Of a stretch of DNA of 64,000 bases, positions 1-64,000 are shown one piece after another. The position numbers and the translations under genes were made by a program. Each line of letters starts with the position of its first letter. The stretch's first letter is position 1. This DNA is from Acidimicrobiia bacterium. Its GTDB lineage: Bacteria; Acidobacteriota; Vicinamibacteria; Vicinamibacterales; UBA2999. The stretch lies in contig VFZG01000018.1 in NCBI GenBank assembly GCA_016871275.1, forward strand, positions 1 through 64,000, in the 5' to 3' direction. Under the pieces are notes generated by a model, which did not search any database, was not told the DNA's origin, and saw only the letters and a program-made list of their open reading frames with translations.

Positions 1-1
1 G

Positions 2-103
2 AGTGCCGAGGAGATCCTCGCGAGCATCGCCCGTTTCGCCCAGCGGACCGTCGACGCCAGGGCCGCGCAACAAATGTCACGAACCATGGTTACGGGACAC
101 TAG
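2..103 (+). CDS. C-terminal end of a transposase, probably IS630 family (cut by window start)
   Basis: An open frame enters from the left edge and ends at TAG 101-103, giving 33 residues. It begins SAEEILASIARFAQRT and ends SRTMVTGH. A helical tail (EEILASIARFAQRT) followed by a basic end closing in TGH resembles the C-termini of IS630-type DDE transposases. That resemblance is from memory and no catalytic residue is inside the window. The following 220 bases hold no gene, so this is probably one edge of an insertion sequence or an old fragment. It could also be an unrelated protein tail. Confidence 0.4.
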   Translation, partial: SAEEILASIARFAQRTVDARAAQQMSRTMVTGH

Positions 104-487
104 TCCGAGTCTCGACATTGGCAACTCCTGATGAAATGGCGGCGAGTCTACCACGGATTGGGGACGATACGCCGTCTGAGCGGCTCCGGTTAAACCGCAC
201 GCCGGTTCGCAGACCCGACGCCCACCACGCCCGTCGTGTCGTGTCGAATGGCGTCGCGTGCCGGAGTCGTGAGGTGCGAGGCGCTGAGGACCAGAACCGC
301 CACGCCATCGATGAGTTACCGAAACCGAGCCGAGAGGGTTCAATTCCTTCCGGGCTCACCACAATTTCCCCACAAAACGACATGATTTGACGTCGCGCTT
401 ATCGTGACACTCGGGTTTGTCGCCCGCCGCCACACCCCCTGCACGATAGCCTGGACACGGTGCCGTCCAGGGCACCGCCCTGAATGG
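104..487. other. Non-coding stretch between transposase tail and dehydrogenase gene
   Basis: I see no convincing coding sequence here. Short frames on both strands lack start signals and domain-like sequence. The only recognisable structure is the tRNA-derived hairpin at 327-361. The stretch probably contains the outer end of the insertion sequence whose transposase tail lies at 2-103, but I could not recognise a terminal inverted repeat because the other end is outside the window. Confidence 0.5.
327..361 (+). other. tRNA T-arm and 3' acceptor fragment ending in CCA (attachment-site-like scar)
   Basis: Positions 334-350 fold as a perfect T-arm: stem GAGGG/CCTTC around the loop TTCAATT. A seven-base acceptor strand CGGGCTC (351-357), discriminator A and CCA (359-361) follow. 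No matching 5' acceptor, D-arm or anticodon arm is found upstream, so this is not a complete tRNA. GAGCC at 327-331 pairs instead with GGCTC at 353-357, so the fragment folds alone as a tRNA-like minihelix. Such 3' tRNA pieces are typical of att sites left by integrases that target tRNA genes. Which of these it is cannot be told from this window. Confidence 0.55.
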
Positions 488-1567
488 TCAGAGCGTGGGC
501 TCGCGCCAGGGGCCCACGCGGTCGAGCATGGCGTGCACGCCGAGCTCGCGTCTCAGGGCTTCGAGATCGGCCAGCACCTCGTCATCGAGCGGCACCCCGA
601 CCGCGGACTTGAGGGCGACGCGGCGTGCCTCGAGTTCGCCGGGAATGAGAATCTCTGTTACGCCCGGGCGCCGAGCCCGTGACTTGACCATGCGGGCAAA
701 GTCATCCATCCGCTGCCGGAAGTCGTCGAGCGGCATGAACCACGAGATGTCGATGGCCATCAGCGTGTGGCTCACATCGAGGCGGCCCTGATCGGCATAC
801 GGCATGAGTCCATAGCCGCCGCCACCGATGACACCGGTGAGCACATCGGTCATGAAGGCCAGTCCCGACCCCTTGTAGGCGCCGATGCCCAGCAGGGCAC
901 CGGTCATTGCCTCCTGCGGATCGTCCGTCTCATGGCCCTCAGCTGTCAGGGCCCAGTCACGCGGCATCGGCTGCCCTTCCCTCGCGCGCCACTGCATCAT
1001 GCCCTTGCCGGCCGTGGTGAGGGCGATGTCGAGCACCGCTGGAAATCCGAGCCCGGTCGGCGCCGCCAGGCCCCAGGGATTGGTGCCGACGGCACCTTCA
1101 CGGGCGCCCCACGGCGCCATTTCGGGACCGGCATTCGTGAACGCCAGCCCGATGCACCCCGCCTCGGCCGCCTGGCAGGCGTGCACCGCACTCGATCCGA
1201 AGTGCGTCGAGTGGCGCACGATCGCCGTGCCCACGCCGCACACGCGGGCCTTGTTGATGGCGATGCGCATCGCCTTCGCCGCCGCGACCGTACCCAGCCC
1301 GTTGTGGGCATCGAGCAGCGCCAGCGCCGGACTTTCCTTCACGACCTCGAGTGGCGCTGACGGATCGGTGAGCCCCTGGGCAATGCGGTGCTGATAGCGG
1401 CGCAACCGCTTGACGCCCTGCCCGTGGCCCGGATGAAACCGCAGCTCGGAAAAGACGAGTGCACCACCGAAGATGGCCGCGTCCTCGTCAGAGAGGCCCA
1501 GAGCCCGCAGTGTCGCTACCGTGAACAGTTCAAGGCTGGTGCGCGTCACCGCCGTCATCGGAATCAT
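488..1567 (-). CDS. Ldh-family (malate/L-lactate/ureidoglycolate-type) NAD(P)-dependent dehydrogenase
   Basis: The product is 359 residues, the normal length of the type-2 malate/L-lactate dehydrogenase family. These enzymes reduce or oxidise 2-hydroxy/2-keto acids and include ureidoglycolate dehydrogenase AllD and piperideine-carboxylate reductase. Visible family features are the catalytic-region His48 in GHG, the NPWG segment and the YKGSGLAFM block with a glycine-rich follow-up. I start at the ATG at 1567 because GGGAGG lies seven bases upstream; TTG at 1582 and ATG at 1573 are too close to or overlap that site. The gene diverges from the ureide-like operon at 1680 across 112 bases and probably serves the same pathway. 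Exact substrate unknown. Confidence 0.85.
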   Translation of the reverse strand: MIPMTAVTRTSLELFTVATLRALGLSDEDAAIFGGALVFSELRFHPGHGQGVKRLRRYQHRIAQGLTDPSAPLEVVKESPALALLDAHNGLGTVAAAKAMRIAINKARVCGVGTAIVRHSTHFGSSAVHACQAAEAGCIGLAFTNAGPEMAPWGAREGAVGTNPWGLAAPTGLGFPAVLDIALTTAGKGMMQWRAREGQPMPRDWALTAEGHETDDPQEAMTGALLGIGAYKGSGLAFMTDVLTGVIGGGGYGLMPYADQGRLDVSHTLMAIDISWFMPLDDFRQRMDDFARMVKSRARRPGVTEILIPGELEARRVALKSAVGVPLDDEVLADLEALRRELGVHAMLDRVGPWREPTL

Positions 1568-1679
1568 GGCCATGCCTCCCAAGTTGCCGTGGCACAGACG
1601 CGGCCACCAGTGCGACCGCTGGCGCAGAAGCGACCGTCAATATACATTAGGAAAGTTTCCGACCCCCCGGTGACCGCGC
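1568..1679. promoter_or_regulatory. Shared divergent promoter region
   Basis: This 112-base spacer separates the Ldh-family gene (-) from the aminotransferase-led operon (+). It contains an AT-rich island around 1640-1655 (ATATACATTAGG) in otherwise GC-rich DNA, the only -10-like sequence available to either side. I infer that both units are transcribed from here and may share an operator. No inverted repeat typical of a known regulator was recognised. Confidence 0.45.
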
Positions 1680-2885
1680 ATGACCCACTCCCTCCGACCT
1701 GCACGACGCGCAACGGTGCGCGATGCCCGCATCAACGCCCGTCTGCTCGACATTGCGGACGGCCTCACGGATGTCATCCGCATGGGCCGTGGCGACCCCG
1801 ACTTCGACACACCCGCGCACATCATCGCTGCCGGACAGGCGGCGCTGGCCAACGGTGCGACGCACTACACGCATACACAGGGGATCCTGCCGCTGCGGCA
1901 GGCCATCGTGCGCGACATCAAAGCGCACGGCGGGGCGTCGTACACGCCAGATCAGATCGTGGTCACCCCGGGGGCGCAGCAGGCGCTCTTTACGACGGCC
2001 CTCGGGCTGCTGAATCCCGGCGAGCAGATGATCGCCGCCTGCCCCGGCTACCATCCGTATCATCAGGCGGCCGAACTCGCCGACGCGCACGTCATCGACG
2101 TGCGCACGACGCTCGCCACCAACTTCAGCGCGACAGCCGAGATGATCGAGGCGCAGCTCACGCCCGCCACCCGCATCATCGTCCTGGTGAATCCCTCGAA
2201 TCCGACGGGCACGGTGACCCCGCCCGATGAGGTGGCGCGCATTGCCGATGTCGCTCGGCGGCACGACCTGCTGGTGATTTCCGACGAAATCTATTCGAGG
2301 CTCGTGGTCGATGGTGTGCGCGTGCAACCCGTGGCGTCGCTGCCGGACATGCAGGACCGCACCATCACCATTTCAGGCTTCTCGAAGACGTACGCCATGA
2401 CGGGCTGGCGCATCGGCTACCTGGCCGCGCCGGCGGCACTCGTGCCGGCGCTGGCCGCGATTAACAACGGGCTGGCCATCAGCACGTCGGCCGTCGCACA
2501 GCATGCGGCGCTGGCTGCGCTGCAGGGACCGCAGGACTGTATCGACCAGATGCGGCAGACCTACGACGAACGTCGTCGCGCGCTCTGCACCGGCCTCGAC
2601 GCCCTGGGCATTCCCTATGCCACACCGCAGGGCGCCTTCTTCGTCTACGCCCGCGTCGCGGCGCTCGGACTCGGGGCTACCGACTTCTGCGAACGACTGC
2701 TGCGTGAGGGACGCGTGCTCGCCTTTCCCGGCGGCGTCTACGGTGACTACACCGACGACTTCATCCGCCTCTCCCTGACGGTGCCGACCGCTCGCATCGA
2801 AGAAGCCTGCCGGCGCATGGCCCAGGTTGCACAGACACTGGCCACCTCCTCTTCCACGCCAGCCGGCACGGAGCCGTCCCGATGA
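1680..2885 (+). CDS. Class I/II PLP-dependent aminotransferase
   Basis: The product is 401 residues, fold type I aminotransferase (aspartate aminotransferase-like). Landmarks are the PGAQQAL cofactor-phosphate loop near 97-103, NPSNPTG with Asn174, SDEIY with Asp202 and Tyr205, and the PLP lysine Lys236 in SGFSKTY. They are followed by TGWRIGY with Arg244 and FIRLS near the C-terminus for the substrate carboxylate. It transfers an amino group between an amino acid and a 2-oxo acid; the substrate cannot be read from sequence. It is the first gene of an operon and its stop overlaps the next start as ATGA. No strong Shine-Dalgarno is visible. Confidence 0.9.
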   Translation: MTHSLRPARRATVRDARINARLLDIADGLTDVIRMGRGDPDFDTPAHIIAAGQAALANGATHYTHTQGILPLRQAIVRDIKAHGGASYTPDQIVVTPGAQQALFTTALGLLNPGEQMIAACPGYHPYHQAAELADAHVIDVRTTLATNFSATAEMIEAQLTPATRIIVLVNPSNPTGTVTPPDEVARIADVARRHDLLVISDEIYSRLVVDGVRVQPVASLPDMQDRTITISGFSKTYAMTGWRIGYLAAPAALVPALAAINNGLAISTSAVAQHAALAALQGPQDCIDQMRQTYDERRRALCTGLDALGIPYATPQGAFFVYARVAALGLGATDFCERLLREGRVLAFPGGVYGDYTDDFIRLSLTVPTARIEEACRRMAQVAQTLATSSSTPAGTEPSR

Positions 2886-3361
2886 TCTCCGACAACCCGA
2901 ACGTCCGCAGCATCAAGCACATGGCCTTCGCCGTCCGCGATGCGGCGCAGGCGCTCGAAGCCTACACACGCTTCCTGCATGTGCCGGCCGCGACCGAGCT
3001 GAAGATCTACCCAAAGTCGCAGAACCGGGTGGCGCTGTTCACGCTGGGCGGCATCGAGTTCCAGCTGTGCGAGTCGCTGCAGCCCGATGGCCGCTTTGCA
3101 TCGTGGATTGCCGCCCGCGGCCACGAAGGGTTGCATCACATCTGTTACGAAGTGGATGACATCGAGGCCGCGCTGGCCCACGCCGTGTCGCAGGGCGCCG
3201 CGCTCCGCATCTGCCAGGCGTGCCAGAAGTTCGGCGCGCATCCGCATCCGGAAGGCTGGGTCGCCTTCCTCGACAACGATGCCGGCGGCATTGAAATCGA
3301 ATTCATGCAGGTCTACACGCCCGCGCAGCTCGACGAGTACCGGGCTTATCAGGGGATTTGA
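2882..3361 (+). CDS. VOC-superfamily protein, methylmalonyl-CoA epimerase/glyoxalase-like
   Basis: The product is 159 residues made of two beta-alpha-beta3 units. Putative metal ligands sit at the usual four places: His13 in IKHMAF, Glu64 in FQLCE, His85 or His86 in GLHHICYE and Glu140 in GIEIEF. These are the positions used by epimerases, lyases and glyoxalases of the VOC fold. The pattern is closest to methylmalonyl-CoA epimerase, but nothing nearby suggests propionate metabolism, so here it more likely isomerises or cleaves an intermediate of the operon's pathway. The ATG overlaps the aminotransferase stop, implying translational coupling. Confidence 0.75.
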   Translation: MISDNPNVRSIKHMAFAVRDAAQALEAYTRFLHVPAATELKIYPKSQNRVALFTLGGIEFQLCESLQPDGRFASWIAARGHEGLHHICYEVDDIEAALAHAVSQGAALRICQACQKFGAHPHPEGWVAFLDNDAGGIEIEFMQVYTPAQLDEYRAYQGI

Positions 3362-3364
3362 CGC

Positions 3365-4357
3365 ATGTCTGCAGCCAGGACAGTGACAGTCGGCACGGCC
3401 ACCGCCGCCCCGGGCTCGGTGGTTCGCGGCATCATTCCGGTCACCACGCTCGCCGGCGACACGCCGCTCGGTATTCCCGTCGTGGTCATCAACGGCGCCC
3501 AGGCGGGTCCGTGCTTCTGGGTCGATGGGGCCATCCACGGGGATGAGCCCGAAGGCCCGCTGGCCTGCCAGATCGCGATGCGCGAGGTCGACCCGGCGCA
3601 GCTCTCGGGCACGCTGGTGCTGTGCCCGGTGCTCAACGTGGCGGCCTTCGAGGCGGCCCAGCGCGGCAATCCGCTCGATACGTTCAGCTATGACATGAAC
3701 CGCATCTATCCGGGTCGTGCCACCGGTTACCTGACCGAGCGCGTCGCAGCGGCCCATGCCGAGGCCATGGGTGCTGTCGCCGATTTCGAGATTTCGATTC
3801 ACTCGGGCGGCGCACACTCGTTCCTCGACAAGGCCATCTTCGTCGACGAGCGTCCGGCGTCGGTCGAGCTCGCCACGGCCATGGGACGCGGCTGGGGCTG
3901 CATCATGTCGTCGATCAGCCCCAAGGGCAGCCCGATGGCCTATCTCAAGGACATCGGCAAGGTCGGCATCACCGTGGAACTGGGCGGACGGTCAGCCACC
4001 TCGCCTGCTGCCTTCGCGGCCGTCGGACGGGCGCTGGCCGATGCCATCCTCAACATCCTGCGGCACTACCGCATGTATCCCGGGGAAGCCGCCTATCCGT
4101 CTCCGCGCTACCGCGGGCAGCAGGAAGCACTGCTCGCGCCGGCCTCGGGGCTCTTCCTGCCCCGCGAGGACATCCAGTTCCTCACCCCGATGCCCAAGGG
4201 CACGCCGATTGCCCGCATCACCAACATTTTTGGTGACACGCTGGCTGAACTCGTCGCGCCGGCTGACGGCATGATCTTCGGCCTGCGTGCCCTGCCGAAC
4301 GTCACCACGGGCGAATGGTGCTGCTTCTTCTGCAAGGTTGAAGGCACGCGCGAATGA
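3365..4357 (+). CDS. Succinylglutamate desuccinylase/aspartoacylase (AstE/AspA) family hydrolase
   Basis: The product is 330 residues of the M14-like zinc amidohydrolase family that removes acyl groups from amino acids. Zinc ligands are visible as His58 and Glu61 in HGDEPEG and His146 in SIHSGG; MNRIYPG (around 111-117) carries the usual substrate-binding arginine. The family includes AstE, aspartoacylase and the acetyl-diaminobutyrate deacetylase DoeB. No ectoine genes or other arginine-succinyltransferase genes are nearby, so none of those names is assigned. The gene starts three bases after the VOC stop and its own stop overlaps the next start. Confidence 0.85.
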   Translation: MSAARTVTVGTATAAPGSVVRGIIPVTTLAGDTPLGIPVVVINGAQAGPCFWVDGAIHGDEPEGPLACQIAMREVDPAQLSGTLVLCPVLNVAAFEAAQRGNPLDTFSYDMNRIYPGRATGYLTERVAAAHAEAMGAVADFEISIHSGGAHSFLDKAIFVDERPASVELATAMGRGWGCIMSSISPKGSPMAYLKDIGKVGITVELGGRSATSPAAFAAVGRALADAILNILRHYRMYPGEAAYPSPRYRGQQEALLAPASGLFLPREDIQFLTPMPKGTPIARITNIFGDTLAELVAPADGMIFGLRALPNVTTGEWCCFFCKVEGTRE

Positions 4358-5262
4358 GGCACGACGGGTCACGTGACCTGCTCGGCTATGGGACCGAGCC
4401 CCCGTCCATCACGTGGCCCGGAGGGGCCCGCCTCGCCGTCAACCTGGTTATTAACTATGAGGAAGGCGCCGAATACGCCTTCGAGCACGGCGACGGGCGC
4501 TCGGACCTGGGCTTGCTCGACATCGCCCAGGCCCGCCTGCCGGCGGGCGTATGCGACCTGGCGGCCGAAAGCCTGTTTGAGTACGGAAGTCGCGTCGGCA
4601 TCTGGCGGCTCATCCGCCTGTGCGAGGAACGTCGCGTCCCCGCCACCGTCTTCGCGGCGGCGCTGGCACTCGAGCGGAATGTGGCCGTTGCCGAAGCCGT
4701 GGTACGCAACGGCTGGGACGTCGCGGCCCACGGCTGGCGATGGATCGCTCACACCGATCTCGACGAAGATACCGAACGCGATCACATCGCCCGCGCCTAC
4801 GCGAGCATTCTCCGCCTCACCGGACAGGCCCCCGAGGGCTGGTACTGCCGCTACGCTCCGTCGGCAAACACCCGTCGCCTGGTGGTCGAACACGGCGGAT
4901 TCACCTACGACAGCGACGCCTACAACGACGAACTCCCCTACTGGGTGCGCGTCGGGGAACGGGCACACCTGGTGGTGCCGTATTCGCTGACGACAAACGA
5001 TGCCAAGCTCGTGGGCGGGCCGCTCGTCACAGGCCGTGCCTTCGGTGACATGCTCATCGACACGGCCCACGAACTGCTGGGCGAGCAGCGCACGCGCATG
5101 ATGTCGGTCGGCCTGCATGCCCGCATTACCGGGCATCCGGGTCGCCTCGTCGGGTTGCGTCGATTCCTCGATCACGTGCAGGGGCATCCCGACGTCTGGC
5201 TCTGCCGGCGTCGCGACCTGGCCTTGCACTGGCGCACGCACGTGCCCCCACCGGCGCTGTGA
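4354..5262 (+). CDS. Polysaccharide-deacetylase-fold hydrolase of the PuuE (allantoinase) type
   Basis: The product is 302 residues. The opening WPGGARLAVN followed by NYEEGAE (34-40), VAAHGWRW in the middle and the late GLHARITGHPGR segment are the signature blocks of PuuE-like cofactor-independent allantoinases. That group belongs to the NodB/chitin-deacetylase fold. Known members open the hydantoin ring of allantoin or deacylate small amides. The gene overlaps its upstream neighbour by ATGA and is followed directly by an AllA-like ureidoglycolate lyase. That pairing favours a ureide role over polysaccharide modification. No signal peptide is present, so it is cytoplasmic. Confidence 0.8.
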   Translation: MRHDGSRDLLGYGTEPPSITWPGGARLAVNLVINYEEGAEYAFEHGDGRSDLGLLDIAQARLPAGVCDLAAESLFEYGSRVGIWRLIRLCEERRVPATVFAAALALERNVAVAEAVVRNGWDVAAHGWRWIAHTDLDEDTERDHIARAYASILRLTGQAPEGWYCRYAPSANTRRLVVEHGGFTYDSDAYNDELPYWVRVGERAHLVVPYSLTTNDAKLVGGPLVTGRAFGDMLIDTAHELLGEQRTRMMSVGLHARITGHPGRLVGLRRFLDHVQGHPDVWLCRRRDLALHWRTHVPPPAL

Positions 5263-5729
5263 TGCCCGCCATCACGGCCCGTCCCGTGGAGGCGGAGGCG
5301 TTCGCGCCCTTCGGCACGCTGATTCATCCGCCGGCGCACGCAGGCCAGCGGGAGATGTTCAGCGAATGGGCGTTACCTGTCACGGGACTTCGGCCGCAGC
5401 TGCACGTCAACCGGGTGGCGCCGAGCCGGTTGCCGCTGACCGTCTCTCAGGTGGAACGGCATCCGCACGCCGCCCAGATCTTCCTGCCGCTTGATGCGGG
5501 CACCTATCTCATCGTCGTGATGCCGTCCCTCGACAGCGGCGCGCCCGATATCGTCCGCGCCTGCGCCTGGCTGGTCCCCCCCATGCTGGGCGTCGCCTAT
5601 CGCCCGGGTGTCTGGCACACCGGCATCGTCGCCCTCGACCGGGAATCGTGTTTCTCGGTGCTGATGTGGCGTGGCGCCGCCAATGACGATGAGATGGCGG
5701 CGGTGTCGCCGGTGACGGTGGCCTTGTGA
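5262..5729 (+). CDS. allA: Ureidoglycolate lyase family protein (AllA-like)
   Basis: The product is 155 residues, close to AllA (about 160). AllA splits ureidoglycolate into glyoxylate and urea at the end of purine-ureide catabolism. The conserved ERHPHAAQIFLPL and YRPGVWH blocks are present; they form the cupin-like active site of AllA. The start could be GTG 5259 or ATG 5262; both overlap the deacetylase stop codon, and ATG is preferred. Allantoate amidohydrolase (AllC) and urate oxidase are missing from the window, so a ureidoglycolate analogue is also possible as substrate. Confidence 0.85.
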   Translation: MPAITARPVEAEAFAPFGTLIHPPAHAGQREMFSEWALPVTGLRPQLHVNRVAPSRLPLTVSQVERHPHAAQIFLPLDAGTYLIVVMPSLDSGAPDIVRACAWLVPPMLGVAYRPGVWHTGIVALDRESCFSVLMWRGAANDDEMAAVSPVTVAL

Positions 5730-5763
5730 CCCGTGGGGCACGGCGACGACGAAGGAGACACGC

Positions 5764-6843
5764 ATGAAGGTGGGAATCATCGGTGCCGGATTTGCCCGCG
5801 CGGCCTACCTGCCGGCCCTGCGCCACGTCCCCGGCGCGACGGTGGTCGCGCTGGCCTCGGCCCGGCTCGACCGGGCGCGGGCAGTGGCGGACGAATTCGG
5901 CGTGCCGCATGCCTATGACGACTGGCAGGCGATGCTGCGGGCGCACACCTTCGATCTCGTGTGCATCGCGACGCCCACGGTCCTGCACGCCCCGCAGACG
6001 CTCGCCGCGCTGGCATCCGGCGCGCACGTCCTGTGCGAGAAACCTGCGGCGATGCATGCCGCTGAAGCGCGCACCATGCTCGAGGCCGCCGAGGCGGCCG
6101 GGCGTCTGCATGTCATCGACCATGAGCTGCGCTTCAACCCCAACCGCATGCGCATCGCCTCGCTCATTGCCGACGGCACGCTGGGCGACATCAGGCACGT
6201 CATCATCACCAACATCGGTGCAGCCTGGAACGACCCCGGCAGTCGCGCGCGCCACGACTGGTGGAGCCTGGCCTCCGAGGGCGGCGGCCGCCTCGGTGCC
6301 AACGGCAGTCACCAGGTCGATCTGCTCAGGTGGTGGCTGGGCGCGGTGTCGTGGGTCACCGGCGCGGCACCGGTCATGGTGCCGCAGCGGCGCGACCCGG
6401 CGAGCGGCGAGGCGTGGACAGCGACGGCCGACGACGTGGCGTACTTCACCGCGGAGATGGCATCAGGAGCGGTGGCGCAGGTGTTCATCTCGGCGGTGGC
6501 CGCGCGCACCATGTCGAATGTCACGCAGCTGTTCGGCTCACGCGGCACGCTGCTGCTCGACAACCAGGACGAGCGGTTGTGGCTGGCGCGCGGCAGCAGT
6601 GCATTCGAGGACATCTCGGTGGCCGATCCGAATGCGGGCCTGCCCGGCGTCGGCGCCGGCATCTGGAATGTGTCGGTGGTGGGCCTGCTGCAGGCGCTGG
6701 GTGCCGCCATCCAGCAGGGGCATCGGCTGCCGCAGGCGGCGACGTTCGCCGACGGCCTTGCCACCCAGTGTGTGCTCGATGCGGTGCGGCTGTCGGGCAC
6801 CGAACGCCGATGGGTGCGTCCGGCCGACATCGCGCTACGCTGA
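5764..6843 (+). CDS. Gfo/Idh/MocA-family oxidoreductase
   Basis: The product is 359 residues. An N-terminal Rossmann fold begins MKVGIIGAGFARAA; the family-typical Glu92-Lys93-Pro94 sits in CEKP, and a C-terminal alpha/beta domain follows. These enzymes reduce or oxidise hydroxyl groups of sugars, inositols and other small metabolites with NAD(P)H. GAAGGAGA lies five bases before the ATG, a good ribosome binding site. It is the last gene of the operon, 34 bases after the AllA-like gene. Substrate unknown. Confidence 0.85.
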   Translation: MKVGIIGAGFARAAYLPALRHVPGATVVALASARLDRARAVADEFGVPHAYDDWQAMLRAHTFDLVCIATPTVLHAPQTLAALASGAHVLCEKPAAMHAAEARTMLEAAEAAGRLHVIDHELRFNPNRMRIASLIADGTLGDIRHVIITNIGAAWNDPGSRARHDWWSLASEGGGRLGANGSHQVDLLRWWLGAVSWVTGAAPVMVPQRRDPASGEAWTATADDVAYFTAEMASGAVAQVFISAVAARTMSNVTQLFGSRGTLLLDNQDERLWLARGSSAFEDISVADPNAGLPGVGAGIWNVSVVGLLQALGAAIQQGHRLPQAATFADGLATQCVLDAVRLSGTERRWVRPADIALR

Positions 6844-6846
6844 CGT

Positions 6847-6878
6847 CGCACCGCACTCGGCGGACACGCCTCGGTGCG
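6847..6878 (+). terminator. Possible operon-end hairpin
   Basis: CGCACCG at 6847-6853 is the exact reverse complement of CGGTGCG at 6872-6878, just downstream of the Gfo/Idh stop and before the convergent SDR gene. It has no following T-run, so it is at best a weak or Rho-assisted end, or a transcript-stabilising hairpin. In DNA this GC-rich a seven-base inverted repeat can also occur by chance. Confidence 0.3.
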
Positions 6879-6941
6879 CCGCGTGGCGCCAACCCGACGC
6901 GCGCCATCGACGCGTTGAGAACAGACCAGGGCCTCGACGCC

Positions 6942-7745
6942 TCAGGGCGCGCCGCGTTCAACGGTCTCGGCCAGAGCCAGCAGCTCGTCATCTGTCAGGC
7001 CACTGCCTGACGCCGCGAGCCCCTGACAGACACGCCAGGCGTCAAAGCGGCATCCGGTCGGTGAGCCCTGCGCCTGCGCGAGGCGCACGAACGCTGGCCC
7101 CAGCGCTTCGGGATCACGCAGGGCGGCGCGACGGGCCTCCGGCCACGCGTCATACTCGGCGGCCGTCACTCCGGTCGGCTTGATCCGCGCCCCAGGCGTG
7201 ACGGTATTGAACGACACGCGAGACCCGCAGAACTCGAGGGCGGCGGCACGTGTCAGGCCTTCGACGCCGAACTTCGCGGCACAGTAGGCCGTTTCGTCGG
7301 CGAACCCCTGCACACCAGCTCTTGACGACACGTTGATGACAGACCCGCCGTGCATCGCGAGCCTGGCCGCGACCGCACGCATCAGCAGGAAGGTGGCCGA
7401 CAGGTTCACTGCCAGCACGTGGTCCCACACCGCATCGTCCGTCGTGGTCATCGACGTGATGGGCAGCACGGCGGCATTGTTCACAAGAATGTCGGCGGCA
7501 TCATCACCAGCGGCCATCCACTGTCCGAGCGCGTGCACCGACGGACGGTCTGCCAGATCGACGCCTCGCGCCTGCACCAGGAGTCCCTCTGCTGCCAGTC
7601 GGCTGGTGGCGGCCTCGAGTTCGTCGGCTACTTCGGCGACCAGCGTCACGCGGGCCCCGGCCCGGGCCAGTGCCGCAGCCGCACCGAGGCCGAGGCCTCG
7701 CGAGGCCCCGGTCACCACGGCATGCCGTCCATTCAGCGAGGGCAT
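6942..7745 (-). CDS. Short-chain dehydrogenase/reductase
   Basis: The product is 267 residues, classical SDR. It has the cofactor loop GASRGLG (13-19), NNAA (89-92), the catalytic serine near 140-141 and Tyr154/Lys158 in YCAAK. It oxidises or reduces a hydroxyl/carbonyl group with NAD(P). The gene begins a few bases after the DUF819 transporter stop and is probably co-transcribed with it. It converges on the ureide-like operon. It resembles 3-oxoacyl-ACP reductases only in the generic sense; the substrate is not inferable. Confidence 0.85.
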   Translation of the reverse strand: MPSLNGRHAVVTGASRGLGLGAAAALARAGARVTLVAEVADELEAATSRLAAEGLLVQARGVDLADRPSVHALGQWMAAGDDAADILVNNAAVLPITSMTTTDDAVWDHVLAVNLSATFLLMRAVAARLAMHGGSVINVSSRAGVQGFADETAYCAAKFGVEGLTRAAALEFCGSRVSFNTVTPGARIKPTGVTAAEYDAWPEARRAALRDPEALGPAFVRLAQAQGSPTGCRFDAWRVCQGLAASGSGLTDDELLALAETVERGAP

Positions 7746-7749
7746 CGCC

Positions 7750-8889
7750 TCAGTGCAGGAGCGCGCGCGTCACGTACGCACACGCGAAGCCGATGTAGTT
7801 GCCCATCGCATAGCCGAAGATGCCGACGATAATGCCCGGCGTGACGAGCGAGGGCCACTTCATCGACATCGAGAGGGCCAGCGCCGACCCGGGCCCGCCC
7901 ACGGCGGCCTGGCTGGCGATCGTGATCGTCGCCAGATCACGCCGCAGCAGCCATCCCCCGGCATAGACGATGACGGCATGCACGGCGATGATGGTCAGCA
8001 TGTAGGCGAACAGCATGAGGCCTGAAGTGCCCAGTTCGCTGATTACCGCCGAGGTGCCGATCACCACGAAGAACAGGTGCAGGGCAAAGTACGACAACAC
8101 CGTGGTGCCTTTCAGCTGGCGCACGGCGGGCACCTGCGCCACGATCAGGGCGAGCGTTGTCTGCCAAAGGACGGGGGGAAAACCCGGCAGCAGCGGCGCA
8201 AGCTGTGCGGACAGCCATAGAATCGCCAGAGGAAGGCCGGCCAGGATGGCCATCTCTGTAACACTGAGGTCGGCGTGCGACCAGGCATCGCGAATGCGCG
8301 CGCTTTCCCGCTCGGCCGCTTCTGGGTCGGTCGTCACCGCGCCGTTTCGGTAGAAGCGAGATAACAGGCCGAACAGCCCGACCTGCGCCAGCATCCAGGG
8401 CACCGTCGACAGGTTATCGGCCACCGAGGCGGCTGCAAAGATCGACGGCTCTGTTTCGAGTCCGCGGCCAATAGCCACAAAGTTCATCCCGCCGCCGACG
8501 AATGCCCCTGCGAACTGGCCAGACAGTTTCCACGTTTCCGGACCGAGAGCGTCAGCAAAGAGCAGGCCACCCGCAAGACCACCGGCAAAGCTGCCGACCA
8601 TCGCGAGCAGGTAGCAGATCACAATCGAACGGCCTGCGCGCTGCAGGTCGCGCAAGTCTGACGCGAGAATCACGAGCACGATCGCATACGGCACCGCGTA
8701 GGTGTTGACGCCGTCATAGGCCAGCGATGCGTGAGGCATGACGCCCGCATTCGACAGCACGATGCCCAGCAGCGTGCAGACGACCGCCGAGCTGATCTGC
8801 TGCACGGCCGGCACGCGGCGCTCGAGCCACCGCGAGAACGCGATCAGCCCGAGCATAAACGCCATGAGCGCCACCGGATCGTGAATCAT
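7750..8889 (-). CDS. DUF819-family integral membrane protein (putative transporter)
   Basis: The product is 379 residues with roughly ten to eleven hydrophobic segments. It belongs to the DUF819 (YjcL-like) family of uncharacterised transporters, distantly like sodium-coupled carriers. The glycine-rich GAFVGGGMNF and QAAVGGPGSALAL segments match the conserved discontinuous-helix regions. I start at ATG 8889, not at the upstream in-frame ATG, because TAGCAT lies eight bases before it (a leaderless-type -10) and the extra 22 residues are polar. It shares an operon with the SDR gene and diverges from the Tat-AtzG-like/amidase pair. It may import or export the substrate of this catabolic block. 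Confidence 0.8.
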   Translation of the reverse strand: MIHDPVALMAFMLGLIAFSRWLERRVPAVQQISSAVVCTLLGIVLSNAGVMPHASLAYDGVNTYAVPYAIVLVILASDLRDLQRAGRSIVICYLLAMVGSFAGGLAGGLLFADALGPETWKLSGQFAGAFVGGGMNFVAIGRGLETEPSIFAAASVADNLSTVPWMLAQVGLFGLLSRFYRNGAVTTDPEAAERESARIRDAWSHADLSVTEMAILAGLPLAILWLSAQLAPLLPGFPPVLWQTTLALIVAQVPAVRQLKGTTVLSYFALHLFFVVIGTSAVISELGTSGLMLFAYMLTIIAVHAVIVYAGGWLLRRDLATITIASQAAVGGPGSALALSMSMKWPSLVTPGIIVGIFGYAMGNYIGFACAYVTRALLH

Positions 8890-8897
8890 GCGCCGCC

Positions 8898-8903
8898 ATG
8901 CTA
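8898..8903 (-). promoter_or_regulatory. -10-like box TAGCAT for DUF819 gene
   Basis: TAGCAT (minus strand) ends eight bases before the ATG at 8889, with no Shine-Dalgarno between. Its spacing matches eleven other start sites in this window, so a leaderless transcript is inferred. Confidence 0.4.
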
Positions 8904-8921
8904 CTGGAGTGATGATTCCAC

Positions 8922-8927
8922 TACAAT
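8922..8927 (+). promoter_or_regulatory. -10-like box TACAAT for Tat/AtzG-like gene
   Basis: TACAAT ends eight bases before the ATG at 8936 and no Shine-Dalgarno is present. Together with 8898-8903 this forms a very compact back-to-back promoter pair inside 46 bases. Confidence 0.5.
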
Positions 8928-8935
8928 GCCGCGCT

Positions 8936-9217
8936 ATGGAGACATCCCGACGCAACTTTGCCGCCCTGCTCGGTGCCCTGGCCGCCGCCCCGCTGTGGGA
9001 TCAGGCGGTCGCCGAGGCGCAGACACAGGGCACGGTCACAGCCGACACGCTCAGGGCGCTGCTCGATGCGCAGGGCGGGGCCGGCATCTTCGCCGACCCG
9101 GCGCGCTTTGCTGAACTGCAGAGCGCGGTCACGCGTTCAGCCATCATCGTCGCGGCCCTGCGCGCCTTCGATGTGCCGGCGGATGTCCCCCCGGCCGTCA
9201 TGTTCAGTCGGAGCTGA
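8936..9217 (+). CDS. Small Tat-signal protein with AtzG-like (DUF4089) C-terminus
   Basis: The product is 93 residues. The N-terminus METSRRNFAALLGALAAA is a twin-arginine signal (SRRNF followed by a hydrophobic stretch). The C-terminal part, ending VPADVPPAVMFSRS after an Ala/Val-rich helix, resembles the AtzG/DUF4089 proteins that form a complex with AtzE-type amidases. The gene ends three bases before the amidase start, the same arrangement as atzG-atzE. I infer it is a partner subunit of that amidase carrying the export signal. The first 16 in-frame residues upstream are rejected because a TACAAT box and the Tat motif both fit ATG 8936. Confidence 0.6.
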   Translation: METSRRNFAALLGALAAAPLWDQAVAEAQTQGTVTADTLRALLDAQGGAGIFADPARFAELQSAVTRSAIIVAALRAFDVPADVPPAVMFSRS

Positions 9218-9220
9218 GCC

Positions 9221-10678
9221 ATGGCCGACGAACTCTGGTTCCAGTCGATTGCCGAATTGTCGCGCCAGCTCGCCGCGCGCACCCTGTCGTCGGTGGCGCT
9301 GACCCGTGCCTATCTCGATCGCATCGAGCGGCTCGACACGCCGCCGTTTCCGCTGCCGGCCGGTCCGCAGGATCGTCCCGGTGATCGGCTCGCCTCGGTC
9401 ACCACCGTGGTGCGCGAGCAGGCCCTCGCTGACGCGGCCGAGGCCGACCGTGCCCTCGCCGCCGGTCCGCCGAAGTCACCGCTCCACGGCATTCCCTACG
9501 GCGTCAAGGATCTGCTCGACACCCGCGGCGTGCGTACCACTTGGGGCTCACAGGTCTTCGCCTCGCGCGTATCCGACCGAGACGCCGCCGTCGTGGAACG
9601 GCTGCGGGCCGCTGGTGCCGTGCTCATTGGCAAGATGACGACAGCCGAGTTTGCCGGGGGCAGTATCAGTACAGCTCTGAACCCGTGGAAGCTCGACCGC
9701 TCGACGCAAGGCTCATCGAGCGGCACCGTCGTCGGGGTGGTGGCCGGCCTTATCGGATTCGGCATCGGCACCGAAACGGGTGGGTCGATTGTCTTCCCCG
9801 CCTCGGCGGTCGGCGCGACGGGCCTGCGGCCGACGTTTGGCCGGGTGAGCCGCTTCGGCTGCATGTCGCTGGCCTGGAGCCTCGACAAGATCGGGCCGGT
9901 CGCCCGGTCGGCCGAGGACTGCGGCGTCATTCTGCAGGCGATTGCCGGTGGCGACCCGCGCGACCCGGGCACCGCCGATCGGCCTTTTCAATTCAACACC
10001 ACACTGGGCTCGCTGAAGGGTGTGCGCATCGGCGTGCATCGGCCCGAGATTGATGCGCCAGAAGCTGCGCCAAACCGCCGGTCCTTCAATGACGCGCTCG
10101 CGGTGTTCCGTCGACTCGGTGCGACCGTCGAGGATTTTGTCCTGCCGGTACGCCCGTACTTCGAAGTGTTCATGCACCTCACGAGTGTGGAAAGCGCCGC
10201 ATCGTTCCGGCGCCTGTTCACGGACGGCTCAGTGAATGGCCTGTTTCCGTATAACTGGTCACGGCGCGCCGACTGGATGGCAGCCAGCATGGCCCCGGCC
10301 TACGACTATCTGCAGGCCCAGCGCATCCGTCAGCTCATCGTGATGGACGGCGATGCGCTGCTGCAGCGCTTTGACCTGGTGGTGTGCCCCACGTTCCCTG
10401 GGGGCGCCCCCGATCGCTACGCTCCGACGTCGCCACCGCTGCCGCCGCCGCCCGTGTCGCCGGCGCCGCCGCAGTTGCCGCGTCTCAACTGGGTGGGCAA
10501 CCTGTCGGGGCTGCCCGGCATGTCCTTTCCCTGCGGGTTCGACCCCGACGGCATGCCGCTCGCCCTGCATCTGATGGGTCGGCCCTGGGCGGAGCAGGCG
10601 GTGATTGACGCGGTCCGGCACTTCCAGCGCGACACCGACTGGCATACCCGGCGGCCACCCTATCCGTGGCGCGCCTGA
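9221..10678 (+). CDS. Amidase signature family hydrolase (GatA/AtzE-like)
   Basis: The product is 485 residues. The Ser-cisSer-Lys triad is complete: Lys96 in YGVKDLL, Ser165 in QGSSSG and nucleophile Ser189 in ETGGSI, with the canonical 24-residue Ser-Ser spacing. The family hydrolyses linear amides including carboxybiuret, allophanate and aryl-amides. It has no signal peptide of its own. Its neighbour three bases upstream is a Tat-tagged AtzG-like protein, so AtzE-type activity on a carbamoyl compound is plausible. A proline-rich loop near 405-425 is an unusual insertion. Specificity is not determined. Confidence 0.9.
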   Translation: MADELWFQSIAELSRQLAARTLSSVALTRAYLDRIERLDTPPFPLPAGPQDRPGDRLASVTTVVREQALADAAEADRALAAGPPKSPLHGIPYGVKDLLDTRGVRTTWGSQVFASRVSDRDAAVVERLRAAGAVLIGKMTTAEFAGGSISTALNPWKLDRSTQGSSSGTVVGVVAGLIGFGIGTETGGSIVFPASAVGATGLRPTFGRVSRFGCMSLAWSLDKIGPVARSAEDCGVILQAIAGGDPRDPGTADRPFQFNTTLGSLKGVRIGVHRPEIDAPEAAPNRRSFNDALAVFRRLGATVEDFVLPVRPYFEVFMHLTSVESAASFRRLFTDGSVNGLFPYNWSRRADWMAASMAPAYDYLQAQRIRQLIVMDGDALLQRFDLVVCPTFPGGAPDRYAPTSPPLPPPPVSPAPPQLPRLNWVGNLSGLPGMSFPCGFDPDGMPLALHLMGRPWAEQAVIDAVRHFQRDTDWHTRRPPYPWRA

Positions 10679-10742
10679 GGGACACATCGCTCTGAAGGCG
10701 GCCGACCATCGAGACCGGCAACTCGACCTGCACTTTCGTCGC

Positions 10743-10895
10743 CTAGCCGATTGCCGTGCCCACCTGGTGCGCGATCGCTTCGGCGGCCCAGCCGCGCGCC
10801 TCGAAGACGGCCATCGCCGTGCGGATGCCCGCCAGCGTGCCGGCAAGGCCCTGCGCTTCGTTGAAGGCCGGCACGAGCCCCGAGATCCGCACCAC
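10743..10895 (-). pseudogene. Unidentified gene remnant (C-terminal fragment)
   Basis: On the minus strand a frame ending at TAG 10743 reads as ordinary protein (VRISGLVPAFNEAQGLAG, then an amphipathic helix ending AHQVGTAIG). Upstream of about 10895 it degenerates into arginine/proline-rich shadow sequence without a start. It looks like the C-terminal 50 residues of a lost gene next to the P1 peptidase. I do not recognise the family. Confidence 0.3.
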
Positions 10896-10944
10896 TTCAC
10901 AATTAGGACGCCGCGGCGTTGGCCGCCGACCCGACGATCGCACG

Positions 10945-12138
10945 CTACTGCCTAAGCCGGTTGTATTTGCGCAGTGCCGCACGCAGGCCGTCGTGCGGCA
11001 GACGCTCCACGCGGCGGTTGTTGATCCCCGTCATGGTCTCTGCCGCCACGAGGGCGTTGATGATTGCCTCCTCCGTGGCCCAGGCGGTGGCATCGAAGAG
11101 CGGGCTGATCTCTTCGTTGGAGACCATCTGCAAAGCGGCCAGGCCGGAGGCCTTGAAGGCGTCGGGGTTGGCGGTGGAAAACGCCAGGAAGATATCGCCG
11201 GAGCCGTTGCCCGACAGGCCGCCGGTTCTCGCCATGCCAAGCGTGGCACGGCGTGCGAGCCGCTTCAATTGGTGCGGCATCAACGGCGCGTCGGTGGCCA
11301 CGACGATGATGATCGAACCCAGATCGCCGCGGGCCGGATCGGCCTCCAGCGCCGCCTGCTGCGGTGTCTGCGGAATCTCCTTGCCCACCGGCACCCCCGC
11401 CACCATCAGTTGCCCGCGGCGGCCGAAATTCGACTGCACGAGGACTCCCACGGTGTAGCTCGCGCCGTCGACCTTCACGACGCGCGATGAGGTGCCGATG
11501 CCTCCCTTGAAGCCGAAACACACCATGCCGGTGCCGCCGCCCACGTTGCCTTCCGCCAACATGCCGCCCTTCGCGGTATCAAGGGCTTCGAAGGCGTGCT
11601 GCGGCTTCACGTGGAAGCCGTTGATGTCGTTGAGCGCCCCGTCGTAGGTCTCGGCAACCACTGGCAGCGACCACCAGTAGCCTGAGGCGTCAGGCGGGCC
11701 GGTCCTGATCCGCCACTGAATGACCGCGTCGCGCACCACGCCCACGCTGTGGGTGTTGGTGATCATGACCGGACCTTCGAGGAATCCCGATTCTTCGAGC
11801 CACGTGGTGCCGGTCATCTCGCCGTTGCCGTTCTGGGAGTACCAGCCCGCAAACGACGGTTTGGCCATCGAATCGAGGCCACGCGGCATCACGGCCGTCA
11901 CCCCGGTGCGAACGGGCCCCTCGCCCGCCTTGAGAGTCCCCTGGCCGGAGATGATGGTCGAGTGACCCACGGTGACACCAGCCACGTCGGTAATCGCGTT
12001 GAGCGGACCGGGACTGCCGTCAAACGGCACCCCGAGGTCGCGCGCGCGAGGCGCTCGCTGACCGGACACCACCGGCGCCAGAAGCAGGGTGGCGGCCAGC
12101 ATCGAGGCCACCGTGGTGGGTGCGGTGAGTCGACTCAT
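10945..12138 (-). CDS. P1-family (S58, DmpA/BapA-like) aminopeptidase, exported
   Basis: The product is 397 residues including a signal peptide (hydrophobic segment, then LLAPVVSGQ). S58 enzymes are autoprocessed N-terminal-nucleophile hydrolases that release D-amino acids, beta-amino acids or esters from peptides. Family blocks are PGPLNAITDVAGVTVGH, TNTHSVG, GNVGGGTGM, FKGGIGTSSR and GVLVQSNFG; the self-cleavage serine lies in the last two blocks but I cannot say which. I start at ATG 12138, which has TACACT eight bases upstream; the TTG seven codons earlier would overlap that box. It joins several exported peptidases in this window. Confidence 0.9.
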   Translation of the reverse strand: MSRLTAPTTVASMLAATLLLAPVVSGQRAPRARDLGVPFDGSPGPLNAITDVAGVTVGHSTIISGQGTLKAGEGPVRTGVTAVMPRGLDSMAKPSFAGWYSQNGNGEMTGTTWLEESGFLEGPVMITNTHSVGVVRDAVIQWRIRTGPPDASGYWWSLPVVAETYDGALNDINGFHVKPQHAFEALDTAKGGMLAEGNVGGGTGMVCFGFKGGIGTSSRVVKVDGASYTVGVLVQSNFGRRGQLMVAGVPVGKEIPQTPQQAALEADPARGDLGSIIIVVATDAPLMPHQLKRLARRATLGMARTGGLSGNGSGDIFLAFSTANPDAFKASGLAALQMVSNEEISPLFDATAWATEEAIINALVAAETMTGINNRRVERLPHDGLRAALRKYNRLRQ

Positions 12139-12146
12139 GTGGGCAA

Positions 12147-12152
12147 AGTGTA
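12147..12152 (-). promoter_or_regulatory. -10-like box TACACT for P1 peptidase gene
   Basis: TACACT on the minus strand ends eight bases before ATG 12138. No Shine-Dalgarno is present, consistent with a leaderless start. Confidence 0.45.
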
Positions 12153-12481
12153 ACGCCAATATGCCTAGCGGGCGTGAGGGCGGGCGCCGCGCCCATCACC
12201 GCTGCACGCTGAGGCGCTGACGCAGGTCGTCGAGTCCGATCGTGGCCCCGTCCTCAGGCTCCCCCCGCACCTCGTCTTCGTGGTCCAAGTGGTCTGGTTC
12301 ACGCTGTCGTTCGCGGTGGTGGCGCGCCTGATGATCTGGCCCTGTCTGTCGAGGAGTTGCTCCGTATCTCCGCGCCTTCCTGGAGCCTTTCGAAAGCACC
12401 GCGGAGACAGGGAGCCACGCAGCTACGCAGGAAACGCCAGTGCCGCTGAGCGGCACAATCGAGCGCCCCGTCGCCATCCGC
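12153..12481. other. Intergenic region with a short gene-tail remnant and a hairpin
   Basis: No intact gene is seen. A minus-strand frame at 12196-12300 ends DDLRQRLSVQR and reads like the tail of a lost protein, but has no body. GTGCCGC (12440-12446) and GCGGCAC (12450-12456) form a tight seven-base hairpin with a TGA loop about 40 bases before the CocE-type gene; its role is unknown. Confidence 0.35.
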
Positions 12482-12487
12482 TACAAT
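12482..12487 (+). promoter_or_regulatory. -10-like box TACAAT for CocE/S15 hydrolase gene
   Basis: TACAAT ends seven bases before ATG 12495. The other in-frame ATG (12486) lies within this box, so the box helps decide the start. Confidence 0.5.
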
Positions 12488-12494
12488 GCGCGGC

Positions 12495-14303
12495 ATGCGG
12501 CGGCTTGCCCTGCTCCTGGCCCTATGCGCGCTGGCGACGCCCCTGGCGCGACAGGCGCCGGCGAATCTCGTCATCGAGAAGAACGTCGAGGCGCGCATGC
12601 GCGACGGCGTCGTGCTGCGCGCGGACGTCTATCGCCCGGCCGGCGGGGGACGGCGCCCGGCACTGCTGCAGCGCACGCCGTATTCGAAGAATCCGGGGAC
12701 GGCCGACAGCCAGTTCCATCGCCTGGCCCGCGCCGGCTTCGTGGTGGTCGTGCAGGACACGCGCGGACGCTACATGTCGGACGGCGTCGCAGTGCCGCAC
12801 GATGAAGGCGCCGACGGCTACGACACGATCGAGTGGGTGGCGACGCGGCCGGACGTGGACGGCCGCGTCGGGATGTTCGGCGGCAGCTACAGTGCAACGG
12901 TGCAGCTGCTCGCGGCGCCCCTCAGACCGCCGCATCTCGTGGCGCTCTTTCCGTCGGCGTCGTATGCGAGCCGCTACGACATGGTGTTCCAGGGCGGCGC
13001 GTTCTACCTGGGAGACGGCCTGTCGTGGAGCCTCGGCCAGGCCAAGGACGTCCGCCGACGGATGCTCGAGCCGCAGGCGAACCGCGACGGTGAACTCGGC
13101 CTCTCGCCGGAGGAGCGCAAGCAGTTGCAGGGCGAGTGGTATCGCCACCTGCCGCTCAATACGATCGAAGCGCTGCAACTGCGCCGCTATTCACCCGGGT
13201 ACTTCGAGTTGCTGCAACGTCCCTCGTACGACACGTTCTGGACGACGTTCGACGTCGCGGCGAAACACCCGCAGTTCGAGGTGCCGGCGTATCACCTGAC
13301 CGGCTGGTACGACAGCCTGCTGAACGGCACACTCGCCAACTTCAGCGGGCTCCGCGCCAACGCCGGCACCGAGCACGCGCGCCGCAACCAGCGGCTCATC
13401 GTCGGTCCATGGACGCATGCCCGGCCCACCAGCACCACCACGAAGATCGGTGCCGTGGACTTCGGGCCGGACGCCGGCTTCGATTCCGAGGGCCTGATCG
13501 TCGGATGGTTTCGTCACTGGATGTCCTCGGGAAGGTCCCCAGTCGAGCCAGGGCAAGACAAATCGACGGCGGCGGACTGGCCGGGCGCATGGGTGCGGCT
13601 CTTCCTGATGGGCGAGAACCGCTGGCGCGACGAGCAGGAGTGGCCGCTCCGCCGCGCCCAGCCAACGCCGTTCTACCTGCACAGCGCCCGCGGCGCCAAT
13701 GGTCTCGACGGCGATGGCCGGCTCAACCGTTCGGCCCCCGCCAGTGGTGCGGCATTATCCGACACGTTCACCTACGATCCCGCGAAGCCGGTGCCCACCG
13801 GCCTCTCCGGCGCCTACTCACGGATGCCCGTCGACCGCCGCGAGATCCAGCAGCGTTCGGACGTCCTCGTCTACACGTCCGAGCCTCTTGCGGCGCCACT
13901 CGAAGTTACCGGACCGATTACCGCCGTGCTCTACATCGCCTCGTCGGCGAAAGACACGGATTTCACTGCTGCGGTCAGTGACGTGCAGCCCGATGGCACC
14001 GCCCGCGCGCTCACCGACGGCATCCTCCGCGCCCGCTATCGGAAGAGCAAGACCACGCCCGAGCTGCTGGTCCCGGGCGCGCGCTACGAAGTGCGCATCG
14101 ATGTCGGCGCCACCGGCAACGTCTTCCTGCCAGGGCATCGCATCCGTCTCGAAGTCTCAAGCAGCAACTTTCCGCGCTACGACCGCAACCCGAACACCGG
14201 TGCACCGTTTGCGACCGATGCCACCACCGTGACCGCGCGGCAGACGGTGTTCCATGCGCCGGATGCGGCGTCGCACCTCATCCTGCCGGTGATTCCACGA
14301 TGA
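12495..14303 (+). CDS. CocE/NonD-family (X-Pro dipeptidyl-peptidase S15) serine hydrolase, exported
   Basis: The product is 602 residues with an N-terminal signal peptide (RRLALLLALCALATPLA). The alpha/beta-hydrolase domain has the nucleophile Ser131 in GGSYSA, the acid in HLTGWYD and the histidine in GPWTHA. The C-terminal third is the jelly-roll domain of S15/CocE proteins, ending PRYDRN and a late TVFHAPDAASHLILPV. Members cleave X-Pro peptides, glutaryl amides or esters. The stop overlaps the start of the M28 carboxypeptidase gene (ATGA), so the two are translated together and probably act on the same periplasmic peptides. Confidence 0.88.
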   Translation: MRRLALLLALCALATPLARQAPANLVIEKNVEARMRDGVVLRADVYRPAGGGRRPALLQRTPYSKNPGTADSQFHRLARAGFVVVVQDTRGRYMSDGVAVPHDEGADGYDTIEWVATRPDVDGRVGMFGGSYSATVQLLAAPLRPPHLVALFPSASYASRYDMVFQGGAFYLGDGLSWSLGQAKDVRRRMLEPQANRDGELGLSPEERKQLQGEWYRHLPLNTIEALQLRRYSPGYFELLQRPSYDTFWTTFDVAAKHPQFEVPAYHLTGWYDSLLNGTLANFSGLRANAGTEHARRNQRLIVGPWTHARPTSTTTKIGAVDFGPDAGFDSEGLIVGWFRHWMSSGRSPVEPGQDKSTAADWPGAWVRLFLMGENRWRDEQEWPLRRAQPTPFYLHSARGANGLDGDGRLNRSAPASGAALSDTFTYDPAKPVPTGLSGAYSRMPVDRREIQQRSDVLVYTSEPLAAPLEVTGPITAVLYIASSAKDTDFTAAVSDVQPDGTARALTDGILRARYRKSKTTPELLVPGARYEVRIDVGATGNVFLPGHRIRLEVSSSNFPRYDRNPNTGAPFATDATTVTARQTVFHAPDAASHLILPVIPR

Positions 14304-16465
14304 TCTGTCACACGCTGCCGCGCGCCGCGGCGCTGCTGTGCCTGGCGCCGGCGTTTGCCGCCTGCTTGCAGAACAACATCTCCCCGGCAGGCGAACTACC
14401 CACGCGCGTCAAGCTTGGCTATACCGTGGCGTCGTCGGCCGCGCAGCAACAGCTGGAGACGCGGTTTCGGCAAGGCGTCTCCGCGGACTCGATGTCCGCC
14501 CTGCACAAGCCACTCACCGCGCGGCCACATCCCGCAGGTTCGGCGGGCACGCAGGACGTCGTTCGCTATCTCCAGCAGACGCTGGCGGGTTACGGGCTCG
14601 ACGTGCAGACCCACGAATATCAGGTGCTGCTCGCAAAGCCGAAGGCGATCGCGATCACGATGACGGCGCCGGCACGACGCGCGCTCAGCATCGACGAGCC
14701 GGCGATCCCCGAAGATCCGACGTCGTCGCATCCCGAACTCGGCGGCGGCTACGTGGCCTATTCGGCCTCAGGCACAGCCGAGGGTCAGGTGGTCTACGTC
14801 AACTACGGCCTGCCGGCCGACTACGCCGAACTGGCCACACTCGGCGTGTCCGTCAAGGGGAAGATCGCGCTCGCGCGCTACGGACGCAGCCATCGCGCCG
14901 TCAAGACGCACACGGCGGAACGGGCTGGCGCCCGCGCGGTCATCCTGTACAGCGATCCCGGCGACGACGGCGAGGCCAAAGGACCTGCGTGGCCGAAGGG
15001 CTACTGGCGAGGTCAGCACATGCTGCAGCGCGGCAACGCGAAGTACAGCTGGTACTGGCACGGCGATCCGCTGACGCCGGGTGTCGGCGCGACCAAAGAC
15101 GCCGTGCGGATTCCCGAAGCCACGGCGCCGACCCTGCCGAAGATCCCCGTGGTCGTCGTGAGCTGGGGCGAAGCGCAGCACCTCATGGCGGCGCTCGGCG
15201 GCCCGAACGCGCCGGAACGTTTCCATGGCGGGCTGCGCATGCCCTACAAAGTGGGGCCCGGCCCTGCGGCCGTGCGGGTGCAGGTCGAGATGGATCAGGG
15301 GTTGCGCCCGATCTACGACGTCGTCGCGTCGCTCAGGGGTGCGAGCACGCCGGAGCGCTCGATCCTCTTCGGCACACACCACGACGCCTGGACGTTCGGC
15401 GGCGTCGATCCGGGCACCGGCGCGACGGCCCTGCTCGAAGTGGCGAAGGGGCTCGGTCAGCTCGCGAAAACCGGATGGAAGCCGTCGCGCACGATCGCGT
15501 TTGCGTTCTGGGACGCCGAGGAATTCGGTCTTGTCGGCTCCACCGAGTATGCGGAAGCCCTCAGCGCACAGCTCCAGGAGCAGCTCATCATGTACGTGAA
15601 CATCGACATGTACATGAAGGGACGTTTCGATCCGGGCGGTGTGCCGTCACTCGCGGCGTTCGTAGCGGATGTGGCGAAAGACGTGCCTGAAGGGGACGCG
15701 ACGGTGTACGAGCGTTGGAAGGTGTCGGAGGCGGCGCGGCAGAAGGTGACGGATACGTCGGCGTTTACGCCGGACCTCGAAGCGCTCGGCAGCGGCGCCG
15801 ACTTCGTGCCCTTTCAGGATCATCTGGCCGTGCCGACGATGGCGATCGAGTTCATTGGCGACAACGGCTACGGCTTCGGCACCTATCACTCGAACTACGA
15901 CTCGCGTGCCTACGTCGAGCAGATCGCCGACCCTGGCTTCACGCAGGGCGTGCTGATGGCACAGGTGCTCGGCACGATGGCGCTCCGGATGAGCGAGGCC
16001 GAGGTGCTGCCGTTCCGCTTCTCGCACTACGCCACGAAACTGCTCGACGCGGTGGACGCCGCCTCCGGCTGGTCACGCGACGCAGGTGTGGCGATGGACG
16101 CGGCGCCGCTCAGGGACCGCGCCGAGGCCGTGCGTGTCGCGTCGGTGGCGCTCGAACAGGCCATCGATGCGGCGCTGGCCGTCGGCGGGGTGTCTTCGTC
16201 CGCCCGGGCCGCGCTCAACGACCGGCTGAGCCGCATGGAGCAGACGCTGGCCGATGACGACGGCGCCGCTGACACGAAGTGGTACCGCCACGTGTTCTAC
16301 GGCTGGAACATCTACTCGCTCTACGACGGACAGCCGTTGCCGGGGCTGGCCGAGGCGTTCCGGCTGAAGGACGCCGCCCGCGTCACCCACGAACTCGGGC
16401 GCATCCAGCGCGCGCTGGATCGGATGCACGGCGAGCTGCTGGCGGCGCGCCGGCTGGTGAATTAG
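14300..16465 (+). CDS. M28B metallopeptidase, glutamate carboxypeptidase II (folate hydrolase)-like lipoprotein
   Basis: The product is 721 residues. A lipoprotein-type signal ends AFAAC with Cys22. The layout follows human GCPII/NAALADase: a protease domain split by a PA domain, then a transferrin-receptor-like dimerisation domain. The co-catalytic zinc site is visible: the His of THHDAW, the Asp of VDPGTG, the Glu pair in DAEEFG, the Asp of NIDMYM and the His of TYHSNYDS. GCPII removes C-terminal glutamate from N-acyl-Asp-Glu peptides and gamma-linked poly-glutamates. Bacterial members are mostly uncharacterised, so glutamate specificity is not assured. It overlaps the upstream S15-type gene by four bases. 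Confidence 0.9.
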   Translation: MICHTLPRAAALLCLAPAFAACLQNNISPAGELPTRVKLGYTVASSAAQQQLETRFRQGVSADSMSALHKPLTARPHPAGSAGTQDVVRYLQQTLAGYGLDVQTHEYQVLLAKPKAIAITMTAPARRALSIDEPAIPEDPTSSHPELGGGYVAYSASGTAEGQVVYVNYGLPADYAELATLGVSVKGKIALARYGRSHRAVKTHTAERAGARAVILYSDPGDDGEAKGPAWPKGYWRGQHMLQRGNAKYSWYWHGDPLTPGVGATKDAVRIPEATAPTLPKIPVVVVSWGEAQHLMAALGGPNAPERFHGGLRMPYKVGPGPAAVRVQVEMDQGLRPIYDVVASLRGASTPERSILFGTHHDAWTFGGVDPGTGATALLEVAKGLGQLAKTGWKPSRTIAFAFWDAEEFGLVGSTEYAEALSAQLQEQLIMYVNIDMYMKGRFDPGGVPSLAAFVADVAKDVPEGDATVYERWKVSEAARQKVTDTSAFTPDLEALGSGADFVPFQDHLAVPTMAIEFIGDNGYGFGTYHSNYDSRAYVEQIADPGFTQGVLMAQVLGTMALRMSEAEVLPFRFSHYATKLLDAVDAASGWSRDAGVAMDAAPLRDRAEAVRVASVALEQAIDAALAVGGVSSSARAALNDRLSRMEQTLADDDGAADTKWYRHVFYGWNIYSLYDGQPLPGLAEAFRLKDAARVTHELGRIQRALDRMHGELLAARRLVN

Positions 16466-16484
16466 TCGCGGCGTCGTCCGGTCC

Positions 16485-16583
16485 CTACTTGTCGCCCAGG
16501 ATCTTGCGCAGGTACGTCTCGATCGTGTCGCTGATGGCGATCGTCATCAGGTCGTAACCAACGGCCAGCGGGCCGGCGTAGGT
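16485..16583 (-). pseudogene. Tail of an unidentified gene, fused to mobile-element remnant
   Basis: A minus-strand frame ending at TAG 16485 encodes about 33 protein-like residues (YAGPLAVGYDLMTI ... YLRKILGDK). Directly upstream the frame continues into intron-like sequence, so the body of the gene has been lost or replaced. The family is not recognised. Confidence 0.35.
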
Positions 16584-16910
16584 CTGCCGCGTCGGGCCTC
16601 TCGTGTTCCGTTCGTCTCCCTGCACCCGTGCTACGCCCCATACCCCGCCAAGCCCTCGTGTGGGTACGCCCCCGGACCAGGACACACGCGATGTAGCCTT
16701 CGCCGCGACATGGCCGGCTCGGCGCTCGGGTTGCAACTCTGACGAGGCTGCAGGCTTCACGTAAGGTTGCGGCCCGCATGCTGGTTTCCTCCGAAGAGGC
16801 TTCTGACACCCCGCTCGGGCCGCCGTGTTCTCGCGCGAGACCCGGGGTCTGCTACTCGGCGCTCCGGCGCTTACCGAGGCGGGACTCACACCCGCTCGAG
16901 ACGAACAGCG
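16581..16910 (-). mobile_element. Group II intron-like 5' segment, reverse transcriptase missing
   Basis: Read on the minus strand, the segment carries a series of short blocks that I associate with the structured region before group II intron maturase genes. In order they are GAGTCCCGCCTCGGTAAG, GTAGCAGACCCC, GAGGAAACCAGCA, CTTACGTGAAGCC, GAGTTGCAACCC and GAACGGAACACGAGAG. No reverse-transcriptase frame follows; the sequence runs straight into the gene tail at 16485-16583. I infer a truncated intron. The match is from memory and needs an Rfam/Infernal check. Confidence 0.4.
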
Positions 16911-17281
16911 TGAAGCCGACGATGTCTTGTCCGCTTCGTCACGACACACCACAGGGGGAGTCGATGCGCCTCGACATCAACGCCGAAGGATCGCGATCTG
17001 GCGCCACCCCTGCCCTTCGGCGCGGCCTTTTCGTGGTCTACTGACGCGAGGGCATCGGTGCGACCGTCTACAACTTCGACACCGATCGGGCCGACGCTGA
17101 TCGCCAGACGTACGCAACGCTCGCGCTTCGCGTGGCTCGGCACCCTTCCGAGTTGCCCGAATACCTGGTGACCCGCGCGCTCGCCTGGCAGCCCGTGGCG
17201 AAAGTTCGCTGGCCTTCGGCGAACGATGCATCCCGTCTGGACTTCTTCGCTCTCGGCAGACTCGACCCCCGGCTGACAGCC
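16911..17281 (+). pseudogene. Degraded coding region of unknown origin
   Basis: On the plus strand a frame from about 17045 to 17323 reads like protein (GIGATVYNFDTDRADADRQT ... SRLDFFALGRLD). It is separated from a plausible upstream part (PFGAAFSWSTDA in another frame) by a frame change near 17040. CGCCGAAGG (16981-16989) and its exact complement (17014-17022) form an inverted repeat just before that point. There is no start signal. I treat it as a decayed gene inside the mobile-element graveyard. Confidence 0.25.
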
Positions 17282-17332
17282 CTGGTCAGTTTTCAACGAG
17301 CGCGGCTGGTCAGTTTTCGGTGAGCGTCAACA
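17282..17332. mobile_element. IS21-family-like terminal end with internal repeats
   Basis: CTGGTCAGTTTT occurs at 17282-17293 and again at 17306-17317, a 24-base offset, and the segment ends GGTGAGCGTCAACA at 17332. Its complement (TGTTGACGCTCACCG, then AAAACTGACC repeats) matches the multiple-terminal-repeat ends of IS21-type elements as I remember them. No istA or istB gene is adjacent, so it is a solo end or relic. Confidence 0.5.
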
Positions 17333-17383
17333 GTCAGGAGCGCCAGAAATTCAGGCTAGACTCCAGAGTCCACCTCGGCCGAT

Positions 17384-18817
17384 TCACTTTGCGCACGAGG
17401 GCGTGTAAGCGCCGAGCCACCCGCGCGCCCGCCCGAGCGCGTCTTCAAGTCGAGACGTGAGGTCAATGTAGACAGGCACGTCGGGGTTCTCGAGCCGAAC
17501 AACAACCGCGCGTGCGAAGACCTGGTCGGGATTCGCGGGGTCGCGTCGGGTGTCTTCGCAGTAGAGGTCAGCAACCAGCGTGTTGTCGTCACTGCAGAAG
17601 TCAGCCTGCTTGGTGCGGTACACGTGGCACGACGTTGAAGGGGCCCAGAGCACCTCGGCATCGGCGAGGTCACGTGGGGCGACATGGGCGAACATGGGCT
17701 GCTGGCCTCTCGTCGCCGTCCACTCTTTGTTGTCGCGCGTAAAGCCATAAAGGTCGTTCCACCTGGTCCTGGCGCCATCGACGATGTCTGTGGTGACCGT
17801 GACCTCCGGTTGGTTGGTGCAAACAAGACGCTGGCCCGAGGGCGATACCGACAGATGCGCACACCCCGTGATGCCAGCAGAGGCAACATCAACCCGTTCG
17901 AATGTCTCACCCGCTCGCCACGCAGTGGCGGTCGTGTCGATGAGGACAGGGCGAGGGTCTTTTCTGTCGATGTACGGGTCGAGTCCGACAAGCCACGGGC
18001 AGGTGTGAGCCTCGCGAGTCCCCGTAGGTCTCGTCGCAAACCGCCACACCGATGAATGAATCGCGAGCCAACCGGGGCGGCCCGCGATTGGATAGGGGTC
18101 CTCGCCGGCGCAGTCGTACGATCGCATACCGGTTTCGCGGTTGAGCGCGCCCAGTACGATTGTGACGGGGTTGGTGTTTGTGACAGACCCGCGGAGGTCG
18201 CTGGTCGCAGGCACCGCCTGCTGTGAGGTGTCGGACCATCGATCCGATTCGTCGGCGCGCTCGCTCACGTTTCTGCTGCCGAACACGAGCGTGTCGTTGT
18301 CGAGCCACGACGGCTTGTCGCCACTGCTCATCTCGACCTCGGCTCCGCTGACAAGGTCTTTGACGATGAGGGCGAGTCGGCGTTGCTGGGTCAGGCGATT
18401 GAACGCCACTCGCCGACCGTCGGGACTCAGGACGGGGTAGATGTGGCCCGTGCCTTCAACGAGGCGGCCGTAGTCTGTGATGCTACCGGTGCCGGCGTTG
18501 AACCCGAGTTTGCGAATCTCACAACCCGAAACTTCGTAACGCCAGCACGTGGCACGCGGCCCCACCGAGACCAGAATCGTGCGCTCGGGTGGCGCGGTGG
18601 CATCTGCGCCAGCCTCTTCGGTCGGGCGAGTCGTCGAGAGGCGGCTCTCTTGATCAAGCTCCTGCTCGAGCTTGGCGATCTCCTCGGCGGTCATGGCCTG
18701 CTGCCCGAGCGCCTGCACCCGCAGGGACGCGCCGTCTCGGCCCCCGTCGTAACCGACGCCCCCCGTCAGCAGACCGGAGAGCAACACCCACCCCGATGCG
18801 ACGTACGTCTTGGTCAT
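17384..18817 (-). CDS. Secreted PD40/WD40-like beta-propeller protein of unknown function
   Basis: The product is 477 residues. A signal-like N-terminus (SGWVLLSGLLTGGVGY) is followed by a short coiled-coil-prone stretch with TAEEIAKLEQELDQES (about 43-58). A propeller-like region follows with TolB-type motifs LSPDGRRVAF and VSPSGQRLV. Several cysteines (for example around CWRYEVSGC, TGCAHL, TSCHV, LYCED) suggest disulfides outside the cytoplasm. AGGAGG stands about ten bases before the ATG, a strong ribosome binding site. No enzyme motif is seen. It stands alone next to the mobile-element graveyard and diverges from the first TonB receptor. Confidence 0.75.
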   Translation of the reverse strand: MTKTYVASGWVLLSGLLTGGVGYDGGRDGASLRVQALGQQAMTAEEIAKLEQELDQESRLSTTRPTEEAGADATAPPERTILVSVGPRATCWRYEVSGCEIRKLGFNAGTGSITDYGRLVEGTGHIYPVLSPDGRRVAFNRLTQQRRLALIVKDLVSGAEVEMSSGDKPSWLDNDTLVFGSRNVSERADESDRWSDTSQQAVPATSDLRGSVTNTNPVTIVLGALNRETGMRSYDCAGEDPYPIAGRPGWLAIHSSVWRFATRPTGTREAHTCPWLVGLDPYIDRKDPRPVLIDTTATAWRAGETFERVDVASAGITGCAHLSVSPSGQRLVCTNQPEVTVTTDIVDGARTRWNDLYGFTRDNKEWTATRGQQPMFAHVAPRDLADAEVLWAPSTSCHVYRTKQADFCSDDNTLVADLYCEDTRRDPANPDQVFARAVVVRLENPDVPVYIDLTSRLEDALGRARGWLGAYTPSCAK

Positions 18818-19140
18818 TTACGCCGATCCTCCTGCCGCTCTGGCCCTGTCGGCTCTGGGTCTGAACACAGGCCTTCCGTCCACCGGGAAGCCGCCCATAC
18901 AGTCTATCGTCTGTACTTCCCGCTCCTGTCATAGAACTCGTCCGTGGCTCTGAATTTCGGCACCTGTCGCGGTCGCCACGCCTACTCCGTCGGGCCAGTC
19001 CACCTGTCGGCGCGTTTGCCCGCATGCTCACGTATCTCGTTCTGACCGGCGCCACTTGTTGCATAATCCGGCTGTCGTTCGGCGTCATGAATTGTGGTTT
19101 CACGAGCCGTGGGCGTTTCGGCCGTGTGAAGGAGGACTGG
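18818..19140. promoter_or_regulatory. Divergent intergenic region between PD40 gene and TonB receptor
   Basis: These 323 bases hold no gene. They contain one copy of a 33-base repeat (18841-18873; other copy 45919-45951) and, at the right edge, the receptor's ribosome binding site GAAGGAGGA. An AT-richer segment with GCATAATCC near 19062 may be a -10 for the receptor. Otherwise nothing recognisable. Confidence 0.4.
18841..18873 (+). repeat. 33-base dispersed intergenic repeat, copy 1
   Basis: It is 30 of 33 bases identical to 45919-45951; the shared core is CGGCTCTGGGTCTGA. Both copies sit in divergent promoter regions. The first lies 24 bases upstream of the PD40 gene start. It could be an operator, a small repeat family member or a remnant of common ancestry. 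Confidence 0.6.
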
Positions 19141-22137
19141 ATGGGCGTACGACTGCTTGCCCGGGGAGTGTTCGTCGTGCTCTTGACGGCGGCACCGGCC
19201 ATGGCTCAGGAGCGGACCGGCAGCATTGCCGGCAGCATCACCGACTCGTCCGGCGGCGTGTTGCCCGGGGCGACGATCCAGGCCACCAGCCCGTCGCTCG
19301 TGGGCGTGCAGACGGCGATCGCCGATGCGCAGGGCAACTATCGGTTCCCGGCGCTGACGCCCGGCACCTACGAAATCACGGCCACGCTGCAGGGCTTCAC
19401 GACCGCCAAGACCGCGGCCGTGCGTCTGGCCATCGGACAAGTGCTGACGATCAATCTCGCACTGTCGGTGGCGACGCTGGCCGAAAGTGTCACGGTCACG
19501 GCCGAGACGCCGATCATCGACGTCCGGCAGAACGCCGCCACGGCATCGATCACGGCCGAGGAGATTGCCAATCTGCCCAAGGCGCGCGACTTCACCGACC
19601 TGGTGAAGACCGCGCCCGGCACGCAGCAGGAACGCAAGTCCGGCATCCAGATCGACGGCGCCGGCGGCGCCGAACATCGCTACGTCATTGACGGCATGGA
19701 CACCACCGGCATCCGCACCGGCGTTTCGGGGCAGGAAATGCCGGTCGACTTCGTCGAGGAAGTCCAGGTCAAGTCGTCTGGTTACAACGCCGAGTTCCGC
19801 GCCACCACCGGCGGCGTGATCAGCGCCATCATCAAGACCGGCAGCAACCAGTGGCGCGGCGGCGTCGGCTACTACTTCCGCAACAACAGCTTCAACGGCA
19901 CGCCGCGTCAGGAACTGCGCCTGCTGCCGACCGATTCTGCGCGCTCCGAGTACATCACGCGTCCGGATGACACGTTCTCGCGGCACGAGCCGACGTTCGA
20001 CCTGGGTGGTCCCATCATTCGTAACCGCGCGTGGTTCTACTTCGGCGCCGCGCCGGACATCGAGCGCAACGCGCGCACGGTCACGTTCCGCAGCAACGGC
20101 GTGCGGCAGACCTTCGAGCAGAACGAGGAGGACTACAACTCGATTGCCACCGTCACCGCGCAATTGAGCCGCAGCCTGCGTTTCAAGGGCACGGTCAACC
20201 GTCAGTCGTTCCGCGACGAGCCGGGCTTTCCGACCATTGAACCAGACGGCACCAGCACGTCGAATCCGTCACTGTTTCCCGGCACGATCGTCCTCGACCT
20301 GTTCGACAACTTTTATGTCGGCGCGCTCGACTGGGTGGTGGGACCGAAACTGTTCGTCAACCTGACGACGGGGTTGTACGACTACGGCACGCACGGCGAG
20401 GGCGCCGGCACCCAGTTGCGGCACGTGTTCGGCACCTCGAATATCCAGAGCAGCAGCTTCAACTTTCCCGAGATACCCGACAGCCTGCGATTCGTCAGCG
20501 GCTACGCCGACTTCCCGTCGAGCAGCGTGACCAAGTTCGACGACTTCACGCGGCACGGCGTGAACGCCGACGTGTCGTACTACGCCAGCCGCTGGGGCCA
20601 GCACTCGCTCAAGGCCGGCTTCCAGTACGAGCGCATCGGCAATTCCCGGCTGGGCGGCGCACAATACCCGTCCATCAACCTGCAGTGGGGCTCGCCACGC
20701 AATACGCTCGACGGACGCAGCGTCCGCGGTACCTACGGCCATTACACGGTGACCAGAGTCCATAGCGCCGGCGACATCAGCACCCACGGGCTCGGGCTGT
20801 TCGTACAAGACTCATGGACGGTGCGACCGAACCTGACCCTCAACCTTGGGCTGCGCACCGACAAGGAAGAAATTCCCTCCTACAGCGAGGGCAACTCGGG
20901 CATCAAGTTCGGCTTCAAGGACAAGCTCTCGCCCCGCGCGGGCTTTGCGTGGGATCTCTTTTCGAACGCGAAATGGAAGGCCTATGGCAGCTTCGGGATC
21001 TTCTACGACACGTCGAAACTCGAAATGCCACGCGGTCTGTTCGGATCGGAGCACTCGGTCACGTATTACATGACTCTCGACACGTTCAACTGGCCGGCGA
21101 TTCAGTGCGCCCATCCGGTCAACCCCGGGCCCAACTGCCCGGGCACATTCATCGAACAGGTGGACTTCCGCCACCCCGCCAACTCGGCCACCAACTTCCT
21201 GATCGATCCGACGCTCAAGCCGATCCGCACGCGCGAGTACACGCTCGGTCTCGACCACGAGTTCAACCAGCGGACGGCGCTGGGCGTTCGTTACGCGCGC
21301 AAGCGGTTCGACCGCACCATCGAGGACACCGGCGTGCTGGTGCCCGGCGTCGGCGAGGTGTATCGCATCACCAACCCCGGCGAACGGCTCGGCGAGAACG
21401 TGCTGCGCGACTTCGCCGGCTGCACCAACTGCCCCAACCAGCCCAAGCCGACCAGACACTACGATGGCGTGGAGTTCCGACTGGAGAAGCGGCTCAGCAA
21501 CAACTGGCAGGCGACGGTGACGTATCTGCTCAGCCGCCTGTCGGGCAACTACTCCGGTCTGACCAGCTCGGACGAAAACAATCGCAACTCACCGAGCGTC
21601 AACCGGTTCTTCGACGGACAATACAACTCCTTCGATCGTCTCGGGCGGGCGGTGTTCGGGCCGCTGCAAACCGACCGGCCGCACGTCTTCAAGGTCCAGG
21701 GGTTCTACAACACGCCGTGGGGCACGAGCCTCGGCCTCTATCAGCTGCTCGAGAGCGGGACGCCGCAACAGACCCAAATGAGCGAGAAGGGCATTCCGTT
21801 CTTCCCGTTTGGCCGCAACAATCTCGGACGCACGGCCACCTTCTATCGCACCGACCTGCTGTTACAGCACGACGTCCGCCTGCCGGGAGGGCACCGGATC
21901 AACGTCGGGTTGAACGTTGAAAACCTGTTCGACCATGCCACGGTGACCCGCAACTTCACCACCGCCTATCGTGACACCTTCAACGTGTCCGATCAGACGT
22001 TCTTCAGCGGCACGTTCGACCCGGTGGCTTTGCAGGCCGCCTCGCCGGCCAGCATCCGTCCAGAATCGCGCTATCTGCTGGCGGACCAATGGCAGGACCG
22101 CCGGCAGATGCGGCTGCAGGTGCGCTACAGCTTCTAG
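19141..22137 (+). CDS. TonB-dependent receptor with carboxypeptidase-regulatory-like N-domain
   Basis: The product is 998 residues. The signal peptide ends TAAPAMAQE. Residues about 25-110 are a Cna-B/CarboxypepD-reg-like domain (GSIAGSITDSSGGVLPGA ... ITATLQGF). A plug follows with the TonB-box-like and plug motifs (ESVTVTAETPIID; DGMDTTGIRTG), then a 22-strand-type barrel rich in Asn, Tyr and Phe ending in an aromatic residue (VRYSF). It imports a substrate through the outer membrane using TonB energy. GGAGG before ATG 19141 decides the start; 39 earlier in-frame codons are rejected. It leads a unit with gamma-glutamyltransferase, TPR and CRTAC1 lipoproteins. Confidence 0.92.
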   Translation: MGVRLLARGVFVVLLTAAPAMAQERTGSIAGSITDSSGGVLPGATIQATSPSLVGVQTAIADAQGNYRFPALTPGTYEITATLQGFTTAKTAAVRLAIGQVLTINLALSVATLAESVTVTAETPIIDVRQNAATASITAEEIANLPKARDFTDLVKTAPGTQQERKSGIQIDGAGGAEHRYVIDGMDTTGIRTGVSGQEMPVDFVEEVQVKSSGYNAEFRATTGGVISAIIKTGSNQWRGGVGYYFRNNSFNGTPRQELRLLPTDSARSEYITRPDDTFSRHEPTFDLGGPIIRNRAWFYFGAAPDIERNARTVTFRSNGVRQTFEQNEEDYNSIATVTAQLSRSLRFKGTVNRQSFRDEPGFPTIEPDGTSTSNPSLFPGTIVLDLFDNFYVGALDWVVGPKLFVNLTTGLYDYGTHGEGAGTQLRHVFGTSNIQSSSFNFPEIPDSLRFVSGYADFPSSSVTKFDDFTRHGVNADVSYYASRWGQHSLKAGFQYERIGNSRLGGAQYPSINLQWGSPRNTLDGRSVRGTYGHYTVTRVHSAGDISTHGLGLFVQDSWTVRPNLTLNLGLRTDKEEIPSYSEGNSGIKFGFKDKLSPRAGFAWDLFSNAKWKAYGSFGIFYDTSKLEMPRGLFGSEHSVTYYMTLDTFNWPAIQCAHPVNPGPNCPGTFIEQVDFRHPANSATNFLIDPTLKPIRTREYTLGLDHEFNQRTALGVRYARKRFDRTIEDTGVLVPGVGEVYRITNPGERLGENVLRDFAGCTNCPNQPKPTRHYDGVEFRLEKRLSNNWQATVTYLLSRLSGNYSGLTSSDENNRNSPSVNRFFDGQYNSFDRLGRAVFGPLQTDRPHVFKVQGFYNTPWGTSLGLYQLLESGTPQQTQMSEKGIPFFPFGRNNLGRTATFYRTDLLLQHDVRLPGGHRINVGLNVENLFDHATVTRNFTTAYRDTFNVSDQTFFSGTFDPVALQAASPASIRPESRYLLADQWQDRRQMRLQVRYSF

Positions 22138-22150
22138 CCAGAGGTGAATC

Positions 22151-23905
22151 ATGTGCCGACTGATCCTGTGCGCGCTCGCCGTTGCCCTTACTGTCACGGC
22201 CGTTCCGTCCGCTCAACAATCGTCGACCTGGCGCCCCGTGATCCTGTCGGACACGGGCATGGTGTCGTCCGGCCATGCGCTCGCCTCCGACGCCGGCATC
22301 AGGATCCTGCGCGCGGGCGGCAATGCCATTGACGCCGCCGTGGCCGCGTGGGCCGTGCAGGGCCTCACCGAGCCGGAGATGACCGGCATCGGCGGCGACA
22401 TGTTCATGCTCATCTACCTCGCCAAGACCGGCGAGGTGAAGTTCATCAACGGCACCGGCGTCGCGCCGATGGCGGCGACGGTGGATTTCTACAAGGGTAA
22501 GGGCGGGCTGCCCAGCGACGGCATTCTCTCGGTCAGCGTGCCGGGCGCAGTCGCCGGCGCGGAACTGGCGGCGAAGACCTACGGCACAAAGCCGCTCGCC
22601 GAACTGCTGGCGCCAGCGGTCGACCTGGCCGACCAGGGCTTCCCCATCAGCGAGTCGCTCGCCGGCGCGATTCGCGGCAGCGCGAAGAAGCTCTCCCCGT
22701 CCGCCAGGGCGATTTGGTACAACGGCGACACGCCGAAAGGTTTTGGCGATCGCGTCGTCCAGAAGGATCTCGCCAACACACTGCGCGACATCGGCGCGAA
22801 GGGCAGCGCCGCGTTCTACCAGGGCCCGGTCGCTGAGAAGTTCGCCGCCTACATGAAGGCCGAGGGCGGACTCATCGACCTGAAGGATCTGGCCGGCATC
22901 CGTGCCAACGAGGATCCGTCGATCAAGATCACCTACAAGGGGATCGACGTCTACGAGTGCCCGCCGAACTCGCAGGGCTTCGTGATGCTGCAGGCGCTCA
23001 ACATCCTCGAGGGCATGAACGTGCGCTACCTGCGGCACAACAGCGCGCCGTACCTGCACGCCGTCACCGAGTCACTGAAGCTCGCGTTCGCCGACCGCAA
23101 CAAGTACGTGGCCGATCCGAAGTTCACGCCGAACATTCCGATGCGCGAGATGCTGTCGAAGGAGTACGCGGCGGCACGCCGGGCGCTCATCAACCCCGAC
23201 AAGGCGATCGACGGCGAAGCGCCCTTCGGCAACCCGCGCGGGCCGGCGACGTCGAGCCAGCCGCGGGTCGGCTACGCGACTCCGCAGCCCGTGCCCGGCA
23301 CCGTGATCACGGCTGAGGAGAACGGCCACACCACCTACCTCGCCGTTGTCGACAAGGACCGCAACATGGTGTCGGTCACCTCGTCCCTGCTCAGCCTGTT
23401 CGGCAGCGGACACGTCGTCGCGGGCGCCGGCTTCGTGCTCAACAACCGGATGGCCTACTACGGGCTCGACGAGGACGACGTGAACGTGCTGCGGCCGGGG
23501 AAGCGCGTGCGCCAGACCATCAACCCGGCGCTGGCCCTGAAAGACGGCAAGCCCTACATGGTCTTCGGCACGCCGGGCGCGGATACCCAGCCGCAGGCCC
23601 AGCTGCAGTTCTTCCTCAACGTGGCTGAATTCGATATGAACGTGCAGCAGGCGCTCGAACAGGATTCGGTTGTCAGCACGTCGTTCAAGAGTTCGTATTA
23701 CCCGCATCTTGCCGAAGGCAAACTCCAGGTCCCGGCGTCACTGCCGAAGCACGTGCTCGACGAGCTGGCGGCGATGGGCCACAAGCTCGACATCCGTAAC
23801 GTCCGAGGTGTCGGATCCGTCAAGGCGATTGTCATTCATCCCAGGACGGGCGTGTTGATGGGCGGCGTCAGTCCCACGCGCGACAGCTACGTGATGGCCT
23901 ACTGA
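22151..23905 (+). CDS. ggt: Gamma-glutamyltransferase (exported)
   Basis: The product is 584 residues with a signal peptide (LCALAVALTVTAVPSAQ). Ggt transfers or hydrolyses gamma-glutamyl groups of glutathione and related peptides in the periplasm. Visible features are GGNAIDAAVA, the GIGGDMFML block, the self-cleavage/nucleophile Thr394 in GHTTYLAVVD, which matches the TTHYS site of the E. coli enzyme, and GTPGADTQPQ in place of the usual GSPGG region. The Shine-Dalgarno AGAGGTGA precedes the ATG. It lies 13 bases after the TonB receptor, so the receptor may bring in gamma-glutamyl compounds or their products. Confidence 0.92.
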   Translation: MCRLILCALAVALTVTAVPSAQQSSTWRPVILSDTGMVSSGHALASDAGIRILRAGGNAIDAAVAAWAVQGLTEPEMTGIGGDMFMLIYLAKTGEVKFINGTGVAPMAATVDFYKGKGGLPSDGILSVSVPGAVAGAELAAKTYGTKPLAELLAPAVDLADQGFPISESLAGAIRGSAKKLSPSARAIWYNGDTPKGFGDRVVQKDLANTLRDIGAKGSAAFYQGPVAEKFAAYMKAEGGLIDLKDLAGIRANEDPSIKITYKGIDVYECPPNSQGFVMLQALNILEGMNVRYLRHNSAPYLHAVTESLKLAFADRNKYVADPKFTPNIPMREMLSKEYAAARRALINPDKAIDGEAPFGNPRGPATSSQPRVGYATPQPVPGTVITAEENGHTTYLAVVDKDRNMVSVTSSLLSLFGSGHVVAGAGFVLNNRMAYYGLDEDDVNVLRPGKRVRQTINPALALKDGKPYMVFGTPGADTQPQAQLQFFLNVAEFDMNVQQALEQDSVVSTSFKSSYYPHLAEGKLQVPASLPKHVLDELAAMGHKLDIRNVRGVGSVKAIVIHPRTGVLMGGVSPTRDSYVMAY

Positions 23906-23917
23906 CCGCGCGGCGCC

Positions 23918-25309
23918 ATGATGCTCGTCCGTTCGGCCGCTGCCGTCGCGCTGAGCGCCGTGCTGCTGGCGTCGAGCTGCAGCCGCGAGAGGCCGCCACT
24001 GCCTTCCCGCGACTTCAGCGATCTCGATCCCGAGGTGGCTGCGCTGCTCACGGCACTGACGGCAGAGGTCGAAGCCGACGCCGCCGACGCCGCGCGTTGG
24101 GGCCGGCTCGCCATGGCCCTCGAGGCCAACGGTTTGCTGGTACCGGCGGCCTCCGGCTATCAGGTTGCCGTGCGTCTCAACGGCAAGGAGGCGCGCTGGC
24201 GGTACCGGCAGGCGCTGGTTCGGGAGCGCCGGGGAGACGTGGGCGAGGCGCTCGCAGACCTCGAACAGGTGATCGCGCTGGCGCCCGAGTACCCGCCGGC
24301 GCGATGGCGCCTGGGGATGTGGTTGCTGGATCGCGGTGACGCCGCGGCCGCGTTCTCGGCGTTTCAAGCCGCCATCCGCCTCGCACCCGGCGATCCGGCT
24401 GGATACGCGGGCGTGGCCCTGGTACATCTGTCGAAACAGGAGAACGCCGAAGCGGCGGCGGTCCTCGAGAAGCTCCTCGCCGCGACGCCGGGCGATCGCT
24501 ATGCCATGCAGCTGCTCGGCACGGCCTACCGGAGACTCGGCCGCGAAGATGAGGCGCGCTTCGCGCTGATCGTCGGCTCGACCGGGCAACCGGCCTGGAC
24601 CGATCCGTGGTCCGACGAGATCAGCCAGTACCGGCGCGGGTTTGCCGCGATGCTGAAGGAGGCGACGCAGCTCGGGCTGGAACGACGCTTCGACGAAGCC
24701 ATCGCGCTGCTCGACCGGTTGATGCAACTGCGACCGGCCGACCAGGCACTGCGCGTGTATCTCGGCGGCATGCACGCAGCGGCCGGCAGGGTCGATCGGG
24801 CGGCGTCGATTCTCGATCCGATCATCGCAGCGGATCCGTCGCAGTTCGACGCCACGATGCACCTGGCATCCGGCTACTTGTTCACTGGCGACCTCGATCG
24901 GGCGGCCGACTACGCTTCTCGGGCACTGGCACTCCGGCCGGCCAGCGCCGACGCCGCCAAGCTGCGCGGCATGGTGGCCTGGCAGCAGGGCCGCACCCGC
25001 GAGGCTGAAGCCCTCCTCGCTGCCGCGGCCGGGGCCGATCCGCGCGACCCAATGCCACACTTGTGGATGGGGATGATCCTGGGGCAGCAGATGCGCTACC
25101 TTGAGGCGCGGCAGCGCTTTGAAGCGGCGCTATCCCGGAATCCGCTGCTCGGCGATGCCTTGATCGGCGTGGCGGACACCTTTGCGGCCGTCGGGGCGTT
25201 CGCGCAGGCGCGGGTCGCGATCGAACGCGCCGGGCAGGCGGAGCCGAACAACCCGCGGCTCGCAGCCGCCCGCGATCGCATCCTCACCGCGGCCAAGACG
25301 TCGCGATGA
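23918..25309 (+). CDS. TPR-repeat lipoprotein
   Basis: The product is 463 residues. The N-terminus (VALSAVLLASSC) is lipoprotein-like with Cys21. From about residue 45 onward it is a chain of tetratricopeptide-type helix pairs, clear as ALRVYLGGMHAAAGRVDRA, ASRALALRPASADAA and ALSRNPLLGDALIGVADTF. TPR chains are protein-binding scaffolds. The stop overlaps the start of the CRTAC1 gene (ATGA). In the facing cassette the same two modules are one polypeptide (26967-30206), a strong hint that they work as a complex at the outer membrane. Confidence 0.85.
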   Translation: MMLVRSAAAVALSAVLLASSCSRERPPLPSRDFSDLDPEVAALLTALTAEVEADAADAARWGRLAMALEANGLLVPAASGYQVAVRLNGKEARWRYRQALVRERRGDVGEALADLEQVIALAPEYPPARWRLGMWLLDRGDAAAAFSAFQAAIRLAPGDPAGYAGVALVHLSKQENAEAAAVLEKLLAATPGDRYAMQLLGTAYRRLGREDEARFALIVGSTGQPAWTDPWSDEISQYRRGFAAMLKEATQLGLERRFDEAIALLDRLMQLRPADQALRVYLGGMHAAAGRVDRAASILDPIIAADPSQFDATMHLASGYLFTGDLDRAADYASRALALRPASADAAKLRGMVAWQQGRTREAEALLAAAAGADPRDPMPHLWMGMILGQQMRYLEARQRFEAALSRNPLLGDALIGVADTFAAVGAFAQARVAIERAGQAEPNNPRLAAARDRILTAAKTSR

Positions 25310-26973
25310 GGTGCGTCCTGGTTATCGCTGCGTGGTGTGTGGCCGCGTGCGCTCCCCCACCGGAACCCGGCAAAGGCGCCGCATCGCCGCCAACGGCAGC
25401 AGCGCCGTGGTTCGAGGACGTCGCCGCCGCGCGCGGCATCACGTTCGCACACCGATCCGGGCATGAGACGCGCCACCCGCTCCCCGAAATCATGGGCGGC
25501 GGCGCCGCGCTCCTCGACATCGACGGCGACGGCGATCTGGATGCGCTCTTCATCCAGAGCGGTCGCCTGTCGGCGCAGGAGGGCGCGCCCGCAGGCCATC
25601 ACCTCTATCGCAACCGGGGAGACGGCACGTTCGAAGACGTGTCGGCCGGCAGCGGCATCGCCGCCGTGGCGGGCTACGGCATGGGAGCCGCAACCGGCGA
25701 TTACGACAACGACGGTGATGTCGACGTCTACGTCACCAACCTCGGCGCGAACGTGCTGCTGCAGAACGACGGGCGCGGCCGATTCGCCGATGTTACGCGA
25801 CTCGCCGGCGTGGCGGGATCGGGCTGGAGCACGAGCGCGGCGTTTGTCGATGTCGACGCCGACGCTGACCTCGATCTCTTCGTCACCCGCTATCTCGACT
25901 GGCACAGCGAGATCGAGCGCGAATGCTACAGCCTCACCGGCGTCGCCGACTATTGCAGCCCGAAGAACTACGACGCGCCGACGAGCGACCTGCTGTTTCG
26001 CAACAACGGCAACGGCACCTTCACCGATGTATCTCGCGCGTCCGGTCTCGCCACCGCGGTCGGCAACGGCCTGGGCGTGATCGCCGACGACGTCAACGGC
26101 GACGGGCGGGTCGACGTCTTCGTCGCCAATGACGGCACGCCGAACCACCTGTGGATGAACCAGGGCGGCGGCCGGTTCGTCGAGTCGGCACTGATGTCGG
26201 GGGTCGCCATCGATCAGGACGGCGCGCCGAAAGCCGGCATGGGCGTGCACGCGGCGGACGTGGACGATGACGGCGACAACGAGCTGATCGTCATGAACCT
26301 CGACACCGAATCGGACTCGTTCTTTCGCAATCAGGGAAAGTTCTTCGTCGACGACACCGTCAACGCCGGCTTGCGCATCGTCAGTCGCCGCTTCACGCGG
26401 TTCGGCGTGGCGTTCATGGACTTCGACAACGATGGCCGTCTGGATCTCTACGAAGCCAACGGACGGGTCGGGCTCCAGGCCGAGACCTTCTCGGCGGATC
26501 CGTATGCCGAGCCCAACCTGCTGTTTCGCGGCACCACCGAAGGGCGATTCGAGGAGGTGACGCCACGAGGCGGCACCGCGCCGGCGCTGGTCGCGACCAG
26601 CCGCGCCGCCGCCTTCGGCGACCTCGACAACGACGGCGGAATCGACATCGTCGTCGCGAACCGCGACGCCGCGCCGCACGTGCTGCGGAACGTCGCCCCG
26701 GGACGCGGCCGCTGGCTGCTGCTGCGCGTGCTCGAGCGCAACGGCCGCGACGCGATTGGCGCCACGCTGTCGATCGCGGCCGGCGGGCGGACCCTCAGGC
26801 GCGATGTGCGAACGGGCTACAGCTATCTGGCCGCCAACGACCCGCGTATTCACGTTGGCCTCGGCGGCCTCACGAACGTGGAGTCGGTCACCGTCCATTG
26901 GGCGGACGGCAGCCAGCAGCGCTTCGGGCCGTTCGACGCCGACCGGATCGTGGAGCTGCGCCGGCGTCAGTAG
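25306..26973 (+). CDS. CRTAC1-type lipoprotein with FG-GAP repeats and ASPIC/UnbV domain
   Basis: The product is 555 residues. The lipoprotein signal ends VAAC with Cys15. Seven calcium-binding FG-GAP/VCBS loops are readable: DIDGDGDLD, DYDNDGDVD, DVDADADLD, DVNGDGRVD, DVDDDGDNE, DFDNDGRLD and DLDNDGGID, making an integrin-like propeller. The last 90 residues are the ASPIC/UnbV domain (AIGATLSI ... VHWADGSQQRFG). The function of such bacterial proteins is unknown; they are surface-exposed and often lie beside TonB receptors. The 3' end overlaps the convergent fused gene by seven bases. Confidence 0.9.
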   Translation: MRCVLVIAAWCVAACAPPPEPGKGAASPPTAAAPWFEDVAAARGITFAHRSGHETRHPLPEIMGGGAALLDIDGDGDLDALFIQSGRLSAQEGAPAGHHLYRNRGDGTFEDVSAGSGIAAVAGYGMGAATGDYDNDGDVDVYVTNLGANVLLQNDGRGRFADVTRLAGVAGSGWSTSAAFVDVDADADLDLFVTRYLDWHSEIERECYSLTGVADYCSPKNYDAPTSDLLFRNNGNGTFTDVSRASGLATAVGNGLGVIADDVNGDGRVDVFVANDGTPNHLWMNQGGGRFVESALMSGVAIDQDGAPKAGMGVHAADVDDDGDNELIVMNLDTESDSFFRNQGKFFVDDTVNAGLRIVSRRFTRFGVAFMDFDNDGRLDLYEANGRVGLQAETFSADPYAEPNLLFRGTTEGRFEEVTPRGGTAPALVATSRAAAFGDLDNDGGIDIVVANRDAAPHVLRNVAPGRGRWLLLRVLERNGRDAIGATLSIAAGGRTLRRDVRTGYSYLAANDPRIHVGLGGLTNVESVTVHWADGSQQRFGPFDADRIVELRRRQ

Positions 26974-29900
26974 CCGGAAGCGTACCGGGTATTGAAGCGC
27001 GGATGCAGGCGCGCGCGGGCGGCCGTGTCACGCCCGGGCAGCGGCTCGAGGGTGTCGCCGTTCAGCGTGTAGAGATCCCTGTCCTTGCACCAGCCGCGCA
27101 ATTCGAGCACCAGCACGCGCGTCCATCCGGCGGCCGGCGCCGCCGGAGGCGCCTCGAAGTCCATGATCACCGCTTCGCCCGGGCCGAAGATCGCCAACGC
27201 GTGATCCTCCTCCGCCACCAGCGGCTCGATCGATCCGAACGCCGTGTACCACCCGCGCTGGTGCCGTGTATCGTCAAGCGGCCGGCGCGCGCCATCGTCG
27301 TAGTGCGGCACTCGCTGGGGACCGGTGGTGCGGACGGCGAAACCGTCCGAGCGGAGTTCGGCCGCGCGCAAAGCCAACCGCTGCCGGCGGACATCGGGCA
27401 GCGGCTCGGCGAAGACGACGGCCAGGCGGTCCCAGTAGATTTCCTGCGCGGTGCTCAACCGCACGGCCGTTGAACCGGGCGGCAGCGGCGGCAGCGGCAA
27501 GGCCATCTGCCTCGGCATCCCCGCCGGATAACCGAACTGCGGCGCCACGGTGTGCCAGCGGCCGTGTCCGTCGCGCACTTCCAACGTCGGCGGCTCGTAC
27601 ACCGCACCGGCCTGCCATGCGGCAAAGACCGTCTGCGCGTAGGGGTACTCGATCCATCCGTCGAGCAGCAGCACGGGCCGGCCCGGACCGCGGTCGATGG
27701 GGCCATCGAACGTCACCGTCACGCGATGCGGTCGAGCGAGGCCGATGAAACGGCCGTCGAGCTGCGTCGGCCCGGCCGCCGACAAATCGGCGGCGGCGAG
27801 CCGTGCCGTCACGTCTTCACCACGATCGTTCACGGCACTCGCCACCAGGCGTTCCTCGCGATAGAACAACGGCGCGCCGGTCGGCGCCGCGCCGGCAATC
27901 GCCTTGCGCTCGTCGAGCGCCATGCGCCATCCGGGCGGCAGGTCGTAGGCCACCAGCGCCGCATGATCGAGATAGGTCACCTCCTCCATGGGTTCGGCGA
28001 GCTTGAGCCGGTAGGCGCCGTCGCTCGCCGCGACCGCACCCACGGGCAACATCACGTTCTCACGTGGCACGGGCTCCGAGTAGACCCCGGGGCGCTCGAA
28101 GAAACCGATGCCGCCGACACCGAGCACGTCGGTGACGAACCGGAAGCGGCTGCCATCCCAGGCGAACAGCACCGGGCAACTCGACAGCTGTCGTTGCGTT
28201 TCGCCAATGTGATGCAGGCGGCCCGCCTCGAGCGCGAGCTCGGTTTGAAACACGCCGTCCGACCAGGTGATCGCCACGAAGTCGGCACGCGGCGCGCCGC
28301 CGAGACCGATTGAGATGGGCTGCAGGCTTTGGCCTGGCCCGGACTCGGCGCGCAGGGTCTCGAAAGCCGTCCACCGTGAAGCGGCTCGCACGGCGACCCG
28401 CGCGCCGAGGCCCGACACGTTGGAGCGGCGCTGGTCACTGGCGGGATCGCGTCCGGAGAGCCGCAGTCCGAGATAGCGGGAGCGCCCGGGACCCGGGCGC
28501 CAGACTACCGGCGCACCGTCGTCACCGATGCCGATCACCGATGGCCCGAGCGCCGGATCGAGGTGCGCAATCGCCCATCCCAGCGCCGTGTCAGCGTCTC
28601 CCGGCGCGGCACCGATCAACTCCAGCGCGCCGTCACCGTCCGTATCGGCGATCGCGAGCCGGGAGGCCGCGCCCGGGCCGGGGGTGGGCATCGAATCCGG
28701 CCGCCACGCGCCGGCCGGGTCGCGACGCCACCGCTCGATGCCGCGCGTGCCCGCCGTATAAAGCTCCGCATCGCCGTCCGCGTCGAGGTCGGCGGCCACC
28801 AGCGCCGCGATCGACGACGAGGCCAACGCTGCCAGGTTGTCGTCGCGACGGTATTCCCAGACGCGGTCATTGATGAAGACGTCGTGCGGCGGCGTAGCCT
28901 TGACCACTATCACGTCCGCATCACGGTCGTTGTCCAGGTCGGCAACCGCCACGCCGCGCGACGCGCGGCCGTCGCCCGCCACACCGGCCGTGCGCCCGAT
29001 CGCCCGGAATCGGCCGTTGCCATCGTTGTTCAGCAACTCGTTCGGCCCGGCGGCGTTGACGAGCCAGACGTCGAGATCGCCGTCGTGATCGGCGTCGAAC
29101 ACCGCGCCGTCGACGACGTCGGTGCGAGCCAGGCTGACGCTGCTGGCGGCCGTCACGTCGACCCATCGCCCGGTGGATGCCTGCTTCCAGATCTGCGTCC
29201 CGCCTGCGGCCCGGCACAGCACCACGTCGACGAGCCCGTCGTCATCGAGATCGCCCCAGAGCGCGGCGCGCACGCCGGCGACGCCGGCAAGCGGATGGGC
29301 GGCGTCAACGACGTAGCGCGAGTCCCGGCGCACGATCACGGCGTTCGGCGCGGGCCCATCGATCGCGCCGGCAATGAACAGGTCGAGAACCCCGTCCGCG
29401 TCGAGATCGGCCACGGTGATCGATCGCGGCGGTCCGCCACGCCGCCATGCCACGGCGGCGTCTACGAGCGGCACCGGCGGGGTGAAGCGGGGCCCGGTGG
29501 GCACCGGGCCGGAGGCGCCGGGCGGAGCGTCGATCGTCATCGCTTCGGCAAGCGGTCCCATGCGCGTGTACTTGAACTCCGCGACCAGCGCCTGCGGATG
29601 CCGTTCGAGCGCCTGAAACCGATCGAGCATGACGGCGGCGTCGGCCTCGCGATTGAGGCGGCGCAGCGCCAGGAACGCACCGTAGTAGGCGCTGCGCAAC
29701 AGCGGCTGTCGAGCGGCGGCGCGCTGATGCCACTCGACCGACTCGGCCGGGGCCTGCGCCATCGTGATCCGCCCGATGAAGTAGGCGGCAAACGCATCCG
29801 GCGGATCGCTGGTGGCAACCTCGGTCAGCAGCGGCAGTGCCTGAGCCTCGCGGCCACTGTGGATCAGGAGCAGGCCGAGTGTGTAGCGCGCGCGGCGGCC

Positions 29901-30206
29901 GGCTTCGGGCGAGTCCAGCAACTCGCCTAGCAGCGCCTCCGCACGCGCCTCGTCGCCCTGGCCCTGGCGGTTCATCAGCGCAACGGCGAGGTTCAGGCGT
30001 CCCCCCGCCCAGTCCGGCGCCGCGGCGTGAATCGCCGTGAACGCGTTGACTGCGCCATTGAAATCGAACTGACCCATCAGGCCGACGGCCCGGTTGTTCT
30101 GCTCGACCAGTGCTGGCGTGACAGCGGGGCGCACCTCCGTGCGGCACGCCGCACACGACAGGACTGCCATCGCGAAGGCCGCTGCCATAACACGATTCGC
30201 GTACAT
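26967..30206 (-). CDS. Fused TPR + FG-GAP/ASPIC lipoprotein with long C-terminal extension
   Basis: The product is 1079 residues. A lipoprotein signal (AMAVLSC, Cys18) precedes TPR-like helices (about 25-235), a propeller with DLDADGVLD, DLDDDGLVD, DADHDGDLD, DLDNDRDAD, DLDADGDAE and DTDGDGALE loops (about 255-570), and an ASPIC/UnbV-like part (about 590-660, ending ITWSDGVFQ). About 415 further residues open with FAWDGSRFRFVTDVLG and I do not assign them. The start is ATG 30206; 27 upstream in-frame codons are Arg/Pro/Ser-rich and precede the signal peptide. It lies 82 bases after the TonB receptor on the same strand. Confidence 0.85.
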   Translation of the reverse strand: MYANRVMAAAFAMAVLSCAACRTEVRPAVTPALVEQNNRAVGLMGQFDFNGAVNAFTAIHAAAPDWAGGRLNLAVALMNRQGQGDEARAEALLGELLDSPEAGRRARYTLGLLLIHSGREAQALPLLTEVATSDPPDAFAAYFIGRITMAQAPAESVEWHQRAAARQPLLRSAYYGAFLALRRLNREADAAVMLDRFQALERHPQALVAEFKYTRMGPLAEAMTIDAPPGASGPVPTGPRFTPPVPLVDAAVAWRRGGPPRSITVADLDADGVLDLFIAGAIDGPAPNAVIVRRDSRYVVDAAHPLAGVAGVRAALWGDLDDDGLVDVVLCRAAGGTQIWKQASTGRWVDVTAASSVSLARTDVVDGAVFDADHDGDLDVWLVNAAGPNELLNNDGNGRFRAIGRTAGVAGDGRASRGVAVADLDNDRDADVIVVKATPPHDVFINDRVWEYRRDDNLAALASSSIAALVAADLDADGDAELYTAGTRGIERWRRDPAGAWRPDSMPTPGPGAASRLAIADTDGDGALELIGAAPGDADTALGWAIAHLDPALGPSVIGIGDDGAPVVWRPGPGRSRYLGLRLSGRDPASDQRRSNVSGLGARVAVRAASRWTAFETLRAESGPGQSLQPISIGLGGAPRADFVAITWSDGVFQTELALEAGRLHHIGETQRQLSSCPVLFAWDGSRFRFVTDVLGVGGIGFFERPGVYSEPVPRENVMLPVGAVAASDGAYRLKLAEPMEEVTYLDHAALVAYDLPPGWRMALDERKAIAGAAPTGAPLFYREERLVASAVNDRGEDVTARLAAADLSAAGPTQLDGRFIGLARPHRVTVTFDGPIDRGPGRPVLLLDGWIEYPYAQTVFAAWQAGAVYEPPTLEVRDGHGRWHTVAPQFGYPAGMPRQMALPLPPLPPGSTAVRLSTAQEIYWDRLAVVFAEPLPDVRRQRLALRAAELRSDGFAVRTTGPQRVPHYDDGARRPLDDTRHQRGWYTAFGSIEPLVAEEDHALAIFGPGEAVIMDFEAPPAAPAAGWTRVLVLELRGWCKDRDLYTLNGDTLEPLPGRDTAARARLHPRFNTRYASGY

Positions 30207-30288
30207 GGGTGGCTGGGGGCGCGCCGGCAACGGATTCGGGACGGAGAATCTCGGAGAGGATCCGGTGGATCCTCCCCGAGCCGACAAA

Positions 30289-33165
30289 CTACCAGTCCAG
30301 CTTCGCGCCCACGCGCATGATGGTCGGACCGATGATCGTCACCGGGAAGCGATACGTCGAGCCGCTGTTCCAGTTGATGTTTTGTGCCGCGTCGGCGTTG
30401 GTCAGGTTGTAGACGTCAAAGAACAGACCCACCCGTCTGCCTGTCGCGACGCTGAAGAACTTCTCGGCGCGGATGTCGAGAATGACGATGTTGTCCTGCC
30501 GCTGCGTGTCGATGGGTTCGGTGAGAATGCGCTGGCTGCCGTAATTGATGCCGTGCGCCGCACCGGCGAGGAACGTGCGGCCGAAGGCCTGGCCCTGCTG
30601 CACGCGCAGCGCCGGTGTGATCCGAATTCGGTACGGCGCGTCGTAGCTGCCGTTGATCTTCACGTTGTAGAGGGACCAGTTGTAGCGGCCGCTGTCGGTG
30701 TTGATCAGATCGTTCGGCGTCGACGGCGTCGCCAGCGCCCGCAGGTTGTTGCCAAAATACCCGCCCGACTGATCCTGGTTCCAGCGTATGGCGAACGAAC
30801 CCTGCAGCGACCAACGACCGGACTGACGCTTGTTGGCCGAGAACTCGAGCGTGTGATACTCGGCATCGCCGGCGAGATTGGTAAAGAGGTTGCGCACCGG
30901 CAACGCCAGCGCCGCCGCGCTGAGGTTGAAGCCTGGAAAGCCGGGGCCGTCGTCGCCATTGCCCAGCACACCATCGGGCCCCGGATCGCGGATGGTGATC
31001 GGTACATTGAAGGCCGAGATCGGACGGTTTTCGTTGGCCAGGACCTGGAAGTTTTCGATCGATCGGTACACGTAGCCGCCAGCCACCGCAAATCCGGGCA
31101 TCAATTCGTGCTCGAACCACGCGGACACTTCGCTGGTCATCGTGTCCTTGATGTTCGGATTGAGGGACGCGGTGGCGGCGCCGCCGCGCTGCGCGATGAT
31201 GACGCCTTCTTCACCGGCGTCGTAGCGCCCGTTGCCGTTGGTGTCGGTCCAGCGGTAGCGACGGAACCAGTCGGGGGAATTGTTGTTGACGGCGGCGCCA
31301 ATCCCGCTGGCGCCGGGGTTCCACGCGTAGCGGCCGTAATTCGCCTTGATCACCGTCCGGCCCGCGCCGGTGAGATCGAAGACCATGCCGATCCGCGGCA
31401 CCGGCTGGTTAAACGTCACGACGTTATCGACAGCCGGGAACTGCAGTTGGGTGGCGTTGAAGCGGCCCACCGGCGGCCCCTGCTGTTCGGGAAGGAACGC
31501 GCGGTAACGGTCGAAACGCAGGCCAAGATTCAGCGTCACCCGCGAGCTGAGGCGCCAGCTGTCCTGGGCATACAGGCCGAGTGTCGTCAGGCCCTGCTCG
31601 GAAACGGACGGCGTGGCGAACAAATAGACTTCCGCGGGCACTCCGTTGTTCAGGATATGCAGCACGTCGCCGGGTATCACGCCCTGCACGCCGACGCCGC
31701 GCTCGTCGGTGAAGGTCTCGCGGAACCATTCGCCGCCGACTTTGAAGCTGTGCTGCCCGCCCCAGCCGCCCTTGAAATACGTCATCGAGCCGGCGATCTG
31801 GTTGCGCGACGGCGTGCGGAACCAGCCGTCGCGATTGCCGCCGCTCACGATCTGGTTGCCGATGTCCTGATACGCGGGGCTCTCGCTGTAGCGATAGTTC
31901 GGCCACACATAGCGGAACTGGCCGCCGCGGATTTCCGCAAACGACGAGTCGTTCAACACCGACTCGAATCCGGCCTTGTAGGTGTGACCCCAGTAGAGCT
32001 GCCGCCAGGTGGAATCTGCAGAGGTGTGGCGCGCCGTGGTGGCGCCGATCGCGTAGGTATCGAGGCGATTGGGCTGCGACTTGCGCCCCCATCCTCCGTA
32101 GGCGGTGATCTTGTTGTTGGTCGACAGCGCGTAGGTGCCCTTCGCCGAGATGTTGCGCAGCCCGGTCTCGAACGCCTTGACCGGGAAGTTGGGCAGGAGG
32201 ACCTTGATGTTCTGATCGCGGAGCGATCCATACCACCATAACTTGTCCTTCTTCAGATAGCCGCCAACGTCACCGTTCACGTCGTGGTAGCTCTCGAGCC
32301 GGTTCAGATCCGACGGCTGCAGGCTGCCGCAGCGCCCGCCGGGACACAAGAACGTGGCGGTGTCCTCGATGTTGCTCGCCTGCACGCCCTTGTTTTGGTA
32401 GTCGGCGTGCACCTTGCCGTGATACTCGTTGCCGCCGGATTTGGCGATGAAGTTCGACCACACGCCGGGCCACGGCATTTCGGCCGTGTGTCCTTTGGTC
32501 TCGACCGCGACCTCGTCGATCGAGCCGTAGTCGTAATACCAGCCCGCGGCGCCGGTGCCTTCGGTGTTGACAATGCCTTCGACCATCGGCCGGTGCTGGT
32601 CGGTAATGGTGTCGTACGCCGAGTATCCGGTCTGTGTGCCGGCCGCGCTGCCGGCCACGTCGATGCGATTCACGACAATGGCGGGCGCAGCGGCGAGCAC
32701 CGTCCAGAAATCGCGCGCGTTGGGCAGCGACGCCAGCCGCTCCTCGCCGAAGCTCGTGGCGGTGGTCGTGGCCGTCACGTCCACCACCGGCGACTCGCCG
32801 GTCACGGTGACCGTCTCCTGCAGCGTGGCGACGCGCATCTCGGTGTTGACCGTGGCCGTGAAACCGAGGCCGACGCGCACGCCCTCGCGCACGACGGTGC
32901 CAAAGCCGATCAGCTCGTAGGTGATACGGTAGTCGCCGGGCGGCACCGCCGGGAAGCGATAGTCGCCCTGTTCGTCGGTGACGGCAGTGCGAGTGCCCTG
33001 CATGTTCGGGCTCGCAATGGTCACCGTCACGCCGGGCAGCACGCCCCCGGTGGCGTCGGAGACCTTGCCGTTGATCGAACCGGTGGTGGCGCTGACCTGC
33101 GCGTAGGCGGGAGCCGCAACGGACCCGACCAGGATAGACAAGGCAACTGCGACGATTCTGTTCAT
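30289..33165 (-). CDS. TonB-dependent receptor with carboxypeptidase-regulatory-like N-domain
   Basis: The product is 958 residues. The signal peptide ends AAPAYAQ. A CarboxypepD-reg-like domain (GSINGKVSDATGGVLPG ... YELIGFGT) comes next, then a plug (ESPVVDVTATTTATSF, LPNARDFWTVLAAAP) and a large beta-barrel with Asn/Tyr-rich loops. One loop has a calcium-loop-like DTNGNGRYDAGE, seen also in other receptors of this type. GGAGGGGCA before ATG 33165 fixes the start. Substrate unknown. It heads the minus-strand cassette with the fused TPR/CRTAC1 protein and mirrors the receptor at 19141. Confidence 0.92.
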   Translation of the reverse strand: MNRIVAVALSILVGSVAAPAYAQVSATTGSINGKVSDATGGVLPGVTVTIASPNMQGTRTAVTDEQGDYRFPAVPPGDYRITYELIGFGTVVREGVRVGLGFTATVNTEMRVATLQETVTVTGESPVVDVTATTTATSFGEERLASLPNARDFWTVLAAAPAIVVNRIDVAGSAAGTQTGYSAYDTITDQHRPMVEGIVNTEGTGAAGWYYDYGSIDEVAVETKGHTAEMPWPGVWSNFIAKSGGNEYHGKVHADYQNKGVQASNIEDTATFLCPGGRCGSLQPSDLNRLESYHDVNGDVGGYLKKDKLWWYGSLRDQNIKVLLPNFPVKAFETGLRNISAKGTYALSTNNKITAYGGWGRKSQPNRLDTYAIGATTARHTSADSTWRQLYWGHTYKAGFESVLNDSSFAEIRGGQFRYVWPNYRYSESPAYQDIGNQIVSGGNRDGWFRTPSRNQIAGSMTYFKGGWGGQHSFKVGGEWFRETFTDERGVGVQGVIPGDVLHILNNGVPAEVYLFATPSVSEQGLTTLGLYAQDSWRLSSRVTLNLGLRFDRYRAFLPEQQGPPVGRFNATQLQFPAVDNVVTFNQPVPRIGMVFDLTGAGRTVIKANYGRYAWNPGASGIGAAVNNNSPDWFRRYRWTDTNGNGRYDAGEEGVIIAQRGGAATASLNPNIKDTMTSEVSAWFEHELMPGFAVAGGYVYRSIENFQVLANENRPISAFNVPITIRDPGPDGVLGNGDDGPGFPGFNLSAAALALPVRNLFTNLAGDAEYHTLEFSANKRQSGRWSLQGSFAIRWNQDQSGGYFGNNLRALATPSTPNDLINTDSGRYNWSLYNVKINGSYDAPYRIRITPALRVQQGQAFGRTFLAGAAHGINYGSQRILTEPIDTQRQDNIVILDIRAEKFFSVATGRRVGLFFDVYNLTNADAAQNINWNSGSTYRFPVTIIGPTIMRVGAKLDW

Positions 33166-33410
33166 TGCCCCTCCAATTGTGCCGTGAGTGCAAAGCGAAG
33201 ATTCGACCACGCGGGGCCCGCCGTCGCTAGGCGACGCTGGCCCATCGGGGGGCATTGTAGGCGGCTGGAACGAATGGCGCAAGGACAAACCCGTGCGGCG
33301 GGTCCTACCGGTTGATCTTGCGCCCGCACCGGAGGAATGACAGTGGCACCTGGCCAGTATAGGTCGCGAATCCCGGGAATCTTCACCGACACGGGCGGGG
33401 TGAGATAGGT

Positions 33411-33848
33411 GTGGCGCGGCGGCGCGAAGTCGCCTACCCTCAAATCAGGGTCATGCCCATCAATTCGGCCATCAGCGGCCTGGTGCCCAGACACACCGCT
33501 CTCGACAAATTCGCCCGCGAAGTCGAGGCCGACGGCGGGATCAACCTTCGCAAGGCCGAGCCGTTCGTGCCTATCCTCGTCACCACCAGGAACTCGCTCT
33601 ATCGGATCATTCCCCTCGGGCGGGGCGACACGGCCGTGCTCGTTCAGGGCGGCCGTTTCTTTCCCGAGCCGGCTGAAGCCCGACTCGTCGGTTCGACCTT
33701 CGGCGGCAGCGTCCTCATGATGCACTGCATCCGGGTGGGCATGTGCATGGAGATCGATCCGGGAACGGACGATGGCTTCATCACCACCACGCCGGTCCTG
33801 AACATTGAGATCGAGCGCGACCCGACGGTGCACTCGCGTCTGCACTGA
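33411..33848 (+). CDS. Small conserved hypothetical protein
   Basis: The product is 145 residues from GTG 33411 (GGTGAG about seven bases upstream), or 131 from ATG 33453. It has no signal peptide or membrane segment. The central part (VTTRNSLYRIIPL, VLVQGGRFFPEP, GSTFGGS) resembles a family of small beta-rich proteins in Acidobacteriota and Gemmatimonadota with a pattern of GG.FFPEP and a GS..GGS turn, as far as I remember; no function is known. It stands alone between the receptor cassette and a pseudogene. Confidence 0.6.
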   Translation: MARRREVAYPQIRVMPINSAISGLVPRHTALDKFAREVEADGGINLRKAEPFVPILVTTRNSLYRIIPLGRGDTAVLVQGGRFFPEPAEARLVGSTFGGSVLMMHCIRVGMCMEIDPGTDDGFITTTPVLNIEIERDPTVHSRLH

Positions 33849-33979
33849 TCGAGTCCTGCAGCGCGCTACTTCGACGTGGCGCGCCAGTTTATCGTCGGCG
33901 AATTCACGAGGTCTAGAGGTCCGGTTCCCGACGCGGTCTCACGAGCACCCAGAGTCCCGAGCCGGGAGTGAGTGCCACG

Positions 33980-34340
33980 CTACTGCTTCGCCTCGGGGGT
34001 CCAGTTCAGACTGAGCGTGATCGGCGCGGTCGCCTCGTCCAGCACCGCGTTGATCCGAAACTGCCCGTCGCGGGTCACGTCGTATTGTCGGCCCAGGCGC
34101 CCCGAGTCCGCGCCGCCGCCGGCGATCCGCGTGGGAAGAGCGCCACCGGCGTGCCCGGCGCGATCGTAGTCCCGGTGACGGTGATCGGCGCCGCCGTCAT
34201 CGTGCCATTGGGCACAAGGTAGTGGAGTTCCCGGCCGTCGCGCCGCCAGCGCGGAAAGACGCCACCCGCCGTCGACACCTGCCACTGCCCGCCCGCCGGG
34301 CCAGCAGACGCGCCAGACGCCGCAGGCGGCGCGAACGGCC
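33980..34340 (-). pseudogene. C-terminal remnant of a serine/threonine kinase or PD40 protein, frameshifted
   Basis: The minus strand reads GGQWQVSTAGGVFPRWRRDG ... ITVTGTTIAPGTPVALFP in one frame. After about 34133 it continues in another frame as TRIAGGGADSG ... YDVTRDGQF and LNWTPEAKQ, ending at TAG 33980. This is the usual C-terminal pattern of acidobacterial Pkn-type kinases with PD40 propellers. A single missing base in a proline codon (CC, then ACGCGG) explains the shift. The kinase domain and most of the propeller are absent, so the gene is dead. Confidence 0.6.
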
Positions 34341-34484
34341 GTAAGGACCAAGCCGTTGACCAATCACAACCCAGTCCTGTCCGGGCTGCGGTGGGCCCTC
34401 GGCAGCTCGCTGTTGCCCTCTTGGCGCGTGCCGGGGGGAAGCGACACAGCGAAGCCGAACGGGATCATCGCCGCATCGATGCCG

Positions 34485-34898
34485 TCAGGCTCCCCGTTCG
34501 ATCCCGGCGACGATGCCGACGAACTGTTCGATGGGGTCGAGCCGCCTGAGTGCATCCAACACTCGGTCGAGATCGAGGGCCACGTACTCGTGGATGATCA
34601 CGTTCCGGAGGCCGGGCACGCGCTCGAGCTCGAGCACCAGTGCCGCGGGGAAGCGCGGATCGCGGGCAAGATTCCGTACCGCCTCGGTGTAATCCTCGAA
34701 CCGATCGCCGCGCTTCGCTCAGAGGTCGCCGGCAATGTCGATGACCAGCTGCGCGACCATCAGCAGCGAGAACAGCACATCGTTGTGGAGCGACAGGTCG
34801 CGTTCGAGGGCGGCGCGGTCGGTGGCACGCGGCGCGATGGCGCGCAGGTGGTCGAGGTGACGCTTCAGCTCGGCGAGACGCTCGACGAGGTAGGTCAT
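34485..34898 (-). pseudogene. hepT: HepT-type HEPN toxin gene interrupted by in-frame TGA
   Basis: The frame from ATG 34898 to TGA 34485 has 138 codons, the normal HepT (DUF86) length, but codon 60 (34719-34721) is TGA, right after IDIAGDL. The downstream half is fully conserved: RGDRFEDYTEAVRNLARD and the RNase motif R-X4-H-X-Y as Arg98, His103, Tyr105 in RNVIIHEY. Intact HepT is an RNA-cleaving toxin neutralised by MntA through AMP transfer to the tyrosine. The start overlaps the mntA stop as ATGA. It is either recently inactivated, recoded or a sequencing error. Confidence 0.75.
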
Positions 34899-35311
34899 CG
34901 GACCATCGCCTGCAACTTGATCGTCCGGGCGCGGCGGAGGAAGGGCTCGAGGTCGGCGGCTCTCGAAAGCACCAGGCGGCGATGCGCCAGGTCGCGGGCG
35001 GCATCCGCCATCACGAGCGGCCGACCCGAGAACATGACGTGCCGGACCAAGTGGGGCGGAGCGTCGTTGAGGATCACCAGATCGACGTTCCGACCCGTCG
35101 CGCGCGTCAGCCGCCCAATGAGATCGAGCCTGGCTTCAAAACGAGCCTCGGCGGCCGGCAGCACGGCGCGATCGAGCAGCACTCCCACGTCCGCGTCGCT
35201 CTGGCGATGCTCACGGCCTTCAGACAGGCTGCCGAACAGGTATGCGGACACGAGTCCGCGCACGCCCTCCAGCGCATCGCGAAGCCGGTCCGCCGTGTCA
35301 TGGCCGGGCAT
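34895..35311 (-). CDS. mntA: MntA-like minimal nucleotidyltransferase antitoxin
   Basis: The product is 138 residues with the nucleotidyltransferase signature G-S-X10-D-X-D: Gly27-Ser28 and Asp39/Asp41 in GSLSEGREHRQSDADV. MntA antitoxins AMP-ylate a tyrosine beside the HepT active site and block its RNase activity. It is encoded immediately before hepT with a four-base overlap. This gene is intact, whereas the toxin gene is interrupted. The reading is secure at family level; the exact donor nucleotide is inferred from the family. Confidence 0.8.
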   Translation of the reverse strand: MPGHDTADRLRDALEGVRGLVSAYLFGSLSEGREHRQSDADVGVLLDRAVLPAAEARFEARLDLIGRLTRATGRNVDLVILNDAPPHLVRHVMFSGRPLVMADAARDLAHRRLVLSRAADLEPFLRRARTIKLQAMVR

Positions 35312-35357
35312 GGCCCCTTCAGTGTAGCGCGGAGACGGCCCCGCGTTTGCCGCCGCC

Positions 35358-36794
35358 TCAGTTGATGGGCGCGCGAATGGCGCGGCCCGGCGGCGCGACG
35401 TTGGCCAGGCGCCCGTTTGACACGACCGGCGTGCCGGCTACGAGCACGTGCGTAATGCCCTCGGGCGCCAGCGACGGCCGTTGATAGGTCGAACGATCGA
35501 TCACCCGCGCGGGATCGAAGACGACGATGTCGGCGTCGGCGCCCACCGTGATGCGGCCCTTGTTGCGCATCGCCGGGATGCGGGCCTCCAGCCGGCGCGC
35601 CGGCATGATGGTCATCTTCCGCAGCGCCGCCATCAACGTGAGGGTCTTCGCCTCACGCACGTAGCGGCCGAGCACCTGCGAGAAAGTGCCGGTGGCCCGC
35701 GGATGCCCGCGGCCCTCGCGCAACTGGCTGCCGTCGCTGGCAATCATCGTCAGCGGGCTGTTGATGGCAATCTGCACGTTCTCCATCCGGCCGCCCCGCT
35801 GAATCACCGACCCGCCCTGCTTCCGGTAACGCGCGAAGCTGTCGCGCGTGAGCTGTTCGCCGGTATTCACCCAGGTGATCTCGGCAATCTCGGCGTCGGT
35901 CATGCGTTCCCAGGTGTCGTAGAGCGCCGACTCGATGCGCGTGGACCCGCGATGGTAGGGATACGCCTCGGTGGTGATGTCGATGCCGCGCGATTGCGCG
36001 TCGCCGATCAGGGCCAGCATGCGGGTGATGTCGTTGCCGGCGCTGCTGTTGACGTGCACGATGTGCAGCGGCGTGCCGGTGGCCACGGCGTTGGCGAGCG
36101 CCTCCTGCACGCCTTCGACGCCGCGCCGCACGTGGATGTGCGCGGGCGCCGTGTGCCGGCCGGCGACCCGGAACATCTCGAGCACTTCCCAGGGTGATGC
36201 CGCCGGCGTGTAGGCGGTGCCGAACCCGACGCCCACCGCGCCGCGGCGAAGCCCATGGTCGATGCGCCGCGCCATCTCCGCCACTTGCGCGTCGGTGGCC
36301 ACGGCGCTGGCGCCCGGGCCGCTCGGCAGGAAATCACCGGTGTCGCCCAGCACGGCCATGCGCACGCCGATGTGCCCGATCGCCACGCCGTAGTTGACCA
36401 GGCGGCCGGGCTCGCGTTGGCGATACCACGCATCCACGTCGGGCGTGCCGACCTCGAGTTCGAAGACGCTGGTCACGCCGTCCAGGGCGGCATAACGGTA
36501 GTTCTCGTCGTCCTGGCCGTGGCGGTGGAGATCGACGAAGCCCGGCGACACAACCTGCCCGCTCGCATCGATCACCGTCCGGCCACGCAGCGGTCCCGGC
36601 TCAATCGCCGCGATCGATCCGCCGCGCACGCCGATGCTGCGCACCGCGTCGAGTCCGGATTCCGGGTCCATGACCCGGCCGTTGGTGATGACGAGGTCGA
36701 AGTCCTGCGCGGCCGAGAGCCGCCCCGGCGTCGCCACGGCACCCGCGATCGCGAGGGCGACGAACAGAGTGGCGGACGTCGACGTGAGTCGCAT
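35358..36794 (-). CDS. N-acyl-D-amino-acid deacylase-like amidohydrolase, exported
   Basis: The product is 478 residues. The signal peptide ends RLSAAQ. The amidohydrolase fold begins with DLVITNGRVMDP, has the metal-binding HxH in VDLHRHG, later HIVHVNSSAG and TEAYPYHRG, and MIASDGSQ near the end. The C-terminal composite-sheet strands (GRITVGADADIVVFDP) are typical of D-aminoacylase/dihydroorotase-like enzymes. It would release D-amino acids from N-acyl or peptide precursors. GGAGAGAAAGC precedes ATG 36794; 18 upstream codons are rejected. It diverges from the third TonB receptor. Confidence 0.88.
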   Translation of the reverse strand: MRLTSTSATLFVALAIAGAVATPGRLSAAQDFDLVITNGRVMDPESGLDAVRSIGVRGGSIAAIEPGPLRGRTVIDASGQVVSPGFVDLHRHGQDDENYRYAALDGVTSVFELEVGTPDVDAWYRQREPGRLVNYGVAIGHIGVRMAVLGDTGDFLPSGPGASAVATDAQVAEMARRIDHGLRRGAVGVGFGTAYTPAASPWEVLEMFRVAGRHTAPAHIHVRRGVEGVQEALANAVATGTPLHIVHVNSSAGNDITRMLALIGDAQSRGIDITTEAYPYHRGSTRIESALYDTWERMTDAEIAEITWVNTGEQLTRDSFARYRKQGGSVIQRGGRMENVQIAINSPLTMIASDGSQLREGRGHPRATGTFSQVLGRYVREAKTLTLMAALRKMTIMPARRLEARIPAMRNKGRITVGADADIVVFDPARVIDRSTYQRPSLAPEGITHVLVAGTPVVSNGRLANVAPPGRAIRAPIN

Positions 36795-36992
36795 GCTTTC
36801 TCTCCTGCGGATGAGCGCGCCCGACCGCGGAGCCGCGTGGGCCCGCACCAGAGGGAGTATACGCCTGCCCGCCCACCGCGGCCCCGCTTCTACACCCGGC
36901 AGGACTGGACGGGGCTCACGCGAAGGAATTCATCACCACACCTGCGCCGAGGGTTCCTTCCTCATCACCACGTTGCGCAAACCCTGAGCGGC

Positions 36993-36998
36993 TATACT
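36993..36998 (+). promoter_or_regulatory. -10-like box TATACT for third TonB receptor
   Basis: TATACT ends nine bases before ATG 37008 and no Shine-Dalgarno is seen. It supports ATG 37008 over ATG 37044 and fits the leaderless class. Confidence 0.5.
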
Positions 36999-37007
36999 CT
37001 GACCTCG

Positions 37008-40000
37008 ATGCAGAGACCGTCCGGCCTATTCGAAGACCGCGCCATGCTGCGTGTCGCGTTCGTGATCGCCCTGCTGATTCCCGCTGCGCCGTCCGCGCAG
37101 ACCGTCACCGGCACGCTGCAAGGCGCCGTGAAGGACACCAGCGGCGCGGTGATGCCCGGGACCGTCGTCTCGGTCCGGAACCTCGAGACCGGCCAGGCAC
37201 GCGAAACCGTCACCAACTCGGTAGGCAACTACGTCCTGCCGTTTCTGCCAATCGGCAGCTACGAGGTCACCGCCGCACTGCCGGGGTTCAGGACGGTCAT
37301 TCACCCGCGGGTCACGGTCGCGCTCAACGACACGCGGGTGGTGAATTTCGAGCTGGCACCGGCGGTGGTGAATGAGAGCGTCACCGTGCGGGCCGAAGCG
37401 CCGCCGATCAACACCACCAGCGGCGAGATCAAGCACGCCCTCGACGAGCGGCAGATCGACGATCGGCCGACGAGCAACCGCGGCAGCTTCCTGGGGCTGG
37501 CCGAGACGTTCGCCGGCTTCGCTGAGAACCCGACGTCCGGTCAGAACAACCCCACCGCCTCGTCAGGCTCGTCAATCAACTTCAACGGCACGGGCACCCG
37601 CGGCGCGACGTTCCAGATCAACGGCGTCAACAACGACGACTCCTCGGAAAACCAGAACCGGCAGGGCGCCGCCATCGCCACCATCAAGGAGTTCCAGGTC
37701 ATCACCAATACCTACTCCGCCGAGTTTGGGCGCGGCTACGGCGCGGTGGTGCTGGTCCAGACCAAGGCCGGCACCAACCAGCTGCGCGGCGAGGTCTACG
37801 ACTACCGGCAGGACAGCGACTGGAACGCGCGCAGCGCCTTCTCGCTGATGAAGCCCAACAACCAGCGCGACACCATCGGTGCCGTGGCGGGTTTTCCGCT
37901 CCGCCAGAACCGGTTGTTCGCCTTCGTCAGCGCCGATCACAAGCGCTTTGAAGGGTTTCAGACCTACGCCCGCGACCTGTTTCTGCCGGCCGAACTGGCC
38001 GCGCCGCGGTTGACCCGGGGCAACGACACGCCGGCCAATCGTGCCTTCATCGACAGCATCCTGGCGCGCTTTCCAGCCGGGGCCGTGCCCAACGATGCGC
38101 GGAGCAACCGGACCTACCAGACCGTGCAGTCCATCAACCAGCCGGCCGACGATCACTCGGTGCGGTTCGACTGGACCCCGACCGCCAGCCAGACGTTCAC
38201 CGGCCGATACCAGTACACCAAGCAGGTGTTCGCGTCCGACGACATCATCGTCGGCGAACAGGCGCGTCAGAACAACCAGCAGAGCAACCTCGGCGTGACC
38301 TGGACGCACACCATCGGCCGCAACACCGTGGGCGAGCTGCGCTACGGCCTCGGCATCCGCCACACGCGCGTCGGCATCGCCGCCGGCAACAACACGCCGA
38401 TTGTGCGATTCGCGCTCTCGCCGGTCTCGGGATCGATTATCGGCAATGCCGGCAACTTCCCGATCAACCGCGATCAGACCGACAACCAGCTGGTCTACAA
38501 CCTCACGAAGCTCTTCGCCGGCAGCCATCAGGTCAAGGCCGGCCTCGACCTCCGCTTCCAGCAGCTCGACGACCTGGCGGACAACTTCTCGCGCGGCTTC
38601 TGGAGTTTCAATCCGGTTTGCGGCGGCGTGACCTATGCCAGTTCCTACGCGGCCTTTCTCGACGGATGCGTGACCAGCTTCCAGACGGCGTGGGGCCCGT
38701 TCTTTCTCGAAAACCGGATGAACGAGTACAACCTGTATGCCGAGGACAACTGGCGGGTGCGTCCCGATCTGACGCTGAACCTCGGCGTGCGCTATGAGTT
38801 CGTGGAGGCGCCGGGCGAAGCGGCCGACCGCCTCGACTACGGGATTGCGTCCGACGCCAACAACCTGGAACCGCGCCTGGGATTTGCCTGGTCACCATCC
38901 CGGTCCTCGGGCTGGCTCCGCAAGCTGACCGGCGGGTCGGCCGGCGACTTCTCGATTCGCGGCGGCTTCGGCCTCTATGACGGCCGCGTGTTCCAGTCGG
39001 TGTTCTCGCAAAGCGGCGCGAGCCTCCGCACGAATCCCCCGAACGCGTTGTCGCGGACGTTCACCACACTCCCGGACATCCTGAATCTGTCCGATCCGAC
39101 CGGCGGGTTCGTGTTCGTGCCCGGCCCGCAGACCGCGCGGCACAGCATCACCATTGCGAACGGTGACCTGGAGATGCCGCGGACCCGCCAGTGGAATCTG
39201 ACCATGGAACGGCGCCTGCCGTGGAATTCGTCCATGCGCATCTCTTACACGGGCAGCAGGGGGCGGGGCATGCTTCGCTACAAACAGGACAACCTGCCGC
39301 TCTCGCCGCTGGCCGGCCCGGTCCGAGTCGCCGATCATCCCAACAACGCACCGGCGGCCGGCTTTCCCGATCTGCGGGGCAAGACCATCGACCGCATTGC
39401 CGCCGACGTGAACTGCGCCGGAACCGGGCTGCCCGGCATCGGCACCACGGCTGCCTGCCCGCAGGCCGTGCCGATCGCCGACAACGAGATCAGCTTCCGC
39501 GTGCCACGCACCAACGAGCGGCGGCCGGATCCGCGCCACACCACCAACCTGGTGGTCTCCAACGACGCGCTCAGCTGGTACGATGGCCTGCAGATCGAGT
39601 GGATCCGGCGGCTGTCCGGCGGCTTGTGGTTTCAGACCAGCTATACCTACAGCGTGAGTGAAGACACGACGTCAGAGGCGACGTTCGTCGGCGCCGGTGA
39701 CAGCAACCAGCTGGGGCCCGACAAGCGGTTTTCGCGGGGCTACTCGCGATTCCACACGCCCCACCGCTTCACGTTCAATGGCAGTTATCGCCTGCCGTTG
39801 CTGCAGGATCGGAACGACCTGGCCGGCGCCATCGCCGGCGGCTGGACCCTGTCGGGCATCCTGCGCCTCGCGCACGGCACGCCGTTTACGGTCACCGATA
39901 CGGCACGCGACTTGAACTTCGACGGCTTCGCGGAGAACCGTCCCATCCTGCTCGACGCGTCGATCCTGGGCTCCGTCGTCAGCGATCCGGCAGTGTCAAC

Positions 40001-40301
40001 CACGATCCTGTCGCGCAACAAGTTCCGCACTGCACTGTTCGGTGAGGGCGATCAGGTTGTGGGCCGGAACACCTTTTTTGGGGCCGGCCAGGCGACGGTG
40101 GACCTCGGGCTCTACAAGACGTTCCGGCTGGCCTGGCGCCACTCGTTCACGGTGCGGCTCGAGGCCTACAACGCGCTCAATCGCGTCCAGTACGGTTTCC
40201 CCACCTCGGATATCACGAATGTGAATTTCGGGCGGCTGCTGACCGGTGCCACATCCTACGCTCCGCGCACGCTGCAGCTGGGGTTGCAATACAAGTTCTG
40301 A
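37008..40301 (+). CDS. TonB-dependent receptor with carboxypeptidase-regulatory-like N-domain
   Basis: The product is 1097 residues (1085 if ATG 37044 is used). The signal peptide is FVIALLIPAAPSAQ. The N-domain (GTLQGAVKDTSGAVMPG ... AALPGFRT) is followed by a plug with NFNGTGTRGATFQINGVNND and ITNTYSAEFGRG, the OAR-type TonB receptor hallmark. A long barrel ends LQLGLQYKF. This class transports large or complex nutrients and is expanded in Acidobacteriota. The in-frame sequence before 37008 is the antisense of the amidohydrolase gene and is not part of the protein. It is followed by an M28 peptidase lipoprotein 78 bases downstream. Confidence 0.92.
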   Translation: MQRPSGLFEDRAMLRVAFVIALLIPAAPSAQTVTGTLQGAVKDTSGAVMPGTVVSVRNLETGQARETVTNSVGNYVLPFLPIGSYEVTAALPGFRTVIHPRVTVALNDTRVVNFELAPAVVNESVTVRAEAPPINTTSGEIKHALDERQIDDRPTSNRGSFLGLAETFAGFAENPTSGQNNPTASSGSSINFNGTGTRGATFQINGVNNDDSSENQNRQGAAIATIKEFQVITNTYSAEFGRGYGAVVLVQTKAGTNQLRGEVYDYRQDSDWNARSAFSLMKPNNQRDTIGAVAGFPLRQNRLFAFVSADHKRFEGFQTYARDLFLPAELAAPRLTRGNDTPANRAFIDSILARFPAGAVPNDARSNRTYQTVQSINQPADDHSVRFDWTPTASQTFTGRYQYTKQVFASDDIIVGEQARQNNQQSNLGVTWTHTIGRNTVGELRYGLGIRHTRVGIAAGNNTPIVRFALSPVSGSIIGNAGNFPINRDQTDNQLVYNLTKLFAGSHQVKAGLDLRFQQLDDLADNFSRGFWSFNPVCGGVTYASSYAAFLDGCVTSFQTAWGPFFLENRMNEYNLYAEDNWRVRPDLTLNLGVRYEFVEAPGEAADRLDYGIASDANNLEPRLGFAWSPSRSSGWLRKLTGGSAGDFSIRGGFGLYDGRVFQSVFSQSGASLRTNPPNALSRTFTTLPDILNLSDPTGGFVFVPGPQTARHSITIANGDLEMPRTRQWNLTMERRLPWNSSMRISYTGSRGRGMLRYKQDNLPLSPLAGPVRVADHPNNAPAAGFPDLRGKTIDRIAADVNCAGTGLPGIGTTAACPQAVPIADNEISFRVPRTNERRPDPRHTTNLVVSNDALSWYDGLQIEWIRRLSGGLWFQTSYTYSVSEDTTSEATFVGAGDSNQLGPDKRFSRGYSRFHTPHRFTFNGSYRLPLLQDRNDLAGAIAGGWTLSGILRLAHGTPFTVTDTARDLNFDGFAENRPILLDASILGSVVSDPAVSTTILSRNKFRTALFGEGDQVVGRNTFFGAGQATVDLGLYKTFRLAWRHSFTVRLEAYNALNRVQYGFPTSDITNVNFGRLLTGATSYAPRTLQLGLQYKF

Positions 40302-40379
40302 GGTGGAGGGGCGATTCCGGCGCTCACCTGCGTTTGGACGTCCCTCGGCCCATGCTTCGCACGCAGCGGAGGACAACGG

Positions 40380-42077
40380 ATGCATCGGCGGATGGGACAG
40401 CGGGGGTTACTGAGTATCGCGCTGGCGGCGCTGGCCGCCGCGTGTGGAGGCGGCCCGCCGGCGGCGCCGGCAGCGGAAACGGCGGTGTCGCTCGACACTC
40501 CGGCCATCGAGGCCGCGCTCGAAGCCATCAACCCGGATCGCATCAAGCAGCACATGACCGTGCTCGCCAGCGACGAGTTCGAGGGCCGCGGCCTGGGCAG
40601 CAAGGGATACGAGGCCGCGCTGCAATACGTCGAGAAGTCGCTCACGGCTGACGGCATCTCCCCCGCCGGCGACAACGGCGCCTTCCGCCAGCGCGTGCCG
40701 CTCAGAAACAGCGTAGTCGTGCAGAAGGCCAGCTCGTTGAGGGTGACGTCCGCACGCGGCACGCGCACGCTCGCCTACGGCAAGGACTACCTGCTCGCCG
40801 CGGATCAACGGCGCGAGAACGTGAGCCTCGAGGCTGCGCCCGTGGTGTTTGTGGGTTACGGCGTGAGCGCGCCCGCGCAGGGCTACGACGATTACGCCGG
40901 CGGCATCGACGTCACGGGCAAGGTGGTGGCGTATCTCAGCGGCGCCCCTGCCAGGCTGCCCAGCAACGAGCGCGCCTACTACTCATCGGGCGCCGTCAAG
41001 GATGCCGAGGCCGTCAAGCGCGGCGCGGTCGGCACCATCACCTTTACGTCGCCAGACGACCCCCGCTTCCGCTGGGATGTGACCGTCGCCACCGGCACAC
41101 AGGGCAACTACGCGTGGACCGATGCCCAGGGCCAGCCGAATCGCGGCGATCCCGCGCTGCGCGGAGCGGTGTTGCTCAACCACTCGGCCGTGGCTGCGAT
41201 CTTCGAGCAGGCCTCGAAGACTCCGGCCGACGTGTTCGCGGCCGCCGCCAGGAGCGAGCCGCAGGCGTTTGACCTGGCGACGCGCGTCTCCATCACGACC
41301 ACGTCGACCCACACCAGCCTGGAGAGCGCCAATGTGGTGGCACGCCTCGAAGGCAGCGACGCCGCGCTCAGGAACGAGCACGTGATCTACATCGCGCACG
41401 TCGATCATTTCGGCCGCGGCGTCGCGATGAACGGCGACGACATCTACAACGGCGCCCACGACAACGCGTCCGGCGTAGCCATCGTCCTGGAAGTGGCGCG
41501 CGCCTTCAAGGCGCTGCCGTCCCCGCCGCGGCGATCGATCCTGTTCCTGTTCGTCACCGCCGAGGAGCGCGGCCTGCTCGGCTCGGACTATTTCGCGCGC
41601 AACCCCACCGTGCCGGCCGGCGGCATGGTCGCCGACCTGACGCTCGATATGCCCTTTCTGTACCACCCGTTGAAGGACATCGTCCCGTACGGCGCGCAGC
41701 ACTCCTCGCTCGCCACGCCGGTGAATCGCGCCGCGGCGAAGATGGGCCTTGCCATCGGCGAGGATCCCATCCCGGAGCAGGTGCTGTTCATTCGCAGCGA
41801 CCATTTCAGTTTCGTGAGGCAGGGCGTGCCGTCGCTGTTCATCAAGAGCGGATTCCAGACCGGCGACACGCGCGACGGCGGTGCCATCAACGCCGCCTAC
41901 CGCCGTGACGTGTATCACAAGCCGAACGACGACATGTCCCAGGCCTTCGACTTCGGGGCCGGCGCGGACCATGCCAGGCTGAACTTCCTGACCGGGTGGC
42001 AGGTCGCGCAGCAGACCGCGCGTCCGGCCTGGAATCCCGGCGACTTCTTCGGCGGGCTGTTCGGCAAGCCGCGCTGA
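40380..42077 (+). CDS. M28-family aminopeptidase/carboxypeptidase lipoprotein with PA domain
   Basis: The product is 565 residues. The lipoprotein signal ends LAAAC (Cys22). A PA-type insert (FVGYGVSAPAQGYDDYAG, 150-320 region) precedes the zinc-peptidase core. The five metal ligands are readable: His in HVDHFG, Asp in GAHDNASG, Glu-Glu in TAEERG, Asp in LTLDMP and His in YHKPNDD. It releases single amino acids from peptides at the cell surface. GGAGGACAACGG before the ATG is a good ribosome binding site. It sits behind the third TonB receptor and before (opposite strand) an AbgT transporter. Confidence 0.92.
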   Translation: MHRRMGQRGLLSIALAALAAACGGGPPAAPAAETAVSLDTPAIEAALEAINPDRIKQHMTVLASDEFEGRGLGSKGYEAALQYVEKSLTADGISPAGDNGAFRQRVPLRNSVVVQKASSLRVTSARGTRTLAYGKDYLLAADQRRENVSLEAAPVVFVGYGVSAPAQGYDDYAGGIDVTGKVVAYLSGAPARLPSNERAYYSSGAVKDAEAVKRGAVGTITFTSPDDPRFRWDVTVATGTQGNYAWTDAQGQPNRGDPALRGAVLLNHSAVAAIFEQASKTPADVFAAAARSEPQAFDLATRVSITTTSTHTSLESANVVARLEGSDAALRNEHVIYIAHVDHFGRGVAMNGDDIYNGAHDNASGVAIVLEVARAFKALPSPPRRSILFLFVTAEERGLLGSDYFARNPTVPAGGMVADLTLDMPFLYHPLKDIVPYGAQHSSLATPVNRAAAKMGLAIGEDPIPEQVLFIRSDHFSFVRQGVPSLFIKSGFQTGDTRDGGAINAAYRRDVYHKPNDDMSQAFDFGAGADHARLNFLTGWQVAQQTARPAWNPGDFFGGLFGKPR

Positions 42078-42164
42078 CGAACCCCCGGCGCGAACGGCAC
42101 GCCCGAGGCGGGCGCCAGGCGAGACCGGCATCGCGGGACCCGAGCCGCAGCGCGATAGGCGTGC

Positions 42165-42336
42165 CTGCGGCCCGGTTGATTGCGCGGCCGGCCAGCAGGT
42201 TGGCGTCGAGCCGCTTCAGCTTGCGCGCACTCGAACCGCAGAGGGCGAAGCGCCAGCGGGCACGGTGGCGTCCCATCAACGCCTGTACTTCGTTCAGGAG
42301 GGCGGGGATGCGCTGCCTGACGTGAGCCGGATCAGC
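42165..42336 (-). pseudogene. Internal fragment of an AAA-ATPase (DUF4143-type)
   Basis: The minus strand encodes an open stretch reading RQRIPALLNEVQALMG, then RFALCGSSARKLKRLDANLL and AGRAINR. That is the sensor region of the AAA_14/DUF4143 ATPases often found as accessory or toxin-related genes. The Walker A part and the DUF4143 domain are both missing, and the sequence decays on either side. It is a gene fragment left in the gap between the M28 peptidase and AbgT genes. Confidence 0.6.
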
Positions 42337-42360
42337 TGAGAGCTGAAGGCTGAACGCTGC

Positions 42361-43902
<1,542 letters not shown>

Positions 43903-43911
43903 GGTGGCGCC

Positions 43912-43917
43912 ATTGTA
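43912..43917 (-). promoter_or_regulatory. -10-like box TACAAT for abgT-type gene
   Basis: TACAAT on the minus strand ends nine bases before ATG 43902 with no Shine-Dalgarno. Twenty earlier in-frame codons would run through the box and are rejected. Confidence 0.45.
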
Positions 43918-44104
43918 AGGGCGTGGCGCCCCGGTGGTCGATCTCTTCAGGCGGCGCGGCATTCCGGTGGCGGAACTCCGGCCGGTGGCACCGGCGCCGC
44001 ACGCCCAGCCGCTGCTCGATGAATTTCCCCCGCGCCTGTTCCGACGACATGCAGGCGGTGGTCCCGAGAATCACTCCGGCCTGGGTCATGGCCAGTCCGG
44101 CGGC

Positions 44105-45841
44105 TCAGTACCGCCAGCTCGTAAGATCGGCCCCGGGCGGCGCCGTCTTCAGCATCCGCTCGACGCCGCGTGGGATGTACATCTGGTGATAGCGCAGGCG
44201 CGACAGCGCGTTTGGACGCGTCGGGTCGCCGTTCCAGCAATGCTCGGCGCGGTCGCCGTACTTCACCTCGCCGGCGTAGTACGGATTCTTGGTGCTCTCG
44301 AGAAACTCTTCGGCGAGATAGACCGCGTTGTTCAGATAGTAATTGTCCATGTCGCCGACGTAGATGTGGAGCTTGCCTTCGAGCTTCTTGCCGAGCCCCT
44401 GGTTCCAATCGCGACGGAGGATGTGCATCAGGTCGTAGTGCTCGCGCCAGTACTCGGCCACCTGCTTGTCGATGACGCCGGTGCGCTTGTCCCAGATGCG
44501 CGCCGGGTAACCGTCGGGCCCGACCGGTGAGAACACCGCTTCCCAGATGTCCCACTGCTGGCCCGATCGCGTCCTGGTCCCAAGCACCAGCTCGAGCTGG
44601 TTCATCTCCTGCAAAGTCGAGCTCACATGGCCCAGGTAGTTGCGCAGTCCGGGCCGCGGCGTCTTCTTCCAGGTGTCGTCGAGCCAGTAGGCGTTCTTGT
44701 CCTTGTAGATGTCGACCACCGTGAAGGCGCGGAAATCGATCGGGTCCGGGCAGGCGATGTAGGCGCCGTTGAACTCGTCCGGATACTTCACTTGCGCGCC
44801 CATGGCTTCCCAGCCGCCTGTCGAGCCGCCGTACAGGAAGCGGGCCCAGCCGTGTCCCAAGCCACGGTACTTCTTCTCCAAATACGGCAGCAGCTCATAG
44901 ACGATGGCATCGCCGTAGGGGCCGATGTTGGCGGAGTTCACCGCGTAGCTGTCGTCGTAAAACGGATTGGCATGCTGGATCTCAATGACGATGGCACGAG
45001 GGAAGTTCGGGCCGGTCCACTCCTGGTAGAACTGCCACGCGTATTCCTGCTGCGTGCGGTTGTAGCCCTTCCAATTGAAGCGCGCCGAGAAATCAGGAGC
45101 GAGGTTCGGATCCGGCGGCGTCTCGCGCCAGTTGCTCAGGTCGGCTGGGAAATGGCCGTGATAGATGAAGAGCGGGTAGTTCGCCTCGGGATGCGTGTCC
45201 CATCCTTCCGGCAGCAGCACGTGCGCGCCGAGGTGCATGGGACGGCCCCAGAACTTCGTCAACCGTTCGCTCTGGATGCGCTCGTGGCGCACGTAGTTGG
45301 TGTCCTGCGGCGTTGGCAGCGGCGGGATGATCTTGTCGAGCGTGATCGACACCATGCCGCCGCGCTTCGGGTCCAGCGTGATGGTCTGCGGCGTGCTGTA
45401 GAAGTTCCCCGGCGCCCGCGACCACACCTGACCCTCGCCGCGGTCCATCGGCAGCTTGACCGTGTGGCCATCGGACCGCTTGAACGTCTCGTAGACATGA
45501 ATCAGCGCCTGCACCGAATACGTGCCGGCGGGGATGTCGTTGATGCTCTCGAGCGGAAAGCCCAGGGCGGAGCCGTCGAGCGTGACGGCGTTGCCTGGCC
45601 TGAGACCATCGATGTCGATGCCGAAGGCGAGCTGCCCGGAGGGGCCGTCGGCGATCTGGAAGCGTGGCTCGCCGGCCTTGGGGTCCCTGGCGATCATCAC
45701 CAGCAGCCTGCCATCGACAGGAGTCGCCGAGGCGGCAGCGGGGAGCGTGACGTTGAACCGGAACGAACCGCCCTGAGCCCGCGGCGCCGGCTGGTAGAGG
45801 AGAAAGCTGGATATGACCGCAGCGGCAGCAACCAATCGCAT
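44105..45841 (-). CDS. Exported alpha/beta-hydrolase, putative esterase (EstD/Esterase_PHB-like)
   Basis: The product is 578 residues. The signal peptide (LVAAAAVISSFLLYQPAPRAQ) precedes about 170 residues of beta-sandwich-like sequence. The hydrolase domain starts near HLGAHVLLPEGWD. The nucleophile motif is YGGSTGGWEAMG; a histidine near the end (RLRYHQMYIP) may complete the triad. It resembles the putative-esterase group (PF00756) acting on ester-linked substrates. I start at ATG 45841; the 113 in-frame codons upstream are Gly/Arg/Cys-rich shadow. No Shine-Dalgarno is visible. Substrate unknown. Confidence 0.75.
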   Translation of the reverse strand: MRLVAAAAVISSFLLYQPAPRAQGGSFRFNVTLPAAASATPVDGRLLVMIARDPKAGEPRFQIADGPSGQLAFGIDIDGLRPGNAVTLDGSALGFPLESINDIPAGTYSVQALIHVYETFKRSDGHTVKLPMDRGEGQVWSRAPGNFYSTPQTITLDPKRGGMVSITLDKIIPPLPTPQDTNYVRHERIQSERLTKFWGRPMHLGAHVLLPEGWDTHPEANYPLFIYHGHFPADLSNWRETPPDPNLAPDFSARFNWKGYNRTQQEYAWQFYQEWTGPNFPRAIVIEIQHANPFYDDSYAVNSANIGPYGDAIVYELLPYLEKKYRGLGHGWARFLYGGSTGGWEAMGAQVKYPDEFNGAYIACPDPIDFRAFTVVDIYKDKNAYWLDDTWKKTPRPGLRNYLGHVSSTLQEMNQLELVLGTRTRSGQQWDIWEAVFSPVGPDGYPARIWDKRTGVIDKQVAEYWREHYDLMHILRRDWNQGLGKKLEGKLHIYVGDMDNYYLNNAVYLAEEFLESTKNPYYAGEVKYGDRAEHCWNGDPTRPNALSRLRYHQMYIPRGVERMLKTAPPGADLTSWRY

Positions 45842-45918
45842 AAAGGGAGAGTAGGAGGATTCCTGCAGGAGGGGAAGAGATAATTCTCTCTCGGTCGTCG
45901 AGAGGCGCGGGGCGGGGC

Positions 45919-45951
45919 TGGCCCAGTCGGCTCTGGGTCTGAGAACAGGCC
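45919..45951 (+). repeat. 33-base dispersed intergenic repeat, copy 2
   Basis: It matches 18841-18873 at 30 of 33 positions (core CGGCTCTGGGTCTGA). It lies in the 204-base divergent region between the esterase (-) and the ModA-like gene (+). Confidence 0.6.
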
Positions 45952-46033
45952 GGTCGCGAGGGACCGCCCTTGAGCAATTCGCGACGTGCGAACCCAGCAG
46001 GTGCGCGCCGCCGCATCCGGCTGGTTTCTCCCC

Positions 46034-46039
46034 TATAGT
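46034..46039 (+). promoter_or_regulatory. -10-like box TATAGT for ModA-like gene
   Basis: TATAGT ends six bases before ATG 46046 and no Shine-Dalgarno is present, so a leaderless start is inferred. It rejects 20 earlier in-frame codons. Confidence 0.5.
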
Positions 46040-46045
46040 TCCCCC

Positions 46046-46840
46046 ATGCCAGCACCACTCCCTGCACTCCGCCGCCTGCTGCAGCCCCTGGCGGCCCTGG
46101 CGCTGCCGCTGGCCCTCGCCTCGGTGGCCGTCGCCGGCGACATCCGCGTGATGACATCCGGCGCCTTCGCGGCGCCGCACCTCGCGCTCGTCGCTCCCTT
46201 CGAACAGGCCACGAAGAATCGCGTGGTCACCGTGACGACGTCGACGGGCGTGGGACGCGACTCGATTGCGAGCCGCGTCGGGCGCGGTGAGGCCGTGGAC
46301 GTGATCATCCTGCCCGCCGCGGCCCTGGAGGACCTGATTCGCGGCGGGTTCGTCGTGGCCGAAAGCCGCGTCGACCTGGCGCGGTCAGCGATTGGGATGG
46401 CGGTGCGCGCCGGCGTGCCCAGGCCCGACATCTCGACCGTCGAGGCGCTGACGCGCACCCTGCTGCAGGCGAAGTCGATCGCCTACTCCGCCAGCGTGAG
46501 CGGCGAGTACTTGTCGAAGGAGCTGTTTCCCAGGCTGGGGCTGAGCGAGACGCTCGCACCCAAGAGCCGTCGCATCGCAGGCGAGCGCGTGGGCGCGGTG
46601 GTGGCGCGCGGCGAGGCGGAGATCGGCTTTCAGCAGATCAGCGAGCTGCTCGAGGTGAAGGGCGTGGACCTGGTCGGGCCGCTGCCCTCCGCCGTGCAGC
46701 GCATCACGCTGGTGGCGGCGGGCGTGGCCGCCAAGTCCACAGACCCGGCCGCCGCGCGCGCGTTCATCCGCTTCCTCGCCTCGCCCGAGGCGGTGGAGAC
46801 GATCCGGAAGACGGGCCTCGAGCCGCTCGCGCCGCGCTGA
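46046..46840 (+). CDS. ModA-like periplasmic solute-binding protein (type 2)
   Basis: The product is 264 residues. The signal peptide (LAALALPLALASVAVAG) is followed by a binding-protein fold with the ModA-like opening IRVMTSGAFAAPHLALVAPF, VTTSTGVGRDSIASRV and AVDVIILPAAALEDL. It ends with FIRFLASPEAVETIRKTGLE. It should bind a small anion or metabolite outside the cytoplasmic membrane. No ABC permease or ATPase gene accompanies it, so it may act with a distant transporter or as a sensor, and molybdate specificity is not claimed. Confidence 0.85.
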   Translation: MPAPLPALRRLLQPLAALALPLALASVAVAGDIRVMTSGAFAAPHLALVAPFEQATKNRVVTVTTSTGVGRDSIASRVGRGEAVDVIILPAAALEDLIRGGFVVAESRVDLARSAIGMAVRAGVPRPDISTVEALTRTLLQAKSIAYSASVSGEYLSKELFPRLGLSETLAPKSRRIAGERVGAVVARGEAEIGFQQISELLEVKGVDLVGPLPSAVQRITLVAAGVAAKSTDPAAARAFIRFLASPEAVETIRKTGLEPLAPR

Positions 46841-46914
46841 GGCCCAGTTGACCCGAGCGAGCCGACGACTTCAGACGGATCGGCGCGGAGGCCTGGGCTC
46901 AGACTGCCCGGCGA

Positions 46915-47400
46915 TCATTTCGCCGTGTTCGGCAGGTACATCGACATCACCTGCACGGCGGATGTCAGATCGACAAACTGGTGCGGCACGCCGGACGGCA
47001 CCATGATGAAGTCGCCCTTGGCGAAGTCGATTCTGGTCCCGCCGCTGATCGTCGTCCCCTGCGTGTTCGTGCCGTTCGGCTTGCCATCCGTAATCGTGCC
47101 GCCGGTGAGCATCGTCCCCGATCCGTCGATTACGTAGAAGAGTTCGGCGCGATCGGAGTGCGAGGCCGCCCCCTGCGCGCGAGGCTGCCGCTGCTCAACC
47201 CCGACGTTGTAGGGGTCGAGCGAGAAGACACGGACCGATGCGGATGGACGATCGGCGGGCAGCTTGCCGAGCGCCGCGTGCAGATCAGCGGCACGGAAGT
47301 GTGTGGCCCTCGTGCGATCGGTCGGCGCCGGCGCGGGAGCCTGCGCAAACGCGGTCAACGCGAATCCCAGAACAAAGACGGCACAAAGAACGTTTCGCAT
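46915..47400 (-). CDS. Exported cupin-domain protein
   Basis: The product is 161 residues. The signal peptide ends ALTAFAQ. A single cupin barrel follows with motif 1 SHSDRAELFYVIDGSG (His and Glu metal ligands) and motif 2 ending VPHQFVD (His). It probably binds a metal; enzymatic activity is uncertain. GGAGAGGGGATT before ATG 47400 decides the start. It follows the PQQ dehydrogenase on the same strand after 34 bases, so it may be co-transcribed with it and assist or accompany its substrate. Confidence 0.8.
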   Translation of the reverse strand: MRNVLCAVFVLGFALTAFAQAPAPAPTDRTRATHFRAADLHAALGKLPADRPSASVRVFSLDPYNVGVEQRQPRAQGAASHSDRAELFYVIDGSGTMLTGGTITDGKPNGTNTQGTTISGGTRIDFAKGDFIMVPSGVPHQFVDLTSAVQVMSMYLPNTAK

Positions 47401-47434
47401 AATCCCCTCTCCCCGCAGCCCGCAGCCCGCAGCC

Positions 47435-49483
47435 CTATTTCGCCGCGAGCTTGCGGCGCTCATCGAGCAGATACGCGCGCAATTGTCCCGTCATTGCGCG
47501 ATCGAACTCCGCAAACCTCGGCATGCCCCGCTCGACCATGGCGCCGTCGAGCACTTTGTCGAGACCATTCAAGATCCCCGGGGTGGAACGGCGTAAGTCT
47601 GGCAGCACCGTGGCGCCGCCGTGGCAACGCACGCAGTAGGTGTTGAAGAGCTTCGCGCCCGCGGCGATGTCGGCGGCGCTGGCCGTGCTCGGGATCGCGG
47701 TCACAGGGCGATCCGCCGTCCGTACCGGAGGCTTCGCATCACCGCCGATCCGGTAGGTCAGCAGCCGCCCGACGCTGCGGAACTTCTTCGGGAACGCGCC
47801 GCCCCATCCAGCCATCACCGACACGTACTGCTGGCCGTTGACCGCGTAGGTGATCGGCGGCGCCACGATGCCCGTGCCGGCGTAGGCCGACCACAACTTC
47901 CCTCCCGTGGCCGCGTTGTAGGCGATGAACTCGCCGGCCGCGGTTCCCTGGAACACCAGGTTGCCGGAGGTCGCCAGGGTGCCGCCGTTCCAGTAGTTGC
48001 CGTACTCCGCTGTCCACCGCGGCTTGCGTGCGATCGGATCCCACGCCAGGAGCCGGCCCTTGTGCGGGATGTCGTAGCGTTCCAAGTTGCGTCCCGTCGG
48101 CGCCAAGCCGAGGTTGTACTCGTTCGGAGTGAAGGTGAAGCCCTTGGGCTGCTCGTAGTACCGGCCGTTGTCCTGCGCCGGAATGTAGACCAGGCCGGTG
48201 GTCGGGCTGAACGACATCGCCTGCCAGTTGTGGCCGCCGAGCGGGCCCGGACGAATGTAGGTCCCCTTGTCGCGATACGCGGCGCCCGGCACTTCCACCG
48301 GCCTGCCGGTCTTCAGGTCCACGTGCGAGGCCCAGTTCACCTCCACGTACGGATCGGCGGCCAGCAGTTCGCCGGTGGCGCGATCGAGCACGTAGAAGAA
48401 ACCGTTCTTCGGCGCCTGCATGATCACCTTGCGCAGCCGGCCCGGCTGGCCCGCCGCCGCTTCGGCGGCGGTGGGCCAGTTCAAGTCCGCCAGCATCATC
48501 GGCTGCACCGATGTGTAGTCCCACGTGTCGGCCGGCGTCGTCTGGTAGTACCACACCATCTCGCCGTTGTCGGCGTTGAGGGCGACGATCGAGCACAAAT
48601 AGAGGTTGTCGCCGCCGCCGGGGCTGCGGATGTCGCGGTTCCACGGCGAGCCGTTGCCGGTGCCGACGTACACCAGATTCAGCTCGGGGTCATAGACGAT
48701 CGAATCCCACACCGTGCCGCCGCCGCCGACCTTCCACCACACATCGCCCTTCCACGTGGCGACCGCTTTCTCGAGCGCCTGGTTCTCCTGCGGCTTGGAA
48801 GGGTCGCCGGGCACGGTGTAGAAGCGCCACGCCAGCTGGCCGGTGTCGGCGTCGTAGGCCGACACGTAACCGCGGACACCGTACTCGGCGCCGCCGTTGC
48901 CGATGATCACTTTGCCGTTGGCAATGCGCGGCGCGCCCGTGATGGTGAAGGGCTGGTTCTGATCGACAGTCGTGGCCGTCCACGCGGGCTTGCCGGTCTT
49001 CATGTCCAGTGCCACCAACCGTCCGTCCAGCACGCCGACATAGACCTTGTCCTTGTAAAACGCGGCGCCGCGATTGACGACGTCGCAGCAGGCGAGGTTG
49101 TCGTACTTACGATGCACTTCGGGGTCGTACTTCCAGAGTTGCTGGCCGGTCCTCGCATCCACCGCATAGGTCACGCTCCACGAGCCGGTGGTGTACATCA
49201 CGCCATCAATCACCAGCGGCGTGGCTTCGAGGCCGCGATCGGTGGCGGTATCGAACGACCAGGCCAGGCCAAGCTGCGCGACGTTCTTGTCGTTGATCTG
49301 GTTGAGCGGGCTGAACCGCTGCTCGTAGTAGTCGCGGCCGTAGGACAGCCAGTCCTGGGTGCGCGACTCCGGCGCTCGCAGCGCCGCGTCGTCAATGGTC
49401 GCGGTGGGCTTTTGCTGTGCCGAACTCATCGTCACGCAGACGACGGCCAGGGCCGAGATGCTTCCAGCGAACGCGCGGTTCAT
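47435..49483 (-). CDS. PQQ-dependent dehydrogenase with C-terminal cytochrome c (quinohemoprotein)
   Basis: The product is 682 residues with signal peptide [15 protein letters not shown]. An eight-bladed propeller binds PQQ, with the vicinal disulfide Cys132-Cys133 in NLACCDVV and the catalytic aspartate in [11 protein letters not shown] cytochrome c domain carries the heme motif Cys617-Val-Arg-Cys620-His621 and a likely axial Met in GMPRF. It oxidises an alcohol or aldehyde in the periplasm and passes electrons to its own heme. The residue two after the catalytic Asp is Thr, not Asp, which favours a calcium rather than a lanthanide enzyme. AAAGGAGCG precedes ATG 49483. No PQQ biosynthesis genes are in the window. 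Confidence 0.92.
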
Positions 49484-49640
49484 GAACGCTCCTTTGACTC
49501 GAGGTTGCCGGATTGTCGCACTATCCGCCGCCAAAAGAACAGCGCCGCGCTCGGGTGGCAGGACGAGCCGGGGTGCGACGGGTGCGCCGACCCCGGGTAA
49601 GCCCGCCGACAACTCAAGACATGTCGTCCGGCGGCAAGCA

Positions 49641-49649
49641 TGATATTTT
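49641..49649 (+). promoter_or_regulatory. Extended -10-like box TGATATTTT for NHL-propeller gene
   Basis: TGA followed by TATTTT (an extended -10 form) ends seven bases before ATG 49657. There is no Shine-Dalgarno; leaderless transcription is inferred. Confidence 0.5.
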
Positions 49650-49656
49650 CCCGCCC

Positions 49657-50853
49657 ATGCGAAATCTTCGTTCGACCCTTCTTACTGCCGCCACCGCCTC
49701 GGCTATCGTCTTGCTGGTATCCGGCATGCGGCCGGCCGCCGAACCCCTGGACTCCGATGAGAGCGGGCAGGCCAAGCCGACTGCCAACGCGCCGACCTTC
49801 CGCGTCGATCCCACGTGGCCGCTCGAGATGCCCAACAACTGGATCATGGGCTCGGTCACCGGCGTGTTCGTCGATGCCAAGCAACACGTGTGGGTCGGAC
49901 ACCTGCCGGAGACGCTCACCGAAGAGGAACTCTACGAAGAGCCGTGGAAGGCCGGCTCGCCTGACCCTGCCAAACCGAAGCCGGCCGGCAGTCCGCTTGG
50001 CACCTGCTGCAAGGCAGCGCCTCCAATCCTCGAGTTCGACGCTCAGGGCAGGCTGGTGCAGGGCTGGGGTCAGGGATCGTTTACGGACTTCTCGGACTGG
50101 CCGCGCGACCCGCACGGCATCTTCGTCGATCACACCGATCATGTGTGGGTCGGCAGCCACAGCCGCCACCGCGTGATGAAGTTCACGCGCCAGGGCAAGC
50201 TGGTGCTGCAGATCGGCGAGTACGAAAAGGTCGGCGGCAGCGCCGACACCAAGCTGCTTGGCGGCCCCTCCGGCATCTGGGTCGATCCCAAGACCAACGA
50301 AGCGTTCGTCTCCGACGGCTACCGCAACCGGCGCGTCATCGTGTTCGACGGCGCCACCGGCGCCTACAAGCGTCATTGGGGCGCGTACGGAAAGCCCCCG
50401 GACGACACCGTCAAATTCGACTTCAGCACCATGACCAGCGGCCAGCTGCCGCCGCAGTTCTCCACGCCGCACGGCCTCACCGGCTCTCGCGACGGCCGGA
50501 TCTACGTCACCGATCGTCGCGGCAACCGCATCCAGGAGTTCGATCAGTCGGGCAAGTTCATCAGGGAAAAGATCATCGCGCCGGCGACCGGGTCATCGGG
50601 CTCCGCCTTCGTGCCGGTGCTGTCGCCGGATCCACAGCAACAGTGGCTCTACATGGCCGACGGCACGAATCACAAGATCTGGATCTTGCGCCGCGCCGAT
50701 CTGGAGATCGTCGGCGAGTTCGGCCGTGGCGGGCGATTCCTGGGACAGATGCTGCGTCCGCATGGCATGAGCGTCGACAACCAGGGCAACCTCTACGTCG
50801 GCGAAGCCTCGACCGGCCGGCGTGTGCAGCGCTTCCTGCTCCAGAAGCGCTAG
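49657..50853 (+). CDS. Exported six-bladed NHL-type beta-propeller protein
   Basis: The product is 398 residues. A signal peptide ([18 protein letters not shown]) precedes repeated NHL motifs: [54 protein letters not shown] and [17 protein letters not shown]. The fold is shared with peptidyl-hydroxyglycine amidating lyase and with non-enzymatic binding propellers. A CC pair in GTCCKAAPP may be a disulfide or metal site. It is divergent from the PQQ dehydrogenase. Function not determined. Confidence 0.85.
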
Positions 50854-50973
50854 CACGGCGACTCGTGGGGCCGGTTGCGCGCCGGCCCCACCCTTCCGTC
50901 CCTAAGGGAAACCTCCAGGTCAGCCGTGTTACGATGCGCATCCGTTTACCCGTACGGAACCCGAGGGAACCTT

Positions 50974-51858
50974 GTGAAGCAGTTGATGGTTGCAACCGGA
51001 ATGATCGTGGCGGTGGCGTCACCCGCCTTTGCGACCTGGTCGGTCATCGCCGTCGATGCCAAGACCGGGCAGGTGGTCATCGCGTCGGCGACCTGCGTGC
51101 GGCAGCAGGGATTTCCCGAGCGCAAGCCGAACGGCGCGCGGGACCTGATGGACGTGCAGGCGGTGATCGTGCCGGGCATTGGCGTTGCCGCCTGCCAGGC
51201 CGGCGTCGACAACACGCGTGAGAACCAGATGCTCGTCTACAACGAGATCAAGAAGGCTACGCCGCCGGAGCAGATCATCGAACTGCTGAAGAAGGATCCG
51301 AACATCGAGCGCCGGCAGTTCGGCATCGTATCGATTCCGAACGGCAAGACGATCACCGCGCAGAACAACCGGGCCGGCTTCAACGGCGGCGGCAACTCGC
51401 GCTCGTCGAACTACCGTGGCGGGCAGGTGGGTGACTACTTCTACCAGGTGCAGGGCAACACCCTGCTGGGCGATCAGGTCGTCGAGCAGGCGGCGCTCGC
51501 CTTCACGCGCGCCAGGGGCACGCTGGCCGATCACGTCATGGCGGCCATGGAAGCGGCTGATGCCAACGGCGGCGACCACCGCTGCAACTGCGGCAACAAT
51601 TCCGCACCGGACTTCCCGTGCGACAACCGGACGTCGCACGTCGCCTACATCGCGATTGCCAACCAGGACGATGTGACGGGCAAGACCCACAATGATGGCC
51701 AGTACTACGCCTACCTGGCGGTGGGTGACGATCAGAAAAAGGGCGAGAGCGCCAATCCGGTGAAGACGCTGCGGATGCGCTACGACGCCTGGAAACGCGA
51801 TGGGGCCAGGAGGACTGCGCCTCCAGGCCCCACGCATTACACACCCGGCGGTCGGTAA
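50974..51858 (+). CDS. DUF1028-family exported protein
   Basis: The product is 294 residues from GTG 50974, chosen because GAGGG precedes it and MKQLMVATGMIVAVASPAFA is a clean signal peptide; the 33 earlier codons lack one. The mature protein begins TWSVIAVDAKTGQ, the DUF1028 signature, which resembles an Ntn-hydrolase fold. An internal Cys-rich stretch (HRCNCGNNSAPDFPCDN) probably forms disulfides or binds metal. The family function is unknown, though members are often encoded beside peptidases and amidohydrolases, as here. Confidence 0.85.
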   Translation: MKQLMVATGMIVAVASPAFATWSVIAVDAKTGQVVIASATCVRQQGFPERKPNGARDLMDVQAVIVPGIGVAACQAGVDNTRENQMLVYNEIKKATPPEQIIELLKKDPNIERRQFGIVSIPNGKTITAQNNRAGFNGGGNSRSSNYRGGQVGDYFYQVQGNTLLGDQVVEQAALAFTRARGTLADHVMAAMEAADANGGDHRCNCGNNSAPDFPCDNRTSHVAYIAIANQDDVTGKTHNDGQYYAYLAVGDDQKKGESANPVKTLRMRYDAWKRDGARRTAPPGPTHYTPGGR

Positions 51859-51913
51859 TCAGGGAGCCGGTCATCACCCGTGCTCTTCCTGATGGCCGGC
51901 CTCTGAGCACTCG

Positions 51914-53653
51914 CTACTGCTGTTGGCCGCCACGGCCTCCGCGCGGTGGCGGCGGGTTCTTCAGCGTCCGGTACTGCGCAAGCGCCGCGTTGATCTTGAA
52001 CTGGATGCCCATGCGGCCAATCTCGGCGGTCGCCTTCGTTGGATCACCCGACACGCCTGCATCCTTGGGTCCGCCCCACGGCATCAGCATGTTCTGGCGA
52101 ATGCCGGCCGGGCGCACGTGCAGGATCTGCGACGTGTCGCTGATGCCGGCATGGCTGCCGATGATGTCGTCGTTGTAGCCGAAGGCCGCATCCATCCACG
52201 CGCGATAGTGTTCGCGTCCCTCGTTGTAGTACCCGGTCAGCGCGTAGACCTTCGTCGTGCCGCCCTTCCACTCGGCATTGAGCTTGTCGGCCACCGCGAT
52301 CATGCCCGGCTGGTTGCCGCCGCTATCGCCGATGAACAAGATGTCGGTGGCGCCGTGGGCCTTCAGGCTGCGCGCAATGGCGTCGAGGACGGCGTCATAC
52401 GCCGGCGACGGCAGCGAGATGCCGCCGGCGTTTTGTCGATCGGGGTTGCCCTCGGGCACGTACTGCAGCGTGGGCGCGACGAGCGCGTTGCCGAGTTTGC
52501 GAGCCATCGCGTTGGCGGCGTGCGTGACCGTGTAGTTGTGCTTGCCGAGCACCATGTGGTAGCCGTTCTTCTCGGTGCCGCCGATCGGCACGATGAACAC
52601 CGTCTTGCCGGCTTTCATCGCATCGCGGTTCTCTTCCCAGGTGAGTTCGTCAATGAACACGGTGTCGGGCGCCTTGGTCGGCGTCTTGCTGGCCGGAGCG
52701 GTCTCCATGGTCGGGCGCGCCGGGCCCGCCGCCGCTGCGGGACGATTGGCGGCCGGCTGTCCGCCGCGACCGCCGCCGCCCTGCTGCGCGGGAGCGGGCA
52801 CCGGCCCTTCGGTGCCGTCGTTCATCCGCGTGATCTGCGCGAGCGCGTTGTCGATCTTGATCTGCAGCAGCGCCTTGCCGATCTCGGGCGTCGACTTCGA
52901 CTGGTTGTTGCCGCTGACGCCGTTGCCTTCGTAGTCGTTGCCGGTAAGCCGATCCTTGCGAACGTGCGTCGGCGCCACGAACAGCAGCTCGGAGGTATCG
53001 AGAATGTTGGCGTGATTGCCGACCTGGTCCTCGGCGACCTTCAACACCTTCGCGGCGTAGGTGTTCTGCTCGCGGTGCGCCTTGGTGTAGTAGTCGTCTA
53101 CCCAATAGGCGGTGGCGTCGCCCTTCCACAGCTCGTTCAGCTGCGTCGCCGCCGCGCGCATGCCGTTGCGGTTGCCGCCTGACTCGCCGAGGAAGTAGAC
53201 CTTCGTGATGCCGAAGGACTTCAGGCTGCGCCCCGCCAGCACCAGCAGTTCGGTGAAGCGATCCTCGGGCAGCGTGATGGTGCCGGGGTAGCGCATGTGG
53301 CCGGTAGGGGGATCCCAGCCGCCCTCGGGCACGTAGGTCACGACCGGCGCCACCAGCGTCTTGCCCAGCGCACGCGCGATCTTGTCGGCCGCAAAGTCCA
53401 TGACGAACTTGTGTTCGCCGTCCACCATGTGCGGGCCCTTCTGCTCGGTGCCGGCCGTGCCGACGATGACGCTGGTCGTGCCGGCGGCAACGAGGTCTCG
53501 CACTTCGGCCCACGTCAGCTCTTCGATGAAGACCGTGTCGGGCGGTTTGCCGCCTGGGCCCGTCGCGGGCGCATCGCCGGGACGCTGCGCGGAAATCACA
53601 CCCGCGAACGCCGCGCAGAGACAAGTCGTTGCAATCAGTACGCGCTGTTTCAT
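51914..53653 (-). CDS. Exported tandem creatininase-like protein with altered metal ligands
   Basis: The product is 579 residues. The signal peptide (VLIATTCLCAAFAGVISAQ) is followed by two creatininase-family domains (about 40-300 and 345-570) joined by a low-complexity linker with QQGGGGRGGQ. Canonical creatininases have EQHGPH...D and GHGGN metal motifs. Here domain 1 has EQKGPHMVDGEH and GESGGN, domain 2 EKNGYHMVLGKH and GDSGGN, so several ligands differ and a shifted His appears in both. Amidohydrolase activity is therefore uncertain. I start at ATG 53653, seven bases after TATGAT; the upstream frame runs through REP repeats and is not coding. Confidence 0.85.
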   Translation of the reverse strand: MKQRVLIATTCLCAAFAGVISAQRPGDAPATGPGGKPPDTVFIEELTWAEVRDLVAAGTTSVIVGTAGTEQKGPHMVDGEHKFVMDFAADKIARALGKTLVAPVVTYVPEGGWDPPTGHMRYPGTITLPEDRFTELLVLAGRSLKSFGITKVYFLGESGGNRNGMRAAATQLNELWKGDATAYWVDDYYTKAHREQNTYAAKVLKVAEDQVGNHANILDTSELLFVAPTHVRKDRLTGNDYEGNGVSGNNQSKSTPEIGKALLQIKIDNALAQITRMNDGTEGPVPAPAQQGGGGRGGQPAANRPAAAAGPARPTMETAPASKTPTKAPDTVFIDELTWEENRDAMKAGKTVFIVPIGGTEKNGYHMVLGKHNYTVTHAANAMARKLGNALVAPTLQYVPEGNPDRQNAGGISLPSPAYDAVLDAIARSLKAHGATDILFIGDSGGNQPGMIAVADKLNAEWKGGTTKVYALTGYYNEGREHYRAWMDAAFGYNDDIIGSHAGISDTSQILHVRPAGIRQNMLMPWGGPKDAGVSGDPTKATAEIGRMGIQFKINAALAQYRTLKNPPPPRGGRGGQQQ

Positions 53654-53660
53654 GCGCCGC

Positions 53661-53666
53661 ATCATA
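53661..53666 (-). promoter_or_regulatory. -10-like box TATGAT for tandem creatininase gene
   Basis: TATGAT on the minus strand ends seven bases before ATG 53653. The REP copies at 53705-53771 lie just upstream of this promoter. Confidence 0.5.
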
Positions 53667-53704
53667 CCCCGGGGCACCTCGGGCGGGACCCTCGTGGACC
53701 TCGT

Positions 53705-53726
53705 GGGGCTGGCCCCAAACGTCGCA
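53705..53726 (+). repeat. REP element copy 1
   Basis: The core GGGGCTGGCCCC is followed by AAAC and GTCGCA. The core folds as a short hairpin (GGGGC/GCCCC). It is one of seven copies in the window, five of which flank the RAYT gene at 53948. Confidence 0.85.
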
Positions 53727-53748
53727 GCGTCAACCTGTAGTCGACTGG

Positions 53749-53771
53749 GGGGGCTGGCCCCAAATGTCGCA
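53749..53771 (+). repeat. REP element copy 2
   Basis: The core GGGGGCTGGCCCC is followed by AAAT and GTCGCA, in the same orientation as copy 1 and 44 bases further on. It is the nearest copy upstream of the RAYT gene. Confidence 0.85.
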
Positions 53772-53947
53772 GGCTGATTCTGGACGAAGCGTCGGGGCGA
53801 TGCGCTAGCAGAAACTGCGATGCGAATCGGCACCTGCCACGGCAATTTGTTCGATGTTGACATCAGGTCGAGCCGCCACTGCGCGGGATTCTGGCCGCAC
53901 TTTCATCTGCGCTCGTACGGCAAGGAACTTGATACGAACACACACGT

Positions 53948-54802
53948 ATGGCTCGACGCCTTCGCGAAGAAATAGCCGGCGGTACGTTCCACGTCATGAA
54001 CCGTGGCAACCGAAAGGCTCAGATATTCATCGACGACCTTGACCGGCGCCGATTCTCGAGAATTCTGCTCGAGGAACAGAAGACTCACGGCGTCAAGGTG
54101 TGTAGTGAGTGTCAGATGGGAACCCACTTCCACTTGATCGTAACGACTCCCCGGGGCAACCTGTCCGACTTTGTCGGCGCGTTTGAGGGGCGCTTCGCCG
54201 ACTACTCAAACAGACGGCATGGCAACGTCGGACACTTGTACCAGGGCCGATTCGTTGACGTCGTCATCGAGGATGACGTGCAACTCCTCACGGCGCTGTG
54301 CTACGTCTTTCTCAACCCGGTCAGCGCCGGGCTGGTAACCCGAATCGAGGACTACCCCTGGAGCACGTATCGGGCAACCGCCGGTCTGGGTCCGGCGCCG
54401 CCGTACCTGTCGCTCGAGTGGCTCGAGTCTCTTTACCCCGGCGAGCCGCTCAAGGATGCGCAGCAGCACTTTCGCGCACTGATGAACGAAGCGCAGCCGG
54501 TGGTTGCGTACTTCGGTCCACAGAGCGCGGCAGTCGACCCCTGCGCGGTGAAGCGGGTCGTGCGCTCCTACGTCGGCGAGAACCTGCGCCTTGGACAACT
54601 CCCGCGGCTATTCCGGTCGGCACTGAGGGCCAGCTTGTCGGAACTGTTTCCGCCGGGTCTTGGCCGGTCGGAACTGCCCACCCGCATCTATGATGCTCGG
54701 GTGACGCACGGATACCGCTTGGTAGAAATCGCCAGGCACTTGCGCCTGCACAGGGCGACAGTGAGCCGAATCTTCCGCTCAGCTTGTAAATCCCACGAGT
54801 GA
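53948..54802 (+). CDS. REP-associated tyrosine transposase (RAYT, Y1/HUH family)
   Basis: The product is 284 residues. The HUH metal motif is His60-Phe61-His62 in GTHFHLIV, and the catalytic tyrosine is Tyr119 in ALCYVFLNPV; GHLYQGRF (96-102) is the family hallmark between them. The opening FHVMNRGN is also typical. The C-terminal part adds a helix-turn-helix (GYRLVEIARHLRLHRATVSR, about 258-277), making it longer than minimal RAYTs. RAYTs nick and join single-stranded REP sequences and are thought to spread them. Two REP copies lie upstream and three downstream, a complete REP-RAYT arrangement. Confidence 0.92.
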   Translation: MARRLREEIAGGTFHVMNRGNRKAQIFIDDLDRRRFSRILLEEQKTHGVKVCSECQMGTHFHLIVTTPRGNLSDFVGAFEGRFADYSNRRHGNVGHLYQGRFVDVVIEDDVQLLTALCYVFLNPVSAGLVTRIEDYPWSTYRATAGLGPAPPYLSLEWLESLYPGEPLKDAQQHFRALMNEAQPVVAYFGPQSAAVDPCAVKRVVRSYVGENLRLGQLPRLFRSALRASLSELFPPGLGRSELPTRIYDARVTHGYRLVEIARHLRLHRATVSRIFRSACKSHE

Positions 54803-54812
54803 CGAGTGACTT

Positions 54813-54835
54813 GGGGGCTGGCCCCAAATGTCGCA
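54813..54835 (+). repeat. REP element copy 3
   Basis: The core GGGGGCTGGCCCC with AAAT and GTCGCA starts ten bases after the RAYT stop codon. Confidence 0.85.
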
Positions 54836-54855
54836 TTCACGCAACGCGAGCCGGG

Positions 54856-54878
54856 TGCGACGTTTGGGGCCAGCCTCC
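54856..54878 (-). repeat. REP element copy 4 (inverted)
   Basis: TGCGAC then GTTT and GGGGCCAGCC, the reverse complement of the consensus with one T in the final C-run. With copy 3 it forms an inverted pair. Confidence 0.8.
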
Positions 54879-54900
54879 TGTGGTCGCCCGTGGTCGACGA

Positions 54901-54923
54901 TGCGACGTTTGGGGCCAGCCCCC
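54901..54923 (-). repeat. REP element copy 5 (inverted)
   Basis: TGCGAC, GTTT, GGGGCCAGCCCCC: a perfect inverted copy, ending 32 bases before the start codon of the phosphatase-like gene and next to its -10-like box. Confidence 0.85.
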
Positions 54924-54941
54924 ATTTGCTCGCGGGAAGTC

Positions 54942-54947
54942 TACAAT
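54942..54947 (+). promoter_or_regulatory. -10-like box TACAAT for phosphatase-like gene
   Basis: TACAAT ends eight bases before ATG 54956. It rejects the 50 upstream in-frame codons, which translate REP sequence. Confidence 0.5.
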
Positions 54948-54955
54948 TGCAGGTG

Positions 54956-56488
54956 ATGCTTCGCGCTGCCCTGCTGCTTACGCTCCTGCTTGGCGCCTCG
55001 TGCGCTTCCACGGGATTACCTGCGCCCGCTACCCAGCCTTCGCCGGCGATGGAGAATCGCGCCGCGGCCGCCACGCGCCAGCAGTGGCTGGACATGTTCG
55101 CGCGCAGCTACTTTCCCGGCCGCAGCGGCCAGGTGTTCGTGGTGCCAAGGCAGGGCTGGTTCGTGACATCGCGCGAGCCGCTGTACGCGTTCATGCACGG
55201 CTCGCCGCACGCCTACGACACGCGCATCCCGATGCTGCTCTACGGAGCGCCGTTCATCAGGGCCGGCCAGTTCAACACCGTGGCGCGGCAGCAGGACGTC
55301 GCGCCCACTGTCGGCGCCTTGATCGGCGCGTCGCCGCTGCCCACCTACACGGGCCGCATACTCACAGACGCCATGACCAACAGCGGCCGGCCACGCGTCG
55401 TCACGATCTTCGTGCTCGACGCGATGCGCGCCGACTACTTCGACAAGTACGCCTCGGTGATGCCGACGCTGTCGCGCATGCGCAAGGACGGCGCGTGGTT
55501 CGCTCAGGCGGAAACCAACGTGATGCCGACCGTCACCGGCGTCGGTCATGCCAACATCGGCACCGGCACCGAGCCCCGCTTCCACGGCATCGTCGTCAAC
55601 ACGCTCTTCAACCGCAGCACCGGCAAGTCCCAGGAGGCCTACGACCGGCTCGATACCCGCGAGTTGATGACGCTGACCCTCGCCGACGCGTGGAACCTGG
55701 CGACCGACGGCAAGGCGGTGATTATCGGACAGGGCGGCGCGATTCGGGCTACCGTCGGCCTCGTCGGGCGCGGCGCGTGCCTGATCAGCGGCAAGCGGGT
55801 GCTGGCCGCCAGCTATGGGGGCGCCGACGGCGGATGGGAAACGAATCCCGAGTGCTACACGATGCCCGAGGCGCTCAAGCGGTTCGTCGGCCGCAAGGTG
55901 TGGGAGGCCGCCAACGGCACCTGGATGGGCCACGACATTGCCAGCGCATCGAAGTTCCGCGCCTCCGCACTCTTCCAGCAGTACGAAGCCGAAGCGCTGA
56001 TGGCGGTGGTCAATGATGCGGCGGTGGGCGCCGATGACGTCAGCGATTTGATCTTCGTCAACCTGAAGGGGCCCGACTACACATCGCATGCCCACGGGCC
56101 TGATTCGGCTGAGCAGTCGGCCACACTCGCCGAGCTCGATCGCCAGATGGCGGCCTACCTGGCGCTGATGGACAAGAAGGCCGGCCCGGGCCGCCACGTC
56201 ACCGTCATCACCGCCGATCACGGCATGCCGACAGCGCCTCCGGTCGGCGGCCGTGTGTATCTGGATGACCTGGTCGCACAGCTCAGCAAGCGGTTCGCAG
56301 CGGCGGGGACCTTCGTGAACTACTACAACGACGGCGCGAACAATCAGCTGCACCTCGATACCGCGAGGCTGCAGGCGGCGGGCATCTCGTTGCGCGACGT
56401 CGCCACATTCCTTGAGAGCCTCGAGGTGTTCGACGCCGCCTTCACAGAAGACGACGTCAAGGCCGCGCAGGCGCGACTGCCCCGGTGA
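54956..56488 (+). CDS. Alkaline-phosphatase-superfamily lipoprotein with circularly permuted order
   Basis: The product is 510 residues. The lipoprotein signal ends LLGASC (Cys16). Metal-site motifs of the PafA-like phosphodiesterase/phosphatase group are all present: Asp155 in FVLDAMRADYF, nucleophile Thr192 in PTVTGVGH, KGPDYTSHAHGPDS and TADHGMP. The segment that normally closes such proteins (RSGQVFVVP, then HGSPHAYDTRIP with a zinc-ligand His81, and ARQQDVAPTVGALIG) stands instead at residues 56-124, before the catalytic core. The C-terminus stops where that segment would usually begin. It likely hydrolyses phosphate mono- or diesters in the periplasm. Confidence 0.85.
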   Translation: MLRAALLLTLLLGASCASTGLPAPATQPSPAMENRAAAATRQQWLDMFARSYFPGRSGQVFVVPRQGWFVTSREPLYAFMHGSPHAYDTRIPMLLYGAPFIRAGQFNTVARQQDVAPTVGALIGASPLPTYTGRILTDAMTNSGRPRVVTIFVLDAMRADYFDKYASVMPTLSRMRKDGAWFAQAETNVMPTVTGVGHANIGTGTEPRFHGIVVNTLFNRSTGKSQEAYDRLDTRELMTLTLADAWNLATDGKAVIIGQGGAIRATVGLVGRGACLISGKRVLAASYGGADGGWETNPECYTMPEALKRFVGRKVWEAANGTWMGHDIASASKFRASALFQQYEAEALMAVVNDAAVGADDVSDLIFVNLKGPDYTSHAHGPDSAEQSATLAELDRQMAAYLALMDKKAGPGRHVTVITADHGMPTAPPVGGRVYLDDLVAQLSKRFAAAGTFVNYYNDGANNQLHLDTARLQAAGISLRDVATFLESLEVFDAAFTEDDVKAAQARLPR

Positions 56489-56570
56489 TGCGCTCGGTGG
56501 TCGGATCGTCGGCGTGAGTCCCGAACAAACCGTCGATCCTGGTGAGCACGTCTAGCACCGTCGCGGCGGC

Positions 56571-58823
56571 CTATCGCGCCCCCGCGGGCAGGTTCGAATA
56601 GAAATACCGCGCGATCAGCTTGTAGACGTGCGGGGTCGTGCCCGGCCCCTCCGAAATGCTGTGCGAGCGGTTTGGATAGATCATCGAGTCGAACGGCTTG
56701 CCTAGCTCGACCAGGCGGTTGATCAGCTTCTCGGTGCCCTGCACGTGCACGTTGTCGTCGCCGGAGCCGTGGATCAACATCAACTTGCCCTGCAGGCCCT
56801 CTGCAAAGTTGATCGCCGAACCAATCTTGTAGCCGGCCTCGTTCTCCTGCGGCACGCCCATGTAGCGCTCCTGGTAGATCGTGTCGTAGAGCTTCTGATC
56901 GGGCACCGGCGCCACCGAGACACCCACCTTGTAGACGTCGGGAAAGCGGAACAGCGCGTTGAGCGTGTTCGTGCCGCCGCCACTCCAGCCCCACACGCCC
57001 ACGCGATCCTTGTCGAGGAACGAATGCCGCGCCATCAACGCGCGCACCGCGGCCGCCTGGTCTTTCGATGACAGATCGCCCACCGTGCCGTAGATCACCT
57101 TGCGCCATTCGGTGCCGCGCGGTGCCGGCGTGCCGCGATTGTCGATGCTGATCACGACATAGCCGGCTTCGGCGAGTGCCCGGTGGAACAACAGCTGGTT
57201 GCCTCCCCACGAATCGTTGACGGTCTGCCCCGCGGGCTCCCCGTAGACATGGGTGATGAAGGGGTAACGCTTCGTCGCATCGAAGTGTGACGGCTTCACC
57301 ATGTAGCCATCCAGTTGCACGCCGCCGCCGATGTCGATGCGGAAGAATTCGGCGGCCGGGTTCAACAATGGCGCGACCTTCGCCGCCAGCGCCGACGGAT
57401 CGGTCAGCGCACGCAGCGGCTTGTGACTCGGCAGCTCGATCACCTGCATCACCGGCGGCCGCTCGAATTGCGACCAGGTATGAAACGCCATTTTGCCGTT
57501 CGGTGACACGTCATAGCGATGCGTGCCCGGCTGGTCCTTCGGCGTGACTCGTTCCGGCTCGCTGCCGCCATCCAACCTGGCGCGATAGAGGTAGCGCTGC
57601 CCGGCGTTGTCCGGCGACGCCCGGAAGTACATGAAGCCGGCCTGTTCATCGAAGCCCGCGATGTCGGTCACGTCGGCACTGAACTTCGTAATCAGCTGCC
57701 CTTGGCCGCCTTCACGCGCTACGCGATACACCTGGTTCCAGCCGCCCTTCTCGCTCTGCCAGAGGAACGTGCGACCGCCATCCACCCACGGCACGTCCTC
57801 GTTCACATCCACCCACTGCTTCGACTCGTCCCGGAAGATCCGCTTCACGGCGCCGGTCTTCACGTCGGCAGACAGAAAGTCGTTGCGATTCTGCTGGCGA
57901 TTGAGCTGCTGGATCGACACCGTGTTCGAGTCGATCCACCCAAGGCGCGCGAGATACGTGTTGCGCGGATCACCTTCGGTTTGCATCCAGGTGGTTGGCC
58001 CGCCCGCGGCGCTGATGACGCCGATGCGGACGGCGGAATTGGTCGTCCCGGCCTTGGGATACGGGATCCGCGTGATCACCGGATACAGCGTGTCGGTGTT
58101 GTTGATCAGCGAGAAGATCTCGACACCGGTGCTGTCGAACTGCCAGTAGGCGACCGACCTGCCGTCCGGGCTCCAGCGGAAGCCGTCGCGCACGCCGAAC
58201 TCTTCCTCGTAGACCCAGTCGGACGTGCCGTTGATGGTGGTTTCGGAGCCGTCCCTGGTCAGCTGGGTGACCTGTCCGTCCGACAAACGCTCGACGTAGA
58301 TGTTGTTGCCGCGCACGTAGCCGACCCGCGTCGCATCGGGCGAGAACTTGGCGAACATCAGCGATGCCTCCGGATGCGTCGTCCCGACCTTCTGCAGGCC
58401 ACCGCCCCGCAGGTTCAGCACCCAATAGTCGCCGCGCGTGTTCTGACGCCAGACCTTTCGCGTGTTCGTGAACAGCAACACCTTCGAGTCATCGTCCGAC
58501 CAGACGTAGTCGGCGATGCTGAGCGGCGTCTTGGCGCCCGCGGGGGTCAGCTGCGCACCGGAGATGAGCACACTGCGCGCGCCGGTGGCGGCATCGACCT
58601 TGATGATCTCCGATCCGCCGTTGGCGCGCTCCACGATCGTGTAGGAGATGCCGTCGGCCAGCCAGCGAGCCGGGCCGAAACGCGGCAGCGCGTACTCGCC
58701 GCCCCCGTAGATGCGCTCGATCTGCTGCTCGAGCGCACGCCAGCGATCGTCCTGCTGGGCAGCGGCGGCGGCGCCCAGGACGAGGGCGCACAGCAGGACA
58801 TGGAGAGAGCGGCGAATGACCAT
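56571..58823 (-). CDS. Dipeptidyl peptidase IV-type S9 peptidase, exported
   Basis: The product is 750 residues with signal peptide VLLCALVLGAAAAAQ. An eight-bladed propeller carries DWVYEEE (202-208), whose glutamates hold the substrate N-terminus in DPP-IV. The hydrolase domain has the triad Ser614 in GWSGGG, Asp689 in GSGDDNVH and His721 in NRSHSI. It removes X-Pro or X-Ala dipeptides in the periplasm. TATCAT lies six bases before ATG 58823, with no Shine-Dalgarno. It complements the S15-type hydrolase at 12495, which may share proline specificity. Confidence 0.93.
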   Translation of the reverse strand: MVIRRSLHVLLCALVLGAAAAAQQDDRWRALEQQIERIYGGGEYALPRFGPARWLADGISYTIVERANGGSEIIKVDAATGARSVLISGAQLTPAGAKTPLSIADYVWSDDDSKVLLFTNTRKVWRQNTRGDYWVLNLRGGGLQKVGTTHPEASLMFAKFSPDATRVGYVRGNNIYVERLSDGQVTQLTRDGSETTINGTSDWVYEEEFGVRDGFRWSPDGRSVAYWQFDSTGVEIFSLINNTDTLYPVITRIPYPKAGTTNSAVRIGVISAAGGPTTWMQTEGDPRNTYLARLGWIDSNTVSIQQLNRQQNRNDFLSADVKTGAVKRIFRDESKQWVDVNEDVPWVDGGRTFLWQSEKGGWNQVYRVAREGGQGQLITKFSADVTDIAGFDEQAGFMYFRASPDNAGQRYLYRARLDGGSEPERVTPKDQPGTHRYDVSPNGKMAFHTWSQFERPPVMQVIELPSHKPLRALTDPSALAAKVAPLLNPAAEFFRIDIGGGVQLDGYMVKPSHFDATKRYPFITHVYGEPAGQTVNDSWGGNQLLFHRALAEAGYVVISIDNRGTPAPRGTEWRKVIYGTVGDLSSKDQAAAVRALMARHSFLDKDRVGVWGWSGGGTNTLNALFRFPDVYKVGVSVAPVPDQKLYDTIYQERYMGVPQENEAGYKIGSAINFAEGLQGKLMLIHGSGDDNVHVQGTEKLINRLVELGKPFDSMIYPNRSHSISEGPGTTPHVYKLIARYFYSNLPAGAR

Positions 58824-58829
58824 AGGGCA

Positions 58830-58835
58830 ATGATA
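58830..58835 (-). promoter_or_regulatory. -10-like box TATCAT for DPP-IV gene
   Basis: TATCAT on the minus strand ends six bases before ATG 58823; a leaderless transcript is inferred. Confidence 0.5.
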
Positions 58836-58893
58836 CAGCGCGGTCGATCGCGATTGCCGGCCGTCGCGGGTCGTCGCTCTGCGGGCCGGCCGG

Positions 58894-60105
58894 CTACATG
58901 CGAGCGCGCAGCTCGGTATCGATCGCCGTCAGAAACTCCTCCGTCGTCAGGAACGGATGGTCCGGACGAATGAGAATCGCCAGGTCCTTGGTCATGCGTC
59001 CTGATTCGACGACGTCCACGCACACCTTCTCAAGTTTCTCGGCAAACTCCACCACGTCGGGCGTGCCGTCGAACTTGCCGCGATACTGCAGCCCGCGCGT
59101 CCAGGCATAGATCGAGGCGATCGGGTTCGTCGAGGTCGGCTTGCCCTGCTGATGGAGCCGGTAATGCCGGGTCACCGTGCCGTGCGCGGCTTCCGCTTCA
59201 ACCGCCTTGCCGTCCGGCGACATCAGCACCGACGTCATCAGGCCGAGCGAGCCGTAGCCCTGCGCGACGGTGTCGGACTGCACGTCACCGTCGTAGTTCT
59301 TGCAGGCCCACAGGTAACCGCCGTTCCACTTCAGGTTCGACGCTACCATGTCGTCGATCAGGCGATGCTCGTAGGTCAGGCCCTTCGCCTCGAACTGCGG
59401 CTTGAACTCGGTGTCGTAGATGCGCTGGAACGTGTTCTTGAAGGTGCCGTCGTAGACCTTGAGGATGGTGTTCTTCGACGACAGGTAGACCGGATAGTTA
59501 CGGCCCAGCGCGTAGATGAAACAGGCGCGCGCGAAGCCCTCGATCGACGCATCGAGATTGAACATGCCCATCGCGATGCCGCTGCCCCTGGTCTTGATCA
59601 CTTCGCGCGAGATCCCCTCGCCGCCGCCCTCGGGCGTCCAGCTGATGGTGATCGTGCCGGCGCCCGGGAACGTGAAGTCCTGCGCGCGGTATTGATCGCC
59701 GAAGCCGTGACGGGCCACCACGACGGGCTTGTCCCAGTGCGGAACCAGGCGCGGCACGTTCGTGCAGATGATCGGCTCGCGGAAGATCGTGCCGTCCAGG
59801 ATGTTGCGGATCGTCCCGTTCGGCGACTTCCACATCTGTTTCAGGTTGAATTCCTTGACGCGCGCTTCATCGGGCGTGATGGTCGCGCACTTGACGGCGA
59901 CGCCGTACTGCCTGGTCGCGTTGGCGGAGTCGATGGTGATCTGATCGTTGGTCTTGTCGCGCGCCTCGACGCCAAGGTCGAAGTACTTCAGGTCGATGTC
60001 GAGATAGGGGAGGATGAGCTGTTCGCGGATGTTCTGCCAGATGATGCGCGTCATCTCGTCGCCGTCCATCTCGACGACGGGATTCCTGACCTTGATCTTT
60101 GCCAC
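58894..60105 (-). CDS. icd: NADP-dependent isocitrate dehydrogenase (eukaryote-like subfamily)
   Basis: The product is 403 residues. It begins [19 protein letters not shown], the hallmark of the homodimeric type II enzyme also found in eukaryotes, and keeps SPNGTIRN (isocitrate binding), [11 protein letters not shown] (metal aspartates) and HGTVTRH (NADP-side). It oxidises isocitrate to 2-oxoglutarate in the citric acid cycle and makes NADPH. The start codon is GTG 60105 with AGGAG six bases upstream, a contrast to the leaderless neighbour. It lies 70 bases upstream of the DPP-IV gene and is probably an independent housekeeping unit. Confidence 0.95.
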
Positions 60106-60261
60106 GCGGGTCTCCTAAACATACAATGGTATCCCACGACGGTAGCCGACTTTGTCGCCTGAGGTCGTCGGTCGAGTGGTGCGGGCCTCGGGGTGATGTG
60201 CGGAGTGGCGAACCTGGCCATCCGCAACACCGGACCGGCTGACGCGCACGTCTAAAGAGAC

Positions 60262-61194
60262 ATGTGGAAAATGGTGGTGGCAGTGGCTGGGGTGTTGGCA
60301 CAAGCACCGTCCCTGCCGCAGGCCGTCACCCCATGGCCGGCGGGCCTGGGCGGGACGCTCGTGTTTCAGAGCGACCGGCCCGGTCCCGACAATCCGAGCC
60401 ACCGCAATCACATCTTCACGATCGACGTCGGGACCGGCAAGGTCACGCAGCTCACCTCCGGCGCGAACCATCACGACCAACACCCGAAGTGGTCGCCCGA
60501 TGGCCGGCGCATCTCGTTTGTGTCGTCACGCGGCGGCAACTTCGATCTTTACGTGATGGACGCCGATGGCCGGAACGTGACACGCATCACGGATCATCCG
60601 GCCAACGACTTCGACCCGATCTGGCATCCCGACGGCCAGAGCATGATCTTCAGCTCGGAACGCGACAGCCGCAGCGATTTGTATCGGGTGTCGCTCAACG
60701 ATCGCCGGGTGGATCGCCTCACGCATCACTTCGTGGGTCGCGCCATCATGCCGAACGTCTCTCCCGATGGACGATTGGTGGCGTTCGCCGCACAAACACT
60801 GCAACGGCTGCAGTTCTGGGAGTATCAAGTCCACATCCTCGATCTCGCCACCGGGCGCACGCGCGCGCTCGACAACAGCGGCGGCGCGTGCTGGCCCAGC
60901 TGGTCGCCGGACGGCCGCCAGCTCGCCAACGTCTTGCTGGCGAGGGAGCCATCCACGCTGCAGATTCGCAACGCCGACGGCAGCGGCGCGCGCGAGATTG
61001 CCGCCGACCCGAAGCGCTGGAATTACTACCCAGATTGGTCCAGGGACGGGAAGCTGCTGGCCTTTTCGGTCAGCCCTCAGCATCACCAGGGCGAGGACTG
61101 GGACCTCGCCATCGTACCCGTCGACGGCTCACGCCCCGTGCAACGACTCACGACCGGCCCCGGCAACGACCGCCTCCCCGACTGGCGTCCGTAG
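60262..61194 (+). CDS. TolB-like PD40 beta-propeller protein, exported
   Basis: The product is 310 residues. A short signal (MVVAVAGVLAQAPS) is followed by PD40 repeats WSPDGRRISFVS, WHPDGQSMIFSS, VSPDGRLVAFAA, WSPDGRQLANVL and WSRDGKLLAFS. Such propellers occur in TolB and in many acidobacterial proteins of unknown role; no Tol-Pal genes are nearby, so tolB is not assigned. Only a weak AAAGAGA precedes the ATG. A very large hairpin with two REP copies begins 12 bases after the stop. Confidence 0.8.
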   Translation: MWKMVVAVAGVLAQAPSLPQAVTPWPAGLGGTLVFQSDRPGPDNPSHRNHIFTIDVGTGKVTQLTSGANHHDQHPKWSPDGRRISFVSSRGGNFDLYVMDADGRNVTRITDHPANDFDPIWHPDGQSMIFSSERDSRSDLYRVSLNDRRVDRLTHHFVGRAIMPNVSPDGRLVAFAAQTLQRLQFWEYQVHILDLATGRTRALDNSGGACWPSWSPDGRQLANVLLAREPSTLQIRNADGSGAREIAADPKRWNYYPDWSRDGKLLAFSVSPQHHQGEDWDLAIVPVDGSRPVQRLTTGPGNDRLPDWRP

Positions 61195-61206
61195 CGACAC
61201 CTGGAG

Positions 61207-61300
61207 CGACGCCCGGGCGACGCCCGGGGGCTGGCCCCAAATGTCGCTGCGACGTTTGGGGCCAGCCCCCCTGGTGTCCCCGGGTGTCGCCCGGGTGTCG
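61207..61300 (+). repeat. Giant hairpin enclosing an inverted REP pair (BIME-like)
   Basis: The outer arms 61207-61229 and 61278-61300 pair over all 23 positions as RNA, with two G-U pairs. Inside them two REP copies (61226-61247 plus strand and 61248-61270 minus strand) face each other around one base and pair almost perfectly. The outer arms are themselves built of a tandem unit, CGACGCCCGGG on the left. The whole could act as a transcription end or mRNA stabiliser after the propeller gene. No T-run follows. Confidence 0.85.
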
Positions 61301-61396
61301 AGCACCCGAGTGTTGTTGGGGCGAGCAATCTTTGTAAGGTTTTGGCAGCGACTGCGACTATGTAACCGTGCCTGACCCGTATACATGCTGTTTTGT

Positions 61397-61402
61397 TACA
61401 GT
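61397..61402 (+). promoter_or_regulatory. -10-like box TACAGT for TAP-like hydrolase gene
   Basis: TACAGT ends seven bases before ATG 61410, without a Shine-Dalgarno; leaderless start inferred. It rejects 14 earlier in-frame codons. Confidence 0.45.
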
Positions 61403-61409
61403 CTCTGCG

Positions 61410-62948
61410 ATGCTCAGACGGCTCTTCGTCGCGTTTCTTACGACATTCGTCCTCACCGGCTGCAACCAAGCCCAACCCAATCAGGCAATCGATCGACTTA
61501 AGCCGTGCACCGGCCACGACGCGCCGGTCGATGCCTACTGCGGCACGGTCAAGGTGTTCGAAAACCGCGACACTAGGCAGGGCCGCCAAATCGACCTGAA
61601 CATCGTCGTGCTTCCGGCGCTTAGGGCAGACGCGCAGCCCGACCCGCTGTTCTTCCTCGCCGGCGGACCCGGCCAGGCGGCCGCCGGCATGGCCAAGCAG
61701 GTGCGCGACATGTTCCGCCGCGTGCAGACCGATCGCGACATCGTGCTGGTCGATCAGCGCGGCACCGGCAAGTCGAACCCGCTGACCTGCGATCTCAGCG
61801 ACGCCGAAGACGACTCACTGCGGGCGGCGATGGTCTCGTACGAAGAGGTGCTCGGGCGCGTCAAGGCCTGCATCGACAAGTACGACGCCGACCTCACCCA
61901 GTACGCCACCCCCATCGCGATGGACGACCTGGACGATGTACGGGCGTTTCTCGGCTACGACAAGATCAACATCTACGGCGGCTCGTATGGCACCCGGGCC
62001 GGCCTGGTCTACATGCGCCAGCACGGCGATCGCGTCCGCAGCGCGATTCTGGACGGCGTGGCGCCGCCCGACATGCGCCTGCCGCTGTTCTTCCCCAAGG
62101 ACGCGCAACGCGCCTTCGACATGCTCGTCAAGGACTGCGAGTCCAACGACGGCTGCCGCGAGGCCTACCCCAATCTCGGGCCGCGCATGAAGGCGTTGAT
62201 GGAGCGCCTCGAAAAAGAGCCACCCACCGTGAAGATCACGCATCCGCGCACCGGCGAGACGGCGAACATCCGCGTCGATGCGCGCATGCTCGCCAACGTG
62301 ATGGTATTCACGCTCTACATCCCGACCGCCTCGGCGCTGGTGCCGGCGATCATCGACGCCGCCGACCGCAACGACTTCCAGAGCATGTTCGCGCTCGGCA
62401 GCCTGGGCGACGGCGGCGGCGCGCAACAGATGGCCATCGGCATGCAGCTGTCGGTGCTGTGCGCCGAGGATGCACCGCGCAACACAGCCGACGCGCTGGC
62501 GCGTGAAGCCGAGGGCACGTTGTTCGGCAACTACGCCATGAAGCTGCAAAGCGACGCCTGCGGCTTCTGGCCGCGGGGCAAGGTCGATCCCTCGTTCTAC
62601 GAACCGGTCACCAGCCGCGTCCCGACGCTCGTGATGTCGGGCGAAATCGATCCGGTCACGCCGCCGGCGTGGGGCGACCAGATCGCCAAGACGTTGAGCC
62701 ACTCGACGCACATCGTGATGCCGGGCACCGGGCACACCGCCGGCGGCACCGGATGCGGACAGCGCATCATGGCCGCCTTCATTGCGTCGGGTACGGTCGA
62801 CGGTCTCGACACGTCCTGTGTGTCGCGCGTCACGCGGCCGCCGTTCTTCGTCTCGCCTGCGGGACCGGACCCAGGGGTTCCGCCGGCATCGAACGCTTCC
62901 GGCTCCGCCAAGGCTGCGGACAAGCCAGCGGGACAGGCGCCGAAATGA
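61410..62948 (+). CDS. Alpha/beta-hydrolase lipoprotein of the tripeptidyl-aminopeptidase (TAP-like) group
   Basis: The product is 512 residues. The lipoprotein signal ends VLTGC (Cys18). The hydrolase fold has the oxyanion segment FLAGGPGQA, the nucleophile in IYGGSYGTR, the acid in MSGEIDPVTPP and the histidine in PGTGHTAGG. The C-terminal TAP-like lid domain includes several cysteines. Relatives release N-terminal peptides or proline. The C-terminal 40 residues are a Pro/Ala/Lys-rich tail. The stop overlaps the ABC ATPase start (ATGA), so it is translationally coupled to an export system. Confidence 0.88.
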   Translation: MLRRLFVAFLTTFVLTGCNQAQPNQAIDRLKPCTGHDAPVDAYCGTVKVFENRDTRQGRQIDLNIVVLPALRADAQPDPLFFLAGGPGQAAAGMAKQVRDMFRRVQTDRDIVLVDQRGTGKSNPLTCDLSDAEDDSLRAAMVSYEEVLGRVKACIDKYDADLTQYATPIAMDDLDDVRAFLGYDKINIYGGSYGTRAGLVYMRQHGDRVRSAILDGVAPPDMRLPLFFPKDAQRAFDMLVKDCESNDGCREAYPNLGPRMKALMERLEKEPPTVKITHPRTGETANIRVDARMLANVMVFTLYIPTASALVPAIIDAADRNDFQSMFALGSLGDGGGAQQMAIGMQLSVLCAEDAPRNTADALAREAEGTLFGNYAMKLQSDACGFWPRGKVDPSFYEPVTSRVPTLVMSGEIDPVTPPAWGDQIAKTLSHSTHIVMPGTGHTAGGTGCGQRIMAAFIASGTVDGLDTSCVSRVTRPPFFVSPAGPDPGVPPASNASGSAKAADKPAGQAPK

Positions 62949-63682
62949 TTCGCGTCACCAGCCTCCGCAAACATTTCGGCGACGTGCGCGCCGTCGATGG
63001 CGTCACATTTGCCGCGCCCGACGGCCAGGTGACCGGGTTGCTGGGCCCCAACGGCGCAGGCAAGACAACCACCCTGCGCATGCTCTACACGTTGATGCGC
63101 CCAGACGCCGGCCAGATCCTCGTCGATGGCATTGATGCCGTCGACGACCCACAGGGGGCGCGCTTCGCGCTTGGCGTCCTGCCGGATCAGTCAGGCCTGT
63201 ATCCGCGCCTCACCGCCCGCGAGCACATTGAATACTTCGGCGAGCTCCAGGGCATTACCGGCAGCGAGCTGCGTCAGCGCACCGAGCACCTGTTGCAGAT
63301 GCTCGACATGACGGCGATTGCCGATCGCCGCGTCGCCGGCTTCTCGCACGGCGAGCGCACCAAGACCGCGCTGGCCCGTGCCATTGTCCACAATCCCAAG
63401 AACGTGCTGCTCGATGAGCCGACCAACGGTCTGGATGTCATGAGCACGCGCGCGGTGCGCGAGATCATCCGCCGCCTCAAGGGCGAGGGCCACACCGTGT
63501 TGTTCTCGAGCCACGTGATGCAGGAAGTCTCGGCGCTCTGCGACACCATCGTGGTGATCGCCCGCGGTCGGAGCGTCGCGGCCGGCACGCCCGACGACCT
63601 GCGCACCCAGACCGGACACCAGAACCTGGAGGACGCATTCGTGGCGCTCAGCGGACTCGAAGCGGAAGGGCAACCCTCATGA
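62945..63682 (+). CDS. ABC transporter ATP-binding protein, NatA-like
   Basis: The product is 245 residues. Walker A is GPNGAGKTT, the Q-loop VLPDQSG, the signature FSHGERTK (an altered C-motif in place of LSGGQ), Walker B NVLLDEP and the H-loop SSHVMQE. It energises the membrane partner encoded next, probably exporting sodium or another small substrate in NatAB fashion. ATGA overlaps link it to both neighbours, forming a three-gene unit with the TAP-like lipoprotein. Confidence 0.9.
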   Translation: MIRVTSLRKHFGDVRAVDGVTFAAPDGQVTGLLGPNGAGKTTTLRMLYTLMRPDAGQILVDGIDAVDDPQGARFALGVLPDQSGLYPRLTAREHIEYFGELQGITGSELRQRTEHLLQMLDMTAIADRRVAGFSHGERTKTALARAIVHNPKNVLLDEPTNGLDVMSTRAVREIIRRLKGEGHTVLFSSHVMQEVSALCDTIVVIARGRSVAAGTPDDLRTQTGHQNLEDAFVALSGLEAEGQPS

Positions 63683-64000
63683 GAGCGGGATCGCTGACCC
63701 AAAGCCTCGTTGTCATGCGCAAGGAGATCAAGGACTGGTCTCGCGATCGCCGTTCGATCATCACCGTGCTGGTGAGCTCGCTGCTGGCGCCCGGCCTGAT
63801 CTTCATCATGTTCAACAGCATGGCCACTCGGCAGCGGAGCGCTGAGGACGTCACGATTCCGGTGGTCGGTGCGAGCCACGCACCGGCATTCGTGGAGTGG
63901 CTCGGCCAGCAGGCCGGCGTCACGATTGCCGACGGCCCCGACAACGCCGAGGATGCCGTCCGTAATCGCCGCGAAGACGTCGTCATCGTGATTCCCGAGA
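63679..64000 (+). CDS. ABC transporter permease, NatB-like (cut by window end)
   Basis: The first 107 residues are present. A cytoplasmic start (VVMRKEIKDWSRDRRSIITV) leads into the first membrane segment (LVSSLLAPGLIFIMFN) and the start of an extracytoplasmic domain, the pattern of NatB/ABC-2-type permeases. The start overlaps the ATPase stop (ATGA). The gene continues beyond position 64000. Confidence 0.8.
   Translation, partial: MRAGSLTQSLVVMRKEIKDWSRDRRSIITVLVSSLLAPGLIFIMFNSMATRQRSAEDVTIPVVGASHAPAFVEWLGQQAGVTIADGPDNAEDAVRNRREDVVIVIPE

Follow-up and report, generated by a model that had tools for sequence, protein, structure and literature searches.

Introduction

Enzyme-hairpin pairs of the sort considered here are already known from other bacteria. 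The REPIN-RAYT systems of Pseudomonas (PMC3116915) and the TnpAREP enzymes of E. coli and others (PDB 4er8; PMC8266576) combine a single-copy Y1 enzyme, with its HUH motif and catalytic Tyr, with palindromes dispersed as inverted pairs whose tags face inwards. For groups 2 and 3, to which these systems belong, binding, cleavage and strand transfer have been shown in vitro (PMC8266576). The TIRYTs of Di Nocera et al. (2013) are Y1 enzymes unlike classical RAYTs in length and signatures, flanked by inverted GGGGWSAS repeats. In a few genomes they come with moderately abundant families dispersed in dimers or clusters, including a self-complementary one in S. maltophilia (ORF1152) and a repeated one in the acidobacterium K. 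versatilis/Koribacter (ORF1552) (PMC3733652). A 2018 survey defined subclass 2.1 (Bertels group 1) as long Y1 proteins with C-termini like HTH_23, HTH_28 or DnaA_C, listed no REP for it and suggested that it corresponds to the TIRYTs (PMC6006769). On REPINs, RAYTs and Acidobacteria together we found no literature beyond the PMC3733652 and PMC6006769 surveys.

Here we describe a locus within a window of 64,000 nt, by which we mean the whole stretch of DNA analysed, from a genome of 3.96 Mb termed G000; other G-numbers denote relatives in one 99-genome set (G000 and 98 relatives). With a probability of about 0.8, we are dealing with a TIRYT-type REPtron, in which a single-copy, probably domesticated HUH/Y1 transposase accompanies a cognate short palindrome that the enzyme mobilises. 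By length, C-terminus and repeats as read from the sequence, the protein fits the TIRYT group (subclass 2.1/Bertels group 1). At 284 residues it is long (the subclass median is 238), it bears a predicted C-terminal helix-turn-helix (HTH) of the HTH_23/HTH_28/Bac_DnaA_C-like kind, and like its subclass it is present in few copies per genome. Its motifs resemble the NH[YF]H and Y[IV]HLNP-like motifs of the subclass, although they read THFH and YVFLNP in G000 (PMC6006769). The flanking inverted repeats carry a GGGGWSAS-like motif: GGGGCCAG on the tag strand of G000 is one base off, whereas GGGGTCAG and GGGGACAG of relatives fit. Differences from the surveyed systems lie in the about 50 cognate repeats of G000, set against the 'no' entered for REPs in subclass 2.1, and in the enzyme-lineage pairing and empty site that the present system shows.

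The definitions based on tags do not apply. GTAG or GGAG directly 5' of the palindrome is not present in the repeats of G000 or of its relative G007, the tag instead changing with the RAYT lineage, and in contrast to groups 2 and 3 the G000 stem is only 4-5 bp and the enzyme has the additional C-terminal HTH. The CGTC REP superfamily (PMC3733652) was considered, as the letters CGTC occur at one unit end and inverted pairs predominate in both, and was rejected: in G000 CGTC lies 3' of the hairpin (the 5' tag being GCGAC), the stem is 4-5 bp rather than 8-9 bp, and the repeat flanks a Y1 gene, whereas CGTC REPs flanked none in that survey. Because the locus has the testable TIRYT features and falls outside the GTAG and CGTC definitions, its kind is already known. 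A sequence-only reading had called it a complete REP-RAYT system, which holds in so far as a RAYT-like HUH/Y1 enzyme comes with a cognate dispersed REP family but not in the canonical GTAG sense. It had also taken the C-terminal HTH for an extra and suggested, from the HTH and a REP core unlike those of enterobacteria and pseudomonads, that the recognition rule may be new. The HTH is indeed predicted, at residues 240-283, but as a hallmark of subclass 2.1/TIRYTs (PMC6006769) rather than an oddity of this protein, and flanking palindromes with dispersed relatives are on record for TIRYTs, including those of Acidobacteria and Stenotrophomonas (PMC3733652). What is new, as far as the consulted literature shows, is the present member with its copy number, its pairing by lineage and its particulars of tag, TC site and duplications.

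Results

The protein at the centre of the locus belongs to the HUH Y1 transposase superfamily (IS200/IS605, TnpAREP). It scores 31.2 bits against PF01797 (Y1_Tnp; cut-off 23), its best solved relative by sequence is the TnpAREP of PDB 4er8 (E 3e-8), and the HUH and Tyr motifs are read directly in the translation (Table 1), which bears out the earlier identification of a Y1/HUH transposase with His60-x-His62 and Tyr119. Against the NCBIfam family for REP-associated tyrosine transposases (NF047646, REP_Tyr_transpos) it reaches 64.6 bits, under the curated cut-off of 80. HTH_23 is the best C-terminal match, weak in the window protein and at E 4.9e-6 in the homologue L116 (56%). An AlphaFold model of low confidence (mean pLDDT 57, two-row alignment) has the ISDra2, 4er8 and IS608 transposases as its top fold matches; the C-terminal helical bundle is well predicted, and elsewhere only parts of the core are confident. 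The model is weak because a GTDB contig scan for more relatives yielded only two loci for the alignment.

Table 1. Features of the RAYT locus and its surroundings, in window coordinates.
Feature	Position	Strand	Basis
RAYT/TIRYT, 284-aa HUH Y1 transposase-like protein (Y1_Tnp, PF01797)	53948..54802	+	Pfam, PDB sequence and fold matches
HUH motif His60-Phe61-His62	54125..54133	+	motif read in translation
Catalytic Tyr119 in YVFLNP	54302..54304	+	motif read; Y-x-x-x-NP signature of TnpAREP, PMC6006769 Table 1
Predicted C-terminal helix-turn-helix, aa 240-283	54665..54796	+	weak HTH_23 match; three helices, pLDDT about 74-91 in model
REP copy 1, GGGGCTGGCCCCAAACGTCGCA	53705..53726	+	upstream of RAYT gene, direct; sequence read and genome pattern search
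REP copy 2, GGGGCTGGCCCCAAATGTCGCA	53750..53771	+	upstream of RAYT gene, direct; sequence read and genome pattern search
REP copy 3	54814..54835	+	downstream of RAYT gene, direct; sequence read and genome pattern search
REP copy 4, GAGG variant	54856..54877	-	downstream, inverted; sequence read and genome pattern search
REP copy 5	54901..54922	-	downstream, inverted; sequence read and genome pattern search
Further REPIN of same family	61227..61269	REP + 61227-61248, REP - 61248-61269	pattern search
11-nt tandem duplication CGACGCCCGGG x2	61207..61228	.	abuts hairpin of 61227 REP
Creatininase-family gene, left neighbour, marks cassette insertion site	51914..53653	-	PF02633; synteny
Phosphodiesterase/alkaline phosphatase-like gene, right neighbour	54956..56488	+	PF01663; synteny; ATG 54956 inferred

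The gene is surrounded by five copies of a palindromic 23-nt repeat with the consensus GGGGGCTGGCCCCAAAYGTCGCA. Direct reading confirmed the positions of the two direct copies upstream and of the one direct and two inverted copies downstream that the sequence-only reading had given. The core and tail GTCGCA that it had described as shared need trimming: the tail is present as YGTCGCA, but the core strictly common to all five copies is the shorter GGGGCTGGCCCCAAA, and copy 4, GAGGCTGGCCCC, has one mismatch. In copy 1 the base before the core is T instead of a fifth G. The REP-bearing region of the contig runs past the bounds first drawn for it, to the REPIN at 61227-61269 and to a cluster at G000:C18:64907-65019, just beyond the window end. 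The latter is a near-copy, spacer included, of the three-REP cluster 54814-54922 downstream of the RAYT gene, and its outer flanks hold two different 11-nt tandem duplications.

Across G000 the repeat recurs in about 50 copies, mostly inverted pairs; its absence from the rest of the genome would, by the sequence-only reading, have broken the link. The 22-mer GGGGCTGGCCCCAAANGTCGCA has 50 matches with up to three mismatches and the bare 12-mer GGGGCTGGCCCC occurs 49 times, with none for either when read backwards. Copies cluster at the RAYT gene, and several are intergenic or just 3' of genes. Over 49 copies the conserved stretch begins with a single G ahead of GGGG and ends with the A of GTCGCA, with flanks beyond it mostly unrelated, and in most of them the tag strand reads TGCGACRTTT-hairpin. 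The copies form 25 clusters, comprising 10 '+-' pairs, 4 '+--' triplets and a remainder of other arrangements or singles, and 14 of the 25 begin with a convergent '+-' pair, at a spacing of 27-84 nt. Each of these pairs has its hairpins at the outer ends and its tags pointing towards one another, which is the REPIN layout of PMC3116915. The smallest (C38 and C7:134576) form perfect palindromes some 42 nt long, and the single-stranded C82 and C38 pairs each fold into one hairpin, at -32 and -29 kcal/mol with DNA parameters.

The 99-genome set was searched with both the RAYT protein and the repeat. The repeat is present in two of the 99 genomes, G000 and G007; G007 is the genome of the public MAG contig JAIEMQ010000001.1 found in the GTDB contig scan, and has the enzyme closest to the G000 RAYT (62% identity) together with 38 exact REP cores. 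The sequence-only reading had set abundance of the repeat in relatives lacking this RAYT as grounds for dropping the link; among the 98 relatives the repeat is absent from 97, the exception being the owner of the closest RAYT. The G007 REP has a core identical to that of G000, the tail CGTAGC and a retained left side GCTAC, its tag strand reading GCTACGTTT. Downstream of the syntenic RAYT gene of G007 stand four tandem REP units with a 37-nt period (G007:C25:62314-62462; L119:2314-2462).

More distant RAYTs, 39-45% identical, occur at other loci in G001, G002, G004, G005, G006 and G008 and are flanked by repeats other than that of G000: GGATGATT-GGGGCCAGGCCCCC-GAAATCAC in G001/G008 and GATGATT-GGGGTCAGGTCAAGA-AAATCAC in G002/G005. 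A pattern covering these two repeats has 11 matches in G001, 7 in G008, 15 in G002 and 20 in G005. It has no match in G007, and its only two hits in G000 carry one mismatch each and are of another sequence. Dispersal of the flanking repeat is thus clear in four of the six genomes; in G004 and G006, whose RAYTs also have flanking repeats, there is almost none. The flanking repeat differs again at each of three further RAYT paralogues in G007. Since each RAYT lineage in the genus is flanked by its own repeat, repeat type tracks enzyme lineage, in line with the comparison of related RAYTs and their REPs that the sequence-only reading had proposed. The enzyme-hairpin link is thus real, as the near relatives couple enzyme variants of their own to hairpins of their own.

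The pairing also disfavours the view that selection maintains the repeats as functional hairpins (terminators, mRNA stabilisers or protein-binding sites) and that ordinary recombination copies them, the RAYT being a chance neighbour. REPs are thought to serve as RNA elements (PMC3733652), and the copies between or just downstream of genes would suit this. However, the repeat type follows the RAYT lineage across the genus and is missing from nearly all relatives, copies cluster at the RAYT, and others stand in frame within mfd, hisS, a glycosyltransferase gene and elsewhere, so that this explanation appears highly improbable.

G000 encodes four other Y1 proteins (C68:8758-9207, C27:15719-16222, C5:113928-114368 and C17:31677-32120), which are 29-38% identical to the RAYT. 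Three are flanked by inverted repeats of their own (TATCCGGGACTGGCACCTTAACAT, GTAACGGGGACTGACCCCGCACC and GGGGTCGGGACCATTT), and none was seen in the flanks of the fourth. That these proteins might act on the present repeats is a point against assigning them to the RAYT.

In G000 and G007 the RAYT occupies the same locus between the creatininase and phosphodiesterase genes. In G001, G004, G005, G006 and G008 these genes adjoin across a short gap with no RAYT or REP. Read most simply, this synteny reflects a single insertion, in the common ancestor of G000 and G007, of a cassette built as REP-RAYT-REP; its loss from the other genus members is possible and needs more events. With the site empty in five relatives, there must have been at least one arrival or loss of the complete cassette. 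Together with the copying of the three-REP cluster 10 kb away, this would be compatible with an ordinary, still-mobile IS200/IS605-like IS whose ends are the REPs and whose miniature derivatives are the dispersed REPs. What argues against such an element is the lack of multiple near-identical gene copies: G000 has the RAYT gene only once, its remaining Y1 proteins are distant, and a second gene copy with these ends was not found in G000. Moreover, the cassette has not changed place in either G000 or G007, even as their proteins drifted apart to 62% identity. We consider a mobile IS quite improbable.

The mfd REPIN is common to G000 and G007 and missing in seven relatives; the glycosyltransferase-gene REPIN (C82) is found in G000 only, as a net gain of 33 nt or 11 residues over five relatives, with an unrelated insertion at this spot in G007. 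REPIN gains therefore occurred both before and after the G000/G007 split. At the mfd spot, G001 and G005 (L216, L218) carry other REP-like sequences (GGGGTCTGGCCCCTTAACATC and GGGCCTGGCACCTTGACGTC), which resemble the repeat found beside the C68 Y1 gene of G000. In hisS (L002, C5:36826-36847) G000 has a perfect 23-nt REP where six relatives have other bases at equal length. It was rejected as an insertion site, and because the length is unchanged the REP looks like a replacement of native sequence. Given this replacement and the REP-like sequence at the mfd site in relatives, some of the copies are not explained by simple cut-and-paste.

Directly outside the hairpin, 15 of the 49 G000 copies carry a tandem duplication, mostly of 11 nt, compared with 1.1% of GGG sites in the window; in G007 the figure is 4 of 34 copies. 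Seven of the G000 duplications are perfect 11-mers, each of its own sequence. Since both ends of the C24 REPIN carry different duplications, these are not target-site duplications. Either slippage at a stalled fork or the action of the enzyme could have produced them, and we found no tandem duplications beside REPs described in the literature consulted. The duplications, the exact hisS replacement and the REP-like sequence in mfd of relatives would all agree with a route other than excision and insertion, in which REPs spread between similar sequences through gene conversion or template switching, started off by the RAYT or by forks that stall at the hairpin. The net gain at the glycosyltransferase site and the unique flanks at most copies, which resemble insertions, argue against this route, and we regard it as unlikely.

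The tags on both sides of the hairpin are complementary: GCTAC/GTAGC in G007 (exact in 19 of 34 copies, near in most others), GCGAC/GTCGC in part of the G000 copies and TGATT/AATCA in other genomes. Left and right tags change together between genomes, and it is from these differences that covariation of the tags is suggested, since within-copy covariation inside G007 shows no excess over shuffles (344/2000 reach it). Retention of the left GCGAC tag in all G000 copies was considered and rejected, as it is found with at most one mismatch in 9 of the 15 copies that have a duplication and in 6 of the 34 that do not, against a background of 20%. Among the 34 copies of G000 that lack a flanking duplication, 12 have TC at -7/-6 before GGGG, where 2.2 are expected (P about 9e-7, or about 4e-4 after 516 tests, in a 34-copy subset picked after seeing the data). 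Because E. coli TnpAREP cleaves at CT beside REPs (PMC8266576), this dinucleotide, GA when read on the tag strand, is a candidate for the site of cutting or targeting.

Discussion

Our results suggest a model for how a TIRYT-kind enzyme and its palindrome operate together. Most likely, judging from the analogy with characterised enzymes, the RAYT binds the tag and hairpin as single strands, uses Tyr119 to cut beside the hairpin and relocates REPs in pairs. The REP would become single-stranded, for example on the lagging-strand template, and the 23-nt unit would then present its 5' tag and hairpin to the enzyme (tag strand TGCGACRTTT-GGGG-CCAG-CCCC). Cleavage near the hairpin, putatively at the TC/GA dinucleotide, and rejoining of strands would carry mainly REPINs to new sites, with hairpins outside, tags inward and the pair foldable into one long hairpin, while the RAYT gene itself would remain single copy. 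In this history the G000/G007 ancestor would have acquired the cassette at the junction of the creatininase and phosphodiesterase genes, and the REPs would have dispersed afterwards in each lineage. Points against the TIRYT-kind REPtron are the NCBIfam score under the cut-off, the flanking repeats of G004 and G006 that show no real dispersal and the low-confidence structure model.

A more far-reaching proposal, which we put forward tentatively and regard as rather improbable, is that HTH-bearing RAYTs of subclass 2.1 may read a two-sided REP whose mutually pairing outer tags co-evolve with the enzyme, and that the site these RAYTs use may be a TC/GA lying 4-5 nt beyond the hairpin. Where IS200/IS605 enzymes cut and join cleanly, these RAYTs may instead copy REPs so that they enter or overwrite existing sequence, with 11-nt tandem duplications arising locally. 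For a RAYT group listed without REPs, the genus gives material on its relation to repeats: several enzyme/repeat combinations at 39-62% protein identity, an empty site, REPINs in mfd and a REP in hisS. Because the genus holds such combinations, the empty site and genic REPINs, recognition and mode of spread are directly testable by enzyme/repeat swaps.

The repeats also touch coding sequence. REPINs lie inside genes at L021 (C73, mfd), L023 (C82, glycosyltransferase), L028 (C1, membrane protein) and L110 (C38, small ORF), and the reading frame is intact at the copies inside mfd, hisS, the glycosyltransferase gene and others. Genic REPINs are read as peptides, such as RGLAPNVADDGSSATFGASP in the transcription-repair coupling factor Mfd, and in this way add short peptides to housekeeping proteins. 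At the RAYT locus itself the mechanical ORFs of both neighbour genes run through the REPs (window 53653-53863 and 54806-54955, the phosphodiesterase ORF starting at 54806), giving the false N-terminal extensions QPATFGASPP... and GLAPNVAFT..., so that automatic annotation may place wrong starts for both genes at REPs.
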